Source of the DNA: Tissierella pigra
GTDB taxonomy: Bacteria > Bacillota > Clostridia > Tissierellales > Tissierellaceae
Direction: 5' to 3'
Length of the DNA: 64,000 nt
Assembly (NCBI RefSeq): GCF_009695605.1
Contig: NZ_VUNQ01000001.1
Coordinates: 1-64,000 of the forward strand
In this document: positions 1-64,000 of the stretch, one piece after another
Position numbering within the stretch: position 1 is the stretch's first letter
How the letters are laid out: the number at the start of each line of letters is the position of its first letter
Notes under the pieces: model-generated
What the model was told of the DNA's origin: nothing
Database searches by the model: none
What the model saw: only the letters and a program-made list of their open reading frames with translations
Position numbers and translations under genes: made by a program

Positions 1-475
1 GATTCCATTTTAAATCCCGTCCAAAAGTGTGCATAGTAGAGATAATACCAGGTTTAAAATTCTCAGATTTATTAAGCTTAGAAAACCAAGTAAGAATAGT
101 GTCGGCACTAGCTTTAAAGAGTAAATGTAGTAAATTCCTGTCTTTACGAAAGAAGATACGAAGTTCTTCTGGAATGGTAAAAACAATATGTCTATGTTTA
201 CAATTAATAAGCTTGGAAGAAATCTTAGAGGCACGATCTTGAATATATTTAGCACCACAAGAATTACAAAACCTGCTCTTACAAGTAAAATAAACATGTT
301 TGAATTTACCACAATGGTCGCAATGATAAAGAGCATGACCCATAGAAGGGTCACCACATTTAATGATTTTATCAACATTTTTTAAGACAGCAGGACGAAG
401 GGGATATCCTTGCAAGACAAAGGCATCCCAATGGTCCAAAAAAACATCTTTTATTTTAATAGAAGAACTGCTCAT
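1..475 (-). CDS. IS91-family transposase, N-terminal part (cut by window edge)
   Basis: Reading leftward from an ATG at 475 gives 158 open codons that run off the window. The first half is a Cys/His zinc-binding domain of the IS91/IS1294/ISCR transposases: CGDPSMGHALYHCDHCGK, then CKSRFCNSCGAKYIQDRA. It is followed by IVFTIPEEL and, at the edge, TFGRDLKWN, which begins the conserved Tyr-transposase block (the family continues with HxH). These enzymes catalyse rolling-circle-like single-strand transposition. Visible part intact; the catalytic tyrosine lies outside. It is divergent from iscR. Family assignment is firm; whether the element is complete or active cannot be judged. Confidence 0.88.
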   Translation of the reverse strand, partial: MSSSSIKIKDVFLDHWDAFVLQGYPLRPAVLKNVDKIIKCGDPSMGHALYHCDHCGKFKHVYFTCKSRFCNSCGAKYIQDRASKISSKLINCKHRHIVFTIPEELRIFFRKDRNLLHLLFKASADTILTWFSKLNKSENFKPGIISTMHTFGRDLKWN

Positions 476-606
476 ATTATCACCAATTTATTTATACCAA
501 AAATAAATAGAATATTAACATGAGCAGAAAAATTTAATTTTCAAATCGAAGTATAGTACGCAAATATTTAACGCGTCGTAGACGCTCTTTTTATGATATA
601 TGAATG
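476..606. other. Intergenic region between the IS91-like transposase and iscR; possible IS end
   Basis: AT-rich, no gene. It contains a short perfect palindrome, GCGTC-GTA-GACGC, at 573-585 followed by TCTTTT. IS91-type elements carry a subterminal palindrome at the end upstream of the transposase (terIS), so this could mark the element boundary. That is inference from position only. Confidence 0.3.
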
Positions 607-635
607 TTGACAAAAATACTAGGTTATAATATACT
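607..635 (+). promoter_or_regulatory. Sigma-A promoter of iscR-iscS-iscU
   Basis: TTGACA at 607-612, a 17-base spacer, and TATACT at 630-635 lie about 50 bases upstream of the iscR start. Family knowledge: IscR usually represses its own operon, so an IscR site is expected around or just after this promoter, but I did not recognise one. Confidence 0.75.
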
Positions 636-683
636 TATAATAAATACCAAGTGAACTAGTGGGGATTAAAAAGAGGTGAAAAG

Positions 684-1112
684 ATGAAGCTTTCTACAAG
701 AGGAAGATATGGGCTAAAGTCAATGTTTCAGTTATCTTTATACTATGGTAATGGACCCATAGCTTTGAAACAAATTGCTGATGAACAAAATCTATCTGAA
801 AACTATTTAGAACAACTTTTCTCCACTCTTAAAAAAGAAGGATTAATAAATAGTGTTAGGGGTGCACAAGGTGGGTACATGTTATCAAAGGAGCCTAAAG
901 AGATTACCGTAGGGCAAATATTAAGAGTATTAGAAGGGAATATGGCACCATCAGATTGTGTAATGGGTGATGAACATGAATGTTCTAGAGAAGATAGATG
1001 TGTGACTAAACAGGTGTGGGTAAGGATAAAAGATAGTATAGATGAAGTCATAGACTCTATTACTTTGCAAGATATGATAGATGATGAAAATAAACTAAAT
1101 GGAAAAGAATAG
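684..1112 (+). CDS. iscR: Rrf2-family Fe-S-sensing transcriptional regulator IscR
   Basis: 142 aa, normal for the family. The N-terminal winged helix begins MKLSTRGRYGLKSMFQLS, with recognition helix NLSENYLEQLFSTLKKEGL and the wing signature RGAQGGYML. Three cysteines in the segment CVMGDEHECSREDRC (around residues 92-106) match the [2Fe-2S] ligand cluster of IscR. It senses Fe-S sufficiency and controls the isc genes. AGAGGTG ribosome site directly upstream. It heads an operon with the desulfurase and the scaffold, which supports IscR rather than CymR or NsrR. Confidence 0.93.
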   Translation: MKLSTRGRYGLKSMFQLSLYYGNGPIALKQIADEQNLSENYLEQLFSTLKKEGLINSVRGAQGGYMLSKEPKEITVGQILRVLEGNMAPSDCVMGDEHECSREDRCVTKQVWVRIKDSIDEVIDSITLQDMIDDENKLNGKE

Positions 1113-1129
1113 GTATAGGAGGAAAACAG

Positions 1130-2308
1130 ATGGATAAATATATATATATGGATAATGCAGCTACTACTCCAGTAAAGAAAGAAGTCTTAGATGAAATGAT
1201 ACCATATTTTACTGAGAAATATGGTAACCCGTCATCAGTATATTCTCTAGGTTCCATATCAAAAAGAGCTATGGAAGATTCAAGAGAGAAGATTGCGAAA
1301 ATAATAAATGCAGATAAAAGAGAAATGTTTTTTACAGGTGGTGGATCTGAAGCTGACAACTGGGCAATAAAAGGTATTGCTTATGGAAACAAACAAAAAG
1401 GAAACCATATAATAACTACTAAAATTGAACACCATGCAGTATTACATACTTGCGATTATTTACAAAAAAATGGATTTGACATAACTTATCTAGATGTAGA
1501 CGAATATGGTATGATAAGTTTAGATGAACTAAAAGAGGCAATAACAGATAGAACAATACTTATATCTATTATGTTTGCAAACAATGAAATAGGAACTATT
1601 CAACCTATTAAAGAAATAGGAGAAATAGCTAAAGAAAGAAAAATATATTTCCACACTGATGCTGTTCAAGCCATTGGAAATATAAAAATAGATGTAAAAG
1701 AATTAAATATAGATTTAATGTCCATATCAGCTCACAAATTCTATGGACCAAAAGGCATAGGAGCATTATACATTAAGCAAGGAGTAAAAATCGATCCTCT
1801 TATATCTGGTGGAGGACAGGAAAGAAATAGAAGAGCAGGTACAGAAAATGTAGCAGCTATAGTAGGAATGGGTAAAGCTATAGAACTAGCATATGAAGAT
1901 TTAGAAGAGCATAATGACAGGTTAACTAAACTAAGAGATAGTTTAATTAAAAAAATAGAAGATAATATTCCTTATGTAAGATTAAATGGTCATCCAACTA
2001 AAAGATTACCTGGAAATGTAAATATTTGTTTTAGATTTATTGAAGGAGAATCGTTACTTCTTAGTTTAGATATGGAAAAAATAGCTGGTTCTAGTGGTTC
2101 AGCTTGTACTTCTGGATCTTTAGATCCATCTCATGTACTTTTAGCTATTGGACTTCCTCATGAAATCGCTCATGGTTCTTTGAGATTAAGCTTAGGTGAC
2201 TTCAATACTGAAGAAGAAATTGATTTTGTAGTAGAGAAGCTTGTAAAAATAGTAGATAGACTAAGACAAATGTCACCATTATACGAAAAGATAAAGGAGG
2301 AACAATAA
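1130..2308 (+). CDS. iscS: Cysteine desulfurase IscS/NifS
   Basis: 392-aa PLP enzyme that removes sulfur from cysteine as an enzyme persulfide for Fe-S assembly and tRNA thiolation. It starts MDKYIYMDNAATTPVKKEV, the NifS/IscS signature. The PLP lysine is K203 in SAHKFYGPKG, and the catalytic cysteine is C326 in SSGSACTSGSLDPSHVL, the long loop typical of group I desulfurases. GGAGG ribosome site. Its stop codon overlaps the iscU start by one base, so the two are translationally coupled. Confidence 0.96.
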   Translation: MDKYIYMDNAATTPVKKEVLDEMIPYFTEKYGNPSSVYSLGSISKRAMEDSREKIAKIINADKREMFFTGGGSEADNWAIKGIAYGNKQKGNHIITTKIEHHAVLHTCDYLQKNGFDITYLDVDEYGMISLDELKEAITDRTILISIMFANNEIGTIQPIKEIGEIAKERKIYFHTDAVQAIGNIKIDVKELNIDLMSISAHKFYGPKGIGALYIKQGVKIDPLISGGGQERNRRAGTENVAAIVGMGKAIELAYEDLEEHNDRLTKLRDSLIKKIEDNIPYVRLNGHPTKRLPGNVNICFRFIEGESLLLSLDMEKIAGSSGSACTSGSLDPSHVLLAIGLPHEIAHGSLRLSLGDFNTEEEIDFVVEKLVKIVDRLRQMSPLYEKIKEEQ

Positions 2309-2745
2309 TGTATTCAGAAAAAGTAATGGAACATTTTCAAAATCCACGAAATGTAGGAGAAATATTAAATGCAGATGGAGTAGGAGAAGTAGGAAATGCA
2401 AAATGTGGAGATATAATGAAAATGTATCTTAAAATAGAAGATGGTGTAATTGAAGATGTTAAATTTAAAACCTTTGGTTGTGGCTCTGCCATAGCATCTT
2501 CCAGTATGGCTACAGAGTTGATTAAAGGAAAAACTATAGAAGAAGCTATGAATTTAACAAATAAAGCAGTGGCAGAAGCCCTAGATGGACTACCACCAGT
2601 TAAAATGCACTGTTCGGTTTTAGCAGAACAAGCTATTAAATCTGCTTTGTTAGATTATTCGAAAAAAAATAATATTCATATTGATGGATTAGAAGATATA
2701 AATTTTGATGATGACCATCATGCACATGAGTTAGAAGAACTATAA
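2308..2745 (+). CDS. iscU: Fe-S cluster scaffold protein IscU/NifU N-terminal type
   Basis: 145 aa. It has the three scaffold cysteines in NAKCGD, FGCGSA and MHCSVL, with the Asp after the first cysteine that is needed for cluster transfer. It lacks the zinc-stabilising insert typical of SufU, so it is the IscU/NifU type. It receives sulfur from IscS, encoded directly upstream with a one-base overlap. The last 15 residues are acidic and His-rich (DDDHHAHELEEL), an unusual tail that could bind metal. hscA, hscB and fdx are not adjacent. Confidence 0.94.
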   Translation: MYSEKVMEHFQNPRNVGEILNADGVGEVGNAKCGDIMKMYLKIEDGVIEDVKFKTFGCGSAIASSSMATELIKGKTIEEAMNLTNKAVAEALDGLPPVKMHCSVLAEQAIKSALLDYSKKNNIHIDGLEDINFDDDHHAHELEEL

Positions 2746-2796
2746 AATAATATTGGATAAATTTGATAGAATTATTATCTCCTTTTAGTGGAAAGA

Positions 2797-2802
2797 TATA
2801 AT
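2797..2802 (+). promoter_or_regulatory. Candidate -10 box upstream of the YtxH-like gene
   Basis: TATAAT at 2797-2802, 30 bases upstream of the ATG at 2832. The best -35 candidate is TTATCT at 2775-2780 with a 16-base spacer, which is poor. It would start a unit of the small gene and the downstream permease. Confidence 0.4.
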
Positions 2803-2831
2803 ATGTAAATGACTATAAAGGAGATGATATA

Positions 2832-3008
2832 ATGTTTAACAGTAGAAATAAATATAATAATGGAGCTTTTTGGGGAACTATTATAGGAACATCTATAGGT
2901 ATAATAATAAGTAATCAAATGACTCCAATGAATAGAAAAAAGATGATGAGATCTACTAAAAAAATGAGTTCCAATTTAATAGATGGAATGAATAACTTGT
3001 GGAAATAG
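2832..3008 (+). CDS. Small YtxH-like membrane protein
   Basis: 58-codon ORF with a good ribosome site (AAAGGAGATGATATA) before the ATG. The protein starts MFNSRNKYNNGAFWGTII and has one Gly/Ile-rich membrane segment (about residues 11-28, GAFWGTIIGTSIGIIIS). A short basic, Met-rich amphipathic tail follows. This layout resembles the small YtxH/YoxD-type envelope proteins of Firmicutes, whose function is not settled. It sits just before the permease gene. Too short for automatic gene lists; the start site and membrane segment make it credible. Confidence 0.72.
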   Translation: MFNSRNKYNNGAFWGTIIGTSIGIIISNQMTPMNRKKMMRSTKKMSSNLIDGMNNLWK

Positions 3009-3027
3009 GCGGCTATTGCTGCCTTTT
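3007..3027 (+). terminator. Short stem-loop with T-run between the YtxH-like gene and the permease gene
   Basis: AGGCGGC-TATT-GCTGCCT followed by TTT: 7 pairs including one G-T pair. It overlaps the stop codon of the small gene and sits just before the ribosome site of the next gene, so it may act as a partial terminator. Confidence 0.45.
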
Positions 3028-3049
3028 ACCACTCAAAGGGGTGTATATT

Positions 3050-4249
3050 ATGTTAGATTATTATCAGCCTGGTTTTTTTACTAAAATATTTTGGAGTCTA
3101 TTAGTAATATTACTTATGTTAGTTATCTATTATTTAATCAATATAGGAAATAAATTTGTGCCAGATAGAAAAAAGATTAGCATAAATGATAAAAAAATTC
3201 TTCCTATATTATTAGGAATTATATTTTTATTTTTATTTTTTAATTTAATTAACAAATATCAAATATTATCAGATACTTTTTATACTATAATTTTTTCTGC
3301 AATATTAGCATATCTATTTAATCCAATAATTAATTACCTAGAAAAGAAAAAAATAAACAGAGGTCTAGGTGTTCTAATACTATACATAATGATAATATGT
3401 ATGTTTTTAATTGTAGCTTTTTTAGTAGTTCCAAGATCTGGTACTGAACTTAAAAAATTAGTTACAAATATGCCTATATATTTAGAAAAGGCTTCATTTT
3501 TAATGGATGAAATTTATAATAAATATTATTCAACTTTAGGAGATTTGCCACCTTTATTCCAAGGAATTCAACAAGTAGTTATGGAAAACATAGTTGGATT
3601 GGAACATATGATTACAGGTACTATTAAGAGCTTTATTGGGGGAGTAGCAAATACCTTTTCAAAAATTGTTAGTTTAATATTGACTCCAATACTTACATTC
3701 TACTTTTTAGTAGATAAAAACTATTTTAAAGAAAAACTTATGTTGTTTATCCCAAAAAAACACAGAAAAGAATGTACTAAATTATTTATTCAAATAGACG
3801 ATTCTTTATCTAAATTCGTTAGAGGAAAAATAATTATGGCAATTTATGTGGGAGTTGCCACATCTATAGTTTTACTTTTTATGAGGATTGACTTTGCTTT
3901 AGTTATTGGATTTATTACGGGGGTAGCAGATATAATTCCTTATATAGGACCATTCCTAGGTTTTGCTCCAGCAGTATTCTTTGCTTACCTGGATAATCCA
4001 ATAAAAGCTTTATGGGTAGGATTGTTTTTCTTATTTATTCAATGGGCAGAAAATAATATATTAGCTCCTAAGATAATAGGAGAATCAACAGGAATACATC
4101 CTTTGATAATACTAGTTTCCATAATAATTGGAGGAGGGATATTTGGAGTACTTGGAATGATTTTAGCAGTTCCTTTTGTTGCAATATTGTTTATTCTAAT
4201 TACCTTTATAAGAGAAAAGTTTAAAAAATCTCCAAGGGTTCAGAAATAG
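3050..4249 (+). CDS. AI-2E transporter family (PerM/YtvI-like) membrane permease
   Basis: 399 aa from the ATG at 3050, which follows an AAAGGGG ribosome site; an in-frame ATG further upstream has none. It has about eight membrane segments: two near the N-terminus, then a soluble middle part, then a C-terminal membrane block. It carries family signatures FxDIIPYIGPFLGF-like (ADIIPYIGPFLGFAPAVFF) and the PKIIGESTGIHPL motif. Members export solutes or signals; substrate here unknown (AI-2 export, Na+/H+ exchange and others are reported for relatives). Neighbourhood upstream of alaS is common in Clostridia. Confidence 0.88.
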   Translation: MLDYYQPGFFTKIFWSLLVILLMLVIYYLINIGNKFVPDRKKISINDKKILPILLGIIFLFLFFNLINKYQILSDTFYTIIFSAILAYLFNPIINYLEKKKINRGLGVLILYIMIICMFLIVAFLVVPRSGTELKKLVTNMPIYLEKASFLMDEIYNKYYSTLGDLPPLFQGIQQVVMENIVGLEHMITGTIKSFIGGVANTFSKIVSLILTPILTFYFLVDKNYFKEKLMLFIPKKHRKECTKLFIQIDDSLSKFVRGKIIMAIYVGVATSIVLLFMRIDFALVIGFITGVADIIPYIGPFLGFAPAVFFAYLDNPIKALWVGLFFLFIQWAENNILAPKIIGESTGIHPLIILVSIIIGGGIFGVLGMILAVPFVAILFILITFIREKFKKSPRVQK

Positions 4250-4259
4250 ATAGTATTTA

Positions 4260-4288
4260 TTGACAAAGACAAGATATTAAATTATAAT
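4260..4288 (+). promoter_or_regulatory. Consensus sigma-A promoter upstream of alaS
   Basis: TTGACA at 4260-4265, exactly 17 bases, then TATAAT at 4283-4288. Predicted transcription start is about 4295, giving a leader of about 95 bases to the alaS ATG that contains an intrinsic-terminator-like hairpin at 4311-4332. Confidence 0.82.
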
Positions 4289-4310
4289 CCAAATATATCA
4301 AAGAGAGAAT

Positions 4311-4337
4311 ATCGTCCCTCTACAGGGGCGATTTTTT
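4311..4337 (+). terminator. Terminator-like hairpin in the alaS leader
   Basis: ATCGTCCC-TCTACA-GGGGCGAT (8 pairs, one G-T) followed by TTTTTT. It lies between the alaS promoter and its start codon, only about 16 bases after the predicted transcription start. It could terminate readthrough from the permease gene, attenuate alaS, or both. No T-box specifier or T-box sequence is visible in this short leader. Confidence 0.7.
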
Positions 4338-4388
4338 ATAATGAATATAGAAAGTTCTATTTCAAAATTCTATAAAGAGGTGTATATA

Positions 4389-7022
4389 ATGAAAAAAATT
4401 GGACTACATGAAATAAGAAAAGAATTTTTAGACTTTTTTAGGGAAAAAGAACATTTAGTTGCACCTAGTTTTTCCCTTGTACCTAAAAATGATAAATCTT
4501 TACTATTAATTGGAGCTGGTATGGCTCCATTAAAAAAATATTTTACAGGAGAACAAACACCACCTAATAAAAGAATGGCCACTTGTCAAAAATGTATTAG
4601 AACAGGTGATATAGATAATGTAGGTAAAACTGATAGACATGCAACTTTCTTTGAAATGCTAGGTAACTTTTCCTTTGGAGACTATTTCAAAAAAGAAGCT
4701 ACTGCATGGGCGTGGGAATTTTTAAACAAAAGAATGGAAATTCCAGAAGAAAATTTATGGGTAACAATATATGAAGATGATGATGAGGCTTTTGAAATAT
4801 GGAATAAAGATGTTGGCGTTTCAGCTGAAAGAATAGTTAGATTGGGAAAAGAAGATAACTTTTGGGAATTGGAAGTAGGACCATCAGGACCTTGTTCAGA
4901 AATATATGTAGATAGAGGACAAAAGCATGGCTGTGGATGTCCAGACTGTAAACCAGGATGTGAATGTGATAGATTTATTGAGGTATGGAATTTAGTATTT
5001 ACTCAATTCGATAAGGATGAAAAGGGAGTGTACCATCCATTACCTAAGCCAAATATAGATACAGGTATGGGACTTGAGAGGATTACCTGTGTAATGGAAG
5101 GTGCAAAGACTATATTTGATATTGAAGCCATTAGAGAAATATTAAGAAAAGTAGAAGAAGTTGCGGAAGTTGATTATGGGAAGGATCCTAAAAAAGATGA
5201 ATCCATAAGAGTAATTACAGATCATACAAGAGCTATGACTTTTCTAGTATCGGATGGAGTACTGCCTAGTAATGAAGGAAGAGGTTATGTACTTAGAAGA
5301 CTGATTCGTAGGGCAGCAAGACATGGTAAACTTTTAGGTATAGAAAAAGCTTTCTTGAGTTCTGTAGTAGAGGTTTTAATCAACTCATGGCAAATAGAGT
5401 ATCCAGATTTAAAAACAAGAGAAGAACAGATTAAGAAGATAATTAAGGCAGAAGAAGACAAATTCCAAGAGACTATTCATCAAGGATTATCAATATTGGA
5501 AGGTTATATTGAAGAAATAAAAAATAAAGATGCGAAAGTGTTAAGTGGAGAAAAAGCATTTAAATTATATGATACTTATGGTTTCCCGTTGGATTTAACA
5601 AAAGAAATTCTTGAGGAAAAATCATTAGAGGTAGACGAAGAAGAATTCAATAGGAATATGGAAGAACAAAGAAATAGAGCAAGACGTGCTAGAGAAGAAG
5701 GAGATAGTGGATGGTCAAGTAACAGTGAAGAAGATATATTTGGAAATTTAAAAACCATATTTAGAGGTTATGAAAAGATAAATATTGTATCGGAAGTAAC
5801 TGGATTATTTTCTAATAATGAAAAAGTAGAAAGTCTGACTGTCGATGAAGAAGGGATAATCATATTAAACGAATCCCCTTTCTATGGAGAGTCTGGAGGA
5901 CAATTGGGAGACACAGGAATTATAGAAAGTTCTAACTTTAAAGCTAAAGTATTAGATACTAAACATTCAGGAGAGCATTTAATTCATATAATAAAGATAA
6001 TAGAGGGAGAAGCAAGAGTAGGAGATAAAGTAATAGCCAACGTAGATGAAAATAGAAGGAACTCCATTAGAAGAAACCACTCAGCAACCCATCTTCTTCA
6101 TAGAGCATTAAAAGATGTACTAGGTGAACATGTTAATCAAGCAGGTTCCATTGTAATGCCCAATAGATTAAGGTTTGACTTTACTCACTTTGAAGGAGTA
6201 ACACAAGAAGAACTGAAAGAAATTGAAAAAATAGTCAACTCTAAAATCTTAGATAGCCTAGAAGTAGTTACTATAGAGACATCTTTAACTAAGGCTCAAG
6301 AAATGGGAGTTGTAGGATTATTTGAAGATAAATATAAAGATGAAGTAAGAGTTTTAAAAATTGGGAACTATTCACAAGAGTTATGTGGGGGAACTCATGT
6401 ATTTAATACTGCAAATATAGGGATGTTCAAAATAGTTTCAGAATCAAGTATTGCTTCAGGAGTAAGAAGAATAGAGGCCATAACTGGCGAAGCTGTATAT
6501 AATTATTTAAACCAAGTAGAAAATGAAATAGATGAAATAGCTATTATGTTAAAGGCTAATAAAAATAATCTATTGGACAAAGTTAAAGTCCTAACTGAAG
6601 ATATAAAAGATAAAGAAAAAGAAATAGAATCTCTTAAAGGTAAAATGGCATCATCTATTGCAGATAAAATATTATCAATGAAGGTGGAAATAGAGGGAAT
6701 ATCATTAATTGCTGAAAAAGTAGATAATTTAGATATGAACGGTTTAAGAAACTTAGGCGATGAAATAAGAAATCGATTAGGAACAGGAGTAGTAGTTCTT
6801 GGAAGTGTGAAAAATGATAAACTTTCTTTTATAGCAATGGTAACAAAAGATTTAACAAATAAGGGAATCCATGCTGGAAACATAATAAAAGAAGTTGCAG
6901 GTAGAACTGGAGGCGGTGGCGGAGGCAAACCAGATATGGCCCAAGCTGGTGGTAAGGATATTACTAAAATAGGGGAAGCTTTAGCCATAGTTCCTGATTT
7001 AATTCGTTCTCAAATAAAATAA
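4389..7022 (+). CDS. alaS: Alanyl-tRNA synthetase
   Basis: 877 aa from the ATG at 4389, which follows AAAGAGGTG; the in-frame ATG at 4341 lies in the leader and has no ribosome site. Charges tRNA-Ala and edits mischarged Ser/Gly. The class II catalytic core is N-terminal (ATFFEMLGNFSFGDYFK and RGYVLRRLIRRAARHG). The editing domain has HSATHLLH (about residue 563) and the zinc motif CGGTHV (about 666). The C-terminal C-Ala domain has the Gly-rich RTGGGGGGKPDMAQAGG signature. Full length and intact. Confidence 0.97.
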   Translation: MKKIGLHEIRKEFLDFFREKEHLVAPSFSLVPKNDKSLLLIGAGMAPLKKYFTGEQTPPNKRMATCQKCIRTGDIDNVGKTDRHATFFEMLGNFSFGDYFKKEATAWAWEFLNKRMEIPEENLWVTIYEDDDEAFEIWNKDVGVSAERIVRLGKEDNFWELEVGPSGPCSEIYVDRGQKHGCGCPDCKPGCECDRFIEVWNLVFTQFDKDEKGVYHPLPKPNIDTGMGLERITCVMEGAKTIFDIEAIREILRKVEEVAEVDYGKDPKKDESIRVITDHTRAMTFLVSDGVLPSNEGRGYVLRRLIRRAARHGKLLGIEKAFLSSVVEVLINSWQIEYPDLKTREEQIKKIIKAEEDKFQETIHQGLSILEGYIEEIKNKDAKVLSGEKAFKLYDTYGFPLDLTKEILEEKSLEVDEEEFNRNMEEQRNRARRAREEGDSGWSSNSEEDIFGNLKTIFRGYEKINIVSEVTGLFSNNEKVESLTVDEEGIIILNESPFYGESGGQLGDTGIIESSNFKAKVLDTKHSGEHLIHIIKIIEGEARVGDKVIANVDENRRNSIRRNHSATHLLHRALKDVLGEHVNQAGSIVMPNRLRFDFTHFEGVTQEELKEIEKIVNSKILDSLEVVTIETSLTKAQEMGVVGLFEDKYKDEVRVLKIGNYSQELCGGTHVFNTANIGMFKIVSESSIASGVRRIEAITGEAVYNYLNQVENEIDEIAIMLKANKNNLLDKVKVLTEDIKDKEKEIESLKGKMASSIADKILSMKVEIEGISLIAEKVDNLDMNGLRNLGDEIRNRLGTGVVVLGSVKNDKLSFIAMVTKDLTNKGIHAGNIIKEVAGRTGGGGGGKPDMAQAGGKDITKIGEALAIVPDLIRSQIK

Positions 7023-7027
7023 TGAAT

Positions 7028-7062
7028 GAAATAAATATTAGTCTATGACTAATATTTATTTC
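7028..7062 (+). terminator. Perfect 16-bp stem-loop after alaS
   Basis: A perfect inverted repeat with a TAT loop (GAAATAAATATTAGTC and its complement). The 3' arm ends in a T-rich segment but there is no long separate T-run. Placed 6 bases after the alaS stop, it most likely ends alaS transcription. Confidence 0.75.
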
Positions 7063-7191
7063 TTATAAAGATATAGAAAAACTTTGGATTTATATTTATA
7101 TATAATTTTTAATATAGTACTGTAATAGAAACTTTCTTTATTACCAAAGTATAATATGTGGTATAATAATAGTATAATAGGGGGTGTTTGT

Positions 7192-7446
7192 GTGAATAAT
7201 AATTTAAATGAAACTATGAAGTTTGAAGTACCAAAGGATAAACAAAGCTCAGTAAGAAATATAATTTTATCTGTATTTTCATCTTTGGAGGAAAAAGGAT
7301 ATGATCCAGTTAATCAGATAATTGGCTATATGCTATCAGGAGATCCATCCTATATTACTAGTCACAACAATGCCAGATCCACCATATGTAGTATAGAAAG
7401 AGATGAATTATTAGAAGAATTGTTGAGAACTTACTTGAAGAATTAA
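7192..7446 (+). CDS. IreB family regulatory phosphoprotein (UPF0297)
   Basis: 84 aa from the GTG at 7192 behind AGGGGGTG, which equals the usual family length; an upstream in-frame ATG at 7156 has no ribosome site. It carries the family signature [20 protein letters not shown] and a C-terminal [13 protein letters not shown] helix. In enterococci IreB is phosphorylated by the PASTA kinase IreK and restrains cephalosporin resistance. The Thr targets are near the N-terminus; here T9 (NETMKF) is a candidate. In other Firmicutes it is next to ruvX and the DUF1292 gene, as it nearly is here. Confidence 0.9.
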
Positions 7447-7468
7447 GGATTTCTAAGGGAGAATTAAT

Positions 7469-9511
7469 GTGAAAGTAAGAAAGCTTTTATTATTTTTTAT
7501 ATTGCTTATAATTATAATACCGAGTATATCTTTTGGGGCTAAGGATAATAAAAAAGTATATTTAATAGTAGTAAATAAACTTACCTTAAAAGATATAGAA
7601 ACTATGGAAAAATTAAAGGATATAATAAAAGAAGGAAGTATTGGACTAATGAATACTAGAGGTACTTCAGGATATAGCGGTGCCGAAAGCTTTCTTACAA
7701 TTAATTCTTCAGAAAAGTCTTATGCAAACTATAGTAGTATTGATTTTAAAACTATGGACGATGGTAAAATAGTAAATCGTTCTTTTAGTAGATTGATTAA
7801 TTTAAATGAAAATAATAAATATACACCTTATTTAGGTGCAATTGGCGATAATTTACATAGTAAAGGGCTTAAAACAGCCATATATGGAAATAGCAATTTA
7901 GAAGATATGCAATTAAACACTTCAGCCTTAATCCCCATGGATTCTAGAGGTTTGATTGATTATGGAAATATAGATAATATAACTATTGAAACTGAGGACT
8001 ATCCATTTCTTATAAAAACAGATTATAGCAAAATGTTAAAGGAAGTTGAAAATAGCCTTGGAGATTTAATTGTCGTAGATACAGGAGATATAGAGAGAAT
8101 TTATAGATATAAAGATTATGTATCTAATGAAGAATTTAAAATGATACGAAAAGAGATCTTATTAGATATAGATAGGTTTATTGAAAACTTAATTAAAGGT
8201 TTAAGTAAAGAAAATTCTTTTGTTATAATTACAAGTCCTAATAGTGGGGATATGACAATTGATAGTAATAGTAAATTGTCTCCGATTATACTTTGGGGAA
8301 ATGGAGTAGAAAATGGAACGTTAACATCTCAAACAACTAAAAAGGACAATATAGTTTCTAATATAGATATTGGTCCAACTATTATGGATTTTTTCGGAGC
8401 ATCTACAGACAATATGTCTGGAAATAAAATTAACTCAATTAGGAAAAATATAAAATTAATAGATCTTATGAAAGAAAACAATCAAATTAATACTGTATCT
8501 AAGGTAAGATATAATACATTATATTATTATGGGTTATTTTCCATGATATCTCTGGGAATAGTAATTATTTTGATTGTTGTCAAGGTCAAGCTTTCAGAGG
8601 TGGCTAAAAAATATATTAAGGTATTATTTGGAATGGTAATTATTTTACCTACCGTTTTTAATTTTCTATCTATACTTAGACTAGAAAGTGTTTATAGTTT
8701 TACTTTGTTTTTATTATTATTTATATTGGTTTCTATATTTATTTTATGGTTAACTAAAAAAAGCAGTAATCAAATTATGTATATTAGCGGAGTTTCTATT
8801 TTTATAATAATTTCTGATTTGATTTTTAAGGGAAATATAATCAAATATTCAGTTTTATCCTATGATCCAACAATAGGGGCTAGGTACTATGGTATAGGAA
8901 ATGAAATGGTGGGCTTTTTTTTAGGATCTATAACTATCTTTTCCATAAATATATTGAGAAAATATAAGAGAAAGATAATACCACTGATATTATTGATTTT
9001 AGGTACCATATTAGTTGGACATCCAAGATACGGTGCCAATGTTGGTGGAACTATGGCCTTTATAATGGCTTTAGTTTTTTATATTATGGAAATATTCAAT
9101 AAGGAATTAAATATAAAAAGGTTATTAATTTCTTTACTGTTAATAGTATTTTTAGTTTTCGTAATGGGTTATATAGATATTAAGATTAACTCAAATACCA
9201 CTCATTTAGGAAATACATTGTTACTTGTTAGAAAAAATGGATTATATTATTTAAGGAATGTAATCTTTAGAAAAATTCTTATGAATATAAAATTAGTAGG
9301 TAATTCTTTTTGGACGTATTTATTGTTAATAAATATGACTTTTCATAGTGTTATATTTGGCAACAGAAAAGATAATACTGATTGGATGGGTAGAGTAGCA
9401 GGAATAGCAGGAGCTATAGGTGGTTTTTTATTAAATGACTCAGGACTAATTTTAACTGCCATATGTATGAATTTAATCAGCACAGAGTTATATTTAGATT
9501 ATATAGAGTAA
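7469..9511 (+). CDS. Membrane protein with alkaline-phosphatase-superfamily ectodomain
   Basis: 680 aa, GTG start (the overlapping ATG is followed at once by a stop). Residues 5-23 are a signal peptide (LLLFFILLIIIIPSISFGA). Residues 28-320 resemble the sulfatase/phosphopentomutase fold: FVIITSPNSGD, then SPIILWGNG, then DIGPTIMDFFG, which matches the DIxPTxLxxxG block of that superfamily. From about residue 350 there are around nine membrane segments with conserved-looking YYGIGNEMVGF and GHPRYGANVGG motifs. Likely acts on an envelope or lipid-linked substrate outside the membrane, which is inference. No known gene name recognised. It and the next gene split ireB from ruvX. Confidence 0.65.
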   Translation: MKVRKLLLFFILLIIIIPSISFGAKDNKKVYLIVVNKLTLKDIETMEKLKDIIKEGSIGLMNTRGTSGYSGAESFLTINSSEKSYANYSSIDFKTMDDGKIVNRSFSRLINLNENNKYTPYLGAIGDNLHSKGLKTAIYGNSNLEDMQLNTSALIPMDSRGLIDYGNIDNITIETEDYPFLIKTDYSKMLKEVENSLGDLIVVDTGDIERIYRYKDYVSNEEFKMIRKEILLDIDRFIENLIKGLSKENSFVIITSPNSGDMTIDSNSKLSPIILWGNGVENGTLTSQTTKKDNIVSNIDIGPTIMDFFGASTDNMSGNKINSIRKNIKLIDLMKENNQINTVSKVRYNTLYYYGLFSMISLGIVIILIVVKVKLSEVAKKYIKVLFGMVIILPTVFNFLSILRLESVYSFTLFLLLFILVSIFILWLTKKSSNQIMYISGVSIFIIISDLIFKGNIIKYSVLSYDPTIGARYYGIGNEMVGFFLGSITIFSINILRKYKRKIIPLILLILGTILVGHPRYGANVGGTMAFIMALVFYIMEIFNKELNIKRLLISLLLIVFLVFVMGYIDIKINSNTTHLGNTLLLVRKNGLYYLRNVIFRKILMNIKLVGNSFWTYLLLINMTFHSVIFGNRKDNTDWMGRVAGIAGAIGGFLLNDSGLILTAICMNLISTELYLDYIE

Positions 9512-9521
9512 GGTGAAACAA

Positions 9522-10469
9522 TTGAAAAAAGTAAATTTAGGAAATACAGGTATTGAAGTATCAAAGCTATGCTTTGGTTCTCTTACTATGACTCCTTTTC
9601 AAGCTAATTTAACAATAAAGGAAGGAGCTTACTTAATAGAATATGCTTATAATAAAGGGATTAACTTTATTGATACGGCGGAAATCTATGAGAATTATAA
9701 ATATATAAAAGAAGCTTTAAAGAATATAAATAGAGAGGATTATCATATAGCAACAAAAACTTATGCTTATACAAAAGAACTTGCACAAGAAAGTTTGGAA
9801 CTGGCTTTAAATGAATTAGGAACTGATTATATAGATGTTTTTTTATTACATGAACAAGAAAGTATTCATACTGTAAAAGGTCATTTTGAAGCTATAGAAT
9901 ATTTCTTAAGACAAAAAGAAAAAGGGAAAATTAGAGCTATAGGAATATCAACTCATAAGGTAGCAGGTGCACAAGCAGTAAGGGAAGTAAAGGAATTAGA
10001 AATTATCCACCCAATAATTAATAAATATGGCATTGGCATACAGGATGGTACTGTAGAGGATATGTTAAGAGAATTAGAGATAATTCATAATATGGGTAAA
10101 GGAATTTATGGAATGAAGCCTTTAGGTGGGGGACATTTAATAAAGGATGTGGAAAATGCCTTTAACTTTGTTAAAGATATTCCATATATAGATTCCATAG
10201 CTATAGGAATGCAGTCAATAGATGAAATAGATGCTAATATTTATCTGTTGGAAAATGGATTTATTCCTGAAGATTTAAAGGCTAACCTAAGAACCAAGAA
10301 AAGAAAGTTAATAATTGCAGACTATTGTTTAGGCTGCGGTAATTGTGTTAAAAGATGTAATCAAAATGGTATAGAGATAATAGATGGAGTAGCGACTCCA
10401 AATGAAAATTGCATTCTATGCGGATATTGTGCAAAGGTATGTCCTGAGTTTTGTATAAAAGTAATTTAA
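9522..10469 (+). CDS. Aldo/keto reductase with C-terminal 4Fe-4S ferredoxin domain
   Basis: 315 aa from the TTG at 9522; an in-frame GTG at 9513 lies inside the AAGGTG ribosome site itself. The N-terminal TIM barrel has the AKR catalytic pattern: Asp and Tyr in FIDTAEIYENY, Lys in ATKTYAY, and IDVFLLHEQ. It ends at about residue 250. The tail has two Cys clusters, CLGCGNCVKRC and CILCGYCAKVC, each able to hold a [4Fe-4S] cluster. AKR-ferredoxin fusions are common in anaerobes; the substrate is unknown. It starts 10 bases after the preceding stop, so the two are cotranscribed. Confidence 0.88.
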   Translation: MKKVNLGNTGIEVSKLCFGSLTMTPFQANLTIKEGAYLIEYAYNKGINFIDTAEIYENYKYIKEALKNINREDYHIATKTYAYTKELAQESLELALNELGTDYIDVFLLHEQESIHTVKGHFEAIEYFLRQKEKGKIRAIGISTHKVAGAQAVREVKELEIIHPIINKYGIGIQDGTVEDMLRELEIIHNMGKGIYGMKPLGGGHLIKDVENAFNFVKDIPYIDSIAIGMQSIDEIDANIYLLENGFIPEDLKANLRTKKRKLIIADYCLGCGNCVKRCNQNGIEIIDGVATPNENCILCGYCAKVCPEFCIKVI

Positions 10470-10483
10470 TATAGGAGAGATTA

Positions 10484-10903
10484 ATGGAAAGAATAATGGG
10501 TTTAGATGTTGGAGATAAGACTATAGGGGTTTCAGTATCGGATTTATTGCAGATAACAGCTCAAGGTGTAACTACCATTAGAAGAGAAAGCAAAGAAAAG
10601 GATTTTAAAGCTTTAGAGGATTTAATAAAGGAATATAATATTAAAAAAGTCGTAGTAGGTCTGCCTAAGAATATGAATGGAACTTTAGGGCCACAAGGCG
10701 AAAAGACTATGAAGTTTGCTGAAAAACTTAAAAATAAATTTCATATTCAAATCATATATGAAGATGAAAGATTAACTACTATGGCAGCCGAAAAGCTTTT
10801 AATTGAAGGAGACGTAAGACGTGAAAAAAGAAAAGGTGTAATAGATAAAGTTGCAGCAAACTTTATATTACAGACTTACTTAGATAGACAAGGGAGGATA
10901 TAA
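10484..10903 (+). CDS. ruvX: RuvX/YqgF family nuclease (pre-16S rRNA processing / Holliday junction resolvase-like)
   Basis: 139 aa with an RNase H-like fold: [15 protein letters not shown] (first catalytic Asp), [22 protein letters not shown], and [15 protein letters not shown] (last acidic residue). In E. coli YqgF processes the 5' end of 16S rRNA; relatives are called putative Holliday junction resolvases. It is followed one base later by the DUF1292 gene, the conserved yrrK-yrzB order of Firmicutes. Confidence 0.92.
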
Positions 10904-10904
10904 T

Positions 10905-11156
10905 ATGCAAGAAAAAATAGTATTATTAGATGAGGATGGAAAGCCACAGGAGTTCGTTATATTAGCAACTTTTGGACTAGACGATGACGATTATGCAGCT
11001 TTAATGCCAGCTGATAATATAGATAGTCCAACTTATATTTTAAGAATGGAAAGAGATGATGATGGGGATTTAATCTTAGTTGGAATAGATGATGATGAAG
11101 AATTAGAAGATGCAATAGAAGCTTATGAAGATATGCAGAAAGAAAATCTTCAATAG
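10905..11156 (+). CDS. DUF1292 protein (YrzB family)
   Basis: 83 aa, very acidic, with EKIVLLDEDGKPQEFVILATF at the start and then LILVGIDDDEELEDAIEAYEDM. This is the DUF1292 family, of unknown function, nearly always encoded after ruvX. AGGGAGGATATAATATG ribosome site. Its gene ends one base before the -35 box of the fur promoter. Confidence 0.9.
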   Translation: MQEKIVLLDEDGKPQEFVILATFGLDDDDYAALMPADNIDSPTYILRMERDDDGDLILVGIDDDEELEDAIEAYEDMQKENLQ

Positions 11157-11185
11157 TTGACAAATATGGGAAATAATAGTATTGT
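11157..11185 (+). promoter_or_regulatory. Sigma-A promoter of the fur-family gene
   Basis: TTGACA at 11157-11162, 17-base spacer, TATTGT at 11180-11185. It starts immediately after the stop codon of the DUF1292 gene and lies 30 bases upstream of the fur ATG. A Fur or PerR box could overlap it, but no clear 7-1-7 repeat was recognised. Confidence 0.7.
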
Positions 11186-11214
11186 TAATTTAAGATTATA
11201 GTCGGGTGAATAAA

Positions 11215-11661
11215 ATGGATATTAATATAAATGCTATAAAAGGAAAACTTCAAAATGAAGGATATAAACTTACAACTCAAAGAAGAGCTATATTGAACGT
11301 AATGATAGACAATTCCGAAGAACATTTGAGTCCTGAGGAAGTATATAATATTGTCAAAAAGGAATATCCGGATTTAGGTATTGCCACTGTATATAGAACT
11401 TTACAGTTGTTTGAAAAATTAAATATAATTTGTAAATTAAATTTTGATGATGGATGCAGTAGATATGAATTAAGTACAGATTCTGAAGGACATCATCACC
11501 ATCATTTAATATGTTTAAGTTGCGGTAAGGTTATAGAGGTAAAGCTTGATCTTTTAGAAGCTTTAGAGGAGGAAATAGAGAAAGAAGGGCAGTTTACTAT
11601 AGTAGATCATAATGTAAAATTTTATGGACATTGTAGTGAGTGTAAAAATAAATCCCTATAG
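11215..11661 (+). CDS. Fur family metal-dependent transcriptional repressor
   Basis: 148 aa from the ATG at 11215 behind CGGGTGA; the in-frame GTG at 11206 lies in that ribosome site. The winged helix has GYKLTTQRRAILNVM and GIATVYRTLQLFEKL. The metal part has HHHHHLICLSCGKVIEV and a second CxxC in HCSECK, which together form the structural zinc site. Fur, PerR and Zur cannot be separated with certainty. The HHHHHLIC region and lone placement before rnjA are common for clostridial Fur/PerR. Own promoter and terminator make it a single-gene unit. Confidence 0.92.
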   Translation: MDININAIKGKLQNEGYKLTTQRRAILNVMIDNSEEHLSPEEVYNIVKKEYPDLGIATVYRTLQLFEKLNIICKLNFDDGCSRYELSTDSEGHHHHHLICLSCGKVIEVKLDLLEALEEEIEKEGQFTIVDHNVKFYGHCSECKNKSL

Positions 11662-11674
11662 GGATTTATTTTTT
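11645..11674 (+). terminator. Intrinsic terminator of the fur-family gene
   Basis: AAAATAAATCCC-TATA-GGGATTTATTTT, a 12-bp stem with T-run. The left arm lies inside the last codons of the gene. Confidence 0.85.
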
Positions 11675-11745
11675 CGGAAAATCTTATTTTACGAGACTAT
11701 AAATTAGAAAAATGGAAAAAATAAAGATAGAAGAGGAGTGATTCG

Positions 11746-13407
11746 GTGCGAAAACCAAATAAATTAAAAGTTATTCCCTTAGGAGGACTAGGGGAAGTTG
11801 GAAAAAACATTACTGCAATTGAATATAAAGAAGATATAATTCTAATAGATTGTGGAATGACCTTCCCAGAAGATGAAATGTTGGGAATTGATGTTGTTAT
11901 TCCCGATATAACTTATATCTTGAAGAACAAAGAAAAAATAAGAGCTATAGTTTTAACTCACGGTCATGAGGATCATATTGGTGCTTTACCATATGTTCTA
12001 AATAAAATAAATATACCTATTTATGGAACCAAATTGACTTTAGGACTAGTTGAAACTAAACTGAAAGAACATAAGCTAGATAATGTAAATATGAATATAG
12101 TAAAGCATGGTGAAACCATAAAGTTAGGAGTATTCGATGTTGAATTCATAAAAACAGGTCATAGTATACCAGATAGTGCGGCTTTAGCTATTCATACTCC
12201 AATAGGAGTAGTGGTTCATACTGGAGACTTTAAAATAGACTATACTCCAATAGATGGTGATGTAATAGACCTAAATCGTTTTGCAGAGTTGGGAAATCAA
12301 GGAGTACTACTGCTTATGTCAGATAGTACTAACGCAGAAAGACCAGGCTATACTATGAGTGAAAGAACAGTAGGTAATACTTTTAGAGAAATATTTTTAA
12401 ATCATAAACATAGAATCTTAGTTGCTACTTTTGCCTCCAATGTTCATAGAATACAACAGATAATACATGCCTCTGAAGAGAATAGCAGAAAGGTAGTTTT
12501 ATCTGGTAGATCCATGATAAATACCATAGGAGTAGCATTGGAGCTAGGCTATCTTCATATGAAGGAAGGTACTTTAATAGATATAAATGATATGAATAAA
12601 TATCCAAGTAATGAAATTACAATAATTACTACAGGCAGCCAAGGAGAACCTATGTCAGCATTATCTAGAATAGCATCAGGAGAACATAAAAAAGTTCAAA
12701 TTCAGCCTGAAGACTTGGTTATAATCTCTGCTACACCTATACCAGGAAATGAAAAAACAGTTTCTAGAGTAATAAATAATTTGGTGGAAAAAGGGACAGA
12801 AGTCATATTTGAATCCTTAGCAGATGTTCACGTATCGGGTCATGCTTGTCAAGAAGAGTTAAAACTAATGCAGACTTTAGTTAAACCAAAATATTTTATA
12901 CCTGTACATGGTGAATTTAGGCATCTTAAAAAGCATGCAGAAATAGCTGAAACATTAGGGACTCCACCAGAAAATATATTTATTTTAAGTAATGGTGAAA
13001 TAATGGAATTCACTAAAGATACAGCAGAAATAGGTGGGAATGTACAATCAGGAAATATTTTAGTAGATGGACTAGGAGTTGGCGATGTAGGGAATATCGT
13101 TCTTAGAGATAGAAAACATTTATCAGAAGATGGTTTAATAGTAGTTGTAGTTACTATTAGCAAGAAAGAAGGTACTATACTGGCGGGCCCAGATATTATC
13201 TCTCGTGGATTTGTATATGTAAGAGAATCAGAAGATTTAATGGAAGAAGCTAGAACAGTAGTGAGAGCAGTCCTTGAAGATTGTGAAAAGAAAAAAATAA
13301 CAGATTGGGCAACATTAAAATCAAATATCCGTGATACTTTAAGAAATCATTTATATGGAAAGATTAAAAGAAATCCTATGATATTGCCGATTATAATGGA
13401 AGTATAA
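11746..13407 (+). CDS. rnjA: Ribonuclease J
   Basis: 553 aa, usual length for RNase J. The metallo-beta-lactamase part has the zinc motif HGHEDHIGAL (H72 onward) and HSIPDSAALAI; VHTGDFKID follows. The beta-CASP region has SDSTNAERPG and ISATPIPGNE, then FIPVHGEFRHLKKHAEIA. The enzyme has both 5'-3' exo- and endonuclease activity in mRNA decay and rRNA maturation. GTG start behind GAGGAG. It has its own terminator. Clostridia often carry one or two RNase J genes; whether this is J1 or J2 is not resolvable here. Confidence 0.95.
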   Translation: MRKPNKLKVIPLGGLGEVGKNITAIEYKEDIILIDCGMTFPEDEMLGIDVVIPDITYILKNKEKIRAIVLTHGHEDHIGALPYVLNKINIPIYGTKLTLGLVETKLKEHKLDNVNMNIVKHGETIKLGVFDVEFIKTGHSIPDSAALAIHTPIGVVVHTGDFKIDYTPIDGDVIDLNRFAELGNQGVLLLMSDSTNAERPGYTMSERTVGNTFREIFLNHKHRILVATFASNVHRIQQIIHASEENSRKVVLSGRSMINTIGVALELGYLHMKEGTLIDINDMNKYPSNEITIITTGSQGEPMSALSRIASGEHKKVQIQPEDLVIISATPIPGNEKTVSRVINNLVEKGTEVIFESLADVHVSGHACQEELKLMQTLVKPKYFIPVHGEFRHLKKHAEIAETLGTPPENIFILSNGEIMEFTKDTAEIGGNVQSGNILVDGLGVGDVGNIVLRDRKHLSEDGLIVVVVTISKKEGTILAGPDIISRGFVYVRESEDLMEEARTVVRAVLEDCEKKKITDWATLKSNIRDTLRNHLYGKIKRNPMILPIIMEV

Positions 13408-13410
13408 TAA

Positions 13411-13443
13411 AAAACCCTGGTATAGATTTATGCCAGGGTTTTT
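13411..13443 (+). terminator. Intrinsic terminator of rnjA
   Basis: AAAACCCTGG, a 12-base loop region with T-A pairs, CCAGGGTT then TTT. It starts just after the stop codon and has a GC-rich 10-bp stem. Confidence 0.9.
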
Positions 13444-13562
13444 GATATAATAATATGCGAACAAAGTTCCCAATTATAAATTGTAAATCTTTAATTAAAT
13501 TTTCTATTATATTAACCATGAAATAGAAGTGTATATATTCATTATATAAAGAAGGAGGAAAT

Positions 13563-14054
13563 ATGAATACAAGATTTTTAACCAAAGCAAGTTTAATTGC
13601 GGCAATATATATAGTGCTAGTTCTAATTCAAATGCTACCAATGCCTTTAGTTAATTTAACTTTTGGTGCAATACAGCTTAGAATAGCAGAAGGATTGACC
13701 TTGTTGCCATTAGTAGAATCAGCAGCCATTCCAGGAGTATTTGTTGGATGTTTATTGGCTAATTTACTTCTGGCACCCTATACAGGATTTGGATTAGTAG
13801 ATATATTGGGGGGCAGTTTAGTTACACTTATTGCAGCTTATATAACCTCTAAAATGAAAAACAAAGTAATGGCAATGGTTCCTCCAATAGTATTAAATGG
13901 ATTAATTGTATCAATTTGGGTATCATACTATACAAGCGTACCATATTTAGTTACAGCATTAGGTATAGGGGGAGGAGAGTTATTATCAGTAGCAATTTTT
14001 GGAACTTTAATTTTATCGGTATACAAGAAGGCAGCTAATTTGAAAGAATATTAA
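13563..14054 (+). CDS. QueT-type ECF transporter substrate-binding (S) component
   Basis: 163 aa with about five to six membrane segments and the QueT signature IQLRIAEGLTLLPL near residue 40. QueT proteins are S components of energy-coupling factor transporters thought to import queuosine precursors; the shared ECF module is not encoded here. AAGAAGGAGGAAAT ribosome site. No preQ1 riboswitch was recognised in the 120-base upstream region. It is the only gene between two terminator-bounded units. The substrate is by family inference. Confidence 0.82.
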   Translation: MNTRFLTKASLIAAIYIVLVLIQMLPMPLVNLTFGAIQLRIAEGLTLLPLVESAAIPGVFVGCLLANLLLAPYTGFGLVDILGGSLVTLIAAYITSKMKNKVMAMVPPIVLNGLIVSIWVSYYTSVPYLVTALGIGGGELLSVAIFGTLILSVYKKAANLKEY

Positions 14055-14128
14055 AGATAGTTAATAGGTTCAATTTTATTAGAAGATTTTAGAGCTATTA
14101 CTGACCAAAAAAGGGAGTTGTTATAGAA

Positions 14129-15169
14129 ATGGAGAAGGCTAAAATGAGGAAATCAAGGAAACGAAGATTTTCTATATTTATATTATTTATAGTTTTATTA
14201 GTAAGTGGAGTTTTTATGAACAATTATTATAAGGAAGGGCTAAAGGCAATGAATCCAGACGACCCTTCAGATGTATTAGTGGTTATTCCATCTTCTAGTT
14301 CAGTTAATACTATAAGTAATATATTGTATGAAAATAAGCTTATAAAAAATCCGATTATATTTAAGATTAAAGTAAAGACAAGCAATACAGCTAGTACTCT
14401 TAAAGCAGGAGAGTACAACCTATCTACAGATATGGATTTAGATACTATAATAAGTAAACTAGTAAAAGGTGGTAAGGATAGAAATACAGTAAGATTTACT
14501 ATACCAGAAGGTTATGAATTAGAACAAATGGCTGAGAAATTGGCCAAAGAAGGAATAATAGATAAAGATAGATTTATACAGCTATCCAGTGATAAAAAGA
14601 ATTTTGAAGAAGAATTTTCATTTCTGAAGCAATTGGAAAAAGGCCAAAGCTTGGAGGGGTTCTTATTTCCATCAACTTATGAAATATTTACAGGTACAAA
14701 AGAAGAAGAGATTATAGGGAAAATGCTTCATGAATTTGAAAAGATATATGAAAAGGACTTAGAATCAAAGCTTACAGAGCTGAATATGACTTTGAATGAA
14801 GCCGTTACATTGGCTTCCATAGTAGAAAGAGAAGGTAAAGTCGATGAAGAAAGACCATTGATGTCAGCAGTATTTCTTAATAGAATAGAGAAAGGCATGA
14901 TGTTACAGTCCTGTGCCACAGTACAATATGTTTTAGGAGAAAGAAAAGAAGTGTTAAGTAATGCAGATACAAGAATAGACTCACCTTATAACACTTATAT
15001 CAACGAAGGATTACCTCCAGGACCAATAGCTTCTCCAGGGGAAGAATCCCTTGTAGCAGCAGTAAATCCAGCAGATGTAGATTATTTATTTTTTGTGCTG
15101 ACAGGTAATGGAACCCATACTTTTACAAAGACTTATGAAGAACATTTACAAGCTAAACCAAAGAAATAA
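14129..15169 (+). CDS. mltG: Endolytic transglycosylase MltG (YceG-like)
   Basis: 346 aa. A basic N-terminus and a single membrane anchor (residues 16-33, FSIFILFIVLLVSGVFM) precede a LysM-like subdomain and the catalytic YceG domain. The catalytic Glu is in ASIVEREGK; other conserved blocks are LEGFLFPSTYEI, LPPGPIASPG and HTFTKTYEEH. It cuts nascent peptidoglycan strands and sets glycan length. The order mltG-trmR-trhP-udk matches yrrL-yrrM-yrrO-udk of Bacillus. Confidence 0.94.
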   Translation: MEKAKMRKSRKRRFSIFILFIVLLVSGVFMNNYYKEGLKAMNPDDPSDVLVVIPSSSSVNTISNILYENKLIKNPIIFKIKVKTSNTASTLKAGEYNLSTDMDLDTIISKLVKGGKDRNTVRFTIPEGYELEQMAEKLAKEGIIDKDRFIQLSSDKKNFEEEFSFLKQLEKGQSLEGFLFPSTYEIFTGTKEEEIIGKMLHEFEKIYEKDLESKLTELNMTLNEAVTLASIVEREGKVDEERPLMSAVFLNRIEKGMMLQSCATVQYVLGERKEVLSNADTRIDSPYNTYINEGLPPGPIASPGEESLVAAVNPADVDYLFFVLTGNGTHTFTKTYEEHLQAKPKK

Positions 15170-15184
15170 AAGAGGATGGTTAAA

Positions 15185-15832
15185 TTGAATCAAATTAATG
15201 AAGAATATATAGAAGATTATATAAGAAGCCTATTACCTAAGAACAATCAAAACTTGCAGATAATGGAGAAGTATGCATCTGATTATCATGTTCCCATAGT
15301 ACAACCAGAAGTGGCTCAGTTACTAAAACTTCTATTAAAAATGAAAAAACCAAAAAATATACTAGAGGTAGGTACAGCCATAGGCTATTCTACCCTTATA
15401 ATGGCAGAAGCAACGGAAGGTAAAGCAAATATAACTACAATAGAAAGAAGAAAAGACATGATAGAATTGGCTATAGAAAATATATCCAATACCATCTATA
15501 AAGATAATATTGAAATACTAGAGGGAAATGCAGAAGATGTATTGCTTACATTAGATAAAAAATATGACTTTATTTTTCTAGATGCTGCTAAAGGTCAATA
15601 TATGGATTTTTTTAATAAATGTATTAAATACTTAAATAGTGATGGAATTATTGTATCAGATAATGTACTCTATAAAGGTATGGTTGCAACAGATACTTTA
15701 GTTGTTAGAAGAAAGAAAACCATAGTAAAAAGGCTTAGAGCATTTCTGCAATATATAAATCAGATAGAAGGCTATACATCAAGTACTATACCTATAGGAG
15801 ATGGAGTAGCCATAACATATAGAGAGGAGTAA
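15185..15832 (+). CDS. trmR: tRNA 5-hydroxyuridine O-methyltransferase TrmR (YrrM family)
   Basis: 215 aa from the TTG at 15185; the in-frame ATG at 15176 abuts the AGAGG ribosome site and is less likely. Class I SAM fold of the COMT-like O-methyltransferase family: ILEVGTAIGYSTLIMA (SAM loop), DFIFLDAAKGQY and IVSDNVLYKG. The Bacillus homologue methylates 5-hydroxyuridine at tRNA position 34 to 5-methoxyuridine. The next gene encodes TrhP, which makes the hydroxyl, so the two form a wobble-base pathway. Function by synteny and family. Confidence 0.88.
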   Translation: MNQINEEYIEDYIRSLLPKNNQNLQIMEKYASDYHVPIVQPEVAQLLKLLLKMKKPKNILEVGTAIGYSTLIMAEATEGKANITTIERRKDMIELAIENISNTIYKDNIEILEGNAEDVLLTLDKKYDFIFLDAAKGQYMDFFNKCIKYLNSDGIIVSDNVLYKGMVATDTLVVRRKKTIVKRLRAFLQYINQIEGYTSSTIPIGDGVAITYREE

Positions 15833-15836
15833 TATT

Positions 15837-17066
15837 TTGGATAAAATTGAATTACTGGCACCAGCAGGAGATTTAGAAAAATTAAAAATGGCTATTAGAT
15901 ATGGGGCAGATGCAGTATATCTAGGGGGAGAAAGTTTTGGACTAAGAAGGGCATCTAAAAACTTTTCCATTGAACAAATTGAAGAAGGTATAAAATTTGC
16001 CCATGAAAGAGGAAAAAAAGTATATATTACTTTAAATATAGTACCCCACGATAAAGATATGGAAGGGCTGGAAGAATACGTTACAAAGCTTTATGAAATA
16101 AAGGCAGATGCAGTTATAGTATCTGATGTAGGTATGTACTCAGTAATTAAAAGAACAGTACCAGAACTGCCTATTCACATAAGTACTCAAGCATCAGTAA
16201 CAAACTATGAAACTATAATGTTTTGGTATAATTTAGGAGTAAGAAGAGTTGTTCTGGCACGTGAATTATCTTTCGAAGAAATAAAAAGTTTAACTAACAG
16301 GATTCCAGAGGATTTAGAAATAGAGGCATTTGTTCATGGGGCTATGTGTATGTCATATTCAGGAAGATGTTTAATTAGCAATTACATGACAGGAAGAGAT
16401 GCTAATAGAGGAGATTGTGCTCATCCATGCAGGTATAAATATGCCCTTGTGGAAGAAAAAAGACCTGGAGAATATTTCCCAGTATTTGAAGATGAAGATG
16501 GAACATTTATAATGAACTCTAAAGATCTTTGTATGATAGAACATATAGATAAAGTAGTGAACTCAGGAATTAAAAGTTTTAAAATAGAAGGAAGAGTTAA
16601 ATCTGCATATTATGTAGCTACAGTTATTAGAGCTTATAGAATAGTAATAGATGAATACTATAAAGACCCTGAAAATTATATATTTGATAATAAATGGCTT
16701 AAAGAAATTAAAAAAGCAAGTCATAGAGATTTTACAACAGGATTTTATTTTGGTAAACCGACCCATGAAGCACAAGTATATTCAACATCTTCTTATGTAA
16801 GAGGATATGATTTTATAGGAATGATATTAGATTATAATGAGGAAACTAAGATTGCTACAATAGAACAAAGAAATAGAATATTTAAAGGTGAAGAAATAGA
16901 AATTTTTGGTCCTTATAAAGAATTTTTCACTCAAACTATTGAAAAGATGTGGGATGAGAATATGAATGAAATAGAAGTAGCTCCTCATCCACAACAAATA
17001 GTTAAAATTCTAATGAAAAATCCAGTAGAGGCCATGGATATGATTAGAAAAGAGAAGGAGGATTAA
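15837..17066 (+). CDS. trhP: U32-family tRNA hydroxylation protein TrhP
   Basis: 409 aa, TTG start behind GAGGAG. Begins [28 protein letters not shown], the U32 signature. It contains the Cys-rich block [14 protein letters not shown] followed by [11 protein letters not shown]. Once annotated as collagenase/peptidase U32; members of this subgroup (YrrN/YrrO, E. coli TrhP/YegQ) are now linked to prephenate-dependent 5-hydroxyuridine formation in tRNA. Lies 4 bases after trmR and 4 bases before udk. Full length. Confidence 0.88.
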
Positions 17067-17070
17067 GGCT

Positions 17071-17691
17071 TTGAAAAGACCATTACTTATAGGAATCACT
17101 GGAGGGACAGGCTCTGGAAAATCTACTGTGTCCAAGGAGATATTTAAATCTATCCACGAAAAGAAAATTGCCATAATAGAACAAGATTCTTACTATAAGG
17201 ATCAATCTCACTTAACCTTTGAAGAAAGAGTAAATACAAATTACGATCATCCTTTTGCTTTTGACAATCAACTACTTATCAAGCAATTAAAAGATTTATT
17301 AAACAATAAGGCTATTGAAAAACCTATTTATGATTTCGAGAGACATACAAGAAAAAAAGAAACTGAAATAGTAGAACCAAAGGATATAATTATCTTAGAG
17401 GGTATTTTAATACTATCTGAAGAAGAGATAAGAAATCTTTTGGATATTAAAATTTTTGTAGATACAGACTCAGATGTACGAGTTATTAGAAGAATATTAA
17501 GGGATATTAAAGATAGAGGACGTACTTTAGATTCAGTAATTCTGCAATATATGGAGACAGTAAGACCAGCTCACTTACAGTTTATAGAACCAACTAAAAG
17601 ATATGCCGATATTATAATACCAGAAGGTGGGTACAATAAAGTTGCTATAGATATAATAGTGGGAAAAATTGAATCCATATTAAATAATTAA
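17071..17691 (+). CDS. udk: Uridine kinase
   Basis: 206 aa. Walker [15 protein letters not shown] at residues 8-21, substrate-binding [20 protein letters not shown], and [11 protein letters not shown]. These are hallmarks of Udk, which phosphorylates uridine and cytidine in pyrimidine salvage. TTG start behind AAGGAGG. Last gene of the mltG operon; followed by a terminator hairpin that also carries the next gene's ribosome site. Confidence 0.95.
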
Positions 17692-17696
17692 TAAAT

Positions 17697-17739
17697 AATC
17701 TTCCTAAAAGTGGAAACACTATTTTAGGGAGGTTTTTTT
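17697..17739 (+). terminator. Terminator hairpin whose 3' arm contains the next gene's Shine-Dalgarno
   Basis: AATCTTCCTAAAA-GTG, GAAA loop, CACTATTTTAGGGAGGTT, then TTTTT. It has a 2-base bulge (TA) in the 3' arm and G-T pairs. The GGGAGG ribosome site (17727-17732) of the penicillin-binding protein gene lies in the 3' arm and the T-run runs into its ATG at 17740. Termination and occlusion of the ribosome site are therefore tied together. Confidence 0.75.
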
Positions 17740-19392
17740 ATGGCTAGGGAAATTAGAAATATGATTAGTTCAAGAGTAAAAGGTTTTTATTTTATTTCAT
17801 TTATAATATTTTTAGGGCTTATAGGACGACTATATTACATTCAGGTATATGATAATGAAGAGCTTAAATTTCAAAGCTTAAAACAAAGAAGCACAGAGAT
17901 AAGCCTAATATCTAAAAGAGGAACTATTTATGATAGAAATGGCATTCCTATAACCAATAGAGAGAGTACCAAAACATTAGTAGCACCCAGAGAGGAAATT
18001 AAAAGCAACAAAGAAATATATGAAAAAGTAAGGAAAAATACCTTATTATCCTTAATGGAAATAGAAGAAATATTGAATAGTAAAAACAAGTTGATTCAAA
18101 TTCCTTTGAAAAGAGAAATAGATATATCAAATAATCATAATATGTTTATAGTAGATATTACAGATAGATATTCTAAAGATAATATATTATCCCATGTAAT
18201 TGGATACGTTAATAAAGCAGAAAATAGAGGAGAGTCTGGTATAGAAAAGGTATATGATGAGTTTTTAAATAAAAATAATAAAGAATCTTTATTTGTAGAA
18301 TACGATAAATTTAGATCTCTAATATTAGGTGGTTCTCACTATGCAGATAATGCTATATCTTCAGAAGAGCCTTCAGCAGTAAGATTGACTATAGATTATA
18401 ATATTCAAAAGAAATTGGAAGAAATATTAGAATCAAGTTCCATAAAGGGATCTGTAATAGTGGCAGATGCTAAAACTTCTGAAATATTAGCAATGGGAAG
18501 TCGACCAAATTTCAACCCAAACTATATGGAAGAGTATTTCTCCAGAGATGATATGGCTTTATATAATAAGGCAATTCAAGTATCTTATCCCCCAGGGTCT
18601 ATTTTTAAAATAGTAGTATTATTGGCAGCTTTAGAAGAAGATCCTAACTTTATAAACAGAGAATTTTATTGTAACGGACGTGAAGAGTTAGGTAAATTGG
18701 TTATAAATTGTAATAATCTTGGAGGTCATGGAAATATATCATTGAAGGATGGATTTGCAAAATCATGTAATTCAGTTTTTATTCAAATAGGAAAGAAAAT
18801 TGGTGCTAAAAAAATCATGGATATGGCAAAAACTTTGGGATTTGGTGAAAAGGTGGGAATAGGACTTATAGAAGAGGTAAAAGGAATACTACCAGAAGGA
18901 GAAGAATTACTAGGTCCAGTTATAGGGAATATTTCCATAGGCCAAGGCAAGATAGAAACCACACCTTTACAGATTACTAATATGATGGCAACTATTGCCA
19001 ATAATGGACTTCAAAAGGATATGACTATAATTCAAGGTGTAACAAATAAAGATGGTAGAATTATAAAGGCATATAATACCATAGACGATTTAAAAATAAT
19101 AAGTAGTAAATCATCTAAGACAGTTAAAACTCTGTTAGAAGAAGTAGTAAATACAGGTACAGCAAAAAATATTGATTCAGAATACTTAGGTGGTGTAGCA
19201 GGTAAAACTGGTTCAGCAGAAGGAACCCTAAATGGTAAAGCTACTATATATGGTTGGTTTTCAGGATATTTTCCTACAGATAATCCAGAGTATATAATTA
19301 CTGTATTAGTAGAAGAAGCCAATTCAGGTTCTAAATCTGCATTGCCCATATTTGAAAAGATTTCTAAAGAGATTGTAGATCTAAATAGATAG
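17740..19392 (+). CDS. Class B penicillin-binding protein (peptidoglycan transpeptidase)
   Basis: 550 aa. Membrane anchor at residues 15-33, then a dimerisation/pedestal region starting RGTIYDRNGIPI, then the transpeptidase domain. Active-site motifs: SIFK with Ser at about 287 (SYPPGSIFK), SCN at about 342, and KTG at about 489 (AGKTGSAEG). There is no PASTA domain, unlike SpoVD and PBP2x. It cross-links peptidoglycan with a SEDS partner that is not encoded here. Placement right before sigK suggests, but does not prove, a sporulation or division role. Confidence 0.9.
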   Translation: MAREIRNMISSRVKGFYFISFIIFLGLIGRLYYIQVYDNEELKFQSLKQRSTEISLISKRGTIYDRNGIPITNRESTKTLVAPREEIKSNKEIYEKVRKNTLLSLMEIEEILNSKNKLIQIPLKREIDISNNHNMFIVDITDRYSKDNILSHVIGYVNKAENRGESGIEKVYDEFLNKNNKESLFVEYDKFRSLILGGSHYADNAISSEEPSAVRLTIDYNIQKKLEEILESSSIKGSVIVADAKTSEILAMGSRPNFNPNYMEEYFSRDDMALYNKAIQVSYPPGSIFKIVVLLAALEEDPNFINREFYCNGREELGKLVINCNNLGGHGNISLKDGFAKSCNSVFIQIGKKIGAKKIMDMAKTLGFGEKVGIGLIEEVKGILPEGEELLGPVIGNISIGQGKIETTPLQITNMMATIANNGLQKDMTIIQGVTNKDGRIIKAYNTIDDLKIISSKSSKTVKTLLEEVVNTGTAKNIDSEYLGGVAGKTGSAEGTLNGKATIYGWFSGYFPTDNPEYIITVLVEEANSGSKSALPIFEKISKEIVDLNR

Positions 19393-19451
19393 GACTAGCA
19401 AGAAATTATACTTCCAATCATATAATTATATATGAAATGGGGGTGTAATAA

Positions 19452-20153
19452 GTGAAAAATTGGATTCTATTAATTCTTAGCATAATATCAAAACCCTTTG
19501 TAATACTTTGTGGATATATGATTAATTCCAATTCTTTTCCAAAGCCATTATCTAGAGAAGAAGAGGAAAAATATTTAGATCTTTATGCTAAAGGTGATGA
19601 GAATGCAAGAAATATATTAATAGAAAGAAATTTAAGATTGGTAGCACATATAGTGAAAAAATACAATAATACTGGAAAGGATACAGAGGATCTAATTTCA
19701 ATTGGTACTATAGGTTTAATAAAAGGAATATCAACCTACGATCCATCGAAAGGTGTACGATTAGCTACATATTCTGCCAGATGTATCGAAAATGAAATAT
19801 TAATGACCATAAGATCAACTAAAAAAACAAAGGCAGAAATATCTATGCATGGTCCAATAGGTACAGATAAAGAAGGAAATGAAATTAATCTATTAGACAT
19901 TCTTGGTTCAGATCCTGATGAAATATTAGATGAAGTACATTTAAAACTACAAGTTAAAAAATTATATAAAGCCATAAATGAAGTTTTAAAAGATAGAGAA
20001 AAGGCAATTATAGAACTAAGATATGGTTTAATAGATGGTGTATGTAAGACACAAAGAGAAATTGCAGTAATATTAGGAATATCTAGATCCTATGTATCAA
20101 GAATCGAAACAAGAGCTTTAAATAAATTGAATAAAGCTTTAGTAGATAAATAA
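19452..20153 (+). CDS. sigK: RNA polymerase sporulation sigma factor SigK, uninterrupted, with pro-sequence
   Basis: 233 aa, GTG start behind GGGGGTG. The hydrophobic N-terminus ([20 protein letters not shown]) is the membrane-bound pro-sequence removed by SpoIVFB in Bacillus. Region 2 follows: [28 protein letters not shown] and [14 protein letters not shown]. Region 4 has the [23 protein letters not shown]. Directs late mother-cell transcription. The gene is one piece, with no skin-type insertion. A CATATAAT at 19419-19426 resembles a sigma-E -10 box, but no good -35 box is present. Confidence 0.95.
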
Positions 20154-20187
20154 ATTAATCCAGGTAATTTTATGCCTGGATTAATTT
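20152..20187. terminator. Bidirectional terminator between sigK and the convergent lipoprotein gene
   Basis: AAATTAATCCAGG, a 10-base loop, and a perfect 13-base complement, with T-rich flanks on both sides. It separates the convergent sigK (plus) and the lipoprotein gene (minus). Confidence 0.88.
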
Positions 20188-20196
20188 ATTATCTTG

Positions 20197-20865
20197 TTAT
20201 CTTACAGGAGCAGTTATTCTGTTAATTATATCTTTTATTTCATTAGTAAAACCAGTTATAGGGTGTCCATTGTCATAAATATCTGTACTCATAGTTCTTA
20301 TTCTACCATAAAGAATAGGGTCAGATGTTACAGATACAGTTTTTATATTTTTATCAGCTACTTTAACAGCAGCTTCTACTTTTTGCCTTAAATTATTACT
20401 TATAGCATTGGTAGCACTGTTACTTACATCACAGCCGACTATAGCAGTGTTATCATGTATTATTACAGAAGCATCATTTACTTCTGGTAATGCAGCTACT
20501 CTTTTAGCTATAGCATTAGCTCTACTGGACATATTATTAGTATTTGTATCTGTTATCATAGTTTGATTTCTTAAACTATCATAATTCATTGGAGTATTAG
20601 CAAGATTGTTATTATTTAAACCAGTATTGTTTCTTACCATACCATTACTTAAGTTGTTATTTCTAACTACACCATCATTTACATTAGTATTTAATCTACC
20701 TTTAGTGTTTAATCCAGTGTTATCCATCCAACGATTATTAACATTTCCATTTAATCTAGCTTGGGTAGACATGTTTCTATAATTTGTATTCTTAGCACCA
20801 CAACCAGCTACTGTTATTGCTATAATTAAACTTAATCCTAATAATTTGAATTTATTATTTTTCAA
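20197..20865 (-). CDS. YhcN/YlaJ-family sporulation lipoprotein
   Basis: 222 aa if started at the TTG at 20865, which is 9 bases after AGGAGG; an ATG at 20871 is only 3 bases from it. A lipoprotein signal peptide ends in the lipobox VAGC. A 100-residue linker is very rich in Asn and short repeats (NTGLN, NNNLS, VRNNTGL). A C-terminal YhcN domain has ANAIAKRVAALPEVNDASVIIHDNTAIVGCDV. Family members are spore-coat or spore-membrane lipoproteins. The only complete gene on the minus strand. Confidence 0.88.
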   Translation of the reverse strand: MKNNKFKLLGLSLIIAITVAGCGAKNTNYRNMSTQARLNGNVNNRWMDNTGLNTKGRLNTNVNDGVVRNNNLSNGMVRNNTGLNNNNLANTPMNYDSLRNQTMITDTNTNNMSSRANAIAKRVAALPEVNDASVIIHDNTAIVGCDVSNSATNAISNNLRQKVEAAVKVADKNIKTVSVTSDPILYGRIRTMSTDIYDNGHPITGFTNEIKDIINRITAPVR

Positions 20866-21019
20866 ATTCATCCACCTCCTAAGAATAGTTTGAACCATAA
20901 ACAAATTTTTATTTAGGCTAGTTTTTATACAATTTGTAAAATGTCACCATAATTAGATATTAGTACTTTTTTTACTGAATAAACAGACAATTAAAGTAGA
21001 ACAAAGGAAAAAACTATGA

Positions 21020-21025
21020 TATAAT
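21020..21025 (+). promoter_or_regulatory. Candidate -10 box upstream of aroE
   Basis: TATAAT at 21020-21025, preceded by TG one base upstream and 25 bases before the aroE start. The best-spaced -35 (TAGAAC, 20997-21002) is poor. It could start an aroE-pilB-pilT-pilC transcript. Confidence 0.5.
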
Positions 21026-21049
21026 AAATCAAATTAATAGGAGGCGAAT

Positions 21050-21907
21050 ATGGAAATCACTTATAATACCAAATTATATTCACTAATAGGAAATCCAATT
21101 GATAAATCTTTATCTCCCATCATACACAATAATATTTTTAAAAATTTAAAACAAAATAATATATATTTAGCTTTTAACATAAATCAGGAAAATTTAAAAT
21201 CTACAATCGAGGGATTTAAAGCTATGAATGTTGGAGGGTTCAATGTAACTATTCCTTATAAAAAATCAATTATTAAATATTTAGATGATTTATCTACTGA
21301 AGCTAAAATAATAGGGGCTATTAATACTGTAAAAAATAAAAATGGAAAGTTTATAGGATATAATACAGACGGAGAAGGATTTCTACAAACTTTTTATAAT
21401 AACAATATATCTATAAAAGATAAAAACTGTTTGATTTTAGGTGCAGGCGGTGCAGCCTATGGTATAGGAAGCACACTGGCTATGCATAAAGTAAAGAGTA
21501 TATATATTGCAAATAGAACTTTAGAAAGTGCTATTAAATTGGAAAAAAATATAAAAAATATAGATAAGAGTATTTTCACACAAATATTTGACCTAAACCT
21601 ACAAGGTTTACATAAAGAAAATATTCATATTATTATTAATACCACAAATATTGGAATGTATCCTTTAGAAAATATGGCGCCAGTGGAATTAAATGGATTT
21701 TCTAAAAATACTATAGTCTATGACATAATATATAAGCCTAAAGAAACTAAACTAATAAAAGAAGCTGAAAGTAAGGGAATGATAACCTTTAATGGTTTAT
21801 CTATGCTCTTAAATCAAGCTATACTAAGTCAGAAAATTTGGAGTAACGGAAATTTAGAAATAGGACATAAAGAATTAGAAGAAATAGAAAAAAAATTAAA
21901 TATATAA
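21050..21907 (+). CDS. aroE: Shikimate dehydrogenase
   Basis: 285 aa. N-terminal substrate domain with SLSPIIHNNIF and the shikimate-binding FNVTIPYKK (Lys), then GAINTV and YNTDGEGF. The NADP-binding Rossmann motif is GAGGAAYGIG. Catalyses NADPH reduction of 3-dehydroshikimate in the chorismate pathway. aroK and aroQ lie 16 kb downstream on the far side of the pilus genes. Followed 17 bases later by pilB. Confidence 0.94.
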   Translation: MEITYNTKLYSLIGNPIDKSLSPIIHNNIFKNLKQNNIYLAFNINQENLKSTIEGFKAMNVGGFNVTIPYKKSIIKYLDDLSTEAKIIGAINTVKNKNGKFIGYNTDGEGFLQTFYNNNISIKDKNCLILGAGGAAYGIGSTLAMHKVKSIYIANRTLESAIKLEKNIKNIDKSIFTQIFDLNLQGLHKENIHIIINTTNIGMYPLENMAPVELNGFSKNTIVYDIIYKPKETKLIKEAESKGMITFNGLSMLLNQAILSQKIWSNGNLEIGHKELEEIEKKLNI

Positions 21908-21924
21908 AATCCAAAGGTGATAAA

Positions 21925-23607
21925 ATGGTAAAAAAAAGATTAAAGCTGGGCGAACTTTTACTATACTCTGGAAAAATAACTGAAAAACAATTGAAAGACT
22001 CCTTAGATATTCAAAATAAGTCAGGAAAAAAGTTAGGAGAAATTCTAGTAGAGGAAAAGTTTATTACAGAAGATGAAATTATTGAAATATTAGAATTTCA
22101 ATTGGGAATTCCTCATATAGATTTGAACAAATATGATATAAATAAATCAGTAGTTACATTAATCCCGGAATCTGTAGTAAGGAGATATGAGCTTATAGCA
22201 ATAGATAAAAAGGATAATACAATAATAGTAGCCATGGTAGATCCATTAAATATATTTGCATTAGACGATGTAAAGATCTTTGTGAAATCAGAGATTCAAC
22301 CAGTTATATCCACTAGAGATAACATTTTAAAAGCAATAGATAGGTTTTATAGTAAAGAGTCTACGAAAAAAGTGGTTGAAGAATTTGAAGAAAGTTTTCT
22401 ACCTATTAATACAGATGATTTGGAGGATTCAGAACTATTAGAGGTAACTGCTGCACCAATAGTCAGACTTTTAAACTCACTTATTGAACAAGCAGTGAGA
22501 GAAAAAGCAAGTGATATACATATAGAACCCTATGCCAATGATGTAAGGGTAAGATTTCGGATAGATGGAGATTTAAGAGAAATAACTACATTGAATAAAA
22601 CTAGTCATTCAGGAATAATTACAAGAATAAAGATTATTGGAAAAATGAATATAGCAGAAAAAAGAATACCTCAAGATGGTAGAGTAGAGGCTAAAATAAA
22701 TGGAAAAGAAATAGATATGAGAATATCTACATTGCCTACAGTATATGGAGAAAAAATTGTAATTAGGCTTCTTGATAGAACCAATTTTATGTTTACAAAG
22801 GAAAATATAGGATTTAGTAAAAGAGATTTAGAAATTTTTGATAAGATACTAACTCAACCATATGGAATGATTTTAGTTACAGGACCGACTGGTAGTGGCA
22901 AGACTACGACTCTATATACAATATTACAACAGTTAAATAAAATAGAAAAAAATATAATTACTATAGAGGACCCCGTAGAATATAAGCTAAGTGGCATAAA
23001 TCAAGTACAAATAAATCAAAAAACAGGTCTTACATTTGCATCAGGTCTTAGATCTGTTCTTAGACAAGACCCTGATATAGTAATGGTAGGAGAAATTAGA
23101 GATTCTGAAACAGCAGAAATAGCTATTAGGGCTGCAATTACAGGACATCTTGTACTTTCTACACTACATACTAATGATAGTCCATCTACTATTTTAAGAC
23201 TGCTAGATATGGGAATAGAACCATATTTAGCATCATCAGCAATTATAGGTGTAGTATCTCAAAGACTAATTAAATTACTTTGTCCAAAGTGTAAAAGATC
23301 ATATGAGGCAAGTCATATAGAAAAAACAGTTTTAGGAGTAAATATGAATGAAAAGCTAATATTGAATGAAGCTGTAGGATGTAGTTCTTGTAACAATGGA
23401 TATAAAGGAAGAAGAGCAATACATGAATTGATGCCAGTAAATGAAGAAATCAGATATTTAATAGATAATAATACTAATATAGACGAATTGAGAAATAAAG
23501 CCATAGAAAATGGTATGGCTACACTTTTACAATCAGCAGCTAATTTAGTCATAAATGGCGATACTTCCTATGAAGAAGTACTAAGAGTAGGATTTACATT
23601 GGGATAG
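21925..23607 (+). CDS. pilB: Type IV pilus extension ATPase PilB with MshEN domain
   Basis: 560 aa. Residues 5-140 form an MshEN (T2SSE_N) domain with two tandem copies of the cyclic-di-GMP-binding-type motif: LGELLLYSGKITEKQL and LGEILVEEKFITEDEI, each followed by a helix ending in Q. The secretion ATPase core follows, with Walker A GPTGSGKTTT at about 320, the Asp and His boxes (ITIEDPVEY, LSTLHTNDSPST), and a zinc site CPKCKRS with CSSCNNGYKG. It powers pilus growth. First gene of a pilB-pilT-pilC set. Confidence 0.94.
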   Translation: MVKKRLKLGELLLYSGKITEKQLKDSLDIQNKSGKKLGEILVEEKFITEDEIIEILEFQLGIPHIDLNKYDINKSVVTLIPESVVRRYELIAIDKKDNTIIVAMVDPLNIFALDDVKIFVKSEIQPVISTRDNILKAIDRFYSKESTKKVVEEFEESFLPINTDDLEDSELLEVTAAPIVRLLNSLIEQAVREKASDIHIEPYANDVRVRFRIDGDLREITTLNKTSHSGIITRIKIIGKMNIAEKRIPQDGRVEAKINGKEIDMRISTLPTVYGEKIVIRLLDRTNFMFTKENIGFSKRDLEIFDKILTQPYGMILVTGPTGSGKTTTLYTILQQLNKIEKNIITIEDPVEYKLSGINQVQINQKTGLTFASGLRSVLRQDPDIVMVGEIRDSETAEIAIRAAITGHLVLSTLHTNDSPSTILRLLDMGIEPYLASSAIIGVVSQRLIKLLCPKCKRSYEASHIEKTVLGVNMNEKLILNEAVGCSSCNNGYKGRRAIHELMPVNEEIRYLIDNNTNIDELRNKAIENGMATLLQSAANLVINGDTSYEEVLRVGFTLG

Positions 23608-23620
23608 GAGAGATAATAAA

Positions 23621-24673
23621 ATGAACGTAGTAGAATTAGTAAATATAGCAACAGAAAAAAAAGCATCGGATATTCATATAACAGTTGGTACTCCACCTGT
23701 TTTAAGGATCAATGGAGAATTATTAGTCCTTGAAGGTGAAAAATTGATGCCACAAGATACCAAAGCCTTAGTTTATGAAACTTTAGATGAAAGGACAATA
23801 GAGGAATTAGAAGAAAATGGAGAAGTAGACACATCTTTTTCCAGTCCGGGAGTAGGACGATATAGAGTGAACGCATATAAGCAAAGAGGCTCTTATGGTA
23901 TGGCACTTAGGATAATTCCTTTAGAGGTTCCTACCATTGACGAACTGGGACTTCCAGGTGTAGTCAAAGATTTAGCTAGACTTCCTCGTGGACTTATTTT
24001 AGTTACAGGACCTACAGGAAGTGGAAAGTCAACAACCTTAGCTTCTATGATAGATTTAATCAATAAAGAAAAAAAATGTCATATACTAACATTGGAAGAC
24101 CCAATAGAATATCTTCATAAACACAATAAAAGTATAGTAAATCAGAGGGAAATAGGAATAGACTCTAACTCCTTTGCCAACAGCCTAAGAGCTGCACTTC
24201 GTCAAGACCCTGATGTTATACTAGTGGGAGAAATGAGAGATTTAGAGACTATATCCATAGCCATTACAGCAGCGGAAACAGGACATTTAGTATTGTCCAC
24301 TTTACACACAATAGGTTCTGCTAAAACCATAGATAGGATAATAGATGTATTTCCTCCTCACCAGCAGCAACAAGTGAGGGTACAGTTTGCATCAGTAGTT
24401 CAAGCTATAATATCACAACAACTACTGCCTAAGGCAGACGGTAGTGGTAGAACAGCTGCTTTTGAAGTCATGGTAGCAACCTCTGCCATAAGAAACTTAA
24501 TTAGAGAGGAAAAAATACATCAAATAGATACAGCAATCCAAACGGGAGCAAAATTTCAAATGCAAACCATGGATAATTCTTTATTAGATTTATATAAGAA
24601 AGGATTAATAACTAAGGAAATAGCTTTGATGCAGGCCATTAATCAAGATAATATTAAAAAATATATTATTTAG
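23621..24673 (+). CDS. pilT: Type IV pilus retraction ATPase PilT
   Basis: 350 aa. Walker A GPTGSGKSTT at about residue 130, LEDPIEYLH, RQDPDVILVGEMRD, LSTLHTIGSAKT. The C-terminal AIRNLIREEKIHQI block at about 290 is the PilT signature that separates retraction ATPases from PilB and GspE. Its presence implies retractable pili and twitching or DNA-uptake-type motion, unlike a ComG-only competence system. Lies 13 bases after pilB. Confidence 0.95.
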   Translation: MNVVELVNIATEKKASDIHITVGTPPVLRINGELLVLEGEKLMPQDTKALVYETLDERTIEELEENGEVDTSFSSPGVGRYRVNAYKQRGSYGMALRIIPLEVPTIDELGLPGVVKDLARLPRGLILVTGPTGSGKSTTLASMIDLINKEKKCHILTLEDPIEYLHKHNKSIVNQREIGIDSNSFANSLRAALRQDPDVILVGEMRDLETISIAITAAETGHLVLSTLHTIGSAKTIDRIIDVFPPHQQQQVRVQFASVVQAIISQQLLPKADGSGRTAAFEVMVATSAIRNLIREEKIHQIDTAIQTGAKFQMQTMDNSLLDLYKKGLITKEIALMQAINQDNIKKYII

Positions 24674-24685
24674 GATGTGGTATCT

Positions 24686-25888
24686 ATGATATATAAATAT
24701 AAAGCAGTATCTCAAGATACAGGACAAATCGTAGAAGGGTTTTTTGAAGGGGAAGAAGAATCTGATGTGTTGGCTATGATAAAAGGTAATAATTATGTGC
24801 CTATATTTATTGAAAAAGATATAGAATTAGATGGGAAAATAGATTTATTCTCTAAAAAAGTAAAAAAGAGAGATTTAGCAGTATTTTGCAGGCAGTTTTA
24901 TACAATGTTAGATGCTGGAATAGGTATAATAAAATGTTTGGAAATATTGGAAAAACAATCTGAAAATAAAACCTTAGTAAAATCTTTAGGTGGAATTTAT
25001 GAGGATGTGCAAAAAGGATTTACATTATCAGAAAGCATGAGAAAACATAAAAAAATATTTCCTCCACTCCTTATAAATATGGTTCAAGCAGGAGAAGTAA
25101 GTGGAAATTTAGATACTATAATGGAAAGAATGGCAGTTCATTTTGAAAAGGAAAATAAATTGGAACAAAAAATTAAATCAGCCATGATATATCCAATAAT
25201 ACTTAGTATAGTATCTATAGCAGTAGTTATATTTTTACTTGTGGCAGTAATGCCTACATTTATAGGAATGTTTGAAAGTAGTGGAGAGGTCTTGCCAGTA
25301 CCTACACAGATACTATTGAATATAAGTAATTGGCTTACGGAGTTTTGGTATTTGTTCTTAGGAGTAGTAATTTTATCTATAACTGGATTTATGTTATATA
25401 AAGAAACTCCATCTGGAAAAACAACATTAGATAATATAAAGCTAAAGATACCAATAGTAAAGGATACTAATGTAAAAATAATAACATCTAGATTTACAAG
25501 AACATTGTCAACTCTTATGTCCAGTGGTATACCACTATTGGAGTCCATAGAAGTAGTAGGTAGAGTAGTGGGGAATAAAGTAGTAGAAAATAAATTGGAA
25601 AAATCCATAGAAGATATAAGAAAAGGAGTAACTTTGTCAAGAGCAGTAAATGAAATGAAACTATTTCCACCAATGGTAGATTCCATGATAAAAGTAGGTG
25701 AGGAATCTGGAGCCTTAGATGATATCTTATATAAGACAGCAGATTTCTATGATGATGAAGTAGAAGTAGCCTTACAAAGGATGACGACCTTAATGGAACC
25801 CATGATGTTAGTAATCATGGCTATAATAATAGGTTTTATAGTAATAGCTATGACGATGCCAATGTTTGACATGGTAAATACCATTTGA
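24686..25888 (+). CDS. pilC: Type IV pilus inner-membrane platform protein PilC
   Basis: 400 aa from the ATG at 24686; an in-frame GTG at 24677 is an alternative. Two T2SSF repeats, each with the cytoplasmic helical domain (FCRQFYTMLDAGIGIIKCLE and FTRTLSTLMSSGIPLLESIE). Three membrane segments: after residue 165, around 220 and near the C-terminus. It couples the ATPases to pilin extraction. Translationally close to pilT (12 bases). Confidence 0.94.
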   Translation: MIYKYKAVSQDTGQIVEGFFEGEEESDVLAMIKGNNYVPIFIEKDIELDGKIDLFSKKVKKRDLAVFCRQFYTMLDAGIGIIKCLEILEKQSENKTLVKSLGGIYEDVQKGFTLSESMRKHKKIFPPLLINMVQAGEVSGNLDTIMERMAVHFEKENKLEQKIKSAMIYPIILSIVSIAVVIFLLVAVMPTFIGMFESSGEVLPVPTQILLNISNWLTEFWYLFLGVVILSITGFMLYKETPSGKTTLDNIKLKIPIVKDTNVKIITSRFTRTLSTLMSSGIPLLESIEVVGRVVGNKVVENKLEKSIEDIRKGVTLSRAVNEMKLFPPMVDSMIKVGEESGALDDILYKTADFYDDEVEVALQRMTTLMEPMMLVIMAIIIGFIVIAMTMPMFDMVNTI

Positions 25889-25995
25889 TTCTAAATTAGG
25901 GGTATGATGTACTTATAAAGTAATAGAAGAATCTTATATTTCACCATAGAATGACATTATAAGAGAAAACAATAAAAAAATTAAATGAAATTAGC
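25889..25995 (+). other. Upstream part of the pilin leader region
   Basis: Gene-free AT-rich stretch between pilC and the riboswitch. It must hold the pilin operon promoter if that operon is separate. TATAAG at 25958-25963 is the only reasonable -10 box and has no well-spaced -35, so the pilin operon may also be read from upstream. Confidence 0.35.
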
Positions 25996-26090
25996 GAAAT
26001 CTCTGTATTTCCAGGGCAAAGCTAGGGAAACCTAGTGACGCAAAGCCTGAGTCTAAAGTTATCAAGAGATAATAATGATCGTTCGGCTGC
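25996..26090 (+). promoter_or_regulatory. Cyclic-di-GMP class I (GEMM-I) riboswitch
   Basis: The conserved core is complete: CAGGGCAAA at 26012-26020, a P2 hairpin CTAGG-GAAA-CCTAG with a GAAA tetraloop, TGACGCAAAGCC, GTCTAAAG, a variable P3 hairpin (TTATC-AAGA-GATAA), ATGATCG, and GGCTGC at the end. These are the signature elements of the GEMM-I aptamer, including the GNRA tetraloop and its receptor-side sequence. It is followed by an intrinsic terminator and then the pilin gene. Confidence 0.95.
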
Positions 26091-26127
26091 ATAAATTAAT
26101 AGTAATATTATTTATGCAGTTTTTTTG
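26087..26127 (+). terminator. Expression-platform terminator of the c-di-GMP riboswitch
   Basis: CTGCATAAAT (26087-26096), a 13-base loop, ATTTATGCAG (26110-26119), then a run of eight T. Its left arm begins inside the last conserved bases of the aptamer (GGCTGC), so folding of the aptamer and of the terminator compete. That geometry favours an ON switch, where ligand binding prevents termination; this is inference. Confidence 0.88.
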
Positions 26128-26230
26128 TATAAAAAGTTCATTATAATTATTAGTTGTGTCAAAGGTGGTGATTTAAAAAAGGAAGGGATCATATAAAATA
26201 CTAAAATTTAAAATTAAGGGGGAAAAGAAA

Positions 26231-26641
26231 ATGTTGCAATGGTTAAGTAGGAAAATGAAGAAAAGAAAAGGTTTTACTTTAGTGGAATTAGTAGTGGTTA
26301 TTGCGATATTGGGGATTTTAGCAGGAATTGCTGTACCAAAATTAGGATCATCAAAAAATACTGCCAAGATAGCTGCTCATAATACTAATATTAGGATATT
26401 AAAAAGTACAGCAGCTATGTATTTAGCAGATTATCCTAATACAGAGAAGACAGAATTAACAGAGGAAGACTTAAAAGACTATCTTGATGGAGAAAAATTT
26501 CCAAAAGTTCCAAGTGGATTAAAAAATGATGAAGATAAGCCTATAGATGAAAAATATACAATTACAATAGATGAAAAAGGAAATATAATTATTGAACCAA
26601 AGGAAATTACACCAAAAGAAGAAACCAATTCAGGTGACTAA
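26231..26641 (+). CDS. pilA: Major type IV pilin (PilA-like)
   Basis: 136-aa prepilin with a 14-residue basic leader, then cleavage at G-F and the class III signature FTLVELVVVIAILGILAG with the conserved Glu5. The C-terminal part is acidic and has no Cys pair, so no disulfide-bonded D-loop. Lies 100 bases downstream of the c-di-GMP riboswitch and is the first gene of the operon, as expected for the major pilin. AAGGGGGAAAAG ribosome site. Followed by a small stem-loop. Confidence 0.93.
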   Translation: MLQWLSRKMKKRKGFTLVELVVVIAILGILAGIAVPKLGSSKNTAKIAAHNTNIRILKSTAAMYLADYPNTEKTELTEEDLKDYLDGEKFPKVPSGLKNDEDKPIDEKYTITIDEKGNIIIEPKEITPKEETNSGD

Positions 26642-26643
26642 TA

Positions 26644-26662
26644 AAGGTATATAATATACCTT
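26644..26662 (+). other. Stem-loop after the pilin gene
   Basis: AAGGTATA-TAA-TATACCTT, an 8-bp stem starting 3 bases after the pilin stop. There is no T-run. Likely a 3' mRNA stabiliser or partial stop giving more pilin than downstream products; inference. Confidence 0.5.
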
Positions 26663-26710
26663 GAGATTTATATAAGTTGAAGTAATATATCAACAAAAGG
26701 AGCAATAAAA

Positions 26711-27469
26711 ATGGTTATACTAATTTTCCTATATGGATTATTAATAGGTTCATTTCTAAATGTGTGTATATACAGGATACCAAGAGAGGAGAATATTGCT
26801 TATCCAGCATCTCATTGTCCTAATTGCAATACAAACTTGAAATGGTACAATTTAATACCAATATTTAGTTTTATAGTTCAAAGGGGGAAATGTGGATACT
26901 GCAGGGAGGAAATCTCCTTTCAGTATCCTATAGTTGAACTATTAAATACTATTACATATTTATTTATCTATACAAAGTATGGTTTAACATTAGAATTTTT
27001 CTTTTATGCAGTTATTTTTTCTATACTTATTATAATTACCTTAATAGACTTAAAGGAAATGATTATTCCAGATATTTTAGTAATATTGATCTTAGTAATT
27101 ACTATTGTCTATAAAATATTTTCATACATATTATATAATAAATCACCACAGTTTTTAAATAGTATAGGAGGCCTAGTTTTATCTTCTTTACTATTTAGCA
27201 TAATTATTTTAGTTTCACAGGGTGGAATGGGTGGAGGAGATCTTACTTTAATTGGTTCACTAGGTTTTATCTTAGGAACCAAGAAAATATTTCTAACTAT
27301 ATTTCTATCCTTTATATTAGGAGCAATTATATCAGTTCTTTTATTAATTACTAAAATTAAGGGAAGAAAGGACCCTATTCCTTTTGGACCTTTTATTATA
27401 TTGGGATTTTTTATAACAGTATTTTGGGGAGAAGGGTTGATAGGTTGGTATTGGAATTTATTTTTCTAA
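26711..27469 (+). CDS. pilD: Prepilin peptidase / N-methyltransferase PilD
   Basis: 252 aa, about seven membrane segments. The N-terminal cytoplasmic loop has two CxxC pairs (CPNCNTNLKW and KCGYC) as in bifunctional prepilin peptidases. The aspartyl-protease sites are the first Asp in ITLIDLKEMIIPD and the second in GGMGGGDLTLIG (GxGD). It cleaves all the prepilins encoded in this locus. AAAGGAGC ribosome site. Confidence 0.94.
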   Translation: MVILIFLYGLLIGSFLNVCIYRIPREENIAYPASHCPNCNTNLKWYNLIPIFSFIVQRGKCGYCREEISFQYPIVELLNTITYLFIYTKYGLTLEFFFYAVIFSILIIITLIDLKEMIIPDILVILILVITIVYKIFSYILYNKSPQFLNSIGGLVLSSLLFSIIILVSQGGMGGGDLTLIGSLGFILGTKKIFLTIFLSFILGAIISVLLLITKIKGRKDPIPFGPFIILGFFITVFWGEGLIGWYWNLFF

Positions 27470-27525
27470 TTAATCCAAAAGAGCAATAATTATATTTATA
27501 ATCAAACCTAGGAGGTAAGATTATT

Positions 27526-28809
27526 TTGAGAAATAGAAAAGGTTCAACTATAGTAATGACATTAATTGTATTTACAGTATTGATGATATTTGGTATATCT
27601 ATTTTAAATCTTATGGTAAATGAAAACAAAATGTCATTATATCACCAGTATAAAACTCAAGCATATTACATAGCTAGGGCCGGAGCAGAAGCCGTTGAGG
27701 CTGCAATATTGGAGATGGATGAGGAAGAACTTGAGAAATTAAATGAAAAGCTTGAAGATAATAATAAGGTAGATGTTGAAGAAATATTAATCGGAGAAGG
27801 TAAGGCTAAAGAAGAATTAATTAAAGAAGATAATGTTCTGACTATAAAATCCATAGGAGAGGTTAAAGGAGTAAAAAATATTTTAAGTAAAATAATGAAA
27901 GAAGAACTTCGAAAAGGTAAGACTAAGATAGATTATGCAATTTTTTCATCTGGCGATATAAAACTAGGCAATGGAACTATAGAGGGTAATATTGGTACAA
28001 ATCATTCTGTGATTGTAGCAAATGGGAATCCAAATTTAAATGGGGATATTTATCTTACAGAGAAAGGTAATCTTTCAGCCCCCGATTGGTGGGAAAAGTC
28101 TTGGGTTAAAACCCATTACATTAAAAGTGGGAAGGAAATACATTATGAATCAATTAAGTTTCCGAGTTTTCCAATAAATAATTCAAATATTGATCTTATT
28201 CAGGGTGGAAGCAATCAAACCACAATATCTACAAGTAAAGATTATAATAAGTTTGAAGTAAATGCAAATACAAAAATATATATTGATAACACAAAAGAAG
28301 ATATAATATTAAAAATTAAACAGTTTAATTTAAATAATGGTCATATAATTTTATTAGGAAATAATAAATTAACGATATATGTTGAAAATATGGTTATAGG
28401 TTCAGGTTCCACCATCAACTATGAAGGTAATCAGAAAAATACAAATGTGTTTTATTATGGAGCCTCTAGATTGATAATTAGTGGGAATCAGAAGCTTTTC
28501 GCTAATTTATATATTAATAATTCCGAGTTGGAATTAGGTGGCAGTGGAAGTATAGTTGGAAATGTATATTCTAATGGAGGTAATATTTTTTTATCTGGTA
28601 ATTCTGACATAACTAAGGGATTAATATACGCTCCTAAGACTGATATTAACTTTACTGGTAGCGGAAAGGCATATGGTGCTGTTATTGGAAAGACTGTAAA
28701 TATATCTGGTGGGGGGAAAGTAGTATATGATCCAAATTATGTAGATAATTCAATAATAGGAGGAGAATCTACTGAAAAAATACTTTTTAAACCAAGCCAC
28801 TACAAATAA
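27526..28809 (+). CDS. PilX-like pilus assembly protein with beta-helix-like ectodomain
   Basis: 427 aa, TTG start behind AGGAGG. The N-terminus RNRKGSTIVMTLIVFTVLMI is a PilX-type membrane helix, followed by AYYIARAGAEAVEAAI, the conserved block of this family. From about residue 140 the chain is rich in Gly/Asn/Ser with short periodic strands (GNGTIEGNIG, GSGSIVGNVYSNGG, GSGKAYGAVIGKTV), suggesting a beta-helix or bactofilin-like surface domain. A second protein of the same design is encoded at 36244-37272. Function: minor pilin or tip component, inferred. Confidence 0.75.
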   Translation: MRNRKGSTIVMTLIVFTVLMIFGISILNLMVNENKMSLYHQYKTQAYYIARAGAEAVEAAILEMDEEELEKLNEKLEDNNKVDVEEILIGEGKAKEELIKEDNVLTIKSIGEVKGVKNILSKIMKEELRKGKTKIDYAIFSSGDIKLGNGTIEGNIGTNHSVIVANGNPNLNGDIYLTEKGNLSAPDWWEKSWVKTHYIKSGKEIHYESIKFPSFPINNSNIDLIQGGSNQTTISTSKDYNKFEVNANTKIYIDNTKEDIILKIKQFNLNNGHIILLGNNKLTIYVENMVIGSGSTINYEGNQKNTNVFYYGASRLIISGNQKLFANLYINNSELELGGSGSIVGNVYSNGGNIFLSGNSDITKGLIYAPKTDINFTGSGKAYGAVIGKTVNISGGGKVVYDPNYVDNSIIGGESTEKILFKPSHYK

Positions 28810-28819
28810 AGGCGATTAT

Positions 28820-29152
28820 ATGAAAAATAACAAAGGACTAACATTAATAGAAATAGTAATCACAATAGCCATAACTTCAATAATGGCTATTGCTGTATTA
28901 ACTATGTTCAATATTAGTATTACAAATATATCTGAATCGGGGAATAAAACAGAAAGGGTTTTAAGAATTAAGGAAGAAGTAGATGAAGAAATAATAAATA
29001 ATAAAGAAAAAACAACAAATACAGATAAAGTTAAAGTTACTATAGATGGTATTATTAAAGATAGAGAGGTAGATGGCAAGATAATAGAAATTAAAGATTC
29101 GGACATTAAAATAACGACCTTTGTTCCAAATAAACCTAAGTCGACAAAATAG
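28820..29152 (+). CDS. Minor pilin / prepilin-type N-terminal cleavage protein
   Basis: 110 aa. Leader MKNNKG then LTLIEIVITIAITSIMAIAV with the conserved Glu5, so it should be processed by PilD. A short acidic/basic soluble tail follows. PilV-like size. Lies 10 bases after the previous stop and 10 bases before the next start; part of the pilus operon. Confidence 0.88.
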   Translation: MKNNKGLTLIEIVITIAITSIMAIAVLTMFNISITNISESGNKTERVLRIKEEVDEEIINNKEKTTNTDKVKVTIDGIIKDREVDGKIIEIKDSDIKITTFVPNKPKSTK

Positions 29153-29162
29153 AGGTGTTATA

Positions 29163-29699
29163 ATGAAAAATATTAAATTTGACAATAAAGGACTTACGTT
29201 AATAGAATTAATTGTCACAATAGCGATTATGGGTATTGCTTTACAGATGATTTATTCCCTATTTTTTGTGGGAAATAAATCATTTAACTTTGGAAAAAAC
29301 AAGGGATTTGCACAGCAAAATGCAAGGACAGTATCAGAATTACTTATAAATGAGCTTAGAACTGCAAAGGATATAAGGTTTAATGAAGGAACAATAAAAG
29401 AAGAACATTTTTCATTGGAAGTAGATAATGAAAATTTAATAAAAAAGACTTATGATAGTATTGGAACAGAAGATGTAGAAAAAAGAAAAACCTTATTTAC
29501 AGATTTTTTAGAAAGTATAGAATTTAATTCCCAAGACACAAATGGAAATGGTATAATAAATATAACTATTAAGGTAGTGGAAGAAGGAAATAAAGTTAAT
29601 GAAATATATAGTGTGAATTTCAATATTCTCTTAGAGAATATATTAAATTATAAAGAAAATAATATTCAAAATAAAATTTACTACTCAAAATACAATTAA
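29163..29699 (+). CDS. Minor pilin (PilW-like prepilin)
   Basis: 178 aa from the ATG at 29163, behind AGAGGTG; the in-frame ATG at 29121 lies inside the previous gene. Leader ends NKG, then LTLIELIVTIAIMGIALQMI. The next segment QQNARTVSELLINELRTA resembles the PilW/PilJ-type minor pilins. It is longer than the neighbouring PilV-like protein. Confidence 0.86.
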   Translation: MKNIKFDNKGLTLIELIVTIAIMGIALQMIYSLFFVGNKSFNFGKNKGFAQQNARTVSELLINELRTAKDIRFNEGTIKEEHFSLEVDNENLIKKTYDSIGTEDVEKRKTLFTDFLESIEFNSQDTNGNGIINITIKVVEEGNKVNEIYSVNFNILLENILNYKENNIQNKIYYSKYN

Positions 29700-29735
29700 A
29701 AATCTTTCCATTAAGGAACTAAGGAGGTAATGCCA

Positions 29736-30800
29736 TTGAAGTTACCATCAATAAGTAGAAAAACTCTATCTATGGACTTTGGTTCTAAAGAAATCAAAGT
29801 TATAGAAGGGAAATATACAAAAGATAACGTACAAATATTAAAAGCTTTCACAATATCAGTAGAACCTCATTTTTATCTAAATGGAGAAATATTAAATAAA
29901 GATGTATTGGCCACAAGCATAAAAAATAAATTAAAGGAAAATAAAATATCTACTACTATTACATATGGTATTATCAATAGTTCGAAAGTAATTACTAGGG
30001 AAATAATCATCCCAAAGGTTTCTCTTAAGGAGCTTAAATCTGTTGTTAGTTATCAGGTAGCTGATTATCTTCCGATTAATATAGATGATTATGTGGTTAA
30101 ATATTTAAATCTAGGAAATATACATGAAGGAGATATGGAAAAGATAAAGATTCTTTTACTAGCTATACCAAACAATATTGTTCTAAGTCATTTAGAGCTA
30201 TTGAAAGATTCTGGTCTTAAGCCAGAAATTCTAGACTATCAAGGTAATGCCATAGCAAAATTATTAAACTATAATGACTTAGTAAATAGTGACTATAACA
30301 CTAGGGATTTAGTAATAGCTTCAGTAGATATAGGATATAGTAACTCTAAACTTACCATAATAAAAAATGGGAAAATAGAAGTAACTAGGGTTATTGATAC
30401 TGGAGGTAAAGCAATGTATGACAATATATTTTCATTTTTTGATTACTCCATAGAAGATGTAGAAGAGAAATTAGTTGAGATAAAAAGTTTAAATAATTTT
30501 CAAGATGAGTTTTCAGATAATTATAGATTATCAAACATTGTAAGGACAAGCTTGATTGACCTTTGTGAAAAAATAGAAGTAGTATTTAGATATTATAATA
30601 CTAGAGAAACAGGAAATATGATAAATTATATTTTACTTCAAGGGGGATTTTCAAACATTAAGGAGATAGACAATTTGTTTTCCACCTACTTTAATATTCC
30701 AACTATGCAGTTATCCACTTTAGATAAGATTAATTGGAGTGAAAATTTATCTAAATATGCCAATGCCATTGGTGGATTAATTAGGATTGATGAGGTGTAA
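29736..30800 (+). CDS. pilM: Type IV pilus actin-like ATPase PilM
   Basis: 354 aa from the TTG at 29736, 8 bases after AAGGAGG; an ATG at 29730 is too close to that site. Actin fold: TLSMDFGSKEIKVIEG (phosphate 1), VASVDIGYSNSKLTI (phosphate 2), RVIDTGGKAM and ILLQGGFSNIKEI (adenosine). It binds the cytoplasmic tail of PilN to form the alignment complex with PilO. Directly followed by pilN. Confidence 0.92.
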   Translation: MKLPSISRKTLSMDFGSKEIKVIEGKYTKDNVQILKAFTISVEPHFYLNGEILNKDVLATSIKNKLKENKISTTITYGIINSSKVITREIIIPKVSLKELKSVVSYQVADYLPINIDDYVVKYLNLGNIHEGDMEKIKILLLAIPNNIVLSHLELLKDSGLKPEILDYQGNAIAKLLNYNDLVNSDYNTRDLVIASVDIGYSNSKLTIIKNGKIEVTRVIDTGGKAMYDNIFSFFDYSIEDVEEKLVEIKSLNNFQDEFSDNYRLSNIVRTSLIDLCEKIEVVFRYYNTRETGNMINYILLQGGFSNIKEIDNLFSTYFNIPTMQLSTLDKINWSENLSKYANAIGGLIRIDEV

Positions 30801-30801
30801 G

Positions 30802-31383
30802 ATGAGAGACTTAAACTTTTTTGAAAGTTATATAGAAAAAAGAGAATTCAAACTAGATAAAAAGCTAATATATTTTTCTTTATTAAGCCTTTTTTTCTTT
30901 TCTTTAATAGTATATACAGTTTATTATTCAATAATGATTAGCAAAGAAACTAAAATAGTAAATACTCTTAAACTTACTGTAGAAGACCCTAATATTTTAA
31001 AAAAAGTAGAGGAAATCAAGGAAAAAGAAATAGAAGTAAATGAATTTAAAATGTCAGTTGATAAAATTAAAGTATTAGATAAAATCATTCAAGAAAGAGA
31101 TAAAATTGATGAAGTCCTTTTAAATAAGATCAATGATAATATACCAGAGGATTTGTTTCTTACTTCCCTTAGTATTCAAAATGGAGAAATTTATATAGTT
31201 GGTATATCCAGAGATAAATGGTCTATAGCAGAGTTTCAAAAAGGATTGGAATCTCTAGATGATTATGAAGAGATATTTGTATCTAATATTTCATTGCAAA
31301 ATGATTATTATAATTTTAGTCTGAACATTACATTAGGGAGTGTTGATAATGGAGAAATTGGGGAAGAAGAAACTGAAAACTAG
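30802..31383 (+). CDS. pilN: Type IV pilus assembly protein PilN-like
   Basis: 193 aa from the ATG at 30802, behind GAGGTG. The N-terminus MRDLNFFESYIEKREF gives the short cytoplasmic motif that PilM binds (compare INLLP in Gram-negatives). One membrane segment lies at residues 20-42 (LIYFSLLSLFFFSLIVYTVY). A coiled coil and a ferredoxin-like fold (DLFLTSLSIQNGEIYIVGIS) follow. Sequence match to PilN is by layout and position. It overlaps the pilO start by 35 bases. Confidence 0.82.
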   Translation: MRDLNFFESYIEKREFKLDKKLIYFSLLSLFFFSLIVYTVYYSIMISKETKIVNTLKLTVEDPNILKKVEEIKEKEIEVNEFKMSVDKIKVLDKIIQERDKIDEVLLNKINDNIPEDLFLTSLSIQNGEIYIVGISRDKWSIAEFQKGLESLDDYEEIFVSNISLQNDYYNFSLNITLGSVDNGEIGEEETEN

Positions 31384-32746
31384 AGAACTAACTAAGAATG
31401 AAAAATTTCTTTTAAGTATTTTAGTCACTATTTTAGTAGTTTGGGGAAGTTACAGATTTGTTATTACACCACTGGACCATAAGTTATCAAGCCTTAATGC
31501 ACAAAGAATAAGATATGAAGAAAAAATTGATGAAATAAACACTATTCTAAGAAATGAAGAGACTATTAACAATAATTGGGATATTTTACATAAAGAAAAA
31601 GAAAATATTATATCTAAATACTTTCCAAAATTAGACCAAGCTCAGATAATTTACTTATTAAATGATTTAGTGGAGAAAGAAACTGTATCTGTTGTAGATA
31701 TGAATTTCAATAGACCAAATTATGAAGATATTGGAGAATTTCAAGTGAAAAATATGGATATATCTATTCCATATAAAGGTACTTATGATGGAATTGTAGA
31801 TGTTATAAGAGCATTGAAAACCAGCCCTAGAAAAATATTATTAGACAGTGTAACTATGGATAGAGATAATGAGGGCAAACTAAACGGAAATATGTCTTTA
31901 AAGGTATATAGTTTAGATGGAATAACTAATACAGATAATGATGTGGTATATATAGATACTGAAAAATTGGAACAAAAGATTACTCCTTTTTCACCTTACA
32001 AAGATTATACTGATAGTATTATAGAAGTTGATACTCCATTAGAGGAGATAGTAGAAATAAAAGAAGTCAATCATTATATTGAAGAAACTCTATTGGATTT
32101 TGAAAATAGAAATATGTTTTTCTTACCTTCTCAAGAGTTGGTTAAAGGAAATGTAGAACAATCTACAAAATCAAAGTCTAAAAAATATTCCCTAAGATTT
32201 GAATATAATATTGTGGCAGTAGAAGAAGAAAATCGTGGATATATAGATCTTACTAGAAATAATATAAATATTAAATATCCACCACAGACCATAGGGTTAT
32301 GGGTTTATTCTTATGATTATTCTCCTGCCACTGTTGGGTTAGCTTTTAGAGGACAAATGGGAGAGGAGATATTAGTTTCTATTACTGAAGGAATCAGTTG
32401 GACTGGATGGAAGTATATAGAAACTAATCCACCAGAAGATTTAAGTTTATATCCATTAAAATTAGAAAGTCTATATCTGGAAATACCTAAAAATAGGGAA
32501 GATTATGGCGTGATTTTAATAGATAAGTTACAGGCTGTATATGAAAGAAATCTTGATGAAAATGGCAAAGATGTAAGTGTTGGTGATTATATATTCCATG
32601 TGGTAAAAGAAGGAGATACTCCAGAGAAAATAAGCCAATTATATTATGGAACTAGTAACTATAAAAGTGAAATATTAAAATTAAATGAATTAAAATCAAC
32701 TGATACATTACCCACTGGAAAAGTTCTGGTACTAAAAAAGAGATAA
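31349..32746 (+). CDS. PilO-like protein fused to a jelly-roll-like domain and a LysM domain
   Basis: 465 aa from the ATG at 31349 behind GGGAG. Residues 21-40 are a membrane helix. Residues 42-190 form the PilO coiled-coil and ferredoxin-like region (KYFPKLDQAQIIYLLNDLV; YKGTYDGIVDVIRALK). Residues 248-398 resemble the C-terminal carbohydrate-binding-like module of clostridial phosphodiester glycosidases (IGLWVYSYDYSP, ISWTGWKYIE, LKLESLYLEIP, GVILIDKLQAVY). Residues 414-463 form a LysM (YIFHVVKEGDTPEKISQLYY, then LPTGKVLVLKKR). PilO is normally about 200 aa; the extra modules would contact peptidoglycan or wall polymers. Confidence 0.8.
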   Translation: MEKLGKKKLKTRELTKNEKFLLSILVTILVVWGSYRFVITPLDHKLSSLNAQRIRYEEKIDEINTILRNEETINNNWDILHKEKENIISKYFPKLDQAQIIYLLNDLVEKETVSVVDMNFNRPNYEDIGEFQVKNMDISIPYKGTYDGIVDVIRALKTSPRKILLDSVTMDRDNEGKLNGNMSLKVYSLDGITNTDNDVVYIDTEKLEQKITPFSPYKDYTDSIIEVDTPLEEIVEIKEVNHYIEETLLDFENRNMFFLPSQELVKGNVEQSTKSKSKKYSLRFEYNIVAVEEENRGYIDLTRNNINIKYPPQTIGLWVYSYDYSPATVGLAFRGQMGEEILVSITEGISWTGWKYIETNPPEDLSLYPLKLESLYLEIPKNREDYGVILIDKLQAVYERNLDENGKDVSVGDYIFHVVKEGDTPEKISQLYYGTSNYKSEILKLNELKSTDTLPTGKVLVLKKR

Positions 32747-32758
32747 GAAGGTGAAACC

Positions 32759-34804
32759 ATGAGAAAATATAGTCTAATAATCTATACATTAGTATTTGTC
32801 ATATTATTTAGTTCTATAAATGTATTTGCGGATACTAATTCTGAAGATATTAAAAAAGCATTTGAAGAAGGTTTTAAAATAGGAGAGAAAATTGGCAAAA
32901 ACCAAGCACTAAAAAATAATATAGATAATAAATTTCCTTTCTATAATGAGATTAAACCTACTAGATATGATGTAAAGGTAGAAAATAATGATTATTTAAA
33001 AGGTAAGGAAGAAGAATTTATAGATAGTTTCATAAATGGCTATTTAGAAGGACATGAGAAAGGTTATAAAGAAAACATAAAATCAAATGATGATGGAACT
33101 ACAATAATTTATGGTTCGGAAGACTTTGGTACTATAATGGGTAGAATAGATGGGTATATTGCATACAAATCAGGAAGCAGGAATAATTGGGAAAGATATA
33201 TTCCTAGTGATAGGGAATTAATTAATATGTTTGAGCTTAATAGGGAATCTAGAGAACATAGAAATTGTTTTATAGATGACTTTAAAAAATCTTATAGAAT
33301 ATCCTTTGAAGCTGCATTCCAAGTGGCTAAATTGGGAGAAAGAGATTATTCATATGAGGAGGGGCTAAAAGATGGAGATGAATATGCTAGAAATTTAGCT
33401 GATTTAAATGCTAGAAAAGATTATTTACTAGGTCTTAGGAATGATTATAAAAGAAATATGCCTTCCAATAAAGAAATAATTACTATGTTTAATCTAAATA
33501 AAGAATCCGGTGAATATAGAGATGCTTTTTTAGCAGGATTTGAATTTGGTAGAAGTACATCTGGAGGTAAAACTGAAGGTGGATATATACTTTATTATAA
33601 CGATGCCTATAGAAAAGCCAATAGAGAAACTACAGAAACACCTGATTTAAATGGTGAAGAAGGCGGAAGAACCATAGGTAAAATGAAGGGCGAATATGCA
33701 GCAATTATGGATATTACCATGGATAAGACCAATTTATGGAGTAGTCATAAGGTAAATGATGAAATTATTATAAATGAATATGGACTTCAGTTTCAATCTG
33801 AAAATTATAGATTGGCTTTTATAATTGGATATTGGAATGAATTTATGAAATCTTATAATGAGACGTACAAGAAACTTCAACAGGATAGAAATAGAGTGAA
33901 AACCCATACTGAAAAGATTTCAATTGATGGCAAGGATAATATTGGTATACCAGATGATGATAAATTTTTAGTAGATATTGAGGCTGGAACTTATTATAAT
34001 GATGCTATTGTAACCATAGATAGTATACCGATCACCTATGTAAATCCTAATTCTACAAGACATACACAAGCTTCAGGAGTCTATGGATTAAAGGTTATGA
34101 ATCTAGCAAACACATTTGATAGAAATAAAAGGATTACCATTAAATTTAAGTCCTATGGTAATGATATTAAATATGGTATATACAAATATCATTATAATAA
34201 ATGGATTTACATACCATCAAAACAAGAAGGAGATTACTTAGTTGCAGATATAAACTTAAATAATATAGACTTAACTGGAAATATTTATTCTGTAAGAGTT
34301 GATAATGAACTGCCAATATTTCATGAATCTAGAGGACATTGGGCTAGAGATGAAATCAATACTTATGTTAAGAGAGAAATCATATATGGATACCCTGATA
34401 AATCTTTTAAGCCAGATAAGGAAATTTCAAGAGGAGAGTTTGTGACGATGCTAAGTAGATTATATGATTGGTATCCCCCATATGACTCTACAAATATTAT
34501 TAAGTTTAAGGACTATAAAGAATTTGGCTATGCAGAAAAGGCTATATCCTATGCAACTTACTATAAAATAGTAAATGGATATATTGATAATACTTTTAAG
34601 CCACATGATTCAATTACTTATAAAGAGGTTGAGATTATAATGTCGAGGGTATTAAAAAATAAAGATTTCAAATGGGATTATTTTGCTAATAAAATGATAT
34701 ATGAGAAAAAGGTTCGCTCAAGGAGTAAAGATAGTATGAATAATAAAATAACTAGAGCAGAATTCACATTCTTGCTGTATCAATTAAATGAGTGGCAATA
34801 TTAA
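32759..34804 (+). CDS. Secreted S-layer-homology protein with three internal repeats, in the pilus operon
   Basis: 681 aa. Signal peptide cleaved after about residue 24 (INVFA). Three related repeats of about 60 residues at 124-185, 202-265 and 304-369; they share a Gly/Tyr-rich start, an aromatic, then P-S-x-x-E-I-I-x-M-F-x-L-N-x-E-S-x-x-Y-R-x-A-F. A beta-rich part follows at 398-515, then SLH domains at 521-570 (SRGE) and 580-632 and a weak third at 638-678 (TRAE), which would bind pyruvylated wall polymer. It may form or anchor the pilus exit through the wall; inference from context. Confidence 0.78.
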   Translation: MRKYSLIIYTLVFVILFSSINVFADTNSEDIKKAFEEGFKIGEKIGKNQALKNNIDNKFPFYNEIKPTRYDVKVENNDYLKGKEEEFIDSFINGYLEGHEKGYKENIKSNDDGTTIIYGSEDFGTIMGRIDGYIAYKSGSRNNWERYIPSDRELINMFELNRESREHRNCFIDDFKKSYRISFEAAFQVAKLGERDYSYEEGLKDGDEYARNLADLNARKDYLLGLRNDYKRNMPSNKEIITMFNLNKESGEYRDAFLAGFEFGRSTSGGKTEGGYILYYNDAYRKANRETTETPDLNGEEGGRTIGKMKGEYAAIMDITMDKTNLWSSHKVNDEIIINEYGLQFQSENYRLAFIIGYWNEFMKSYNETYKKLQQDRNRVKTHTEKISIDGKDNIGIPDDDKFLVDIEAGTYYNDAIVTIDSIPITYVNPNSTRHTQASGVYGLKVMNLANTFDRNKRITIKFKSYGNDIKYGIYKYHYNKWIYIPSKQEGDYLVADINLNNIDLTGNIYSVRVDNELPIFHESRGHWARDEINTYVKREIIYGYPDKSFKPDKEISRGEFVTMLSRLYDWYPPYDSTNIIKFKDYKEFGYAEKAISYATYYKIVNGYIDNTFKPHDSITYKEVEIIMSRVLKNKDFKWDYFANKMIYEKKVRSRSKDSMNNKITRAEFTFLLYQLNEWQY

Positions 34805-35252
34805 TAATAAAGAATATAGTAGCAAATATGGATATACTCTAGTGGAATTACTAGTTGTACTAGCTATATTTGCCGTTGTTTTATCCATAGGAATACCTAG
34901 CATAAGGATTATATTTAATACAAATGAGAAAAAAGAACTTATGGAGTTTAAAAGGGATATTATATATGCTAGGAATAGTGCAATTGTAGAGAATTGTAAC
35001 TACACTTTACTCCTAAATATTGAAAAGAATAGTTACATAATAAAACAAGAAAATAAAACCATAAAAAATATTGAATTTTCCAAGGGCATAGTATTAAAGT
35101 CAAGTAACTTTGGTACTTCTATTTATTTCACACCCACTGGAGCTCCAAGCAAAGCTGGAACTATCTCGCTTTTAAATAGAAAAAAACAAAAAATTGATAT
35201 TACCATTAATGTAGCTACTGGAAAAGTAAATCTTTATATTAATAGTAAATAA
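34788..35252 (+). CDS. Minor pilin (GspH/PilE-like prepilin)
   Basis: 154 aa, start overlapping the previous gene by 17 bases with no clear ribosome site, so probably translationally coupled. A 15-residue leader ends KYG, then YTLVELLVVLAIFAVVLSIG with conserved Glu. The remainder (KKELMEFKRDIIYARNSAIVENCNYTL; FTPTGAPSKAGTISL) resembles GspH/FimT pseudopilins, which sit at the pilus tip in relatives. Confidence 0.87.
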   Translation: MSGNINNKEYSSKYGYTLVELLVVLAIFAVVLSIGIPSIRIIFNTNEKKELMEFKRDIIYARNSAIVENCNYTLLLNIEKNSYIIKQENKTIKNIEFSKGIVLKSSNFGTSIYFTPTGAPSKAGTISLLNRKKQKIDITINVATGKVNLYINSK

Positions 35253-35265
35253 AAGGAGAAGCATT

Positions 35266-35691
35266 ATGAAAAGAAAGGGTTTTACCTTAGTAGAAGTCAT
35301 AATGGGATTGTTTTTATTGGGTTTAATTTTTGCAACTATTTTGCCTATAATGAGTACTTCTTTTCTTAGATTAAATAATCAAAAAATGAGAATAGAAATG
35401 ATCCATTTGGGAGAAATGGTTGTGGAAAGGATAAAAGCCTTTAAAGAGGAATGTTCTGAATCTATAACTATATATGATGTAAATGTGGAGGATTTAATAG
35501 AAGAATTTAAAAAAGACAAAATCGTAGAAATAATTTTACCAGAAGATAAAAGTAGTGAAAGATATTCTTTAAAGATAATTAAAGATGAAAAATTCAATAA
35601 TTTATGGCTTTTATCGGTTTATGTATATCATAATAAAGAGGGAGAGATTTTAGATTATGTTGAATTTAAGGGATATATACCGAAAAAGTGA
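35266..35691 (+). CDS. Minor pilin (PilV-like prepilin)
   Basis: 141 aa. Short leader MKRKG then FTLVEVIMGLFLLGLIFATI with conserved Glu5; then a helix with EMVVERIKAFKEE. AAAGGAGAAGC ribosome site. PilV/GspI-like by position between the GspH-like and PilW-like proteins. Its end overlaps the next gene by 35 bases. Confidence 0.87.
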   Translation: MKRKGFTLVEVIMGLFLLGLIFATILPIMSTSFLRLNNQKMRIEMIHLGEMVVERIKAFKEECSESITIYDVNVEDLIEEFKKDKIVEIILPEDKSSERYSLKIIKDEKFNNLWLLSVYVYHNKEGEILDYVEFKGYIPKK

Positions 35692-36229
35692 TGGATTTAC
35701 TTTAATAGAAGTAATTTTAGTTTTATTTATTTCGTCTATAATTATAATTCCTATTTTTAGTATTCTAGGTTTTTCTATTAAATCCTGTGCAAAAGGTGAT
35801 GAAAAAGATCAAGTAATGATGAATGGCAGATATGCTATTGAATATATTAAAAATGATATAAAGTCTGCAGATAAAATTGTTTCCGTTGATAAAATAGAAG
35901 GACTAGACAAAAAATTCCCTAATAATATAGGATTTGTTATTTTAAAAATCAATGAGGAGAGTATTTCTGATAAGTATACATATATATTATACTACAAAAA
36001 AAATAGTAGTATAATCAGGATAGCCTATAATTTAGTAAATGAAAAGTATCCTACGGCAAGTTTCAATTACGGAAGTAATGAACTTTGTGAGTTTGCAGAC
36101 TGTATAAATAATACTAAAATTGATATAGAAAATTCTATAATTTACTTAGAGTTGGATTTCAAGCATAATAGTGGAGAAAGACTAAGGCTAAAATCTGATA
36201 TTTATATTAGATGTCCTATAGAATATTAA
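35657..36229 (+). CDS. Minor pilin (PilW/GspJ-like prepilin)
   Basis: 190 aa. Leader MLNLRDIYRKSDG then FTLIEVILVLFISSIIIIPI with conserved Glu5, followed by the GRYAIEYIKNDIKSAD segment typical of PilW/GspJ. The tail ends in a Cys-containing strand (YIRCPIEY). GGGAGAG ribosome site inside the upstream gene. With its neighbours it gives the four-part H-I-J-K/X minor pilin order of type II/IV systems. Confidence 0.87.
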   Translation: MLNLRDIYRKSDGFTLIEVILVLFISSIIIIPIFSILGFSIKSCAKGDEKDQVMMNGRYAIEYIKNDIKSADKIVSVDKIEGLDKKFPNNIGFVILKINEESISDKYTYILYYKKNSSIIRIAYNLVNEKYPTASFNYGSNELCEFADCINNTKIDIENSIIYLELDFKHNSGERLRLKSDIYIRCPIEY

Positions 36230-36243
36230 TAGTAGGAGGATAT

Positions 36244-37272
36244 ATGAAAAATAGAAGGGGTTTTATATCTGTTATTGCTTTAATTGTAATGTCTGTACTT
36301 ATGACAGTGATATTATACTTTGAAAGTACTACAAGATACGAACATCTTATTCTAAATTCAACTAAAAATAATATTCAATCCTATTATCTGGCAGAAGGAA
36401 AAATACTTATGGTCCTTAATGAAAATAGATATTATAAAAATCAGTTATTACCCATGATAAATGAATACTTTAGAAGTTTTCCTATTGTAAAATATCCAAC
36501 TCATATTAAAATCTCCAAAGAAGATTTGATTCTTGGAGATACTAAAGACATTGTCAAAGTACGTATAGTAGACAAGGATAATAAAAAACAACTTAAACTC
36601 ATTGCAGAAAGTGATTTTAATGGACTTAAAGTCACTGTAACTTCGTACTTAAATATGGTAAATCATCTATTTGATTTAGAGATACCTGTTTTAGATAGAA
36701 AATTAATAGATGATATTTATGAAAAGCAGTTAGAGGATTTATTGCTAAATATAGAAAAAAATATTGTTATAAGTAATGGAGATATTCCAAATACACTGTA
36801 CCAAATGAATTCATCAATTTTTAGTGATATTGTTTTGGAAAAGAGTGGCAATAATTTTCAAATATCCTCTTTCAGAAAGAATATGACAGAGCCATATATT
36901 GAAAGATTTACGAATAAAAATGTAATAATTATATTAAAACATACAGGGGAAGATCCTATAAATTTTTTTATTCAAAATAGTGATGAAAATAAAGATACTA
37001 TAAATCTTTCAGGAGTTATATATGTTGAAGGAAATATACTTATATCTAGTGATTTTGAGTTTAAAGGAATAATTATAATAAAAAATGGAGAAATAAACAT
37101 AGATCCCATTATAAAACCTAAAATAAAGGGAATAATGATAACTGATAACTTGGTTAATTATAATTTTATAGAAAAAGCCGATATAGTTTATAATAGGGAG
37201 AATATTTATAAATATGGTACTTATATACCTAGATTTTTAGACTTAAATATGACTATAATAAAGAGTAATTAG
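36244..37272 (+). CDS. PilX/GspK-like pilus assembly protein
   Basis: 342 aa from the ATG at 36244 behind AGGAGG. The N-terminus MKNRRGFISVIALIVMSVLM is a PilX-type membrane helix without the usual prepilin Glu, followed by IQSYYLAEGKILMVLNENRYY, the family block. The C-terminal third (LSGVIYVEGNILISSDFEFK, then GIIIIKNGEINIDP) has the same Gly/Ile strand periodicity as the protein at 27526-28809. It lies last in the minor pilin series, as GspK/PilX do. Confidence 0.75.
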   Translation: MKNRRGFISVIALIVMSVLMTVILYFESTTRYEHLILNSTKNNIQSYYLAEGKILMVLNENRYYKNQLLPMINEYFRSFPIVKYPTHIKISKEDLILGDTKDIVKVRIVDKDNKKQLKLIAESDFNGLKVTVTSYLNMVNHLFDLEIPVLDRKLIDDIYEKQLEDLLLNIEKNIVISNGDIPNTLYQMNSSIFSDIVLEKSGNNFQISSFRKNMTEPYIERFTNKNVIIILKHTGEDPINFFIQNSDENKDTINLSGVIYVEGNILISSDFEFKGIIIIKNGEINIDPIIKPKIKGIMITDNLVNYNFIEKADIVYNRENIYKYGTYIPRFLDLNMTIIKSN

Positions 37273-37292
37273 CTAAGGGGGTAATAATAAAA

Positions 37293-37559
37293 ATGGAACT
37301 TTATAATTTAATGGAAGATGAAGTAATTAAGGTTATAGAAAGTATGAAAAATGATATACCTGATATATGTTATTGTGATAAATGCAAATTGGATATGGCT
37401 GCCATTGCGTTAAATAACCTAAGTCCAAAATATGTTGTTACAGATACGGGATATGTATATGCTAAAGCAAATAATTTTAATACTCAATTTAACACAGATA
37501 TATTAACAGCCATAACAAAAGCTATTGGGATTGTAGGTAAAAATCCTAGACATAAATAA
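37293..37559 (+). CDS. ComFB family protein (candidate cyclic-dinucleotide receptor)
   Basis: 88 aa. ComFB-domain sequence: MEDEVIKVIESM, then Cys residues C26, C28 and C31 in ICYCDKCKLD, then MAAIALNNLSPKYVVTDTGYVYAK. Named from the Bacillus late-competence gene; recent work reports ComFB proteins as c-di-GMP/c-di-AMP receptors in cyanobacteria and Bacillus. Here it ends the pilus operon, directly before aroK, which fits a signalling link to pili. Confidence 0.87.
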   Translation: MELYNLMEDEVIKVIESMKNDIPDICYCDKCKLDMAAIALNNLSPKYVVTDTGYVYAKANNFNTQFNTDILTAITKAIGIVGKNPRHK

Positions 37560-37569
37560 GGTGATAACT

Positions 37570-38088
37570 TTGAAAAATATTATATTAATTGGTATGAGTG
37601 GTACGGGAAAGACAACTGTTGGAAAGAACTTATCTTCAAAATTGGGAATGGAGTTCTTAGATACTGATATTTTTATTGAGCAAATGGAAAAAAATAAAAT
37701 AGAAGATATTTTTTCTTTATATGGAGAAGCATATTTTAGAAGATTAGAATCTTGTGCCATAGATAAATTATATGAAAAAGAAAATATAATAATATCTACA
37801 GGTGGTGGTATGATACTAAGTGATAAATTTATTAAATTAAAAGAAAAAGGAATAGCAATACTTTTGGAATCTTCAATAGATAATATAGTAAATAATATTA
37901 AAAACTCCACTACTGTTAGGCCATTGTTAAATAATCAAGAAAATCTTTATGAAAGAATAAATACATTATATAACAACAGAAAAAAAACATATAAATTTCT
38001 TGCAGATTTCACAATTTTTGTAGATAATAAGTCAATAGATTTAATTGTCTATGAAATATTGGAGAAATGTGTTAAAATTAATTCTTGA
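37570..38088 (+). CDS. aroK: Shikimate kinase
   Basis: 172 aa from the TTG at 37570; the in-frame GTG at 37561 lies within the AAGGTG ribosome site. P-loop GMSGTGKTTVGKNL, DTDIFIEQ (shikimate-binding Asp), GEAYFRRLES, STGGGMI, and TTVRPLL (lid). Phosphorylates shikimate in chorismate synthesis. Its last codons contain the -35 box of the aroQ promoter. Confidence 0.94.
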   Translation: MKNIILIGMSGTGKTTVGKNLSSKLGMEFLDTDIFIEQMEKNKIEDIFSLYGEAYFRRLESCAIDKLYEKENIIISTGGGMILSDKFIKLKEKGIAILLESSIDNIVNNIKNSTTVRPLLNNQENLYERINTLYNNRKKTYKFLADFTIFVDNKSIDLIVYEILEKCVKINS

Positions 38089-38113
38089 GGTAAATAATAG
38101 AGGCTGATATAAT
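38085..38113 (+). promoter_or_regulatory. Sigma-A promoter of aroQ-efp
   Basis: TTGAGG at 38085-38090, 17-base spacer, TATAAT at 38108-38113. The -35 box overlaps the aroK stop codon. It would uncouple aroQ and efp from the pilus operon. Confidence 0.72.
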
Positions 38114-38139
38114 AAGATTGAAAGTAGAGGAGAATTCTC

Positions 38140-38571
38140 ATGAAAGTACTTATTATTCATGGTCCAAATTTGAATCTTTTAGGGAAAAGAGACAGTTCTA
38201 TATATGGGGAAAAAACTTTGGAAGAAATTAATAATCTCATTAAATCTAGAGCTTCCCAGTTAGATATGGAAGTTGAAATATTTCAATCGAACCATGAAGG
38301 ACAGATTGTAGATAAAATTCAGGATATTGTAAGTAAGGACTATAAAGGACTTATTATTAATCCAGCTGCCTTTACACATTATAGTATAGCTATTAGAGAT
38401 GCCATAGAAATCTTAGATGTACCCGTTATAGAAGTCCATCTATCTAATATTTATAAAAGGGAAAATTTTAGAAAAGAATCTGTTATTGTACCTGTATGTA
38501 CAGGACAAATTTCAGGTTTAGGATATAACGGTTATTTAGTAGCTATAGATGCTTTAAAAATTATTGAGTAA
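38140..38571 (+). CDS. aroQ: Type II 3-dehydroquinate dehydratase
   Basis: 143 aa. Starts KVLIIHGPNLNLLGKRDSSIYG (catalytic Arg and Tyr of the flexible lid), then FQSNHEGQIVDKIQ, INPAAFTHYSIAIRDAI (active-site His), and EVHLSNIYKRENFR. Converts 3-dehydroquinate to 3-dehydroshikimate. GAGGAG ribosome site. In many Firmicutes aroQ sits before efp, often with a peptidase gene (pepP/Q) between, absent here. Confidence 0.96.
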   Translation: MKVLIIHGPNLNLLGKRDSSIYGEKTLEEINNLIKSRASQLDMEVEIFQSNHEGQIVDKIQDIVSKDYKGLIINPAAFTHYSIAIRDAIEILDVPVIEVHLSNIYKRENFRKESVIVPVCTGQISGLGYNGYLVAIDALKIIE

Positions 38572-38594
38572 GTAGATTATAGGAGGGTAAGAAT

Positions 38595-39152
38595 ATGATA
38601 TCAGCAGGTGATTTTAGAAAAGGCATCACATTTGAAATGGATGGAGATGTTTTTCAAGTAATTGATTTTCAACACGTTAAACCTGGAAAAGGAGCAGCTT
38701 TTGTTAGAACAAAGATTAAATCTGTAATGTCTGGTGGAACTAAAGAAGTTACATTTAACCCAACTGAAAAGTTCCCTAAGGCTCAAATTGAAACTAAGGA
38801 AATGCAATACTTATATAATGATGGTGAATTATTTTACTTTATGGATACTGACACCTATGAACAACTTCCATTAGATAAGGAAGCTGTAGAGGATGCAATA
38901 GTATATTTAAAAGAAAATGACAATGCTACAATTAGATTTTTCCATGGTAAAGCTTTTGAAGTATTACCGCCAAACTTTGTTGAACTAGAAGTAACTGCTA
39001 CTGAACCAGGAGTAAAAGGTGATACTGCTTCAGGTGCAACTAAACCAGCTACAGTTGAGACTGGGGCAATTATTCAAGTGCCTTTATTTGTCAATGTTGG
39101 TGATATACTAAAGATAGATACAAGAACTGGTGATTATTTATCAAGAAAATAG
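38595..39152 (+). CDS. efp: Translation elongation factor P
   Basis: 185 aa, three OB-like domains. The N-terminal domain has the loop [14 protein letters not shown] whose Lys at the tip (about 32) is the modification site in many bacteria. The C-terminal signature [19 protein letters not shown] is present. Relieves ribosome stalling at polyproline. TAGGAGGGTAAG ribosome site. Confidence 0.96.
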
Positions 39153-39191
39153 GTAATAATGTTTTAAAATATAAATTATGGAGGGATAAAA

Positions 39192-39527
39192 ATGGATTAT
39201 TTAATTCAAAAAGTATCTTACTTAAGAGGTTTAGCTGATGGTTTAGGTATTGATGAAAGCTCTAAAGAAGGAAAACTACTTCTTCATATAGTAGATATAC
39301 TAGAAGAGTTTGCAGACGTACTAGATGAAACAATCGAAAACCAAGAAGATTTAGAAGAATATGTAACATTCATAGATGAAGACTTAGCAGATGTTGAAGA
39401 TGATATCTATGGAGAAGATGATGAAGATGATGACTATTATTATGACGATGAAGAATTTGACTTTGATGATTTTTGTGACGATGATGACTGTTGTTGTCAT
39501 TGTGAAGAAGATTTTGAAGAAGAATAA
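39192..39527 (+). CDS. CD1247 N-terminal-domain protein with acidic, Cys-rich tail
   Basis: 111 aa. The first 60 residues (MDYLIQKVSYLRGLADGLG and onward, EGKLLLHIVDILEEFADVLDE) match a small clostridial domain named after C. difficile CD1247, of unknown function. The tail is almost only Asp/Glu with Tyr, and ends DDDDCCCHCEEDFEEE, with four Cys and one His that could bind metal. GGAGGG ribosome site. Conserved position between efp and spoIIIAA in Clostridia. Confidence 0.82.
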   Translation: MDYLIQKVSYLRGLADGLGIDESSKEGKLLLHIVDILEEFADVLDETIENQEDLEEYVTFIDEDLADVEDDIYGEDDEDDDYYYDDEEFDFDDFCDDDDCCCHCEEDFEEE

Positions 39528-39534
39528 TAAAATT

Positions 39535-39576
39535 AAAAAAGCTCTAAGGCTGAAAAAAGCCTTAGAGCTTTTTTTT
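39535..39576 (+). terminator. Strong intrinsic terminator between efp region and spoIIIA operon
   Basis: AAAAAAGCTCTAAGGCT, GAAAAA loop, AGCCTTAGAGC then eight T. It ends the efp-CD1247 unit, so spoIIIAA needs its own promoter. Confidence 0.92.
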
Positions 39577-39583
39577 ATTTTTG

Positions 39584-39611
39584 TCATATATAGTTTGTAC
39601 AATCATAGAAT
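39584..39611 (+). promoter_or_regulatory. Candidate sigma-E promoter of the spoIIIA operon
   Basis: TCATATA at 39584-39590 fits the sigma-E -35 consensus (KMATATT) in 6 of 7 positions. CATAGAAT at 39604-39611 fits the -10 consensus (CATACAHT) in 7 of 8. The spacing is 13 bases. It lies between a strong terminator and spoIIIAA. In Bacillus and Clostridioides the operon is transcribed by sigma-E in the mother cell. Confidence 0.68.
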
Positions 39612-39633
39612 TTATATAAGGGAGGGACAGGTT

Positions 39634-40632
39634 GTGCTAAATAATATAAATTTATATGATTCTGTAATTGAAAATTTATGTGATGAATTAAATAAAATAT
39701 TGATAAAAATACCTCATAACCATAAATTAAAAACTGAAGAAATAAGATTAAGAAATGGCAGACCTTTAAGCATTTCATATGGAGGAAAAGATTATTTTGT
39801 AAACATAAATGGGAATCTAAGTTCTAATCCATCTAATGCCGTAATAGTCAATGAAAGGCATATTATGGATACCTTTCAGCTAATAAGCAACTACTCTGTA
39901 TATGCCTATACAGAAGAAATAAGAAACGGTTATATAACCATTAGAGGAGGTCATAGGGTAGGGATCGGAGGGAAGGTTATTTATGGATTAAATGGAGTTG
40001 AAAATATAAGAAACATTTCATCTCTAAATATAAGAATAGGCAGAGAGGTTCTAGGAGTTTCAAATAATATTCTTTCATATATAATCAAAAACACTAATGG
40101 TTTTTATAATACCTTAATTATATCTCCTCCTCAATGCGGTAAGACAACCTTACTTAGAGATATAGTTAGAAATTTAAGTAATGGAACTGAAGGGAATTTT
40201 AAAGGCTTTAAAGTAAGTCTTGTAGACGAAAGATCAGAGTTAGCAGGAATGTATAATGGCATGGCTCAAAAAGATGTGGGAATGAGAACAGATATATTAG
40301 ATGGATGTTTAAAGTCAGATGGAATTATAATGGCCATCAGAGCCTTATCTCCAGATATAATAGCTGTTGATGAAATTGGTGGAAAAAAAGATGCAGAAGC
40401 AATTCATGAGGCTCTAAGGGCAGGAATAAAACTTATGGCAACTGTTCATGGAAGTAGTTTAGAAGAAGTAAGAAACAAATCTAGTATAAGGGAATTATTT
40501 ACAGAAAATATATTTGAACGATTTATTATACTAGATAGGTCTGATGGAGTTGGAACTATAAAGGAAATAGTAGATGGATATAGCTATAAGCCTATTTTTT
40601 TTAGAAAGAGTGATTTAAATGGGAGTTCTTAA
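39634..40632 (+). CDS. spoIIIAA: Stage III sporulation protein AA (ATPase)
   Basis: 332 aa from the GTG at 39634, behind GGGAGGG. Secretion-type ATPase: Walker A SPPQCGKTTLLRDIV, LVDERSEL, MRTDILDGC, and PDIIAVDEIGGKKDAEAIHEA (Walker B), plus ATVHGSS. It is the cytosolic motor of the SpoIIIA-SpoIIQ feeding tube between mother cell and forespore. A long open frame upstream of the GTG is chance extension through the terminator. It overlaps spoIIIAB by 14 bases. Confidence 0.94.
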   Translation: MLNNINLYDSVIENLCDELNKILIKIPHNHKLKTEEIRLRNGRPLSISYGGKDYFVNINGNLSSNPSNAVIVNERHIMDTFQLISNYSVYAYTEEIRNGYITIRGGHRVGIGGKVIYGLNGVENIRNISSLNIRIGREVLGVSNNILSYIIKNTNGFYNTLIISPPQCGKTTLLRDIVRNLSNGTEGNFKGFKVSLVDERSELAGMYNGMAQKDVGMRTDILDGCLKSDGIIMAIRALSPDIIAVDEIGGKKDAEAIHEALRAGIKLMATVHGSSLEEVRNKSSIRELFTENIFERFIILDRSDGVGTIKEIVDGYSYKPIFFRKSDLNGSS

Positions 40633-41143
40633 ATCAATATTATTATTGTTAATTTTTTTGACTTGCAGTATTATAGGCTATCTTTATGGAAAGAGCTTCT
40701 CATTAAGGCTGGAAAACCTAATAATTCTGGAGCAATGTATTAAGATTTTAGAAACTGAGGTGGTATATGGATTGACCCCTCTTCCAGAGGCGCTGTCCAA
40801 TGTTCATAAAAAGGGAAAAGTTAAAGTATCTTATATATTTTCGGAAATTAAAAACGATTTAATTCAAAACAAGAGAGGAGGCGTATACGATAGTTTTTTA
40901 TCTGTTGAAGACAAATTATATAACAATCTTAATTTTAAGAAAGAAGATGTAGAAACTTTTTTATCATTAGGCAGGGTTTTAGGTACATCCGATAGGACAG
41001 ATCAACAGAAAAATTTTATATTAGTATCAAATCAAATAGCCACTCAAATATTTGAGGCAAGAGAAGAAAAAAATAAGAATGAAAAGTTATATAGAAATTT
41101 AGGAGTCATAACTGGTACAGCAATAATAATTTTACTGATATAG
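40619..41143 (+). CDS. spoIIIAB: Stage III sporulation protein AB
   Basis: 174 aa. N-terminal membrane segment (SILLLLIFLTCSIIGYLYG), a GspF-like helical body with ETEVVYGLTPLPEALSNV and VETFLSLGRVLGTSDRTDQ, and a C-terminal membrane segment (NLGVITGTAIIILLI). It resembles the platform protein of type II secretion. Start overlaps the end of spoIIIAA. Confidence 0.92.
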   Translation: MGVLKSILLLLIFLTCSIIGYLYGKSFSLRLENLIILEQCIKILETEVVYGLTPLPEALSNVHKKGKVKVSYIFSEIKNDLIQNKRGGVYDSFLSVEDKLYNNLNFKKEDVETFLSLGRVLGTSDRTDQQKNFILVSNQIATQIFEAREEKNKNEKLYRNLGVITGTAIIILLI

Positions 41144-41155
41144 AGGAGGATAATC

Positions 41156-41350
41156 ATGGATGTGGATTTAATCTTTAAAATAGCAGGATTGGGAATTCTA
41201 GTAGCAATAATACATACTTTACTTGATAAGTTTGGTAAAGAAGAATATGCATATATTGTAACTTTAGTAGGATTGGTATTTGCTTTTGGCATGGTAGTTA
41301 ATTTAGTAAGTAAACTTTTCGACAATCTAAAAATATTGTTTAGATTATAG
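41156..41350 (+). CDS. spoIIIAC: Stage III sporulation protein AC
   Basis: 64 aa, the normal length. Two membrane segments: DLIFKIAGLGILVAIIHTLL and YAYIVTLVGLVFAFGMVVNL. It probably multimerises in the mother-cell membrane as part of the channel base. GAGGAGG ribosome site; the next gene follows 14 bases later. Confidence 0.93.
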   Translation: MDVDLIFKIAGLGILVAIIHTLLDKFGKEEYAYIVTLVGLVFAFGMVVNLVSKLFDNLKILFRL

Positions 41351-41364
41351 TGAGGAGAATCGTT

Positions 41365-41751
41365 ATGGATATTTTCAAAGTAGTTGGTATTGGTATAATA
41401 GCTACCATTGCAATAGTAATACTTAAAAATGTAAAATCGGAATTTGCCTTATATATAAGTTTAATTACTGGTGTTATTATATTTACCATGATTTTAGGTG
41501 AATTGTCCTATGTAATAGAGACCTTAAATACTTTAGCTAGAAGAGTAAATATAGAATTTGCATATTTTTCTACAATTCTCAGAATAATTGGAATGGCTTA
41601 TATAGTAGAATTTGGAGCACAACTATCTAGAGATGCAGGAGAAGAAGGTATAGCTATGAAGATAGAATTAGGTGGTAAAGTCATGATTATGGTTCTAGCG
41701 ATACCCATTCTTCTTGCACTTATGGAATTGATTATAAAAATACTTCCTTAA
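41365..41751 (+). CDS. spoIIIAD: Stage III sporulation protein AD
   Basis: 128 aa from the ATG at 41365, behind GAGGAG; the in-frame GTG at 41350 overlaps the previous stop. Four membrane segments, including DIFKVVGIGIIATIAIVIL and YISLITGVIIFTMILGEL. The ILRIIGMAYIVEFGAQLSRDAGE signature is typical of SpoIIIAD. Channel-complex membrane component. Confidence 0.93.
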   Translation: MDIFKVVGIGIIATIAIVILKNVKSEFALYISLITGVIIFTMILGELSYVIETLNTLARRVNIEFAYFSTILRIIGMAYIVEFGAQLSRDAGEEGIAMKIELGGKVMIMVLAIPILLALMELIIKILP

Positions 41752-41763
41752 AAGGTGAAACTT

Positions 41764-42921
41764 ATGAAAAAAATTTATATTTTATTTATTTTATGTATGT
41801 TGATGTTTGGAAGCAATGTATATGCAGAAGAGTTAGATTTATTTATTATAGACGAACAAATAGACGCTTTAAATATTGGAGAACTAGAAAAAATAGTAGA
41901 AGATACCATAAAAGAAAATGAAATACTACCTCAATTTAATGTAAGAGAATTTTTAATAAATCTCGTAAAAGGAAATGTATCTTTAAGTCTTAAGGATATA
42001 GGAAAAGGGCTTTATCAAATATTCTTTAAAGAAATAAGAACATCTTTGATATTATTGGCTAAAATTTTAGTGATTACACTTATTTCTTCAATACTTACAA
42101 ATCTCCAATCTACTTTTGAAAATACTTCTGTTTCTGAGTTGGCTAACTATATATCCTATGTTCTAATAGCGATTTTAGTAATTAGTAGTTTCAATCAAGT
42201 TATGGACTTAGCAAAGGGTACTATTGATAAGATGGTTGGATTTATGCAAGCTATTCTTCCAGTTTTACTTACATTACTTACAGCGGCTTCTGGACCTAAT
42301 ACCAAGATTTTATTTCATCCTATGATAATAATGACAGTAAATCTTATCGGTATTTTGATAAAAACTATAATTTTACCTTTAATATTTTTTTCGTTTATTA
42401 TAAGTATTATAAGCAATATATCTAGCAGAGCAGAGTTTAGTAAATTATCTGAATTAGGTAGACAAGTAATAACTTTAATAATAACTGGTGCCTTAACTTT
42501 GTTCATAGGAATCATTACTATATATGGATTAGGTACCAAAATAGATGGAATAACCATAAGGACAGCTAAGTTTGCTATAGATAAATTTATTCCCATAGTG
42601 GGAGGATTTCTATCAGATGCTGTTGATGCAGTGGTAGGATGTTCTGCTATTCTTAAAAATGGACTTGGATTTATTGGACTTTTAGTCCTATTGTTTATAT
42701 GTATACTACCTGTAATTAAGATTATAGTGCTTTTGTTTACCTATAAAATAATTACAGTTGTTATTCAGCCTATTGGTTCACCAAACTTAGTTGAGTTTTT
42801 TAATCAAGTTGGAAAATCACTGTTGCTTATTTTAGTTAGTTTAATTTCAACAGGAACAATGTTTTTTATTACTATAACTATTATTGTGGAAGCAGGTAAT
42901 AGTTTACTAATGTTAAGGTAG
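41764..42921 (+). CDS. spoIIIAE: Stage III sporulation protein AE
   Basis: 385 aa from the ATG at 41764, behind AAAGGTG. Signal peptide (IYILFILCMLMFGSNVYA), a short extracellular region, then about seven membrane segments. Polytopic membrane protein of the SpoIIIA complex, required for sigma-G activity. Family motifs: MQAILPVLLTLLTAASGP, FSKLSELGRQVITLI and AVDAVVGCSAILKNGLG. Confidence 0.93.
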   Translation: MKKIYILFILCMLMFGSNVYAEELDLFIIDEQIDALNIGELEKIVEDTIKENEILPQFNVREFLINLVKGNVSLSLKDIGKGLYQIFFKEIRTSLILLAKILVITLISSILTNLQSTFENTSVSELANYISYVLIAILVISSFNQVMDLAKGTIDKMVGFMQAILPVLLTLLTAASGPNTKILFHPMIIMTVNLIGILIKTIILPLIFFSFIISIISNISSRAEFSKLSELGRQVITLIITGALTLFIGIITIYGLGTKIDGITIRTAKFAIDKFIPIVGGFLSDAVDAVVGCSAILKNGLGFIGLLVLLFICILPVIKIIVLLFTYKIITVVIQPIGSPNLVEFFNQVGKSLLLILVSLISTGTMFFITITIIVEAGNSLLMLR

Positions 42922-42929
42922 GTGAAAGG

Positions 42930-43544
42930 ATGAATATAATAACTTTTTTATCCTCTTGGCTAAAGGATATTGTAATACTTTTTATACTTATATCTATTGC
43001 AGAACTTGCAATGCCTAATGGAAATATGAAAAAGTATATCAATATGGTAATCGGTTTACTTATTATATTTACCATAGTAAGTCCTTTTGCAAAACTAATT
43101 AAAATGGATTTTAATTTAGATAAGGCGGTATTTAATTATTCACGGTCAAGTAACTCAAATGGAGAACCTAAAAATAATTTCTATGCTGAACAGGAAAAGC
43201 AAATAGAAAAAGTTTATAAAGAAAAAATATGTAGAGAAGTTACAGCACTAATTGAGGATAATACAGACCATAAAGTCCTAGATATTAAAGTTGATATACT
43301 GAATACAGAAGAACATTATGGGGAAATAGACAATTTAAATATTATTCTAGGAAATAAAGAAAACTCATCTAAGGATAAGATTTCCATAGATAATATAGTT
43401 CCTGTTGAGATAAATAAAAATCAAAACCATAAAAAGACATCAGAAGATGATTTTGAAAGTTTAAAAGAATTAATAGGAAACAGTTATTCAGTTAATAAGG
43501 ACAAGATAAACATAAAAAATAATGAAAAGAGGAAGGATGAGTAG
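42930..43544 (+). CDS. spoIIIAF: Stage III sporulation protein AF
   Basis: 204 aa. Two N-terminal membrane segments (WLKDIVILFILISIAELAMP and YINMVIGLLIIFTIVSPF) and a soluble ring-building-motif-like domain at about 90-140 with the VKVDIL-type strand (LDIKVDILN). The tail is low-complexity and basic. AGGTGAAAGG ribosome site. It ends one base before the spoIIIAG start chosen here. Confidence 0.9.
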   Translation: MNIITFLSSWLKDIVILFILISIAELAMPNGNMKKYINMVIGLLIIFTIVSPFAKLIKMDFNLDKAVFNYSRSSNSNGEPKNNFYAEQEKQIEKVYKEKICREVTALIEDNTDHKVLDIKVDILNTEEHYGEIDNLNIILGNKENSSKDKISIDNIVPVEINKNQNHKKTSEDDFESLKELIGNSYSVNKDKINIKNNEKRKDE

Positions 43545-43545
43545 G

Positions 43546-44130
43546 ATGAAAGAAATTCTCAATAAGATCAAGGAATATCTAGAAAAAAATAATAATAAAA
43601 AATTTATTAATAATTTATTCATAATATTACTGGTATCTGTCATATTTTTAATTGTAACCAATAATTTTTTAAGACCTAAAGAAGAAGGTATTGAAAATCC
43701 AAAAGAAAATACTAAGGAGGTATATAAATATGAATCTGAAGAAGATTATAGCAGTTATTTAGAAAAAAAATTAACTAATATTCTTACCAAATTAAATGGA
43801 GTAGGCAAAGTAAGTGTTATGGTAACTTTGGAGAACAGTATTGAAAAGGTCGCCGCTTCAAATACAACAAAGACTACAGAAGAAACCATAGAGAATGATT
43901 CAGAAGGAGGGACAAGGGAAATACACAGGGAAGATATAACCACTCAAGTAATGACTAGAGGCAGTGATGGATCGTTATTAGTAGTAAAAGAAATAAAACC
44001 TACTGTACAAGGAGTTATTGTAGTTGCAGAGGGGGCAGATGATCCTATATTAAAAGAGATGCTCTATGAGGCTGTAAAGACTGTCTTAGGCATAAAGGGA
44101 AATAAAGTTCAAGTATACTCAAGTAAATAA
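43546..44130 (+). CDS. spoIIIAG: Stage III sporulation protein AG
   Basis: 194 aa from the ATG at 43546; in-frame ATGs at 43522 and 43537 are alternatives. One membrane segment (NNLFIILLVSVIFLIVTNNF), then a ring-building domain (LTNILTKLNGVGKVSVMVTLEN and GVIVVAEGADDPILKEMLYEAVKTVLG), which forms the large intermembrane ring of the channel. A Thr/Glu-rich loop lies in the middle, as in other SpoIIIAG proteins. Confidence 0.93.
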   Translation: MKEILNKIKEYLEKNNNKKFINNLFIILLVSVIFLIVTNNFLRPKEEGIENPKENTKEVYKYESEEDYSSYLEKKLTNILTKLNGVGKVSVMVTLENSIEKVAASNTTKTTEETIENDSEGGTREIHREDITTQVMTRGSDGSLLVVKEIKPTVQGVIVVAEGADDPILKEMLYEAVKTVLGIKGNKVQVYSSK

Positions 44131-44142
44131 GGGGGAATAGCT

Positions 44143-44808
44143 ATGTTTAAAATTAAAAGACCAGCAATTATCGGTTTATTAGTAGTATTATTGGTATTTA
44201 CAGGATACTTAAATCACGAATTGACACAACAAGCTCAACGTAAATCATCAAGAGATTATCAAAACCATGAGTTAGCAGAAATGGCCAAGATGAACAAAGA
44301 AAATGATTTAGAAGAAGATACGACAGAAGTGGATTTAGAGAACCTAGATACAGTTGATTCAGCTGAAGTATCTAGTGATAGTGTTGATGTAATAGATTCA
44401 GCTAAAAATGATGAAAATGAAGCTTTAGAAACCATGTATACAGAAGGAAGTAAAGGGATTAAGAACTACTTTGTTGAATATAGATTATCTAGAGATAAAT
44501 TAAGGGCTACTTTAGTAGATAGATTAGATCAAATTGTAAATAATGAAAAAACAGCAGAAAATATAAGAACGGATGCTCAAAAAGAAATAATTAAATTAGG
44601 AAACAATTCAGAGCAGGAACTTCAAATTGAAGGATTAATAAAAGGGAAAGGTTTTGAAGATGCAATAGTATTTTTAACAGATAAAGATATTAAAATAGTT
44701 GTATCAAAAGATGATCTAAATGAACAAGATATGGTAAAGATCTTAGACATAGTAAAATCGGAGACAGAATATAATGCTAATAATATTAAAATAATGAAAA
44801 AGCAATAG
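44143..44808 (+). CDS. spoIIIAH: Stage III sporulation protein AH
   Basis: 221 aa. N-terminal membrane segment (AIIGLLVVLLVFTGYLN), an acidic linker of about 70 residues, then the YscJ/FliF-like ring domain (DYRLSRDKLRATLVDRLDQI-type helix; ADIKIVVSKDDL-type strands, here DKDIKIVVSKDDLNEQD). It zips to SpoIIQ across the intermembrane space. Last gene of the operon. Confidence 0.94.
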   Translation: MFKIKRPAIIGLLVVLLVFTGYLNHELTQQAQRKSSRDYQNHELAEMAKMNKENDLEEDTTEVDLENLDTVDSAEVSSDSVDVIDSAKNDENEALETMYTEGSKGIKNYFVEYRLSRDKLRATLVDRLDQIVNNEKTAENIRTDAQKEIIKLGNNSEQELQIEGLIKGKGFEDAIVFLTDKDIKIVVSKDDLNEQDMVKILDIVKSETEYNANNIKIMKKQ

Positions 44809-44815
44809 GAAATGT

Positions 44816-44844
44816 TTGTAAATAGGATAATCCTTTGATATAAT
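44816..44844 (+). promoter_or_regulatory. Sigma-A promoter of the Asp23 operon
   Basis: TTGTAA at 44816-44821, 17-base spacer, TATAAT at 44839-44844, placed just after the spoIIIAH stop. It gives vegetative expression to genes that follow the sporulation operon. Confidence 0.75.
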
Positions 44845-44881
44845 AACTTTAAGAACTATAGTAGCAATGGAGGTGTTTGTT

Positions 44882-45277
44882 TTGAATGAGTTTTCAAATA
44901 ATGAAAGTATTGAAAATGGAACAGTAAAAATCGCAGATGACGTAGTTGCAATTATTGCTGGAATAGCAGCTACAGAAGTAGAAGGTGTAGCAGGTATGAG
45001 TGGCGGTATTACTGGTGGCATTACTGAAATGTTAGGAATGAAAAATTTATCTAAGGGTGTTAAAGTAGAAGTTGGAGATGAAGAAGCAGCCATAGATTTA
45101 TATATCATAGTAGAATATGGCTCAAATATTTCAGAACTAGGAAAGAAAGTGCAAGAAAATGTTAAGAATACATTGGAAACTATGACGGGGTTAAATATCA
45201 TAGAAGTAAATGTAAATATTTTAGGTGTAAACTTTCCAAAAGAGCCTAAGATAGAAGCAGAAGCAAGAGTAAAGTAG
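44882..45277 (+). CDS. Asp23/Gls24 family envelope stress protein
   Basis: 131 aa from the TTG at 44882, behind GGAGGTG; an ATG at 44867 lies upstream of that site. DUF322 signature: VKIADDVVAIIAGIAATEVEGVAGMSGG, then GVKVEVGDEEAAIDLYIIVEYG and VQENVKNTLETMTGLNIIEVNVNI. Asp23 is a membrane-associated protein held by AmaP, whose gene is next. Related to yqhY of Bacillus, which sits before nusB and after accBC; accBC are missing here. Confidence 0.93.
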   Translation: MNEFSNNESIENGTVKIADDVVAIIAGIAATEVEGVAGMSGGITGGITEMLGMKNLSKGVKVEVGDEEAAIDLYIIVEYGSNISELGKKVQENVKNTLETMTGLNIIEVNVNILGVNFPKEPKIEAEARVK

Positions 45278-45281
45278 TATT

Positions 45282-45310
45282 TTACCCTCTGATTATCAGA
45301 GGGTAATTTT
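45282..45310 (+). terminator. Terminator after the Asp23 gene
   Basis: TTACCCTCTGA-TTA-TCAGAGGGTAA followed by TTTTA. A perfect 11-bp stem; the short T-run suggests partial readthrough into amaP. Confidence 0.8.
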
Positions 45311-45332
45311 AAATACTAGAAAGGAGATACCA

Positions 45333-45884
45333 ATGAAGATAATTGATAGGTTTATTATTGCTTTATTTTCTTTATTTGTATTAGCATTATCTGTATTTTT
45401 AATCATAATTCCATTCAATATAAATGGTTTTTTTTCAATTCAAAATATGAATTATTTTATTTTGAGTATGCACAGAAACTATTATTATACTTTGTTTGGA
45501 ATTCTTTTATTTATTGCCAGTATAAGAATTATATTTTCAGGATTTTCTAGAAAAGGTGTGGAAAGTAAAGGTGGTTCATATTTAATTACTAGAAATGATT
45601 TAGGTGAGATAATGATTTATTCTGCTACAATAGTTTCTCTTGTGGAAACTGCAGTTGAAAAATTTTCAGGTGTAAGTAATATAAAGATTGATGTAGAACT
45701 TATAGAAGGACAAGTTGGAATTAATCTTACAGGAGATGTATCTCCGGGAGTTAGTATTCCAGAGGTAACTAAAGAGTTACAATCTGTAGTTAAGGGATAT
45801 ATTGAAAATGCAACAGGAGCTAAAGTAAGTGAGATAAATGTAAAAACAAATAATGTATCAGTACCTACTAGAGCAATACGATAA
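45333..45884 (+). CDS. amaP: Alkaline shock response membrane anchor protein AmaP
   Basis: 183 aa. Two N-terminal membrane segments (IIALFSLFVLALSVFLIIIP and YYYTLFGILLFIASIRIIF), then an Asp23-like domain (GEIMIYSATIVSLVETAVEKFSG; GEINVKTNN-like end). AmaP anchors Asp23 to the membrane in staphylococci. AAGGAGAT ribosome site. Followed by a DUF2273 gene, the usual partner. Confidence 0.9.
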   Translation: MKIIDRFIIALFSLFVLALSVFLIIIPFNINGFFSIQNMNYFILSMHRNYYYTLFGILLFIASIRIIFSGFSRKGVESKGGSYLITRNDLGEIMIYSATIVSLVETAVEKFSGVSNIKIDVELIEGQVGINLTGDVSPGVSIPEVTKELQSVVKGYIENATGAKVSEINVKTNNVSVPTRAIR

Positions 45885-45898
45885 AAATGAGGTGTGAT

Positions 45899-46135
45899 AT
45901 GATTAAACAAATATTAAGAGAACTTCTAGAGATTATCAATAATAATAGAGGAAAATTTTTTGGAGCCTTGGCAGGATTCTTAGTAGCTGTTTCAATTCTT
46001 ATTATTGGTTTTTTTAAAACCTTGTTTATTTTTCTATGTACTTGTATAGGATATATTCTAGGAAGCAAATCATATAAAAAAATAGACTTTAGGGAAATAC
46101 TAGAAAAGATACTTCCTCTAGGTGGTAGAAGTTAA
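45899..46135 (+). CDS. DUF2273 small membrane protein
   Basis: 78 aa from the ATG at 45899, behind GAGGTG; an ATG at 45887 contains that site. Two membrane segments in GKFFGALAGFLVAVSILIIG and KTLFIFLCTCIGYILGS. DUF2273 proteins accompany Asp23 and AmaP in Firmicutes; function unknown. Confidence 0.87.
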   Translation: MIKQILRELLEIINNNRGKFFGALAGFLVAVSILIIGFFKTLFIFLCTCIGYILGSKSYKKIDFREILEKILPLGGRS

Positions 46136-46167
46136 TAATTATAGTTTGAATTAATTAGGAGGAAAAC

Positions 46168-46575
46168 ATGGGAAGAAAACAAGCAAGAGAAGGAACTATG
46201 AAATTGCTTTATCAAATGTCAGTAAATGAAGATTTTTCTGATGAGGCTTTGGATGTTTATTTTACGGAATATACTTTTGATGAATCAGAAAAAGAGTATA
46301 TACTAGATGCTATAAATCAGATAAAACAAAATGTAGATTCCATTGATAATTATATTGAAAAACATTTGGAAGGCTGGAATATCCATAGAATAGCCAAAGT
46401 TGATTTGGCAGTTTTAAGAATAGCTGTATATGAAATTATATATAGAAAAGATATTCCAGTTCAGGTATCCATTAATGAAGCCATTGAAACAGTAAAAAGA
46501 TACAGTACTGAAGAATCTTTTAAATTTATAAATGGAGTTCTGGGAGGGCTAGTTCGTTCTATTAATAAAGAATAA
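46168..46575 (+). CDS. nusB: Transcription antitermination factor NusB
   Basis: 135 aa, all-helical. Starts GRKQAREGTMKLLYQM, with the family blocks WNIHRIAKVDLAVLRIAVYEI, VQVSINEAIETVKRYSTEES and FKFINGVLGGLVR. Binds boxA RNA with NusE in rRNA antitermination. AGGAGG ribosome site. Conserved order nusB-xseA-xseB-ispA, with folD absent. Confidence 0.96.
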   Translation: MGRKQAREGTMKLLYQMSVNEDFSDEALDVYFTEYTFDESEKEYILDAINQIKQNVDSIDNYIEKHLEGWNIHRIAKVDLAVLRIAVYEIIYRKDIPVQVSINEAIETVKRYSTEESFKFINGVLGGLVRSINKE

Positions 46576-46592
46576 TTCTTAGGAGGTAGGTC

Positions 46593-47810
46593 ATGGGACC
46601 TCTAAAGGTAAGTGAAGTTAATAACTATATTAAAAGAGTATTTTTATCTGATATGATTTTATCTTCTTTAAGTATAGAAGGAGAAATTTCTAACTTTAAA
46701 CATCATTATAGCGGACATATGTATTTTAATCTTAAAGATGAAAAGGGAAAGATTAAATCAGTTATGTTCAAAAGTGATAATGAGAATTTAAAGGTTAAAT
46801 TAGAAGAAGGCATGAAGATAATAGCAACAGGATATATCTCCCTATATGAAAAAGAGGGAGATTATCAATTTTACATTAGACATATTAAAGAAAGTGGTTT
46901 AGGAGATCTTTATAGGGAGTTTGAAGAATTAAAAAAGAAGCTAGAATCTGAAGGGCTATTTTCAGAAAGCAATAAAAAGAAAATACCTACTATGCCTAAA
47001 AAGATAGGTATAGTAACATCATCTACTGGTGCTGCCATTAGAGATATTATTACGGTAATCAAGAGAAGATTTCCACCTTGTAACATATTAATATATCCAT
47101 CCTTAGTCCAAGGACCACAAGCTCCCAAGGAGATTTGTAAAGGTCTTAAATATTTAGATAGCAGGCAAGATATAGATTTAATAATTACAGGAAGAGGTGG
47201 TGGTTCCATAGAAGAGTTATTTGCCTTTAACGATGAATATGTAGCTAGAACTATCTACGATCTAGAAACCCCTATTATATCTGCCGTAGGTCATGAAACG
47301 GATTTCACCATAGCAGATTTTGTTGCAGATTTAAGAGCTCCCACACCTTCAGCTGCTGCAGAACTTGCTGTACCCAATATATGTAGTTTAAATAATGATC
47401 TACAAAATAAATATAATAGATTAATCAAAGGGATTTTACAAATTCTTGGACAGCATAAAGTAAGGATAAATCATTTAAATAAAAATTTAAAGTTTTTTAA
47501 TCCAGTGAATCAGTTAAAAGATAAAAGACAGGAATTAGACAATTTATTTAAAGACTTAAATTATCTAGTGGAAAAGAACTTTATGAACAGGAAAAGTCAA
47601 CTAGGAACCTTAAAAAATAGCCTAGATTTATTAAATCCATTATTAGCTTTAGATAGGGGTTACGGTATTTTAATGAATAAAGATGGAAAACTTATTAAAT
47701 CCGTTGAAAATATCGTATTAAATGAAGAAATCGATATATTGCTAAAGGATGGACAAATAAATACAATAGTAAAAGCTATTGATAAAGGAGGATTAGCAGA
47801 TGAAGAATAA
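46593..47810 (+). CDS. xseA: Exodeoxyribonuclease VII large subunit
   Basis: 405 aa. N-terminal OB fold (LSIEGEISNFKHHYSGHMYFN) and a catalytic domain with PKKIGIVTSSTGAAIRDI, DLIITGRGGGSIEEL and ISAVGHETDFTIADFVADLRAPTPSAAAE. A coiled coil and a GYGIL tail motif follow. Degrades single-stranded DNA from both ends with XseB. Ends 11 bases inside xseB. Confidence 0.96.
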   Translation: MGPLKVSEVNNYIKRVFLSDMILSSLSIEGEISNFKHHYSGHMYFNLKDEKGKIKSVMFKSDNENLKVKLEEGMKIIATGYISLYEKEGDYQFYIRHIKESGLGDLYREFEELKKKLESEGLFSESNKKKIPTMPKKIGIVTSSTGAAIRDIITVIKRRFPPCNILIYPSLVQGPQAPKEICKGLKYLDSRQDIDLIITGRGGGSIEELFAFNDEYVARTIYDLETPIISAVGHETDFTIADFVADLRAPTPSAAAELAVPNICSLNNDLQNKYNRLIKGILQILGQHKVRINHLNKNLKFFNPVNQLKDKRQELDNLFKDLNYLVEKNFMNRKSQLGTLKNSLDLLNPLLALDRGYGILMNKDGKLIKSVENIVLNEEIDILLKDGQINTIVKAIDKGGLADEE

Positions 47811-48033
47811 AAATTTAGCTTATGAAGATGCTATTTCAAAATTAGAATCTATTTTAGAAGAATTAGAAGAAGATGGCTGTACCTTAGATGAATCCATTGA
47901 TAAATTTAAAAAAGGTATAGAATTATATAATTACTGTAATAATTTATTATATAAGGCAGAAGGAGAAGTAAAGATTTTACTAGAAGATAAGGAAGGCAAT
48001 ATGTTAGATATTGAATTCCCTATGGAGGGATAG
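47800..48033 (+). CDS. xseB: Exodeoxyribonuclease VII small subunit
   Basis: 77 aa. Begins LAYEDAISKLESILEELEED and continues CTLDESIDKFKKGIELYNYCNNLLYKAEGEV, the family helices that wrap the XseA coiled coil. Start overlaps xseA by 11 bases (GGAGG in xseA end). ispA follows 2 bases later. Confidence 0.95.
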   Translation: MKNKNLAYEDAISKLESILEELEEDGCTLDESIDKFKKGIELYNYCNNLLYKAEGEVKILLEDKEGNMLDIEFPMEG

Positions 48034-48035
48034 TT

Positions 48036-48905
48036 ATGGATTTAAATAATGAGCTAAAAAGAATTAATTCTGTAATTGACATGGAATTTAAAAATATATT
48101 TAAAGACAAAGATGTTTATCAAAAAAGGATTATCGAGACAATAGATTATAGTTTATTTACTGGTGGTAAAAGACTAAGACCTATAATGGCTATTAAAAGC
48201 TATGAACTTTTTAAAGATGATATAGAGGAAATATTGCCTTATGCAGTAGCTATCGAAATGATACATACATATTCTTTGATACATGATGACCTACCATCAA
48301 TGGATGATGATGATTTTAGAAGAGGGAAACCTACTAGTCATAAAGTATTTGGTGAAGCTATGGCAATTTTAGCAGGAGACGGTCTTTTGAATTTAGCTTT
48401 TGAAACCATGGCAGATCATATAGATAAAAAAGCTAAGACTATTGAAGATTATAAAAAATATACTAAAGCTTTTAAGGAAATAAGCGGGTATTCCGGAATA
48501 TACGGTATGATAGGAGGACAAGTAGTTGATCTTCTAGCAACTCATAATACTATGTCTGAAGAAAAACTTCTATTTATGTATAAGACTAAGACTGCTGCCT
48601 TAATCCAGTCCGCTTTAGTAACAGGTGCTATTATTGGTGAGGCTTCAGATATTGAGGTAGAAGCTATGAGGGAATTTGGATTAAACCTTGGGTTAGCATA
48701 TCAGATTAGAGATGATATTCTAGATATAAATCAGGATAAAATTATAAAAAAATTGACCTATTTATCATTTCATGATTTAGATAGAGCAAAAATAGCAGTG
48801 GAGGAATATAGTAATAAGGCAATGAATTCTTTAAAAGGATTAAACAATAGAAATACTGACTTCTTTGTGGCTTTAACTGAAGAACTAATAAGTCGTGATA
48901 AATAA
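48036..48905 (+). CDS. ispA: Polyprenyl (farnesyl) diphosphate synthase
   Basis: 289 aa trans-isoprenyl diphosphate synthase. GGKRLRPIM binds diphosphate. First Asp-rich motif DDLPSMDDDDFRRGKPTSH at about 84, second DDILD (YQIRDDILDI) at about 228. The four residues between the first Asp pair and the next Asp, with upstream HTYSLI, fit IspA-type farnesyl synthases. dxs, which usually follows ispA, is missing; an OLE RNA gene is here instead. Confidence 0.94.
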   Translation: MDLNNELKRINSVIDMEFKNIFKDKDVYQKRIIETIDYSLFTGGKRLRPIMAIKSYELFKDDIEEILPYAVAIEMIHTYSLIHDDLPSMDDDDFRRGKPTSHKVFGEAMAILAGDGLLNLAFETMADHIDKKAKTIEDYKKYTKAFKEISGYSGIYGMIGGQVVDLLATHNTMSEEKLLFMYKTKTAALIQSALVTGAIIGEASDIEVEAMREFGLNLGLAYQIRDDILDINQDKIIKKLTYLSFHDLDRAKIAVEEYSNKAMNSLKGLNNRNTDFFVALTEELISRDK

Positions 48906-48911
48906 GATTTG

Positions 48912-48940
48912 TTGAATTTGAATATTATTTATGCTATAAT
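48912..48940 (+). promoter_or_regulatory. Promoter of the OLE RNA
   Basis: TTGAAT at 48912-48917, 17-base spacer, TATAAT at 48935-48940, with TG one base upstream of the -10 (TGCTATAAT). Predicted start is at about 48947, just where the RNA's terminal stem begins. Confidence 0.83.
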
Positions 48941-48945
48941 ATTTT

Positions 48946-49522
48946 TAGCTTGAGTGGTACAGTATTCTAGTCAGTACAACTATTCTAGAGGGCGGGGCTA
49001 AAAATCCGTCGAAGGGCATATCGATGAAGTTCCTTGTTTCGGCTTGCGACGCCCAGTCGTGGGCTGTTGCTGGGAGTAAGAGGGATGGGGCGATCTGCAA
49101 TGGCATGCAGGCGTTGACCCTACTCTCGTGGAGACATGATAATTTAGAATAAATAATCATGATAAACCTGCTATGTCTTGGGACAAATAGCAGAGTAGCC
49201 TGCCTTGAGTGAAGTATGGCGGATGATAAGTTCAATTTAAATTGTTGAAGGGCCCGATACATTTTAAATTCTGTTATCGAAACCTATTTTGCAAAAGAGG
49301 CTAAGGAATAGAATGGCTGTAGAGGAAAACTCCTAGACTGTTCCAAAAGAAGTAAGCTGTGGATTACAGTGCGGACTAAGTGGCAATCCAGTTCTATCTT
49401 TGGTGACAAGATTGTAATAGAATTAAAGGGAAACCGCTGTTATGGCGACAGACAGTTTTTATTAGGGAAATCCTGCTGGACCTAAAGCCGTAAGATTTAC
49501 ACAGTTTACTACCACTCTTAAA
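48946..49522 (+). ncRNA. OLE RNA (ornate large extremophilic RNA)
   Basis: About 575 bases without coding potential, GC-richer than the flanks and full of complementary segments. The ends close: GAGTGGTA at 48952-48959 pairs with TACCACTC at 49510-49517, extended by AGCTT with AAAGCT. Internal blocks such as GAGGGCGGGGC, GGATGGGGCGATCTGC, GGGAAACCGC and CCTAAAGCCGTAAGATTTACACAG look like the conserved core of OLE. It lies between ispA and a gene for the OLE-associated membrane protein OapA, the classic OLE setting. In Halalkalibacterium halodurans OLE forms a membrane-bound RNP linked to cold, alcohol and Mg2+ stress. Own promoter and terminator. Confidence 0.9.
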
Positions 49523-49550
49523 GCTGATAGCTTATGGCTATCAGCTTTTT
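49520..49550 (+). terminator. Intrinsic terminator of the OLE RNA
   Basis: AAAGCTGATAGC, TTATG loop, GCTATCAGCTTT and further T. It overlaps the end of the terminal stem (shared AAAGCT). oapA starts 44 bases downstream, so its expression needs readthrough or another promoter. Confidence 0.87.
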
Positions 49551-49593
49551 GTATATACAAATGTATTTACATATAAGTAATTGGAGGTAGCAT

Positions 49594-50193
49594 ATGAATA
49601 AAAAAGAAGATGAAAAAACCTTTAGTAGTAGATATAATATAAAATGGGTTTTTCTTATAAGTATATGGACTTTTTTCATGTCTGGTACTATTTCAATAAT
49701 TACTGGAAATCTAGTAAATAATTTAGATATTTTAATGGCTTTTCTTGTTCTAATTATAATAATGCTAATAGGTATTATATTTGATATTATTGGTATAGCC
49801 GTAACAACAGCCGAAGAGAAACCTTTTCATGCTATGGCGGCAAATAAAGTAGAAGAAGCTAAATTTTGTATAAAACTTGTAAGAAGTGCAGGACAGGTTT
49901 CTAACTTTTGTAATGATGTTATAGGAGATATTTGTGGAATAGTCTCTGGAGCTGCTGGTACTACCATAATATATAAATTAATGTCAAGATATGATTTAAT
50001 AGATGGAACAGTTTTTAGTATAATTATTACATCATTAGTTGCATCATTAACTGTAGGTGGTAAGGCATTTGGCAAGTCCATAGCCTTGTTTAATTATGAA
50101 AAGATTATTTATGGTATAGCTAAGATATTAAATTTTACCAATAAACACTTAGGCATAGATATATTGCCTAATAAAAGGAAAAATAAAAAGTGA
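49594..50193 (+). CDS. oapA: OLE-associated membrane protein OapA
   Basis: 199 aa with about four membrane segments: two near the N-terminus (WVFLISIWTFFMSGTISIIT and ILMAFLVLIIIMLIGIIFDI) and two in the second half. The conserved-looking core is IGIAVTTAEEKPFHAMAANKVEEAK and GGKAFGKSIALFNYEKI with a basic C-terminus (PNKRKNKK) suited to RNA binding. OapA binds OLE RNA and takes it to the membrane. GGAGGT ribosome site. Directly after the OLE gene, which strongly supports both calls. Confidence 0.9.
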   Translation: MNKKEDEKTFSSRYNIKWVFLISIWTFFMSGTISIITGNLVNNLDILMAFLVLIIIMLIGIIFDIIGIAVTTAEEKPFHAMAANKVEEAKFCIKLVRSAGQVSNFCNDVIGDICGIVSGAAGTTIIYKLMSRYDLIDGTVFSIIITSLVASLTVGGKAFGKSIALFNYEKIIYGIAKILNFTNKHLGIDILPNKRKNKK

Positions 50194-50213
50194 CTAATAT
50201 GGAGAGATGATAA

Positions 50214-51011
50214 GTGAAAAAAAGAGCAGATATAATTCTTTATGAAAAGGGTTTAGTAGATTCACGAGAAAAGGGTAAAAGAGTAATAATGGAAGGCTCA
50301 GTTTTTGTTGGGAATCAGCGTATAGATAAACCAGGGGAAAAAATAGATGAAAATACAGAAATTACTATTAAAGAAAATCCGAATATATATGTAAGTCGTG
50401 GAGGATTGAAACTAGAAAAGGCTATAGCATCATTTGACCTAAATTTGGAAAACAAGGTTTGCATGGATATAGGGGCTTCTACTGGAGGATTTACGGACTG
50501 TATGTTAAAAAGCGGAGCATCTAAAAGCTTTGCTGTTGATGTAGGATATGGACAATTAGATTGGAAACTAAGAAATGACTCAAGAGTAATAGTTATGGAA
50601 AGAACTAATATAAGAAATGTAACTAAGGAAGATATTAAAGAGGAAATTGACTTTATATCCATTGATGTATCCTTTATTTCTTTACGCTTAGTTTTACCTG
50701 TAGCTAAGAGTTTATTAAGCGAAAATGGAGAAATTATTGCATTGATAAAACCACAATTTGAAGCTGGTAGAGATAAGGTGGGTAAAAAAGGAATAATTAG
50801 AGATAAGGATATTCACTTTGAGGTGATAAAAACTGTAGCTGAATTTTCTAATGAACTTGGGTTAGGAGTTTCGTGTCTTACTTATTCACCTATAACTGGA
50901 GCTACTGGAAATATTGAATTTCTAATATATTTAAAAAATGATATAAATGATTCTATTAAGGAAGAATTAATTGCCAAAGTTATTGAAGAAGCTCACAATA
51001 CTCTTAGTTAA
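50214..51011 (+). CDS. tlyA: TlyA-family rRNA (cytidine-2'-O)-methyltransferase
   Basis: 265 aa, GTG start. An N-terminal S4 RNA-binding domain (KKRADIILYEKGLVDSREKG) and a class I SAM fold (VCMDIGASTGGFTDCML, then DVGYGQLDWKLR, IDVSFISLRLVLP, IKPQFEAGR). Often called hemolysin A; the characterised role is 2'-O-methylation of rRNA cytidines. NAD kinase and argR, often next, are missing; recN follows 30 bases later. Confidence 0.94.
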   Translation: MKKRADIILYEKGLVDSREKGKRVIMEGSVFVGNQRIDKPGEKIDENTEITIKENPNIYVSRGGLKLEKAIASFDLNLENKVCMDIGASTGGFTDCMLKSGASKSFAVDVGYGQLDWKLRNDSRVIVMERTNIRNVTKEDIKEEIDFISIDVSFISLRLVLPVAKSLLSENGEIIALIKPQFEAGRDKVGKKGIIRDKDIHFEVIKTVAEFSNELGLGVSCLTYSPITGATGNIEFLIYLKNDINDSIKEELIAKVIEEAHNTLS

Positions 51012-51041
51012 ATATGATTTTAATCATTTGGGGGTTTTTAT

Positions 51042-52742
51042 ATGTTAGTTGAATTAAGTATTAAAAATTTTGCAATTATTGAGGACTTAAAAATAAATTT
51101 TACTAAGGGTTTAAATATTATTACAGGAGAAACAGGATCGGGAAAATCAATTTTAATTGAAGCCATAGGTATAATTTTAGGTTCAAGGTCCAGTCGAGAT
51201 TTTATTCAATCTGGGAAGGAGAAAGCATTACTAGAAGGAGTATTCCATATAGAGAATCCATCTGTTATAAGACCTATATTAAACGAATACTCCATAGATA
51301 TGGATGAGGACAATATATTGATTATCTCTAAAGAAATCTATTTGAATGGACCTAGTTTATCTAGAGTAAATGGAAGAAGTATTACTTTAACTATGTTAAA
51401 AAATATAACAACAAAATTAGTAGATATTTTTGGACAACACGAACATCAATCTCTTTTAGATTCATCTAATCATCAATTATTAGTTGATTCTTTCGGGGAT
51501 AAAGAATTATTTGAATTAAAATTCCAAATTAAAAATTATTATGAAGAATGGTCAAATGAAAAAAATAAATTAAAAAATCTTTCCATAAGTGGAAGTGAAA
51601 GAGATAGAGAAATAGATATATTAAAGTTTCAAATAGAAGAAATAGTTGATATTGAATTAACTCCAGATGATGAAAGTAATATAGAAATAGAATATAAAAA
51701 ACTATCAAATATCGAAGAGATAACTAAGCTTATGGAAGAAACATTACTTTGTATAAACAATGAAAACTTTGATTCTCCCAATATATCCACTTTAATAAAT
51801 AGAAGTATTTCTGCTATGAATAGTGCAAAAAAATTAGATGAGGAAATCATAGATTTTTATAAAAGACTTGTAGATATAAATTATGAATTTCAAGATTTAT
51901 ATAGGGAAATGCAAAAATATTTTGAGAATATCTTTATAGACTCAGAAAGATTAAGTTTTTTATATGAAAGAATCAATATGGTAAATAAATTGAAAAAAAA
52001 ATATGGAAATACCCTAGATGAAATTTTAGCTTTTAAAGATAAGTCTCAAGAAAGGTTAGATGAACTTTTAAACTTTGAAAAAGAATTCGAACAAACAAAT
52101 GCTAAAATAATTGAACTGGAAAAAAAACTAAAACTTATTTCTGAAAAGTTAACTGAAAAAAGAAAAATAATATCTAGAAAATTGGAAACGGATATAAAAG
52201 ATGAATTAAGGTTTTTAGGAATGACAAAAATAGATTTTAAAGTAAATTTTGAAAAAACTTCTACATTTACTTCTGAGGGAGCAGATAAAATAGAATTTCT
52301 TATATCTACAAATTTAGGAGAAGATTTAAAACCTTTATCAAAAATTGTATCTGGTGGAGAAATGTCTAGAATAATGTTAGCTTTCAAAAGCATTTTAGCT
52401 TTTTCTGATAATATACCTACTATGATATTTGATGAAATAGATACAGGAATTTCAGGAAGAACTGCTCAAATTGTAGGAGAAAAAATTCATCAAATTTCAA
52501 ATAATCATCAAGTAATATGTATATCACATTTGCCACAAATTACTGCATTAGCAGATAGCCATTTTGTTATAAATAAAATTACTTTAGAAAACAAAACTAG
52601 AACCATAGTAAATAAACTTTCAGATGAGGATAGAGTAAAAGAAATGGCTAGATTATTAGGTGGCATTGATTTAACAGATACTACTCTTAAACATGCGTAT
52701 GAAATGATAGAAATGTCTAAAAAAATTAAAAGATCTAATTAA
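51042..52742 (+). CDS. recN: DNA repair protein RecN
   Basis: 566 aa SMC-like protein. Walker A GETGSGKSILIEAIG near residue 30, long coiled coils in the middle, ABC signature VSGGEMSRIMLA at about 440, Walker B IFDEIDTGISGRTA, and HLPQITALAD. Acts in double-strand break repair. It begins MLVELSIKNFAIIEDLKI, as usual. Ends at a terminator at 52865. Confidence 0.96.
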   Translation: MLVELSIKNFAIIEDLKINFTKGLNIITGETGSGKSILIEAIGIILGSRSSRDFIQSGKEKALLEGVFHIENPSVIRPILNEYSIDMDEDNILIISKEIYLNGPSLSRVNGRSITLTMLKNITTKLVDIFGQHEHQSLLDSSNHQLLVDSFGDKELFELKFQIKNYYEEWSNEKNKLKNLSISGSERDREIDILKFQIEEIVDIELTPDDESNIEIEYKKLSNIEEITKLMEETLLCINNENFDSPNISTLINRSISAMNSAKKLDEEIIDFYKRLVDINYEFQDLYREMQKYFENIFIDSERLSFLYERINMVNKLKKKYGNTLDEILAFKDKSQERLDELLNFEKEFEQTNAKIIELEKKLKLISEKLTEKRKIISRKLETDIKDELRFLGMTKIDFKVNFEKTSTFTSEGADKIEFLISTNLGEDLKPLSKIVSGGEMSRIMLAFKSILAFSDNIPTMIFDEIDTGISGRTAQIVGEKIHQISNNHQVICISHLPQITALADSHFVINKITLENKTRTIVNKLSDEDRVKEMARLLGGIDLTDTTLKHAYEMIEMSKKIKRSN

Positions 52743-52864
52743 TTCATTAAATTTTATAACACAAGCTTCTATATAAAATTTATTTACAGAAAGTATGTTT
52801 TTATAAAAGATAAAAGGTAGAATTTCTTATTCATTATAAAAAAATTATACAAATAAGATTCTCT

Positions 52865-52902
52865 AAAGACTTCCTTATAATATTTTCAAGGTAGTCTTTT
52901 TT
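52865..52902 (+). terminator. Intrinsic terminator after recN
   Basis: AAAGACTTCCTT, 11-base loop, AAGGTAGTCTTT then more T. One T-T mismatch in the stem. It separates recN from spoIVB. The rest of 52743-53038 is AT-rich and gene-free: there is a TTGACA at 52924-52929 without a well-placed -10, and a GGAGGTGA at 52998-53005 that no start codon follows. Confidence 0.82.
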
Positions 52903-53038
52903 ATATGGAAAAACTTAAGTTAGTTGACATTTAAAAATTTTTTATTAGAGAATAATTAGTTTGAAAAAAGGCTAAATTATATATGAATTTAAAAGTTGGA
53001 GGTGAAGACGACTAAGCAAAATAGGAGAGTGATAGTTC

Positions 53039-54319
53039 TTGGGGAGATTAAAATTTGGCCATAAAATTCTAATTTCGATTCTAATATTATTTATTCTAAG
53101 TTTAAGTGTAAAAACTAACAAAATTTTATTTTATCCTTCTAATATAAATGTGGTAAAAGGAGAAAATAAAAGCCTAGATATATCATTTCCATTTTTTTTA
53201 AGTATTAACCATGAAAAAGAAAATGTAGTAGAGGCTAGTTTAAGTGCAGCTGAAAATATTGGATTGAAAAAGTCCTATAAATTAAATGGCTTAGATTCAG
53301 GAGAAGCAGAAATTCAATTAAAACTTTTAGGTTTTATACCTATAAAAAACTATAATATAAATGTAATTAATAGGCCTCATCTAATACCTGGAGGAAATGC
53401 TATTGGTGTCAGACTAAATACAAAAGGTGTATTAGTAGTGGCTGTAACTGATGTAATTGATGTTAATGGAGAAAGAAAGAGTCCAGCTAAAGATGCAGGT
53501 TTAAAAGTAGGAGACAGTATTTTAGAGATAAATGGAACAAAAGTTACAGATGCACAGCATGTAGTTAATGTTCTAAATGATTTAAAAGATACTACAGTAG
53601 AAATACTTGTACAAAGAAATAAAGCAGAGTTTTTGACAAAATCAATACCTGTTAAAAGTATCCAAGATAATTGTTATAGATTAGGAATTTGGGTAAGAGA
53701 TAAAACTTCAGGTATAGGAACATTGACTTACTATAACAAAGAAACTAATGAATTTGGAGCATTAGGTCATGGAATTGTAGATACAGATACAGGAGGTTTG
53801 CTATCTGTAGAAAAAGGTAAAATAATGAATGCTAAAATATCGAAGATTGAACAGGGTAAAAAAGGAACTCCTGGGGAAATTAGAGGAGTATTTTATGAAA
53901 CCAAAAACCTGTTAGGAGATATATCAATAAATAGTCCTTATGGTATATATGGAACTATAAATGAAGAAAACTTAAATTTCAATCTTAGTGAACCTATACC
54001 AATTGGATTTAAAGAAGAAGTAAAAGAAGGAAAAGCATATATATTAAGTACAGTTGATGATAATAAAGTAGAAAAATTTGAAATTGAAATAACTAAAATA
54101 CAGCAGCAATCAAAAGCTGATCAAAAAAGCATGATTGTTAAGATTACTGATTCAAGACTTTTAGATAAAACTGGTGGAATAGTACAGGGAATGAGTGGAA
54201 GTCCTATAATTCAAGATGATAAACTAATTGGAGCTATTACTCATGTTTTTGTAAATGATCCCACTAAAGGTTATGGAATATATATTGAATGGATGTTAGA
54301 ACAAACAAATAAGCCTTAA
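53039..54319 (+). CDS. spoIVB: SpoIVB serine peptidase (S55 family)
   Basis: 426 aa, TTG start (a TAG lies two codons upstream in frame). Membrane segment at residues 8-25, a PDZ domain at about 120-205 (VLVVAVTDVIDV; AGLKVGDSILEINGTKV), then the S55 peptidase. Catalytic His is H244 in ALGHGIVD and Ser is S388 in GMSGSPI. It crosses the forespore membrane and triggers pro-sigma-K processing, which fits the pro-sequence on SigK here. AGGAG lies about 11 bases before the TTG. Confidence 0.94.
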   Translation: MGRLKFGHKILISILILFILSLSVKTNKILFYPSNINVVKGENKSLDISFPFFLSINHEKENVVEASLSAAENIGLKKSYKLNGLDSGEAEIQLKLLGFIPIKNYNINVINRPHLIPGGNAIGVRLNTKGVLVVAVTDVIDVNGERKSPAKDAGLKVGDSILEINGTKVTDAQHVVNVLNDLKDTTVEILVQRNKAEFLTKSIPVKSIQDNCYRLGIWVRDKTSGIGTLTYYNKETNEFGALGHGIVDTDTGGLLSVEKGKIMNAKISKIEQGKKGTPGEIRGVFYETKNLLGDISINSPYGIYGTINEENLNFNLSEPIPIGFKEEVKEGKAYILSTVDDNKVEKFEIEITKIQQQSKADQKSMIVKITDSRLLDKTGGIVQGMSGSPIIQDDKLIGAITHVFVNDPTKGYGIYIEWMLEQTNKP

Positions 54320-54336
54320 AGGCTTATTTGTTTAAA
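54303..54336 (+). terminator. Terminator at the end of spoIVB
   Basis: AAACAAATAAGCC-TTAAA-GGCTTATTTGTTT, a 13-bp stem whose left arm lies in the last spoIVB codons. It isolates spo0A from upstream transcription. Confidence 0.83.
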
Positions 54337-54351
54337 TTTTTTTGAAAAAAA

Positions 54352-54378
54352 GAAGGAGTTTTTGTAAATTTGTCGAAT
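54352..54378 (+). promoter_or_regulatory. Sigma-H-type promoter of spo0A overlapping a 0A box
   Basis: GAAGGAGTT at 54352-54360 fits the sigma-H -35 (RnAGGAwWW, one mismatch), 11 bases, then GTCGAAT at 54372-54378, a perfect RnnGAAT -10. TTTGTCGAA at 54369-54377 is a consensus 0A box (TGTCGAA core) overlapping the -10. This matches the sporulation promoter of Bacillus spo0A and suggests Spo0A feedback on its own gene. Confidence 0.75.
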
Positions 54379-54424
54379 TAGTATATTATGTTGCTATAAA
54401 TTTCACGAAACAGGGGGATAAAAT

Positions 54425-55264
54425 ATGAGCAAAATAAAAGTTGTAATAGCAGATGATAATAGGGAGTTTAGTGACATTTTAACTCGCTTTATATCATCCT
54501 ATGATGATTTTCAAGTAGTGGGTACGGCAAAGGATGGAATAGAAGCTTTAGAGGTTATAGAGAGAGAAGAACCAGAGGTATTAATATTAGATATAATTAT
54601 GCCTCATTTAGATGGGTTAGAGGTATTAGAGAGATTAAGAGAGTCCAGTTCATTTAATTCCAATAGGCAACCAAAGGTAATCGTATTATCAGCAGTAGGA
54701 CAAGATAAAATAACTCAAAGGGCTATAGAATTAGGGGCACACTATTATGTAGTAAAGCCTTTTGATTTTCAGGTATTTATAAAGAGATTAAAACAAGTTG
54801 TAGGAATTGACAATACTATTATATATTCTAAAGAAACACCTGAATCCTATATGAGTAATGTACCCAATATACCTAGTAAAATTAATATTGCTGGTGAAAA
54901 AAACTTAGAAGCAAAAATAACTAAAATAATACATGAAATAGGAATTCCTGCACATATAAAGGGATATTTATATTTGAGAGAGGCTATCTTTATGGTAATT
55001 GAGGATATGGACTTTTTAGGTGCTATAACCAAGGAATTGTATCCTAACATTGCAATTAAATTTAATACAACTCCTTCTAGGGTAGAAAGGGCAATTAGAC
55101 ACGCTATTGAAGTAGCTTGGACTAGAGGGAAAATAGATACTATAAATAGGCTATTTGGTTATACTGTAAGCAATAACAAAGGGAAACCAACAAATAGTGA
55201 GTTTATAGCACTCATCGCCGATAAGTTAAGATTAGAACAAGAAGGATTATCCTCAAGCTTTTAA
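54425..55264 (+). CDS. spo0A: Sporulation master regulator Spo0A
   Basis: 279 aa. Receiver domain with [14 protein letters not shown], phospho-acceptor D56 in [22 protein letters not shown] (Thr/Ser switch) and VVKPFDF. A linker, then the DNA-binding effector domain with the signature [21 protein letters not shown] at about 214. Controls entry into sporulation. AGGGGGAT ribosome site. Monocistronic, bounded by terminators on both sides. Confidence 0.98.
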
Positions 55265-55266
55265 TT

Positions 55267-55304
55267 AAAGACACTCTTCAAATTTTCTTTAGAAGAGTGT
55301 CTTT
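55267..55304 (+). terminator. Intrinsic terminator of spo0A
   Basis: AAAGACACTCTTC, 12-base loop, GAAGAGTGTCTTT; a perfect 13-bp stem ending in TTT. Confidence 0.88.
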
Positions 55305-55389
55305 AAAATTAATTATAATTAAGCTAATAATATGATATAATATATTGTATTTTGTCAATAATAGTATATACATTGTTCGGAGGTAGTTT

Positions 55390-56511
55390 ATGTATATAAA
55401 AGGAATTATAAAAAAAGATAAGAAAACGAAAAATCTAGTAAATAGATTAGAAAGTAAAGACATTGCAGTTATATCTCATAAAGATTTAGACGAAATAGCC
55501 GCTTTATCTTTAGTAGATAAGAAAGTTTCCTGTATAATTAATACAGAGAAAACCATAAGTGGAAAATATCCAAATAGGGGACCAGCAATTTTAATGGAAA
55601 AAGAAATACCAATATTTGAAGTTGAAAATGAATATATATTTGAAAAAGTTAAAGAAGGAGATTTTATTGAAATCATTGATGAATCCATAATTTTTATGGG
55701 AAAAGAAATAGGAAAGTGCACATATATTAGTCCTAGTATGATTGAAGAATTAACAAAATTAGGTTATGATAATATAGAAAGAGAATTAGATGCTTTTATT
55801 GAAAATACATTAGAATATGCAAAAAAGGAGAAAAGCTTAGTTACTGGTAATATTAAAATCCCTGAAGTTAATACTGATATAAATGAAAGACATGCATTAG
55901 TTGTAGTAAGAGGCAAGGATTATAAGGTAGATCTAATTACGATAAAATCTTATATAGAGGATGTAAAACCAGTTTTAATTGGTGTAGATGGTGGAGGAGA
56001 TGCTTTACTTGAATTTGGATTTACTCCAGACATTATAATTGGTGATATGGATAGTGTATCAGATAAAGCCTTATTGATGGCCAAAGATGTAGTAGTACAT
56101 GCCTATGCCAATGGAAAAGCTCCAGGTTTAGATAGAGTAAGGTCCATAGGCATAGAACCTAAAATCTTTACATTACCAGGAACCAGTGAGGATATAGCTT
56201 TGCTTTTAGCATATGAAAAAGGTGCTGATTTAATTGTAGCAGTAGGAACTCATACAAATATGATTGATTTTTTAGAAAAAGGAAGAAAAGGTATGTCTAG
56301 TACGTTTTTAGTAAGGCTTAAAGTTGGTGGAAAGTTGGTAGACGCTAGAGGTGTAAATAAACTTTATACTTCTACATTTAAACCTAAGTATCTCTGGTTC
56401 ATTGTAGTGGCAGCTCTCATTCCTATATCTATCTTAATTCTTATAAATCCTATTACTAGAAGCTTTTTAACATTACTGAAAATTAAACTAAGACTATTTT
56501 TAGGTCACTAA
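55390..56511 (+). CDS. steA: SteA-like protein (thiamine-pyrophosphokinase-like fold)
   Basis: 373 aa. Central domain resembles the thiamine pyrophosphokinase catalytic fold: PVLIGVDGGGDALLEFGF and PDIIIGDMDSVSD. It is fused to an N-terminal domain with PNRGPAILMEKEIPIFEV and to a C-terminal membrane segment (YLWFIVVAALIPISILILI). The family matches corynebacterial SteA, which with SteB recruits RipA for septal wall hydrolysis. CGGAGGTAG ribosome site. Not a thiamine enzyme by context. Confidence 0.82.
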   Translation: MYIKGIIKKDKKTKNLVNRLESKDIAVISHKDLDEIAALSLVDKKVSCIINTEKTISGKYPNRGPAILMEKEIPIFEVENEYIFEKVKEGDFIEIIDESIIFMGKEIGKCTYISPSMIEELTKLGYDNIERELDAFIENTLEYAKKEKSLVTGNIKIPEVNTDINERHALVVVRGKDYKVDLITIKSYIEDVKPVLIGVDGGGDALLEFGFTPDIIIGDMDSVSDKALLMAKDVVVHAYANGKAPGLDRVRSIGIEPKIFTLPGTSEDIALLLAYEKGADLIVAVGTHTNMIDFLEKGRKGMSSTFLVRLKVGGKLVDARGVNKLYTSTFKPKYLWFIVVAALIPISILILINPITRSFLTLLKIKLRLFLGH

Positions 56512-56522
56512 GGAGGTAAGAT

Positions 56523-57401
56523 ATGTTACCTAGTATGCGATTTTATATAATCTCTATTGTTTCTATTTTTATAGCACTGGGTATAGGAATATTTATTGGA
56601 TTTACCATTGATACTCAAGATTTTATAACTGAGCAAAAGGATATAATAGGAGAAATAGTAGAATCACAATTTGAAACTTTAATTATAGAAAACAAAGAAC
56701 TTAAATTAAATGAAGAACAATTAGAATTAGAAATTGGATATAAAGATGAATATATTGATTCTAGTTATGGATATTTAATAAAAGATAAATTAAAAGGATT
56801 AAATATAGGAATCATAGGAACCAATGAAGATTACGTTACGTCTGGAATAGGTAGGGATTTGGAATTAGCAGGTGCTAAAGTAATAAATGTTACTACATTA
56901 AATAATATTATGACCAATAAAGAGGATTTAAATGATTTATATAAGAGTTTAGAACTAAATATATCTAAGAATCCAGTAGAATCTACAGCAACTATAATAG
57001 CAGAATCCATAATAACAGGAAAAACAAATCATATATTTGATGACTTGGAGAGATGGGGGTTCATAGAAACTATTGGTAATTATGAAGAAAGTGTAGATTA
57101 TATTATTATATGTGGAGGAAGTTTAATTGAATCCCCTAAGAGGATAAATCAGCTAGACAGATATATTGTTGAAACAGCTAAAAAATACAATATACCAATA
57201 TTAGGTGTAGAAAAATCTAATGTTAATTATTCCTATATGCCTGGATACAAAGACTTGGGAATTTCTACAGTAGATAATGTAGATATGACCATAGGCAAAG
57301 TAGCAATGATATTTGCCATAGATGGAATGGGCGGACATTATGGAATTAAAAACATTTCAGAAAGTATAATTCCTCATTTTCGTGATGCAGTTGAAGAATG
57401 A
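56523..57401 (+). CDS. SteB/MctB-like membrane protein (copper transporter family, DUF3186-type)
   Basis: 292 aa. N-terminal membrane segment (FYIISIVSIFIALGIGIFIGF), a coiled coil (ESQFETLIIENKELKLNEEQLELE), and an alpha/beta domain. The family is named from mycobacterial MctB, but the SteA neighbour points to SteB, the membrane partner in septum cleavage. AAGGAGG ribosome site. The copper role is doubtful; no Cys/His/Met metal cluster is seen. Confidence 0.77.
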   Translation: MLPSMRFYIISIVSIFIALGIGIFIGFTIDTQDFITEQKDIIGEIVESQFETLIIENKELKLNEEQLELEIGYKDEYIDSSYGYLIKDKLKGLNIGIIGTNEDYVTSGIGRDLELAGAKVINVTTLNNIMTNKEDLNDLYKSLELNISKNPVESTATIIAESIITGKTNHIFDDLERWGFIETIGNYEESVDYIIICGGSLIESPKRINQLDRYIVETAKKYNIPILGVEKSNVNYSYMPGYKDLGISTVDNVDMTIGKVAMIFAIDGMGGHYGIKNISESIIPHFRDAVEE

Positions 57402-57415
57402 ATAGGAGAGATAAT

Positions 57416-58108
57416 ATGGAGGAAAAAGGTAGACTCGTATGTGTAGTTCCTGTTTATAATGAGTCAGATTTAATTGTAAATACAATAGAAAGCTTAAAGA
57501 AAATAGACTTAATTGATGAAATTGTTGTGGTAAATGATGGTTCACAAGACAATACATTAGAAGTCATCAATTCTCTTGATGTATCTGTAATTAACTTAGA
57601 AAAAAATTGTGGCAAAGGCTATGCAATGAGAAAAGCAATAGAGACTTTAAAATATGATTATATTGCATTTATTGATGGAGATTTAGGGGAATCTAGTATT
57701 CAAACAGAAAAATTAATTTTACCCGTAATAAATGGGGAGGTGGATGTATCTATAGCTAAATTTTCAGATAGAAGTACAATGACTAATACTAAAGGTGGAT
57801 TTGGTATAGTAAAGAGATTTGCAAAAAGTGGAATTTATTTTTTTACTAAAAAAGAAATAGATACATCTTTATCTGGACAAAGAGTATATAAAAAGCAAGT
57901 TATAGAGAAAATGAACTATATACCAGATAGATATGGTATAGAAGTGGCAATGACTATTCAAACTATAAATAACGGTTTTTCAATAATGGAAGTACCAGTA
58001 ACTATGAATCATAGGTATAGTCAAAGAAATTTACAGGGCTTTATTCATAGGGGAAAACAATTTATAGATATATTAAAGACATTTATAGTAATGTATTTTA
58101 GAGGGTGA
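57416..58108 (+). CDS. Family 2 glycosyltransferase
   Basis: 230 aa from the ATG at 57416, behind AGGAGAG; the ATG at 57398 overlaps the previous gene and precedes that site. GT-A fold: VVPVYNESDLIVNTIES, VVNDGSQDNTLE, NCGKGYAMRKAIE and the DxD-like FIDGDLGES. Polyprenol-phosphate or dolichol-phosphate-type sugar transferase by similarity (MNHRYSQRNLQGFIHRG region). The next gene encodes a MraY-like enzyme, so both may build a lipid-linked glycan. Confidence 0.88.
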   Translation: MEEKGRLVCVVPVYNESDLIVNTIESLKKIDLIDEIVVVNDGSQDNTLEVINSLDVSVINLEKNCGKGYAMRKAIETLKYDYIAFIDGDLGESSIQTEKLILPVINGEVDVSIAKFSDRSTMTNTKGGFGIVKRFAKSGIYFFTKKEIDTSLSGQRVYKKQVIEKMNYIPDRYGIEVAMTIQTINNGFSIMEVPVTMNHRYSQRNLQGFIHRGKQFIDILKTFIVMYFRG

Positions 58109-58112
58109 TAAT

Positions 58113-58919
58113 ATGATGATAATTAGTTTTGCTATATCTATTATTTTATCTTGTATTGGACTGCCAATGATTAAGGATTTGCTATTGAATGCAAATGTGG
58201 TTTGTGAAAACTATGAATCAAAAACTATACCAATATCCATGGGTCTTTTATTTATATTTGTTCAAGTAGCCACATTGGGAACTATGGAAATATTATTTGA
58301 TTTTAATAGTAATTTTAATTTAGTGTATCTTTTAGGAATAAGCTTTATTGGATTAATAGGATTATTAGACGATTTAATAGGAGAAAAAAAAATAAAGGGA
58401 TTAAAAGGACATATAAAATCTTTTTTTAAAGGAGTTCTTACAACAGGGGCAATTAAAGCTTTTTTAGGATTTTTTATTGCCTTGGTAGTCAGTTCTTCTA
58501 TTTCTCATACATTAGTTGACTTTATTATTAATTCATTATTAATTGGTTTATTTACTAATTTTATTAATTTATTTGATTTACGTCCTGGCAGGGCAACTAA
58601 GGTTTTTTTAATTATTTCCATATTATTATTTTTAACTAGCTTTAAAAATGAGAATACATATATTTTATTTTCATTTTGGGGCATACTTATACCTTATATA
58701 GGATTAGATTTAAAAGCTAAGGCAATGATGGGCGATGTAGGTTCTAATGCTTTAGGATTTACATTAGGTATATATACTGCATCATATTTCAATACTATGA
58801 CTAGAGGAATAATTTTATTGATACTGATTATTTTTCATATTATGGCTGAAAAGGTATCTTTCTCTAAAGTTATTGACAGCAATAGATTTCTGAAGTTTTT
58901 AGACAATATAGGAAGGTAG
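58113..58919 (+). CDS. MraY/WecA-like glycosyl-1-phosphate transferase
   Basis: 268 aa, about nine membrane segments. Family motifs: FIGLIGLLDDLIGEKK (Asp pair), NFINLFDLRPGRATK (catalytic NxxNxxD-type loop) and MGDVGSNALGFTLG. It lacks the C-terminal HHH motif of true MraY and is shorter. It transfers a sugar phosphate to a polyprenyl carrier by family. Substrate unknown. Confidence 0.83.
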   Translation: MMIISFAISIILSCIGLPMIKDLLLNANVVCENYESKTIPISMGLLFIFVQVATLGTMEILFDFNSNFNLVYLLGISFIGLIGLLDDLIGEKKIKGLKGHIKSFFKGVLTTGAIKAFLGFFIALVVSSSISHTLVDFIINSLLIGLFTNFINLFDLRPGRATKVFLIISILLFLTSFKNENTYILFSFWGILIPYIGLDLKAKAMMGDVGSNALGFTLGIYTASYFNTMTRGIILLILIIFHIMAEKVSFSKVIDSNRFLKFLDNIGR

Positions 58920-58928
58920 TGAAATAGT

Positions 58929-59999
58929 TTGATTAATTATAGAAGTGGAATTGTAAAATCCATAATTAATGATGAAAAAGATATAACCATAGTTAATGTT
59001 AATGTTGAGGGTAAAGTATGTAAAGCTGTAAATTACAAGGCTTTTACAGGTGAAGTTAATGTAGAAGATGAAGTTGTATTAAATACTACAGCAGTCGATC
59101 TATGTCTAGGTACAGGGGGGTGCCACTTTATTATATATAATCATAGAAATAAAGTAATGGAATCTAAAGGGCCAGGACATATAATGAAATTAAGATATAC
59201 TCCTTATCAAATGAGTTGTTTAGTAACAGAGGAGGAAGATAGTCCCTATCATAATATATTTAATGACTTTAAATCGTTAGATAATCATGTATTTGTTGTA
59301 TCCACTCTACATAGCATGGTTGCACCTATTGCTGCTATGATTAAATATATAAATAAAGATTTGAATATTAACTACATTATGACAGATGGTGGAGCATTAC
59401 CAATAGCATTTAGCAACACTGTCCGTGATTTAAAGCATAAGGAAATACTGAATAAGACAATAACTGTAGGACACGCATTTGGTGGAGATTTAGAGACTAT
59501 AAATATATATACAGGTTTAATAGCTGCTAAGGAAATACTAAAAGGAGATATAACAATAATATCTATGGGTCCTGGAATTGTAGGAAGTGGTACGAAATAT
59601 GGATTTACAGGTATGGAGCAAGGTTATATAGTTGATGCTATAAATAATCTAGGAGGATTAGCGGTTGCTGTACCTAGAATAAGCTTTAAAGATTTAAGAG
59701 AAAGACATAAAGGTATTAGTCATCATACTATTACAGTTTTGTCTCAGATTACTAATACTAGAGCAAATATAGTTTTACCTTATTTAGAAAAAGAAAAAGA
59801 AGATTATATTATAAATCAAATAAGCAAAGCAAAAATTCAGGAAAAACATAATATCATATTCCAAAATGGGGAAAAGATTCAGAAAGCAATGGATAAGTTT
59901 AATTTAAAAACAAGTTCTATGGGAAGAACAATAGAAGATGATAAAGATTATTTTATTAGTTTAGGTTCTGTAGGACAATATGTAACAAGTCTATTTTAA
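58929..59999 (+). CDS. DUF3866 family protein
   Basis: 356 aa, TTG start behind GGAAGGTAGTGA. Matches the DUF3866 family: MINYRSGIVKSIINDEKDIT at the start, then VVLNTTAVDLCLGTGGCHFI, KGPGHIMKLRYTPYQMSCL and VSTLHSMVAPIAAMIKY. No membrane segment. Function unknown. Stable neighbour of the glycosyltransferases and the Nudix gene in Clostridia. Confidence 0.85.
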   Translation: MINYRSGIVKSIINDEKDITIVNVNVEGKVCKAVNYKAFTGEVNVEDEVVLNTTAVDLCLGTGGCHFIIYNHRNKVMESKGPGHIMKLRYTPYQMSCLVTEEEDSPYHNIFNDFKSLDNHVFVVSTLHSMVAPIAAMIKYINKDLNINYIMTDGGALPIAFSNTVRDLKHKEILNKTITVGHAFGGDLETINIYTGLIAAKEILKGDITIISMGPGIVGSGTKYGFTGMEQGYIVDAINNLGGLAVAVPRISFKDLRERHKGISHHTITVLSQITNTRANIVLPYLEKEKEDYIINQISKAKIQEKHNIIFQNGEKIQKAMDKFNLKTSSMGRTIEDDKDYFISLGSVGQYVTSLF

Positions 60000-60014
60000 T
60001 AGAGGAGGATATTT

Positions 60015-60557
60015 ATGATATTTGAAGAAAAAACTATGAAATCAGACAAATTATATGAGGGGAAAATACTTAATTTAAGAGTAGATACCGTAGAAATACC
60101 AGATAAAAAATATTCTAAAAGAGAGATTATTGAGCATCCAGGGGGAGTAGCAATAGTAACTTTAACTGATGATAACTCTATTATTCTTGTAAAACAATAT
60201 AGAAAAGCAGTTGAGAAATTTTTGCTTGAAATTCCTGCTGGTAAATTAGAAGTAAATGAAGAACCAAGGGAAACAGCCGTAAGAGAACTAAAAGAAGAAA
60301 CAGGATTAGAGGCTCAAAAAATAGAATATATAACAGAATTCTATACATCTCCTGGTTTTTGTAATGAAAAAATATATTTATTTTTAGCTACAGATTTAAT
60401 GGAAGGAGAACCTAATCCAGATACTGGTGAATTTATTGAAATTGTAAAGTATAGTATGGATGAAGTTGTTAAGATGGTTGATAGAGGTGAAATAATAGAT
60501 AGTAAAACCATAATAGGTATTAACTTTGCAAAAAAATATTTAGACAAAAAACAATAA
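60015..60557 (+). CDS. ADP-ribose pyrophosphatase (Nudix)
   Basis: 180 aa. Nudix box spans residues 77-99: G-K-L-E, then REL-KEE-TGLE with the REUxEExGU core (RELKEETGLE). Upstream SIILVKQYRKAVEKFLLEIPAGK and downstream FYTSPGFCNEKIYLFLA are typical of the NudF/YqkG type that splits ADP-ribose. AGAGGAGG ribosome site. Confidence 0.92.
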   Translation: MIFEEKTMKSDKLYEGKILNLRVDTVEIPDKKYSKREIIEHPGGVAIVTLTDDNSIILVKQYRKAVEKFLLEIPAGKLEVNEEPRETAVRELKEETGLEAQKIEYITEFYTSPGFCNEKIYLFLATDLMEGEPNPDTGEFIEIVKYSMDEVVKMVDRGEIIDSKTIIGINFAKKYLDKKQ

Positions 60558-60558
60558 G

Positions 60559-60588
60559 TGATATTATTCTCCCTTTTAGCATAATAAT
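60559..60588 (+). promoter_or_regulatory. Weak candidate sigma-E promoter of spoIIM
   Basis: TGATATT at 60559-60565, 14 bases, CATAATAAT at 60580-60588. The match to the sigma-E consensus is partial (CATA core only in the -10). spoIIM is a sigma-E gene in Bacillus. No separate terminator ends the Nudix gene. Confidence 0.35.
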
Positions 60589-60621
60589 GTATAAGGCTTG
60601 TATACAAAGGGGGAAAATAAA

Positions 60622-61242
60622 TTGTTATCTGTAAGAATTAGAAATTTAAGCAAAAGACATTTTCAATCTAATTTTAGTGTATATTTTATTTTAACTATTT
60701 GTTTTATATTAGGTATAATTGCTGGGGCATTTTTAATTAACAGACTGAATTATGAAGAAAGTTTAAAGTTTGCTAACTATTTTAGCTGGATTTTTGAGTA
60801 TATACAAGTAGGAAACTCTAAATCAATAAATATATTTAAATCATCTTTATTCTACAATACAAAGATGATATTAATCATTTGGTTTTCAAGTCTAATTAGC
60901 ATAGGAGTATTAATTATACCATTAATTGTTTCTTTAAAAGGTATAACCATAGGAGTGACAGTTGGTTTTCTAGTTAAAAAATTTGGAATGAAAGGTTTTA
61001 TATTTGCATCATCAGGTCTTTTGCCTCATTATTTAATAATTATACCTGGATTTTTGGCAATAGGTGCATTAGGAATAACTTATTCACTCTATAGTACAAA
61101 AAATAAAAAAGGTAAAGTCAATAATAATATGATAGACTATTCAATTTTAATTTTATTGTTTTTTATAATTATTATATTGGGAGTTTTAATAGAAGGATTC
61201 TTTACTCCTTATTTATTGAATTTAATTCAATTTAAATTATAG
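60622..61242 (+). CDS. spoIIM: Stage II sporulation protein M
   Basis: 206 aa from the TTG at 60622, behind AAAGGGGGA; an upstream in-frame TTG at 60598 has no such site. Five membrane segments. DUF95/SpoIIM pattern: FSVYFILTICFILGIIAGAF, then LIWFSSLISIGVLIIPLIV, KGITIGVTVGFLVKKFGMKG and LLPHYLIIIPGFLAIG. With SpoIID and SpoIIP it drives engulfment in the mother cell. xerD follows. Confidence 0.92.
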   Translation: MLSVRIRNLSKRHFQSNFSVYFILTICFILGIIAGAFLINRLNYEESLKFANYFSWIFEYIQVGNSKSINIFKSSLFYNTKMILIIWFSSLISIGVLIIPLIVSLKGITIGVTVGFLVKKFGMKGFIFASSGLLPHYLIIIPGFLAIGALGITYSLYSTKNKKGKVNNNMIDYSILILLFFIIIILGVLIEGFFTPYLLNLIQFKL

Positions 61243-61272
61243 CTTTTAAAATCACTACAAAGGAGAAGTAAA

Positions 61273-62160
61273 ATGTCAGACAGGATTATGATAGATTATT
61301 TAGATTATATAAAAGAAGAAAAGAAATTGAGAAAAAATACATTAGAAGCATATAGCAGAGATATTTTACAATTCAGGGAGTATCTATTAGAACATGAAAT
61401 CAAAGGATATGAAGATACAAATAAAACCATTATTATTACATATCTAATGAGTTTACAGAAAGAAGGTAAAGCTACATCTACAATATCCAGAAGTTTAGCT
61501 TCCATTAGATGTTTCTTTCAATTTTTATTAAATAATAATATAGTCAAAGAGGATCCAACATTAAATTTAAAATCACCAAAGACAGAAAAAAAAATACCTT
61601 CTATTTTAACTATTGATGAAGTCAATCTTTTATTATCTCAGCCTAAGTCAAAGAATTTTAAAGAAACTAGGGACAAGGCAATGCTTGAATTGTTATATGC
61701 TACTGGTCTTAGGGTTTCAGAGATAATTTCTATTAATATTAATGATATAGATTTAGAGTTAGGACTACTTGCTGTAAAAGAAAATGATGATAATCATAGA
61801 GTAATACCTATTGGTACTTTGGCATTGGAGGCATTAAATAGCTACATTTCCATATATAGACCTAAAGATAAAAGTGATGAAGAACCACTTTTTATAAATT
61901 ATAGCGGTAATAGATTGAGTAGACAAGGATTTTGGAAAATAATAAAACAATATACTAAAAAAGCTAATATAGATAAGATCATAACTCCTCATACCTTGAG
62001 ACATTCCTTTGCAGTACATTTAATAGAGAACGGCGCAGATATTAAGACGGTTCAGGAAATTTTAGGACACTCTGATATATCTACAACACATATATATTCA
62101 TTTGCATCTAATGATGAAGAGTTAAGAGAAGTATATAAAAAATCACATCCAAGAGCATAG
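61273..62160 (+). CDS. xerD: Site-specific tyrosine recombinase XerD
   Basis: 295 aa. SAM-like N-terminal domain (MIDYLDYIKEEKKLRKNTLEAY). Catalytic domain with first Arg in LLYATGLRVSEI, then HTLRHSFAVHLIENGADIK (His, Arg), LGHSDISTTHIYS (His and the nucleophilic Tyr). Resolves chromosome dimers at dif. The neighbourhood spoIIM-xerD-punA-pdp is the Firmicute XerD setting, so it is not a mobile integrase. Confidence 0.94.
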   Translation: MSDRIMIDYLDYIKEEKKLRKNTLEAYSRDILQFREYLLEHEIKGYEDTNKTIIITYLMSLQKEGKATSTISRSLASIRCFFQFLLNNNIVKEDPTLNLKSPKTEKKIPSILTIDEVNLLLSQPKSKNFKETRDKAMLELLYATGLRVSEIISININDIDLELGLLAVKENDDNHRVIPIGTLALEALNSYISIYRPKDKSDEEPLFINYSGNRLSRQGFWKIIKQYTKKANIDKIITPHTLRHSFAVHLIENGADIKTVQEILGHSDISTTHIYSFASNDEELREVYKKSHPRA

Positions 62161-62171
62161 GAGGAAAAGAA

Positions 62172-62990
62172 ATGGAATACATAAATAAAATAAAAGAGGC
62201 AGTTACGTTTATAGCATCAAAAACTACAGATTTACCTAAAGTTGGATTAGTGTTAGGATCAGGACTAGGAAGTCTGGCAGATAAAATCGAAAATCCTACT
62301 ATAATTAAATATACAGATATACCTAATTTTCCTAAGTCAACTGTAGAAGGCCATGCTGGACAGTTAGTAATAGGAAAACTATCAGGTAAAGTAGTTGTTG
62401 CCATGCAGGGCAGGTTTCACTATTATGAAGGCTATCCACTAAAAGATGTTACTTTTCCCATTAGAGTAATGACTAGCTTAGGTGTAGAAAGTCTTATAGT
62501 AACTAATGCAGCAGGTGGTGTAAATACAGAGTTTACTCCAGGAGACTTGATGATAATTACAGACCATATTAATTTTACAGGACAAAATCCATTAATCGGT
62601 GAAAATTTAAATGATTTAGGTCCTAGATTTGTTGATATGTCGAAACCATATAATAGAGAATATATTAAAATGACTAAAGAAATAGGAGAAAAACTAGGAT
62701 TAAACTTAAAGGAAGGGGTTTATATGTGGTTTACAGGGCCTACATATGAAACACCGGCAGAAGTAAAACTGGCTAGAATTGTAGGTGCTGATGCAGTTGG
62801 TATGTCCACTGTTCCAGAAGTAATAATTGCTAATCACGAGAATATTAAAGTTTTAGGAATATCCTGTATAACTAATATGGCATCTGGAATATTAGACCAG
62901 CCCCTTAATCATGAAGAAGTAGTAGAGACTTCCAATAAAGTAAAGAACAATTTTGAAAGACTATTAATAGAAATAATTAATAATATATAA
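62172..62990 (+). CDS. punA: Purine-nucleoside phosphorylase
   Basis: 272 aa, trimeric type. Phosphate-binding LVLGSGLGSLAD, FPKSTVEGHAGQLVIG, MQGRFHYYEGYPL, VTNAAGGVN, the base-binding GPTYETPAEVKL, and GADAVGMSTVPEVI. Splits guanosine and inosine. AGGAGG ribosome site 11 bases after xerD. Confidence 0.96.
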   Translation: MEYINKIKEAVTFIASKTTDLPKVGLVLGSGLGSLADKIENPTIIKYTDIPNFPKSTVEGHAGQLVIGKLSGKVVVAMQGRFHYYEGYPLKDVTFPIRVMTSLGVESLIVTNAAGGVNTEFTPGDLMIITDHINFTGQNPLIGENLNDLGPRFVDMSKPYNREYIKMTKEIGEKLGLNLKEGVYMWFTGPTYETPAEVKLARIVGADAVGMSTVPEVIIANHENIKVLGISCITNMASGILDQPLNHEEVVETSNKVKNNFERLLIEIINNI

Positions 62991-63004
62991 TAGGAGTTGA
63001 GCTT

Positions 63005-64000
63005 ATGAGAATCTATGATATTATTAAGAAAAAAAGAGATGGTTACTCTTTAAGTACTGAAGAAATTAATTATTTTGTTGAAAATTATACAAATGGAAAT
63101 ATTCCAGATTATCAGGCGTCAGCTTTATTAATGGCTATTTATTTTAACAAAATGGATAAAAGAGAAACTTTAGATTTAACAAAGGCTATGATTAATTCAG
63201 GAGATACATTTGATTTATCTAATATAAATGGTATAAAGGTAGATAAGCATTCTACTGGAGGAGTAGGAGATAGTGTAACATTGATATTAGGGCCTATGAT
63301 TGCAGCCTGTGGTGTTCCCTTTGTAAAAATGTCTGGTAGAGGATTGGGGCATACTGGTGGTACTTTAGATAAATTAGAGTCTATTAAGAATTTTAAAGTT
63401 GAATTAAGTAATGATGAATTTGTGAGAAACACCAATGATATTAATATTTCTATTTGTAGCCAGACGGGAAATATTACTCCGGCAGATAAAAAATTATATG
63501 CTTTAAGAGATGTTACGGCTACAGTTGAAAATCTGTCTTTAATAGCTGGAAGTATTATGAGTAAAAAACTTGCTATAGAGTCAGATGCCATAATCTTAGA
63601 TGTAAAAGTTGGTTCTGGAGCATTTATGAAAAATATAGATGATGCTATTTCTCTAGCAAATGAAATGGTTGATATTGGGAATTCTTATGGTAGAAAGACC
63701 ATAGCCATAGTTACAAATATGGATGAGCCTTTAGGTAAAGCCATAGGAAATGCTTTGGAAGTAAAAGAGGCAATAGAAACTTTACAGGGTAATGGACCAA
63801 ATGATTTGTACGAGCTTTGCTTAAAATTAGGTTCTAAACTCCTGCTTCTTGCTAAAAAAGTGGACAAAGAAGAAGATGGAAGAAATATGTTAATAAATGT
63901 TATAAAATCAGGTAAAGCCTATGAGAAATTAATAGAGCTAGTACAACATCAAGGAGGGGACATTTCCTATGTGAAAGATACTGATTTGCTTCCAAAGGCT
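63005..64000 (+). CDS. pdp: Pyrimidine-nucleoside phosphorylase (cut by right edge)
   Basis: 332 codons visible, about three quarters of the usual 433-440. Signature KMSGRGLGHTGGTLDKLESI (the thymidine/pyrimidine-nucleoside phosphorylase pattern with KHSTGGVGD before it). Also SGAFMK-type block VGSGAFMKNIDDA. Converts uridine and thymidine to base plus sugar 1-phosphate. Follows punA by 14 bases (AGGAG site), as in the deo-type salvage operon of Bacillus. No frame break in the visible part. Confidence 0.95.
   Translation, partial: MRIYDIIKKKRDGYSLSTEEINYFVENYTNGNIPDYQASALLMAIYFNKMDKRETLDLTKAMINSGDTFDLSNINGIKVDKHSTGGVGDSVTLILGPMIAACGVPFVKMSGRGLGHTGGTLDKLESIKNFKVELSNDEFVRNTNDINISICSQTGNITPADKKLYALRDVTATVENLSLIAGSIMSKKLAIESDAIILDVKVGSGAFMKNIDDAISLANEMVDIGNSYGRKTIAIVTNMDEPLGKAIGNALEVKEAIETLQGNGPNDLYELCLKLGSKLLLLAKKVDKEEDGRNMLINVIKSGKAYEKLIELVQHQGGDISYVKDTDLLPKA

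Follow-up and report, generated by a model that had tools for sequence, protein, structure and literature searches.

The window analyzed here, a 64,000-nucleotide stretch of Tissierella pigra DNA, contains a type IV pilus operon whose predicted PilO continues beyond its core with a carbohydrate-binding-module (CBM)-like β-sandwich and a LysM domain, and which carries a gene for an SLH-domain protein directly downstream of pilO. We consider it fairly probable that this PilO serves a monoderm type IVa pilus as its wall-anchored base, with SLH domains supplied in trans or in cis and the whole standing in for PilP, PilQ, and TsaP. Such a base may explain how single-membrane bacteria hold pili without the outer-membrane pore of Gram-negative bacteria. 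The protein is organized as follows:

31349..32746, + strand: PilO with CBM-like module and LysM, 465 aa (Pfam, AlphaFold, and relatives)
31394..31621, + strand: transmembrane (TM) helix running into a coiled coil, residues 16-91 (full-length AlphaFold model)
31622..31918, + strand: ferredoxin-like PilO core, residues 92-190 (α-β-β-α-β-β topology; profile match to a solved PilO)
31919..32068, + strand: disordered, length-variable tether, residues 191-240 (pLDDT <50 over most of it)
32069..32548, + strand: CBM-like β-sandwich, residues 241-400 (AlphaFold; homology to the module of a NAGPA protein)
32588..32743, + strand: LysM, residues 414-465 (Pfam E = 4e-7; predicted fold)

The pilO ORF is intact in a single frame, from the ATG at 31349 to the stop codon ending at 32746. 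Its product is assigned to PilO by sequence similarity, by the predicted TM helix, coiled coil, and ferredoxin-like fold, and by its position in a pilM-pilN-pilO operon; from this membership and the gene order, we infer a place in the PilM-PilN-PilO ring. Pfam PilO matched the window protein weakly (E = 0.02, residues 58-188, below the cut-off) and reached E ≤ 0.05 in 17 of 28 relatives. A profile built from the relatives' cores found the solved PilO of Myxococcus (3jc8) with E = 2.7e-6 over a 145-position stretch. The full-length AlphaFold model, which was built with three full-length rows only and is of moderate confidence (pLDDT 72), places a helix at residues 16-91 and an α-β-β-α-β-β core of ferredoxin-like type at 95-188; pLDDT falls below 50 in the linker that follows (190-234). 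A model of residues 241-465 (pLDDT 87.6) shows a β-sandwich at 241-400 and a β-αα-β LysM at 414-463. An earlier note, made from the sequence alone, had read this ORF as PilO with an added module and a LysM. Pfam, the profile, and AlphaFold bore out these identities, and AlphaFold gave a β-sandwich and a LysM for the segments the note had named (residues 248-398 and 414-463).

The operon is complete, comprising pilB, pilT, pilC, a pilin gene, pilD, further pilin genes, pilM, pilN, pilO, and the SLH gene, followed by more pilin genes and then by aroK and efp. Genes without a family match were named by reading their sequence.

21925..23607, + strand: PilB extension ATPase (read from sequence)
23621..24673, + strand: PilT retraction ATPase (T2SSE E = 2e-49; the name PilT from size and sequence)
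24677..25888, + strand: PilC platform protein (read from sequence)
26231..26641, + strand: pilin with N-methylation motif (Pfam N_methyl E = 1.5e-10)
26711..27469, + strand: PilD prepilin peptidase (read from sequence)
29730..30800, + strand: PilM (Pfam PilM_2 E = 2.9e-30)
30802..31383, + strand: PilN, overlapping the start of pilO (Pfam PilN E = 3.7e-12)
32759..34804, + strand: SLH-domain protein, 681 aa, probable partner (SLH E = 2.7e-22; conserved neighbor)

The SLH gene starts 12 nt past pilO, and the N terminus of its product resembles a secretion signal. The SLH domains, which stand at the end of the protein, scored 78.9 bits against a cut-off of 20.8; the protein also has GxxxGY-rich segments and a recurring MFxLNxES motif (residues 157 and 243), and one of its relatives showed weak similarity to Yae1_N. 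In agreement with the earlier premise that a monoderm has no PilQ, no PilQ secretin scored over the cut-off in 35 genomes (that of the window and 34 relatives), and control genomes were positive. A single ORF encodes both PilM and PilN at L172, L174, L177, L178, L250, and L251; at L129:6246-8388, the SLH gene is immediately followed by a second PilM-PilN ORF, this one fused, and by a short PilO; and the pilus operon of G035 (L081:4767-6155 and 6131-7585) encodes pilin-like proteins with apparent VWA and LamG-like C-terminal domains.

The module was compared with other proteins and folds. A 953-aa NAGPA-type phosphodiester glycosidase of the same genome (L076:5293-8154) matched PilO residues 251-402 with E = 4e-11, showing that the previously noticed likeness to a module found C terminally in clostridial phosphodiester glycosidases reflects true homology. 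The best fold match of the sandwich was FlaA1 (9cyn; Z 16.9, 3.2 Å, 163 residues); CBM11 (Z 14.1, 3.0 Å, 151 residues), CBM27, CBM22, CBM4, and CBM30 also matched. The sandwich profile reached E of about 1e-5 against FlaA chains, and the window protein gave no Pfam FlaA (PF04620) match. By its modeled structure, the sandwich belongs to the CBM11/27/22/4-like β-sandwich fold; a sugar-binding role is putative, as the fold alone shows no function.

The C-terminal domain (residues 417-462) is identified as LysM by a score over the curated Pfam cut-off (30.3 bits against 20.9) together with its predicted β-αα-β fold. The nearest LysM domains in the PDB, of YG type, belong to the potassium-binding Kbp and to a contractile-injection protein, which by name are not peptidoglycan anchors, and this weakens the case for the LysM as a wall anchor. 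Mean identity to the relatives was 56% in the module, 53% in the LysM, 52% in the PilO core, and 26% in the linker, and the spacing from core to module ranged from 41 to 86 aa. Residues W351, G353, and W354 are conserved also in independently found PilOs. The invariance of the motif WTGWKYIE was discarded as a sampling artifact, since this stretch had served as a search pattern.

A search across Clostridia, suggested in the earlier note, showed that the three-part PilO recurs at 56 loci in about 55 genomes. These belong to the family of the window, to several other families of its order, and, within the class, to additional families. Among named organisms, Tissierella sp. P1 and Tissierella praeacuta are the nearest relatives. 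The alignment of relatives found no relatives in a viral collection. Natural variants were also detected: PilO with LysM and no module (G013 and G376), PilO with module and no LysM (the G039 group, G066, and many PilOs of a second order), and PilO with a double LysM (G329, G439, and G519). Since the LysM is missing from so many module-bearing PilOs of the second order, it is not essential. Two genomes, G008 and G048, have kept module and LysM without an SLH gene, and many Clostridia have a plain PilO with none of these domains. In G088 (L158:3680-3860), a 17-nt tandem duplication puts PilO and module-LysM into separate frames, either a fission or an assembly error. About a dozen PilOs of approximately 400 aa from other families end in a different domain (KPxxSDLPTVxLGK...YVYAD...RPRV; L164, L166, L167, L172, L173, L174, L176-L180, and L215). 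This domain had no Pfam match in the three proteins scanned and is possibly another wall or partner domain; the idea that it is a divergent form of the module found no support (hhalign probability 0.7%).

The presence of the module is associated with the SLH gene. Of the 106 loci that could be tested, 71 have the module and 35 lack it; a trans SLH gene was found at 64 of the former and at none of the latter, counts that are inflated for the second order, whose loci were found with an SLH-bearing query. The gene lay within 60 nt of pilO at 58 of the 64 loci. In the order of the window, where the sample was drawn with a PilO query having no SLH and thus blind to it, the corresponding counts were 42/48 and 0/18. 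On the PilM-PilN-PilO tree, 4.7 of 6 independent pairs showed a joint change of module and SLH gene, and none showed a change in opposite directions (p 0.03-0.06), which is marginal support for the association. The LysM was considered as the tracking trait and rejected: the raw counts in the order of the window were strong (SLH gene at 41/44 loci with LysM and 1/22 without), but the median p on the tree was 0.375, and the module tracks the SLH gene better. Because the sandwich tracks a partner protein, it may bind protein instead of sugar.

In other lineages, the two parts are joined. At 16 loci of the second order, downstream of pilM and pilN, PilO continues straight into SLH domains within a single protein of approximately 400 aa; the type case reached E = 8e-13 against Pfam SLH. 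In the stretch read, these loci showed neither module nor LysM and no further gene for an SLH protein. The fusions need one change of state on the PilM-PilN-PilO tree, and sister lineages in the same order have the module and a separate SLH gene. The joining of the same two parts in one protein is a classical sign of functional linkage.

The gene csaB makes the pyruvylated secondary wall polymer, which is the ligand of SLH domains. In the first order, csaB was present in 22 of 22 SLH-carrying genomes tested (in G007 as a partial match at a contig edge) and in 6 of 14 noncarriers; it was missing from the other eight, which include G008, G013, and the G039 group, as well as G028 with only 2.2 kb of downstream sequence. 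All tested SLH carriers of the second order also have it. In the genome of the window, CsaB scored 309 bits against a cut-off of 213.

Fourteen module positions are conserved in PilO and not in NAGPA modules. Among 45 SLH-linked modules, R296 is kept in 43, Y324 in 41, and Y310 in 38. All three are changed in the six modules without an SLH gene (6/6), which represent four lineages: G048, G008, the G039 group, and the deep-branching G066. G022, the sister of G008, has the SLH gene and all 14 conserved positions. As G048 retains csaB, the loss of the patch there follows the SLH gene and not the polymer. Conservation of the patch is confined to the crown clade, which makes it a lead, not proof.

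These data bear on a different reading, which we regard as rather unlikely: that the module is a true CBM on wall glycan and the SLH protein acts independently, without contact to PilO. It would fit the CBM families that are its best solved matches besides FlaA1, the PilO-specific conserved aromatics Y310, Y322, Y324, and Y368, which could line a sugar site, and the coincidence of csaB loss with decay in G008 and the G039 group. It sits poorly with the loss of the SLH gene together with R296, Y310, and Y324 in the csaB-positive G048, with the restriction of the trans SLH gene to module-bearing PilOs, and with PilOs that have SLH in cis and no module.

Returning to the wall-anchored base, we infer the following binding, docking, and load-bearing steps. 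The N terminus, TM helix, coiled coil, and ferredoxin-like core of PilO would sit in the PilM-PilN-PilO ring, and the flexible linker of approximately 50 residues would allow both the CBM-like module and LysM to extend to the wall. The LysM probably holds glycan strands, and the module most likely docks the coencoded SLH protein (or itself sits on a wall polymer). The SLH domains of the partner would bind the pyruvylated secondary wall polymer, so that the motor may be held at two wall sites of different chemistry and the retraction load passed to the wall. SLH domains fused onto PilO would do the same job in other lineages, and the wall link would take over the role of PilP, PilQ, and TsaP in diderms. 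The earlier suggestion of a coupling between the PilO complex and the wall through these additions is strengthened by independent evidence from genomes, namely the SLH gene next to pilO, the fusions of PilO with SLH, and the distribution of csaB; its sugar-binding side is less secure, as the sandwich may bind protein. More tentatively, the PilMNO base of Clostridia may have gained wall anchors repeatedly, by a CBM-like module, with LysM or lacking it, recruiting an SLH protein or by PilO-SLH fusion, replacing PilP, PilQ, and TsaP; PilO and the SLH protein could then form a wall collar that the pilus passes through and retracts against. The candidate anchors can now be named (LysM, CBM-like module, and SLH partner or fusion), natural deletion and fusion variants are at hand, and candidate residues and a partner gene are available for testing anchoring.

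We find it improbable that the LysM and the module bring PilO near peptidoglycan hydrolases or synthesis sites and so open a gap for the pilus without bearing load. The thick wall must be crossed by the pilus, and translocation across peptidoglycan has been offered as an alternative role (Pelicic 2019, PMC6916266); however, no hydrolase domain or gene was seen in the interval from pilM to the pilins that follow the SLH gene, and the coupling to SLH suggests static anchoring. A role of the C-terminal domains in adhesion or the surface layer at the outer wall, and not in the motor, seems very unlikely. Surface proteins often carry SLH and CBM-like domains, and FlaA1, the best fold match, sheaths a filament, but the domains considered here belong to an inner-ring protein that crosses the membrane once, and their tether spans only approximately 50 residues. 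A functionless chance fusion or a sequencing error joining two genes, for which the split halves and duplication in G088 might speak, is refuted by the same single ORF in relatives at 36-81% identity and by strong conservation of the intact fusion in dozens of independent assemblies.

The idea of wall anchoring itself is not new. Pelicic 2019 (PMC6916266) described a large extra C terminus in monoderm PilO, speculated on crossing of or anchoring to the peptidoglycan or wall, and listed how a pilus is held in and passes through the thick single-membrane wall as an open question, suspecting the odd PilO. A 2026 paper (PMC13319060) describes a PilO with LysM encoded close to archaellum genes in three Chloroflexota, including Litorilinea aerophila. 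The earlier statement that no PilO of this architecture had been described therefore holds for the full three-part protein and not for PilO-LysM or the extended monoderm PilO. The open-library literature yielded no description of PilO with a CBM-like module, of the SLH partner, or of PilO-SLH fusions; these are the new elements.

Compared with known systems, the closest solved fold to the module is that of spirochete FlaA1 (9cyn), which is a free flagellar sheath protein without PilO or LysM. NAGPA-type glycosidases of Bacillota have a homologous β-sandwich module (about 22-34% identity); the window PilO lacks their catalytic domain, and PilO modules keep their own F258, R296, Y310, Y324, and Y368. 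In Chloroflexota PilO-LysM, the LysM is likewise proposed to bind peptidoglycan, but the protein is linked to the archaellum and not to a pilus operon, and the available part of the source mentions no CBM-like module or SLH partner (PMC13319060). The PilO of Streptococcus sanguinis is likewise PilO-like only N terminally and has a large extra C terminus suggested to be a wall anchor, in which that study did not recognize a CBM-like module, LysM, or SLH (PMC6916266). In diderm pili, TsaP and FimV likewise tie a pilus component to peptidoglycan by LysM; they are separate proteins at the secretin or the pole, whereas the window LysM is on PilO itself. The diderm type IVa pilus has a PilQ secretin, unlike the window genome, in which none reached the cut-off. 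Type IVa PilO (Pfam PF04350; 3jc8) and the window protein have in common the N-terminal helix, the coiled coil, the ferredoxin-like core, and the order pilM-pilN-pilO, but known diderm PilO ends after the core, whereas the window PilO continues with the linker, the CBM-like module, and the LysM.

Follow-up and report, generated by a model that had tools for sequence, protein, structure and literature searches.

A complete OLE RNA locus in Tissierella pigra with a letter-conserved terminator hairpin before oapA

Introduction

OLE is a stable RNA of about 600 nt found at the membrane and, to our knowledge, among the largest conserved RNAs of bacteria, with a biochemical function that the literature leaves unknown. 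Its partner OapA is a protein that binds OLE RNA 2:1. An earlier note on a 64,000-nt stretch of Tissierella pigra DNA (the window) had placed an OLE gene next to a gene of the OapA type, with a terminator between the two. This arrangement raises the question of whether the locus encodes a complete OLE system and, if so, whether an RNA and a protein whose genes are separated by a terminator are set independently or together.

The OLE RNA gene is full-length and has its own promoter

An Rfam covariance search with the OLE model RF01071 (gathering score, 50 bits) matched window positions 48938-49531 over the entire model (1-616/616) with 493 bits and an E value of 1.3e-141, so the complete OLE RNA proposed from the sequence is borne out by the kind of search that had been suggested for it. 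The match is the only one in the 3.96 Mb Tissierella genome, and its architecture is that of full-length OLE, not of variant 1 or 2, with every model helix aligned and one stem shortened. The transcript, with ends predicted from the promoter and the terminator, spans about 600 nt (48947..49552, + strand) and folds more stably than its shuffled counterparts (z -5.2). Within it, a helix with a k-turn region (49086..49121, +) and a P12.2/P13-type region with GGTGAC and GGCGAC loops (49398..49455, +) both fit the Rfam consensus and probably correspond to the reported sites of OapC and OapB, respectively, the place of the former and the exact limits of the latter being inferred with the help of the published description (PMC9723947).

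The promoter, TTGAAT-17-TATAAT with an extended -10 (TG), lies at 48912..48940 (+), and the pattern TTGA..TATGnTATAAT recurs upstream of most OLE genes in relatives. Among 77 OLE-oapA loci from named genomes, a handful of which are truncated and carry misplaced starts, 68 have a promoter match of at least 9/12 near the OLE start, versus 21 in shuffles. The OLE gene of Halalkalibacterium halodurans has its own promoter, yet is embedded in a larger operon (PMC9723947). The two ends of the RNA form a terminal stem, with GAGTGGTA as 5' arm (48952..48959, +) and TACCACTC as 3' arm (49510..49517, +), and these arms covary across 58 OLE genes: on average 7.47 of the 8 positions pair, compared to 7.05 with randomly dealt partners and 7.21 at the top of 200 shuffles, with co-changes such as GGATGGTG/TACCATCC and CAGTGGTG/TACCACTG. 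Thus, the promoter and the complementary RNA ends described earlier are both present, as is the terminator (hairpin z -6.8).

Upstream of OLE lies ispA (48036..48905, +), a polyprenyl/farnesyl diphosphate synthase gene (PF00348, E 2.8e-51; NCBIfam FPPsyn, 273 bits), and 63 nt past the end of the OLE model match starts oapA (49594..50193, +), which encodes a 199-aa membrane protein; the placement of the RNA between these two genes therefore stands. Next come tlyA (50214..51011, +), an rRNA methyltransferase gene (TIGR00478, 274 bits), and then recN, spoIVB, and spo0A.

The region was also described as non-coding, and no sense-strand open reading frame (ORF) of at least 80 aa occurs within the OLE RNA. 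On the opposite strand, an ORF of 105 aa (48945-49262, -) has similar peptides in relatives. We rejected it as a gene, since the stop-free antisense length runs from 50 to 155 aa across relatives and the frame thus appears to be a chance product of RNA conservation. Against a sequence-only OLE profile, the reverse complement also reaches as much as about 240 bits, for example at positions 2335-2923 of locus L031 and at most OLE loci; such strong opposite-strand nhmmer matches are a product of self-complementary stems, so the strand should be assigned with care when the search uses sequence alone. Elsewhere in the window, a c-di-GMP-I riboswitch (RF01051, 61 bits) is found at 26005-26094 (+).

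OapA, OapB, and OapC are all encoded

The product of oapA, taken alone, matched no NCBIfam or Pfam family, and no solved structure homologous to it by sequence was found. Its closest homologue by sequence is encoded next to OLE in Tissierella sp. P1 (80% identity by tblastn, 79% in the alignment), and its identity to the 39 other aligned family members, a set that does not include the H. halodurans OapA, ranges from 39 to 79%. Within the motif CNDVIGDI, D108 and D112 are invariant in the 40 sequences, and this DxxxD signature is distinctive of OapA and absent from CNNM domains (PMC11332333). The Pfam CNNM model is touched by 24 of the 40 family members. The predicted structure (pLDDT 87) has as its six best PDB matches the transmembrane domains of CNNM/CorB/CorC proteins, with 7m1t and 7cff at the top; the TM-scores are modest (0.43-0.47), and no E value falls below 0.001.

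Co-occurrence of OLE and OapA has been published (PMC11332333), and it is nearly complete here. Of 100 relatives, 60 have an OLE match, and every one of these 60 has a strong OapA match; among the 40 without an OLE match, OapA is strong in one 71%-complete, fragmentary genome (G083) and in none of the other 39. Two further OapA matches were weak; at 448 and 483 aa, their ORFs have the length of CNNM proteins. Anaerofustis stercorihominis carries oapA and OLE at unlinked places of one genome (L090, L180), with an unrelated terminator behind OLE, and we dropped it as a case of OapA without OLE since the RNA gene is found elsewhere in its genome. In Clostridium sp. Cult1 and Cult2 (G085, G090), OLE appears split (L116 5014-5447, L117 5114-5359, L118, and L040). 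Because the gene is interrupted by contig ends and a run of N, we rejected a duplicate or split OLE; most likely there is an assembly gap, which falls in a similar part of the gene in both genomes. Taken together, the CNNM-like fold, the invariant DxxxD, and the near-complete co-occurrence with OLE confirm the protein at 49594 as a member of the OapA family and not of an unrelated one.

The genes for OapB and OapC, which the earlier note had proposed to seek elsewhere in the genome, are both there. OapB, a KOW protein of 93 aa, is encoded between adk and infA and matches the PDB entry 7k9b, "OLE-associated protein B" (E 6.5e-12). OapC/YbxF, of 88 aa, is encoded between rpoC and rpsL, matches the YbxF-type structures 3v7e and 4lck (E 1.4-1.5e-10), and is the sole L7Ae-family protein found in the genome. 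Judged by sequence, the known core partners OapA, OapB, and OapC are thus all present, the latter two at their usual chromosomal sites.

A terminator stem conserved in its letters

Behind the OLE RNA lies an intrinsic terminator (49520..49550, +) with arms GCTGATAGC (49523-49531) and GCTATCAGC (49537-49545) and a T-run at 49546-49550. As scored, its stem has 13 pairs and a 3-nt loop followed by 5 T, and positions 49520-49548 plus the T-run reach -18 kcal/mol (z -6.8). This hairpin or a near variant follows 50 of 58 OLE genes; of the remainder, only L005 and L180 have an unrelated intrinsic terminator close behind OLE, and the other hairpin-less genes have none. The exact pattern GCTGATAGC-N(2-9)-GCTATCAGC occurs in 37 of 100 relatives, at one place per genome, and in 36 of the 37 this place is the OLE 3' end, while the reversed control pattern gave no match in the 100 relatives. 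Across 391 genomes spread over the class, the pattern turns up in five that lie outside the order: in three of them it sits at an OLE 3' end, in the other two at unrelated genes. The last two (L184, L185), with no OLE and unrelated flanking genes, were rejected as OLE-linked; by a rough estimate from a 9-nt stem, about 1000 terminators per genome, and about 490 genomes, some 2 matches are expected by chance.

In 49 aligned cases, mean column conservation is 0.98 for the hairpin arms versus 0.82 for the OLE body, a figure that for the 5' arm is conditional, since the set was selected by that arm, in contrast to the unconditional count of 50 in 58. Departures in the arms are mostly single G-U wobbles, with one compensated pair, and the loop takes 35 different sequences of 2-16 nt.

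An inverted repeat that is conserved to the letter and nearly unique in each genome could work as DNA, as the operator of a regulator, and not as RNA. This is very unlikely: an arm spacing that varies from 2 to 16 nt would hardly be tolerable for a dimeric DNA-binding protein, nearly all departures are G-U changes that preserve RNA pairing while breaking the DNA palindrome, and nearly all of the stems are followed by a T-run. Simple slow drift from a common ancestor is a better candidate, if still an improbable one. The hairpin-bearing rows need only about two changes on the OapA tree, compatible with a single origin, and tmRNA terminators also share their stems in part, the commonest stem 8-mer being found in 6 of 21, a rough control with these 21 terminators only. 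However, the same sequences have scrambled loops and a scrambled downstream gap; among the 9-nt windows of OLE itself, only about 8% match the arms in conservation; and 46 of 55 OLE terminators, from some 20 families, share the same 8-mer. Terminators do not usually keep their letters to this degree throughout an order of Clostridia, and in Tissierellales selection appears to act on the stem letters over and above pairing.

Another candidate reading is a terminator/antiterminator switch, in which a hairpin arm pairs with OLE and the folding of OLE controls oapA. The best partner of the 3' arm is often the conserved CCGCUG..UGGCG site of OLE, but shuffled 9-mers of the same composition pair equally well (ranks 62 and 91 of 150). 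With pairing no better than that of shuffled arms we rejected the candidate, and we consider a switch of this kind very unlikely.

In two relatives from different families that have neither OLE nor oapA, the hairpin is kept between ispA and tlyA (L179 1961-1982 in G019:C19; L220 1501-1523 in G048:C14). Both genes are lost in both genomes, so the hairpin can persist without OLE, where it presumably marks the end of the ispA transcript, and these relics make it less likely that its role is confined to the OLE particle. As a tentative proposal, which we hold to be possible rather than likely, GCUGAUAGC-loop-GCUAUCAGC may be an unrecognised element of clostridial OLE loci that is read by sequence, such that a cellular factor would set termination and hence the ratio of free OLE to OLE-oapA RNA, and that can outlive OLE and oapA as the end of an ispA operon.

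A proposed coupling of OLE RNA and oapA

From the T-run to the oapA start, the gap is 43 nt (49551..49593, +) and contains a GGAGG ribosome site (49583-49587); no promoter was found in it, the best match being 6/12. In relatives, most of the gaps between terminator and oapA measure 7-60 nt and show a weak promoter match or none. With so short and promoter-less a gap, oapA probably depends on read-through of the OLE terminator, and the anatomy of the locus suggests that RNA and protein are coupled. The earlier proposal that the terminator lets the two be set independently is thus not upheld, as there is little room for a separate start.

Independent regulation would take an oapA promoter in or after the OLE gene. 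The terminator does separate OLE and oapA, a promoter-like match of 10/12 exists inside OLE (49114-49143), promoter-like sites occur in the longer gaps of a few relatives (L168, L177, L182), and the two genes are unlinked in Anaerofustis. Nevertheless, any transcript started inside OLE must still pass the terminator, the gap here of about 45 nt offers no more than the 6/12 match, and the 7-16 nt left after the hairpin in L173-L176 and L178 are too short for a promoter, which together make a dedicated promoter unlikely. Very probably, this is a complete OLE ribonucleoprotein locus of the known type that looks functional, with OapB and OapC encoded in the genome and oapA presumably expressed by read-through.

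Under read-through, transcription from the OLE promoter would mostly halt at the GCTGATAGC/GCTATCAGC hairpin to yield free OLE RNA, and a minority of polymerases would pass it to yield an OLE-oapA message, such that one promoter and one terminator could set the ratio of OLE RNA to OapA. By analogy to H. halodurans, the RNA of about 600 nt would then fold, dimerise, bind OapA at the membrane, and carry OapB and OapC as well, and the particle might aid adaptation to stress such as cold, alcohol, Mg2+, and poor carbon sources. We rejected a terminator made leaky by a weak U-run: compared with tmRNA terminators the U-run is no weaker (p 0.47), so there is no need to assume frequent read-through. 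Upstream operon transcripts that read through could also feed oapA. According to the literature, the OLE RNA of H. halodurans is processed at its 3' end; the literature searched yielded no transcription data on OLE in Clostridia. No terminator was found between OLE and oapA in most Bacilli sampled, and one family of the order and many other Clostridia have no such terminator either, so the proposed setting of the ratio is not universal.

Comparison with known systems

The OLE class was described from the start as a known one, and its RNA, protein, and gene order are indeed published. The portions of the OLE literature searched, a scope that excludes the earliest OLE paper, contain no mention of an ole-gene terminator, and the conserved terminator stem may be a modest new detail. 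With the known core OLE parts, Tissierella is a further host for OLE study, and a letter-conserved terminator together with an oapA that would be reached only by read-through makes a testable proposal for how the amounts of OLE RNA and OapA are matched in Clostridia.

The OapA protein shares its transmembrane fold with the Mg2+ exporters MpfA/CorB/CorC (CNNM), which differ from it by having CBS and CorC domains and lacking the DxxxD; the genome encodes one separate CNNM (MpfA-type) protein, of 432 aa. Compared to OapA of H. halodurans and relatives, it has the same size of about 200 aa, helical membrane character, DxxxD, CNNM-like fold, and position next to OLE, and departs from them by host-specific divergence only. 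The RNA in turn agrees with OLE RF01071 in a match that spans all 616 model positions, its own promoter, the ispA-OLE-oapA order, and the encoded partner proteins, and differs in a shortened stem at model positions 199-243 and in the letter-conserved terminator hairpin at its end, a stem that has no counterpart in the Rfam model and that the sampled Bacilli lack beside oapA.
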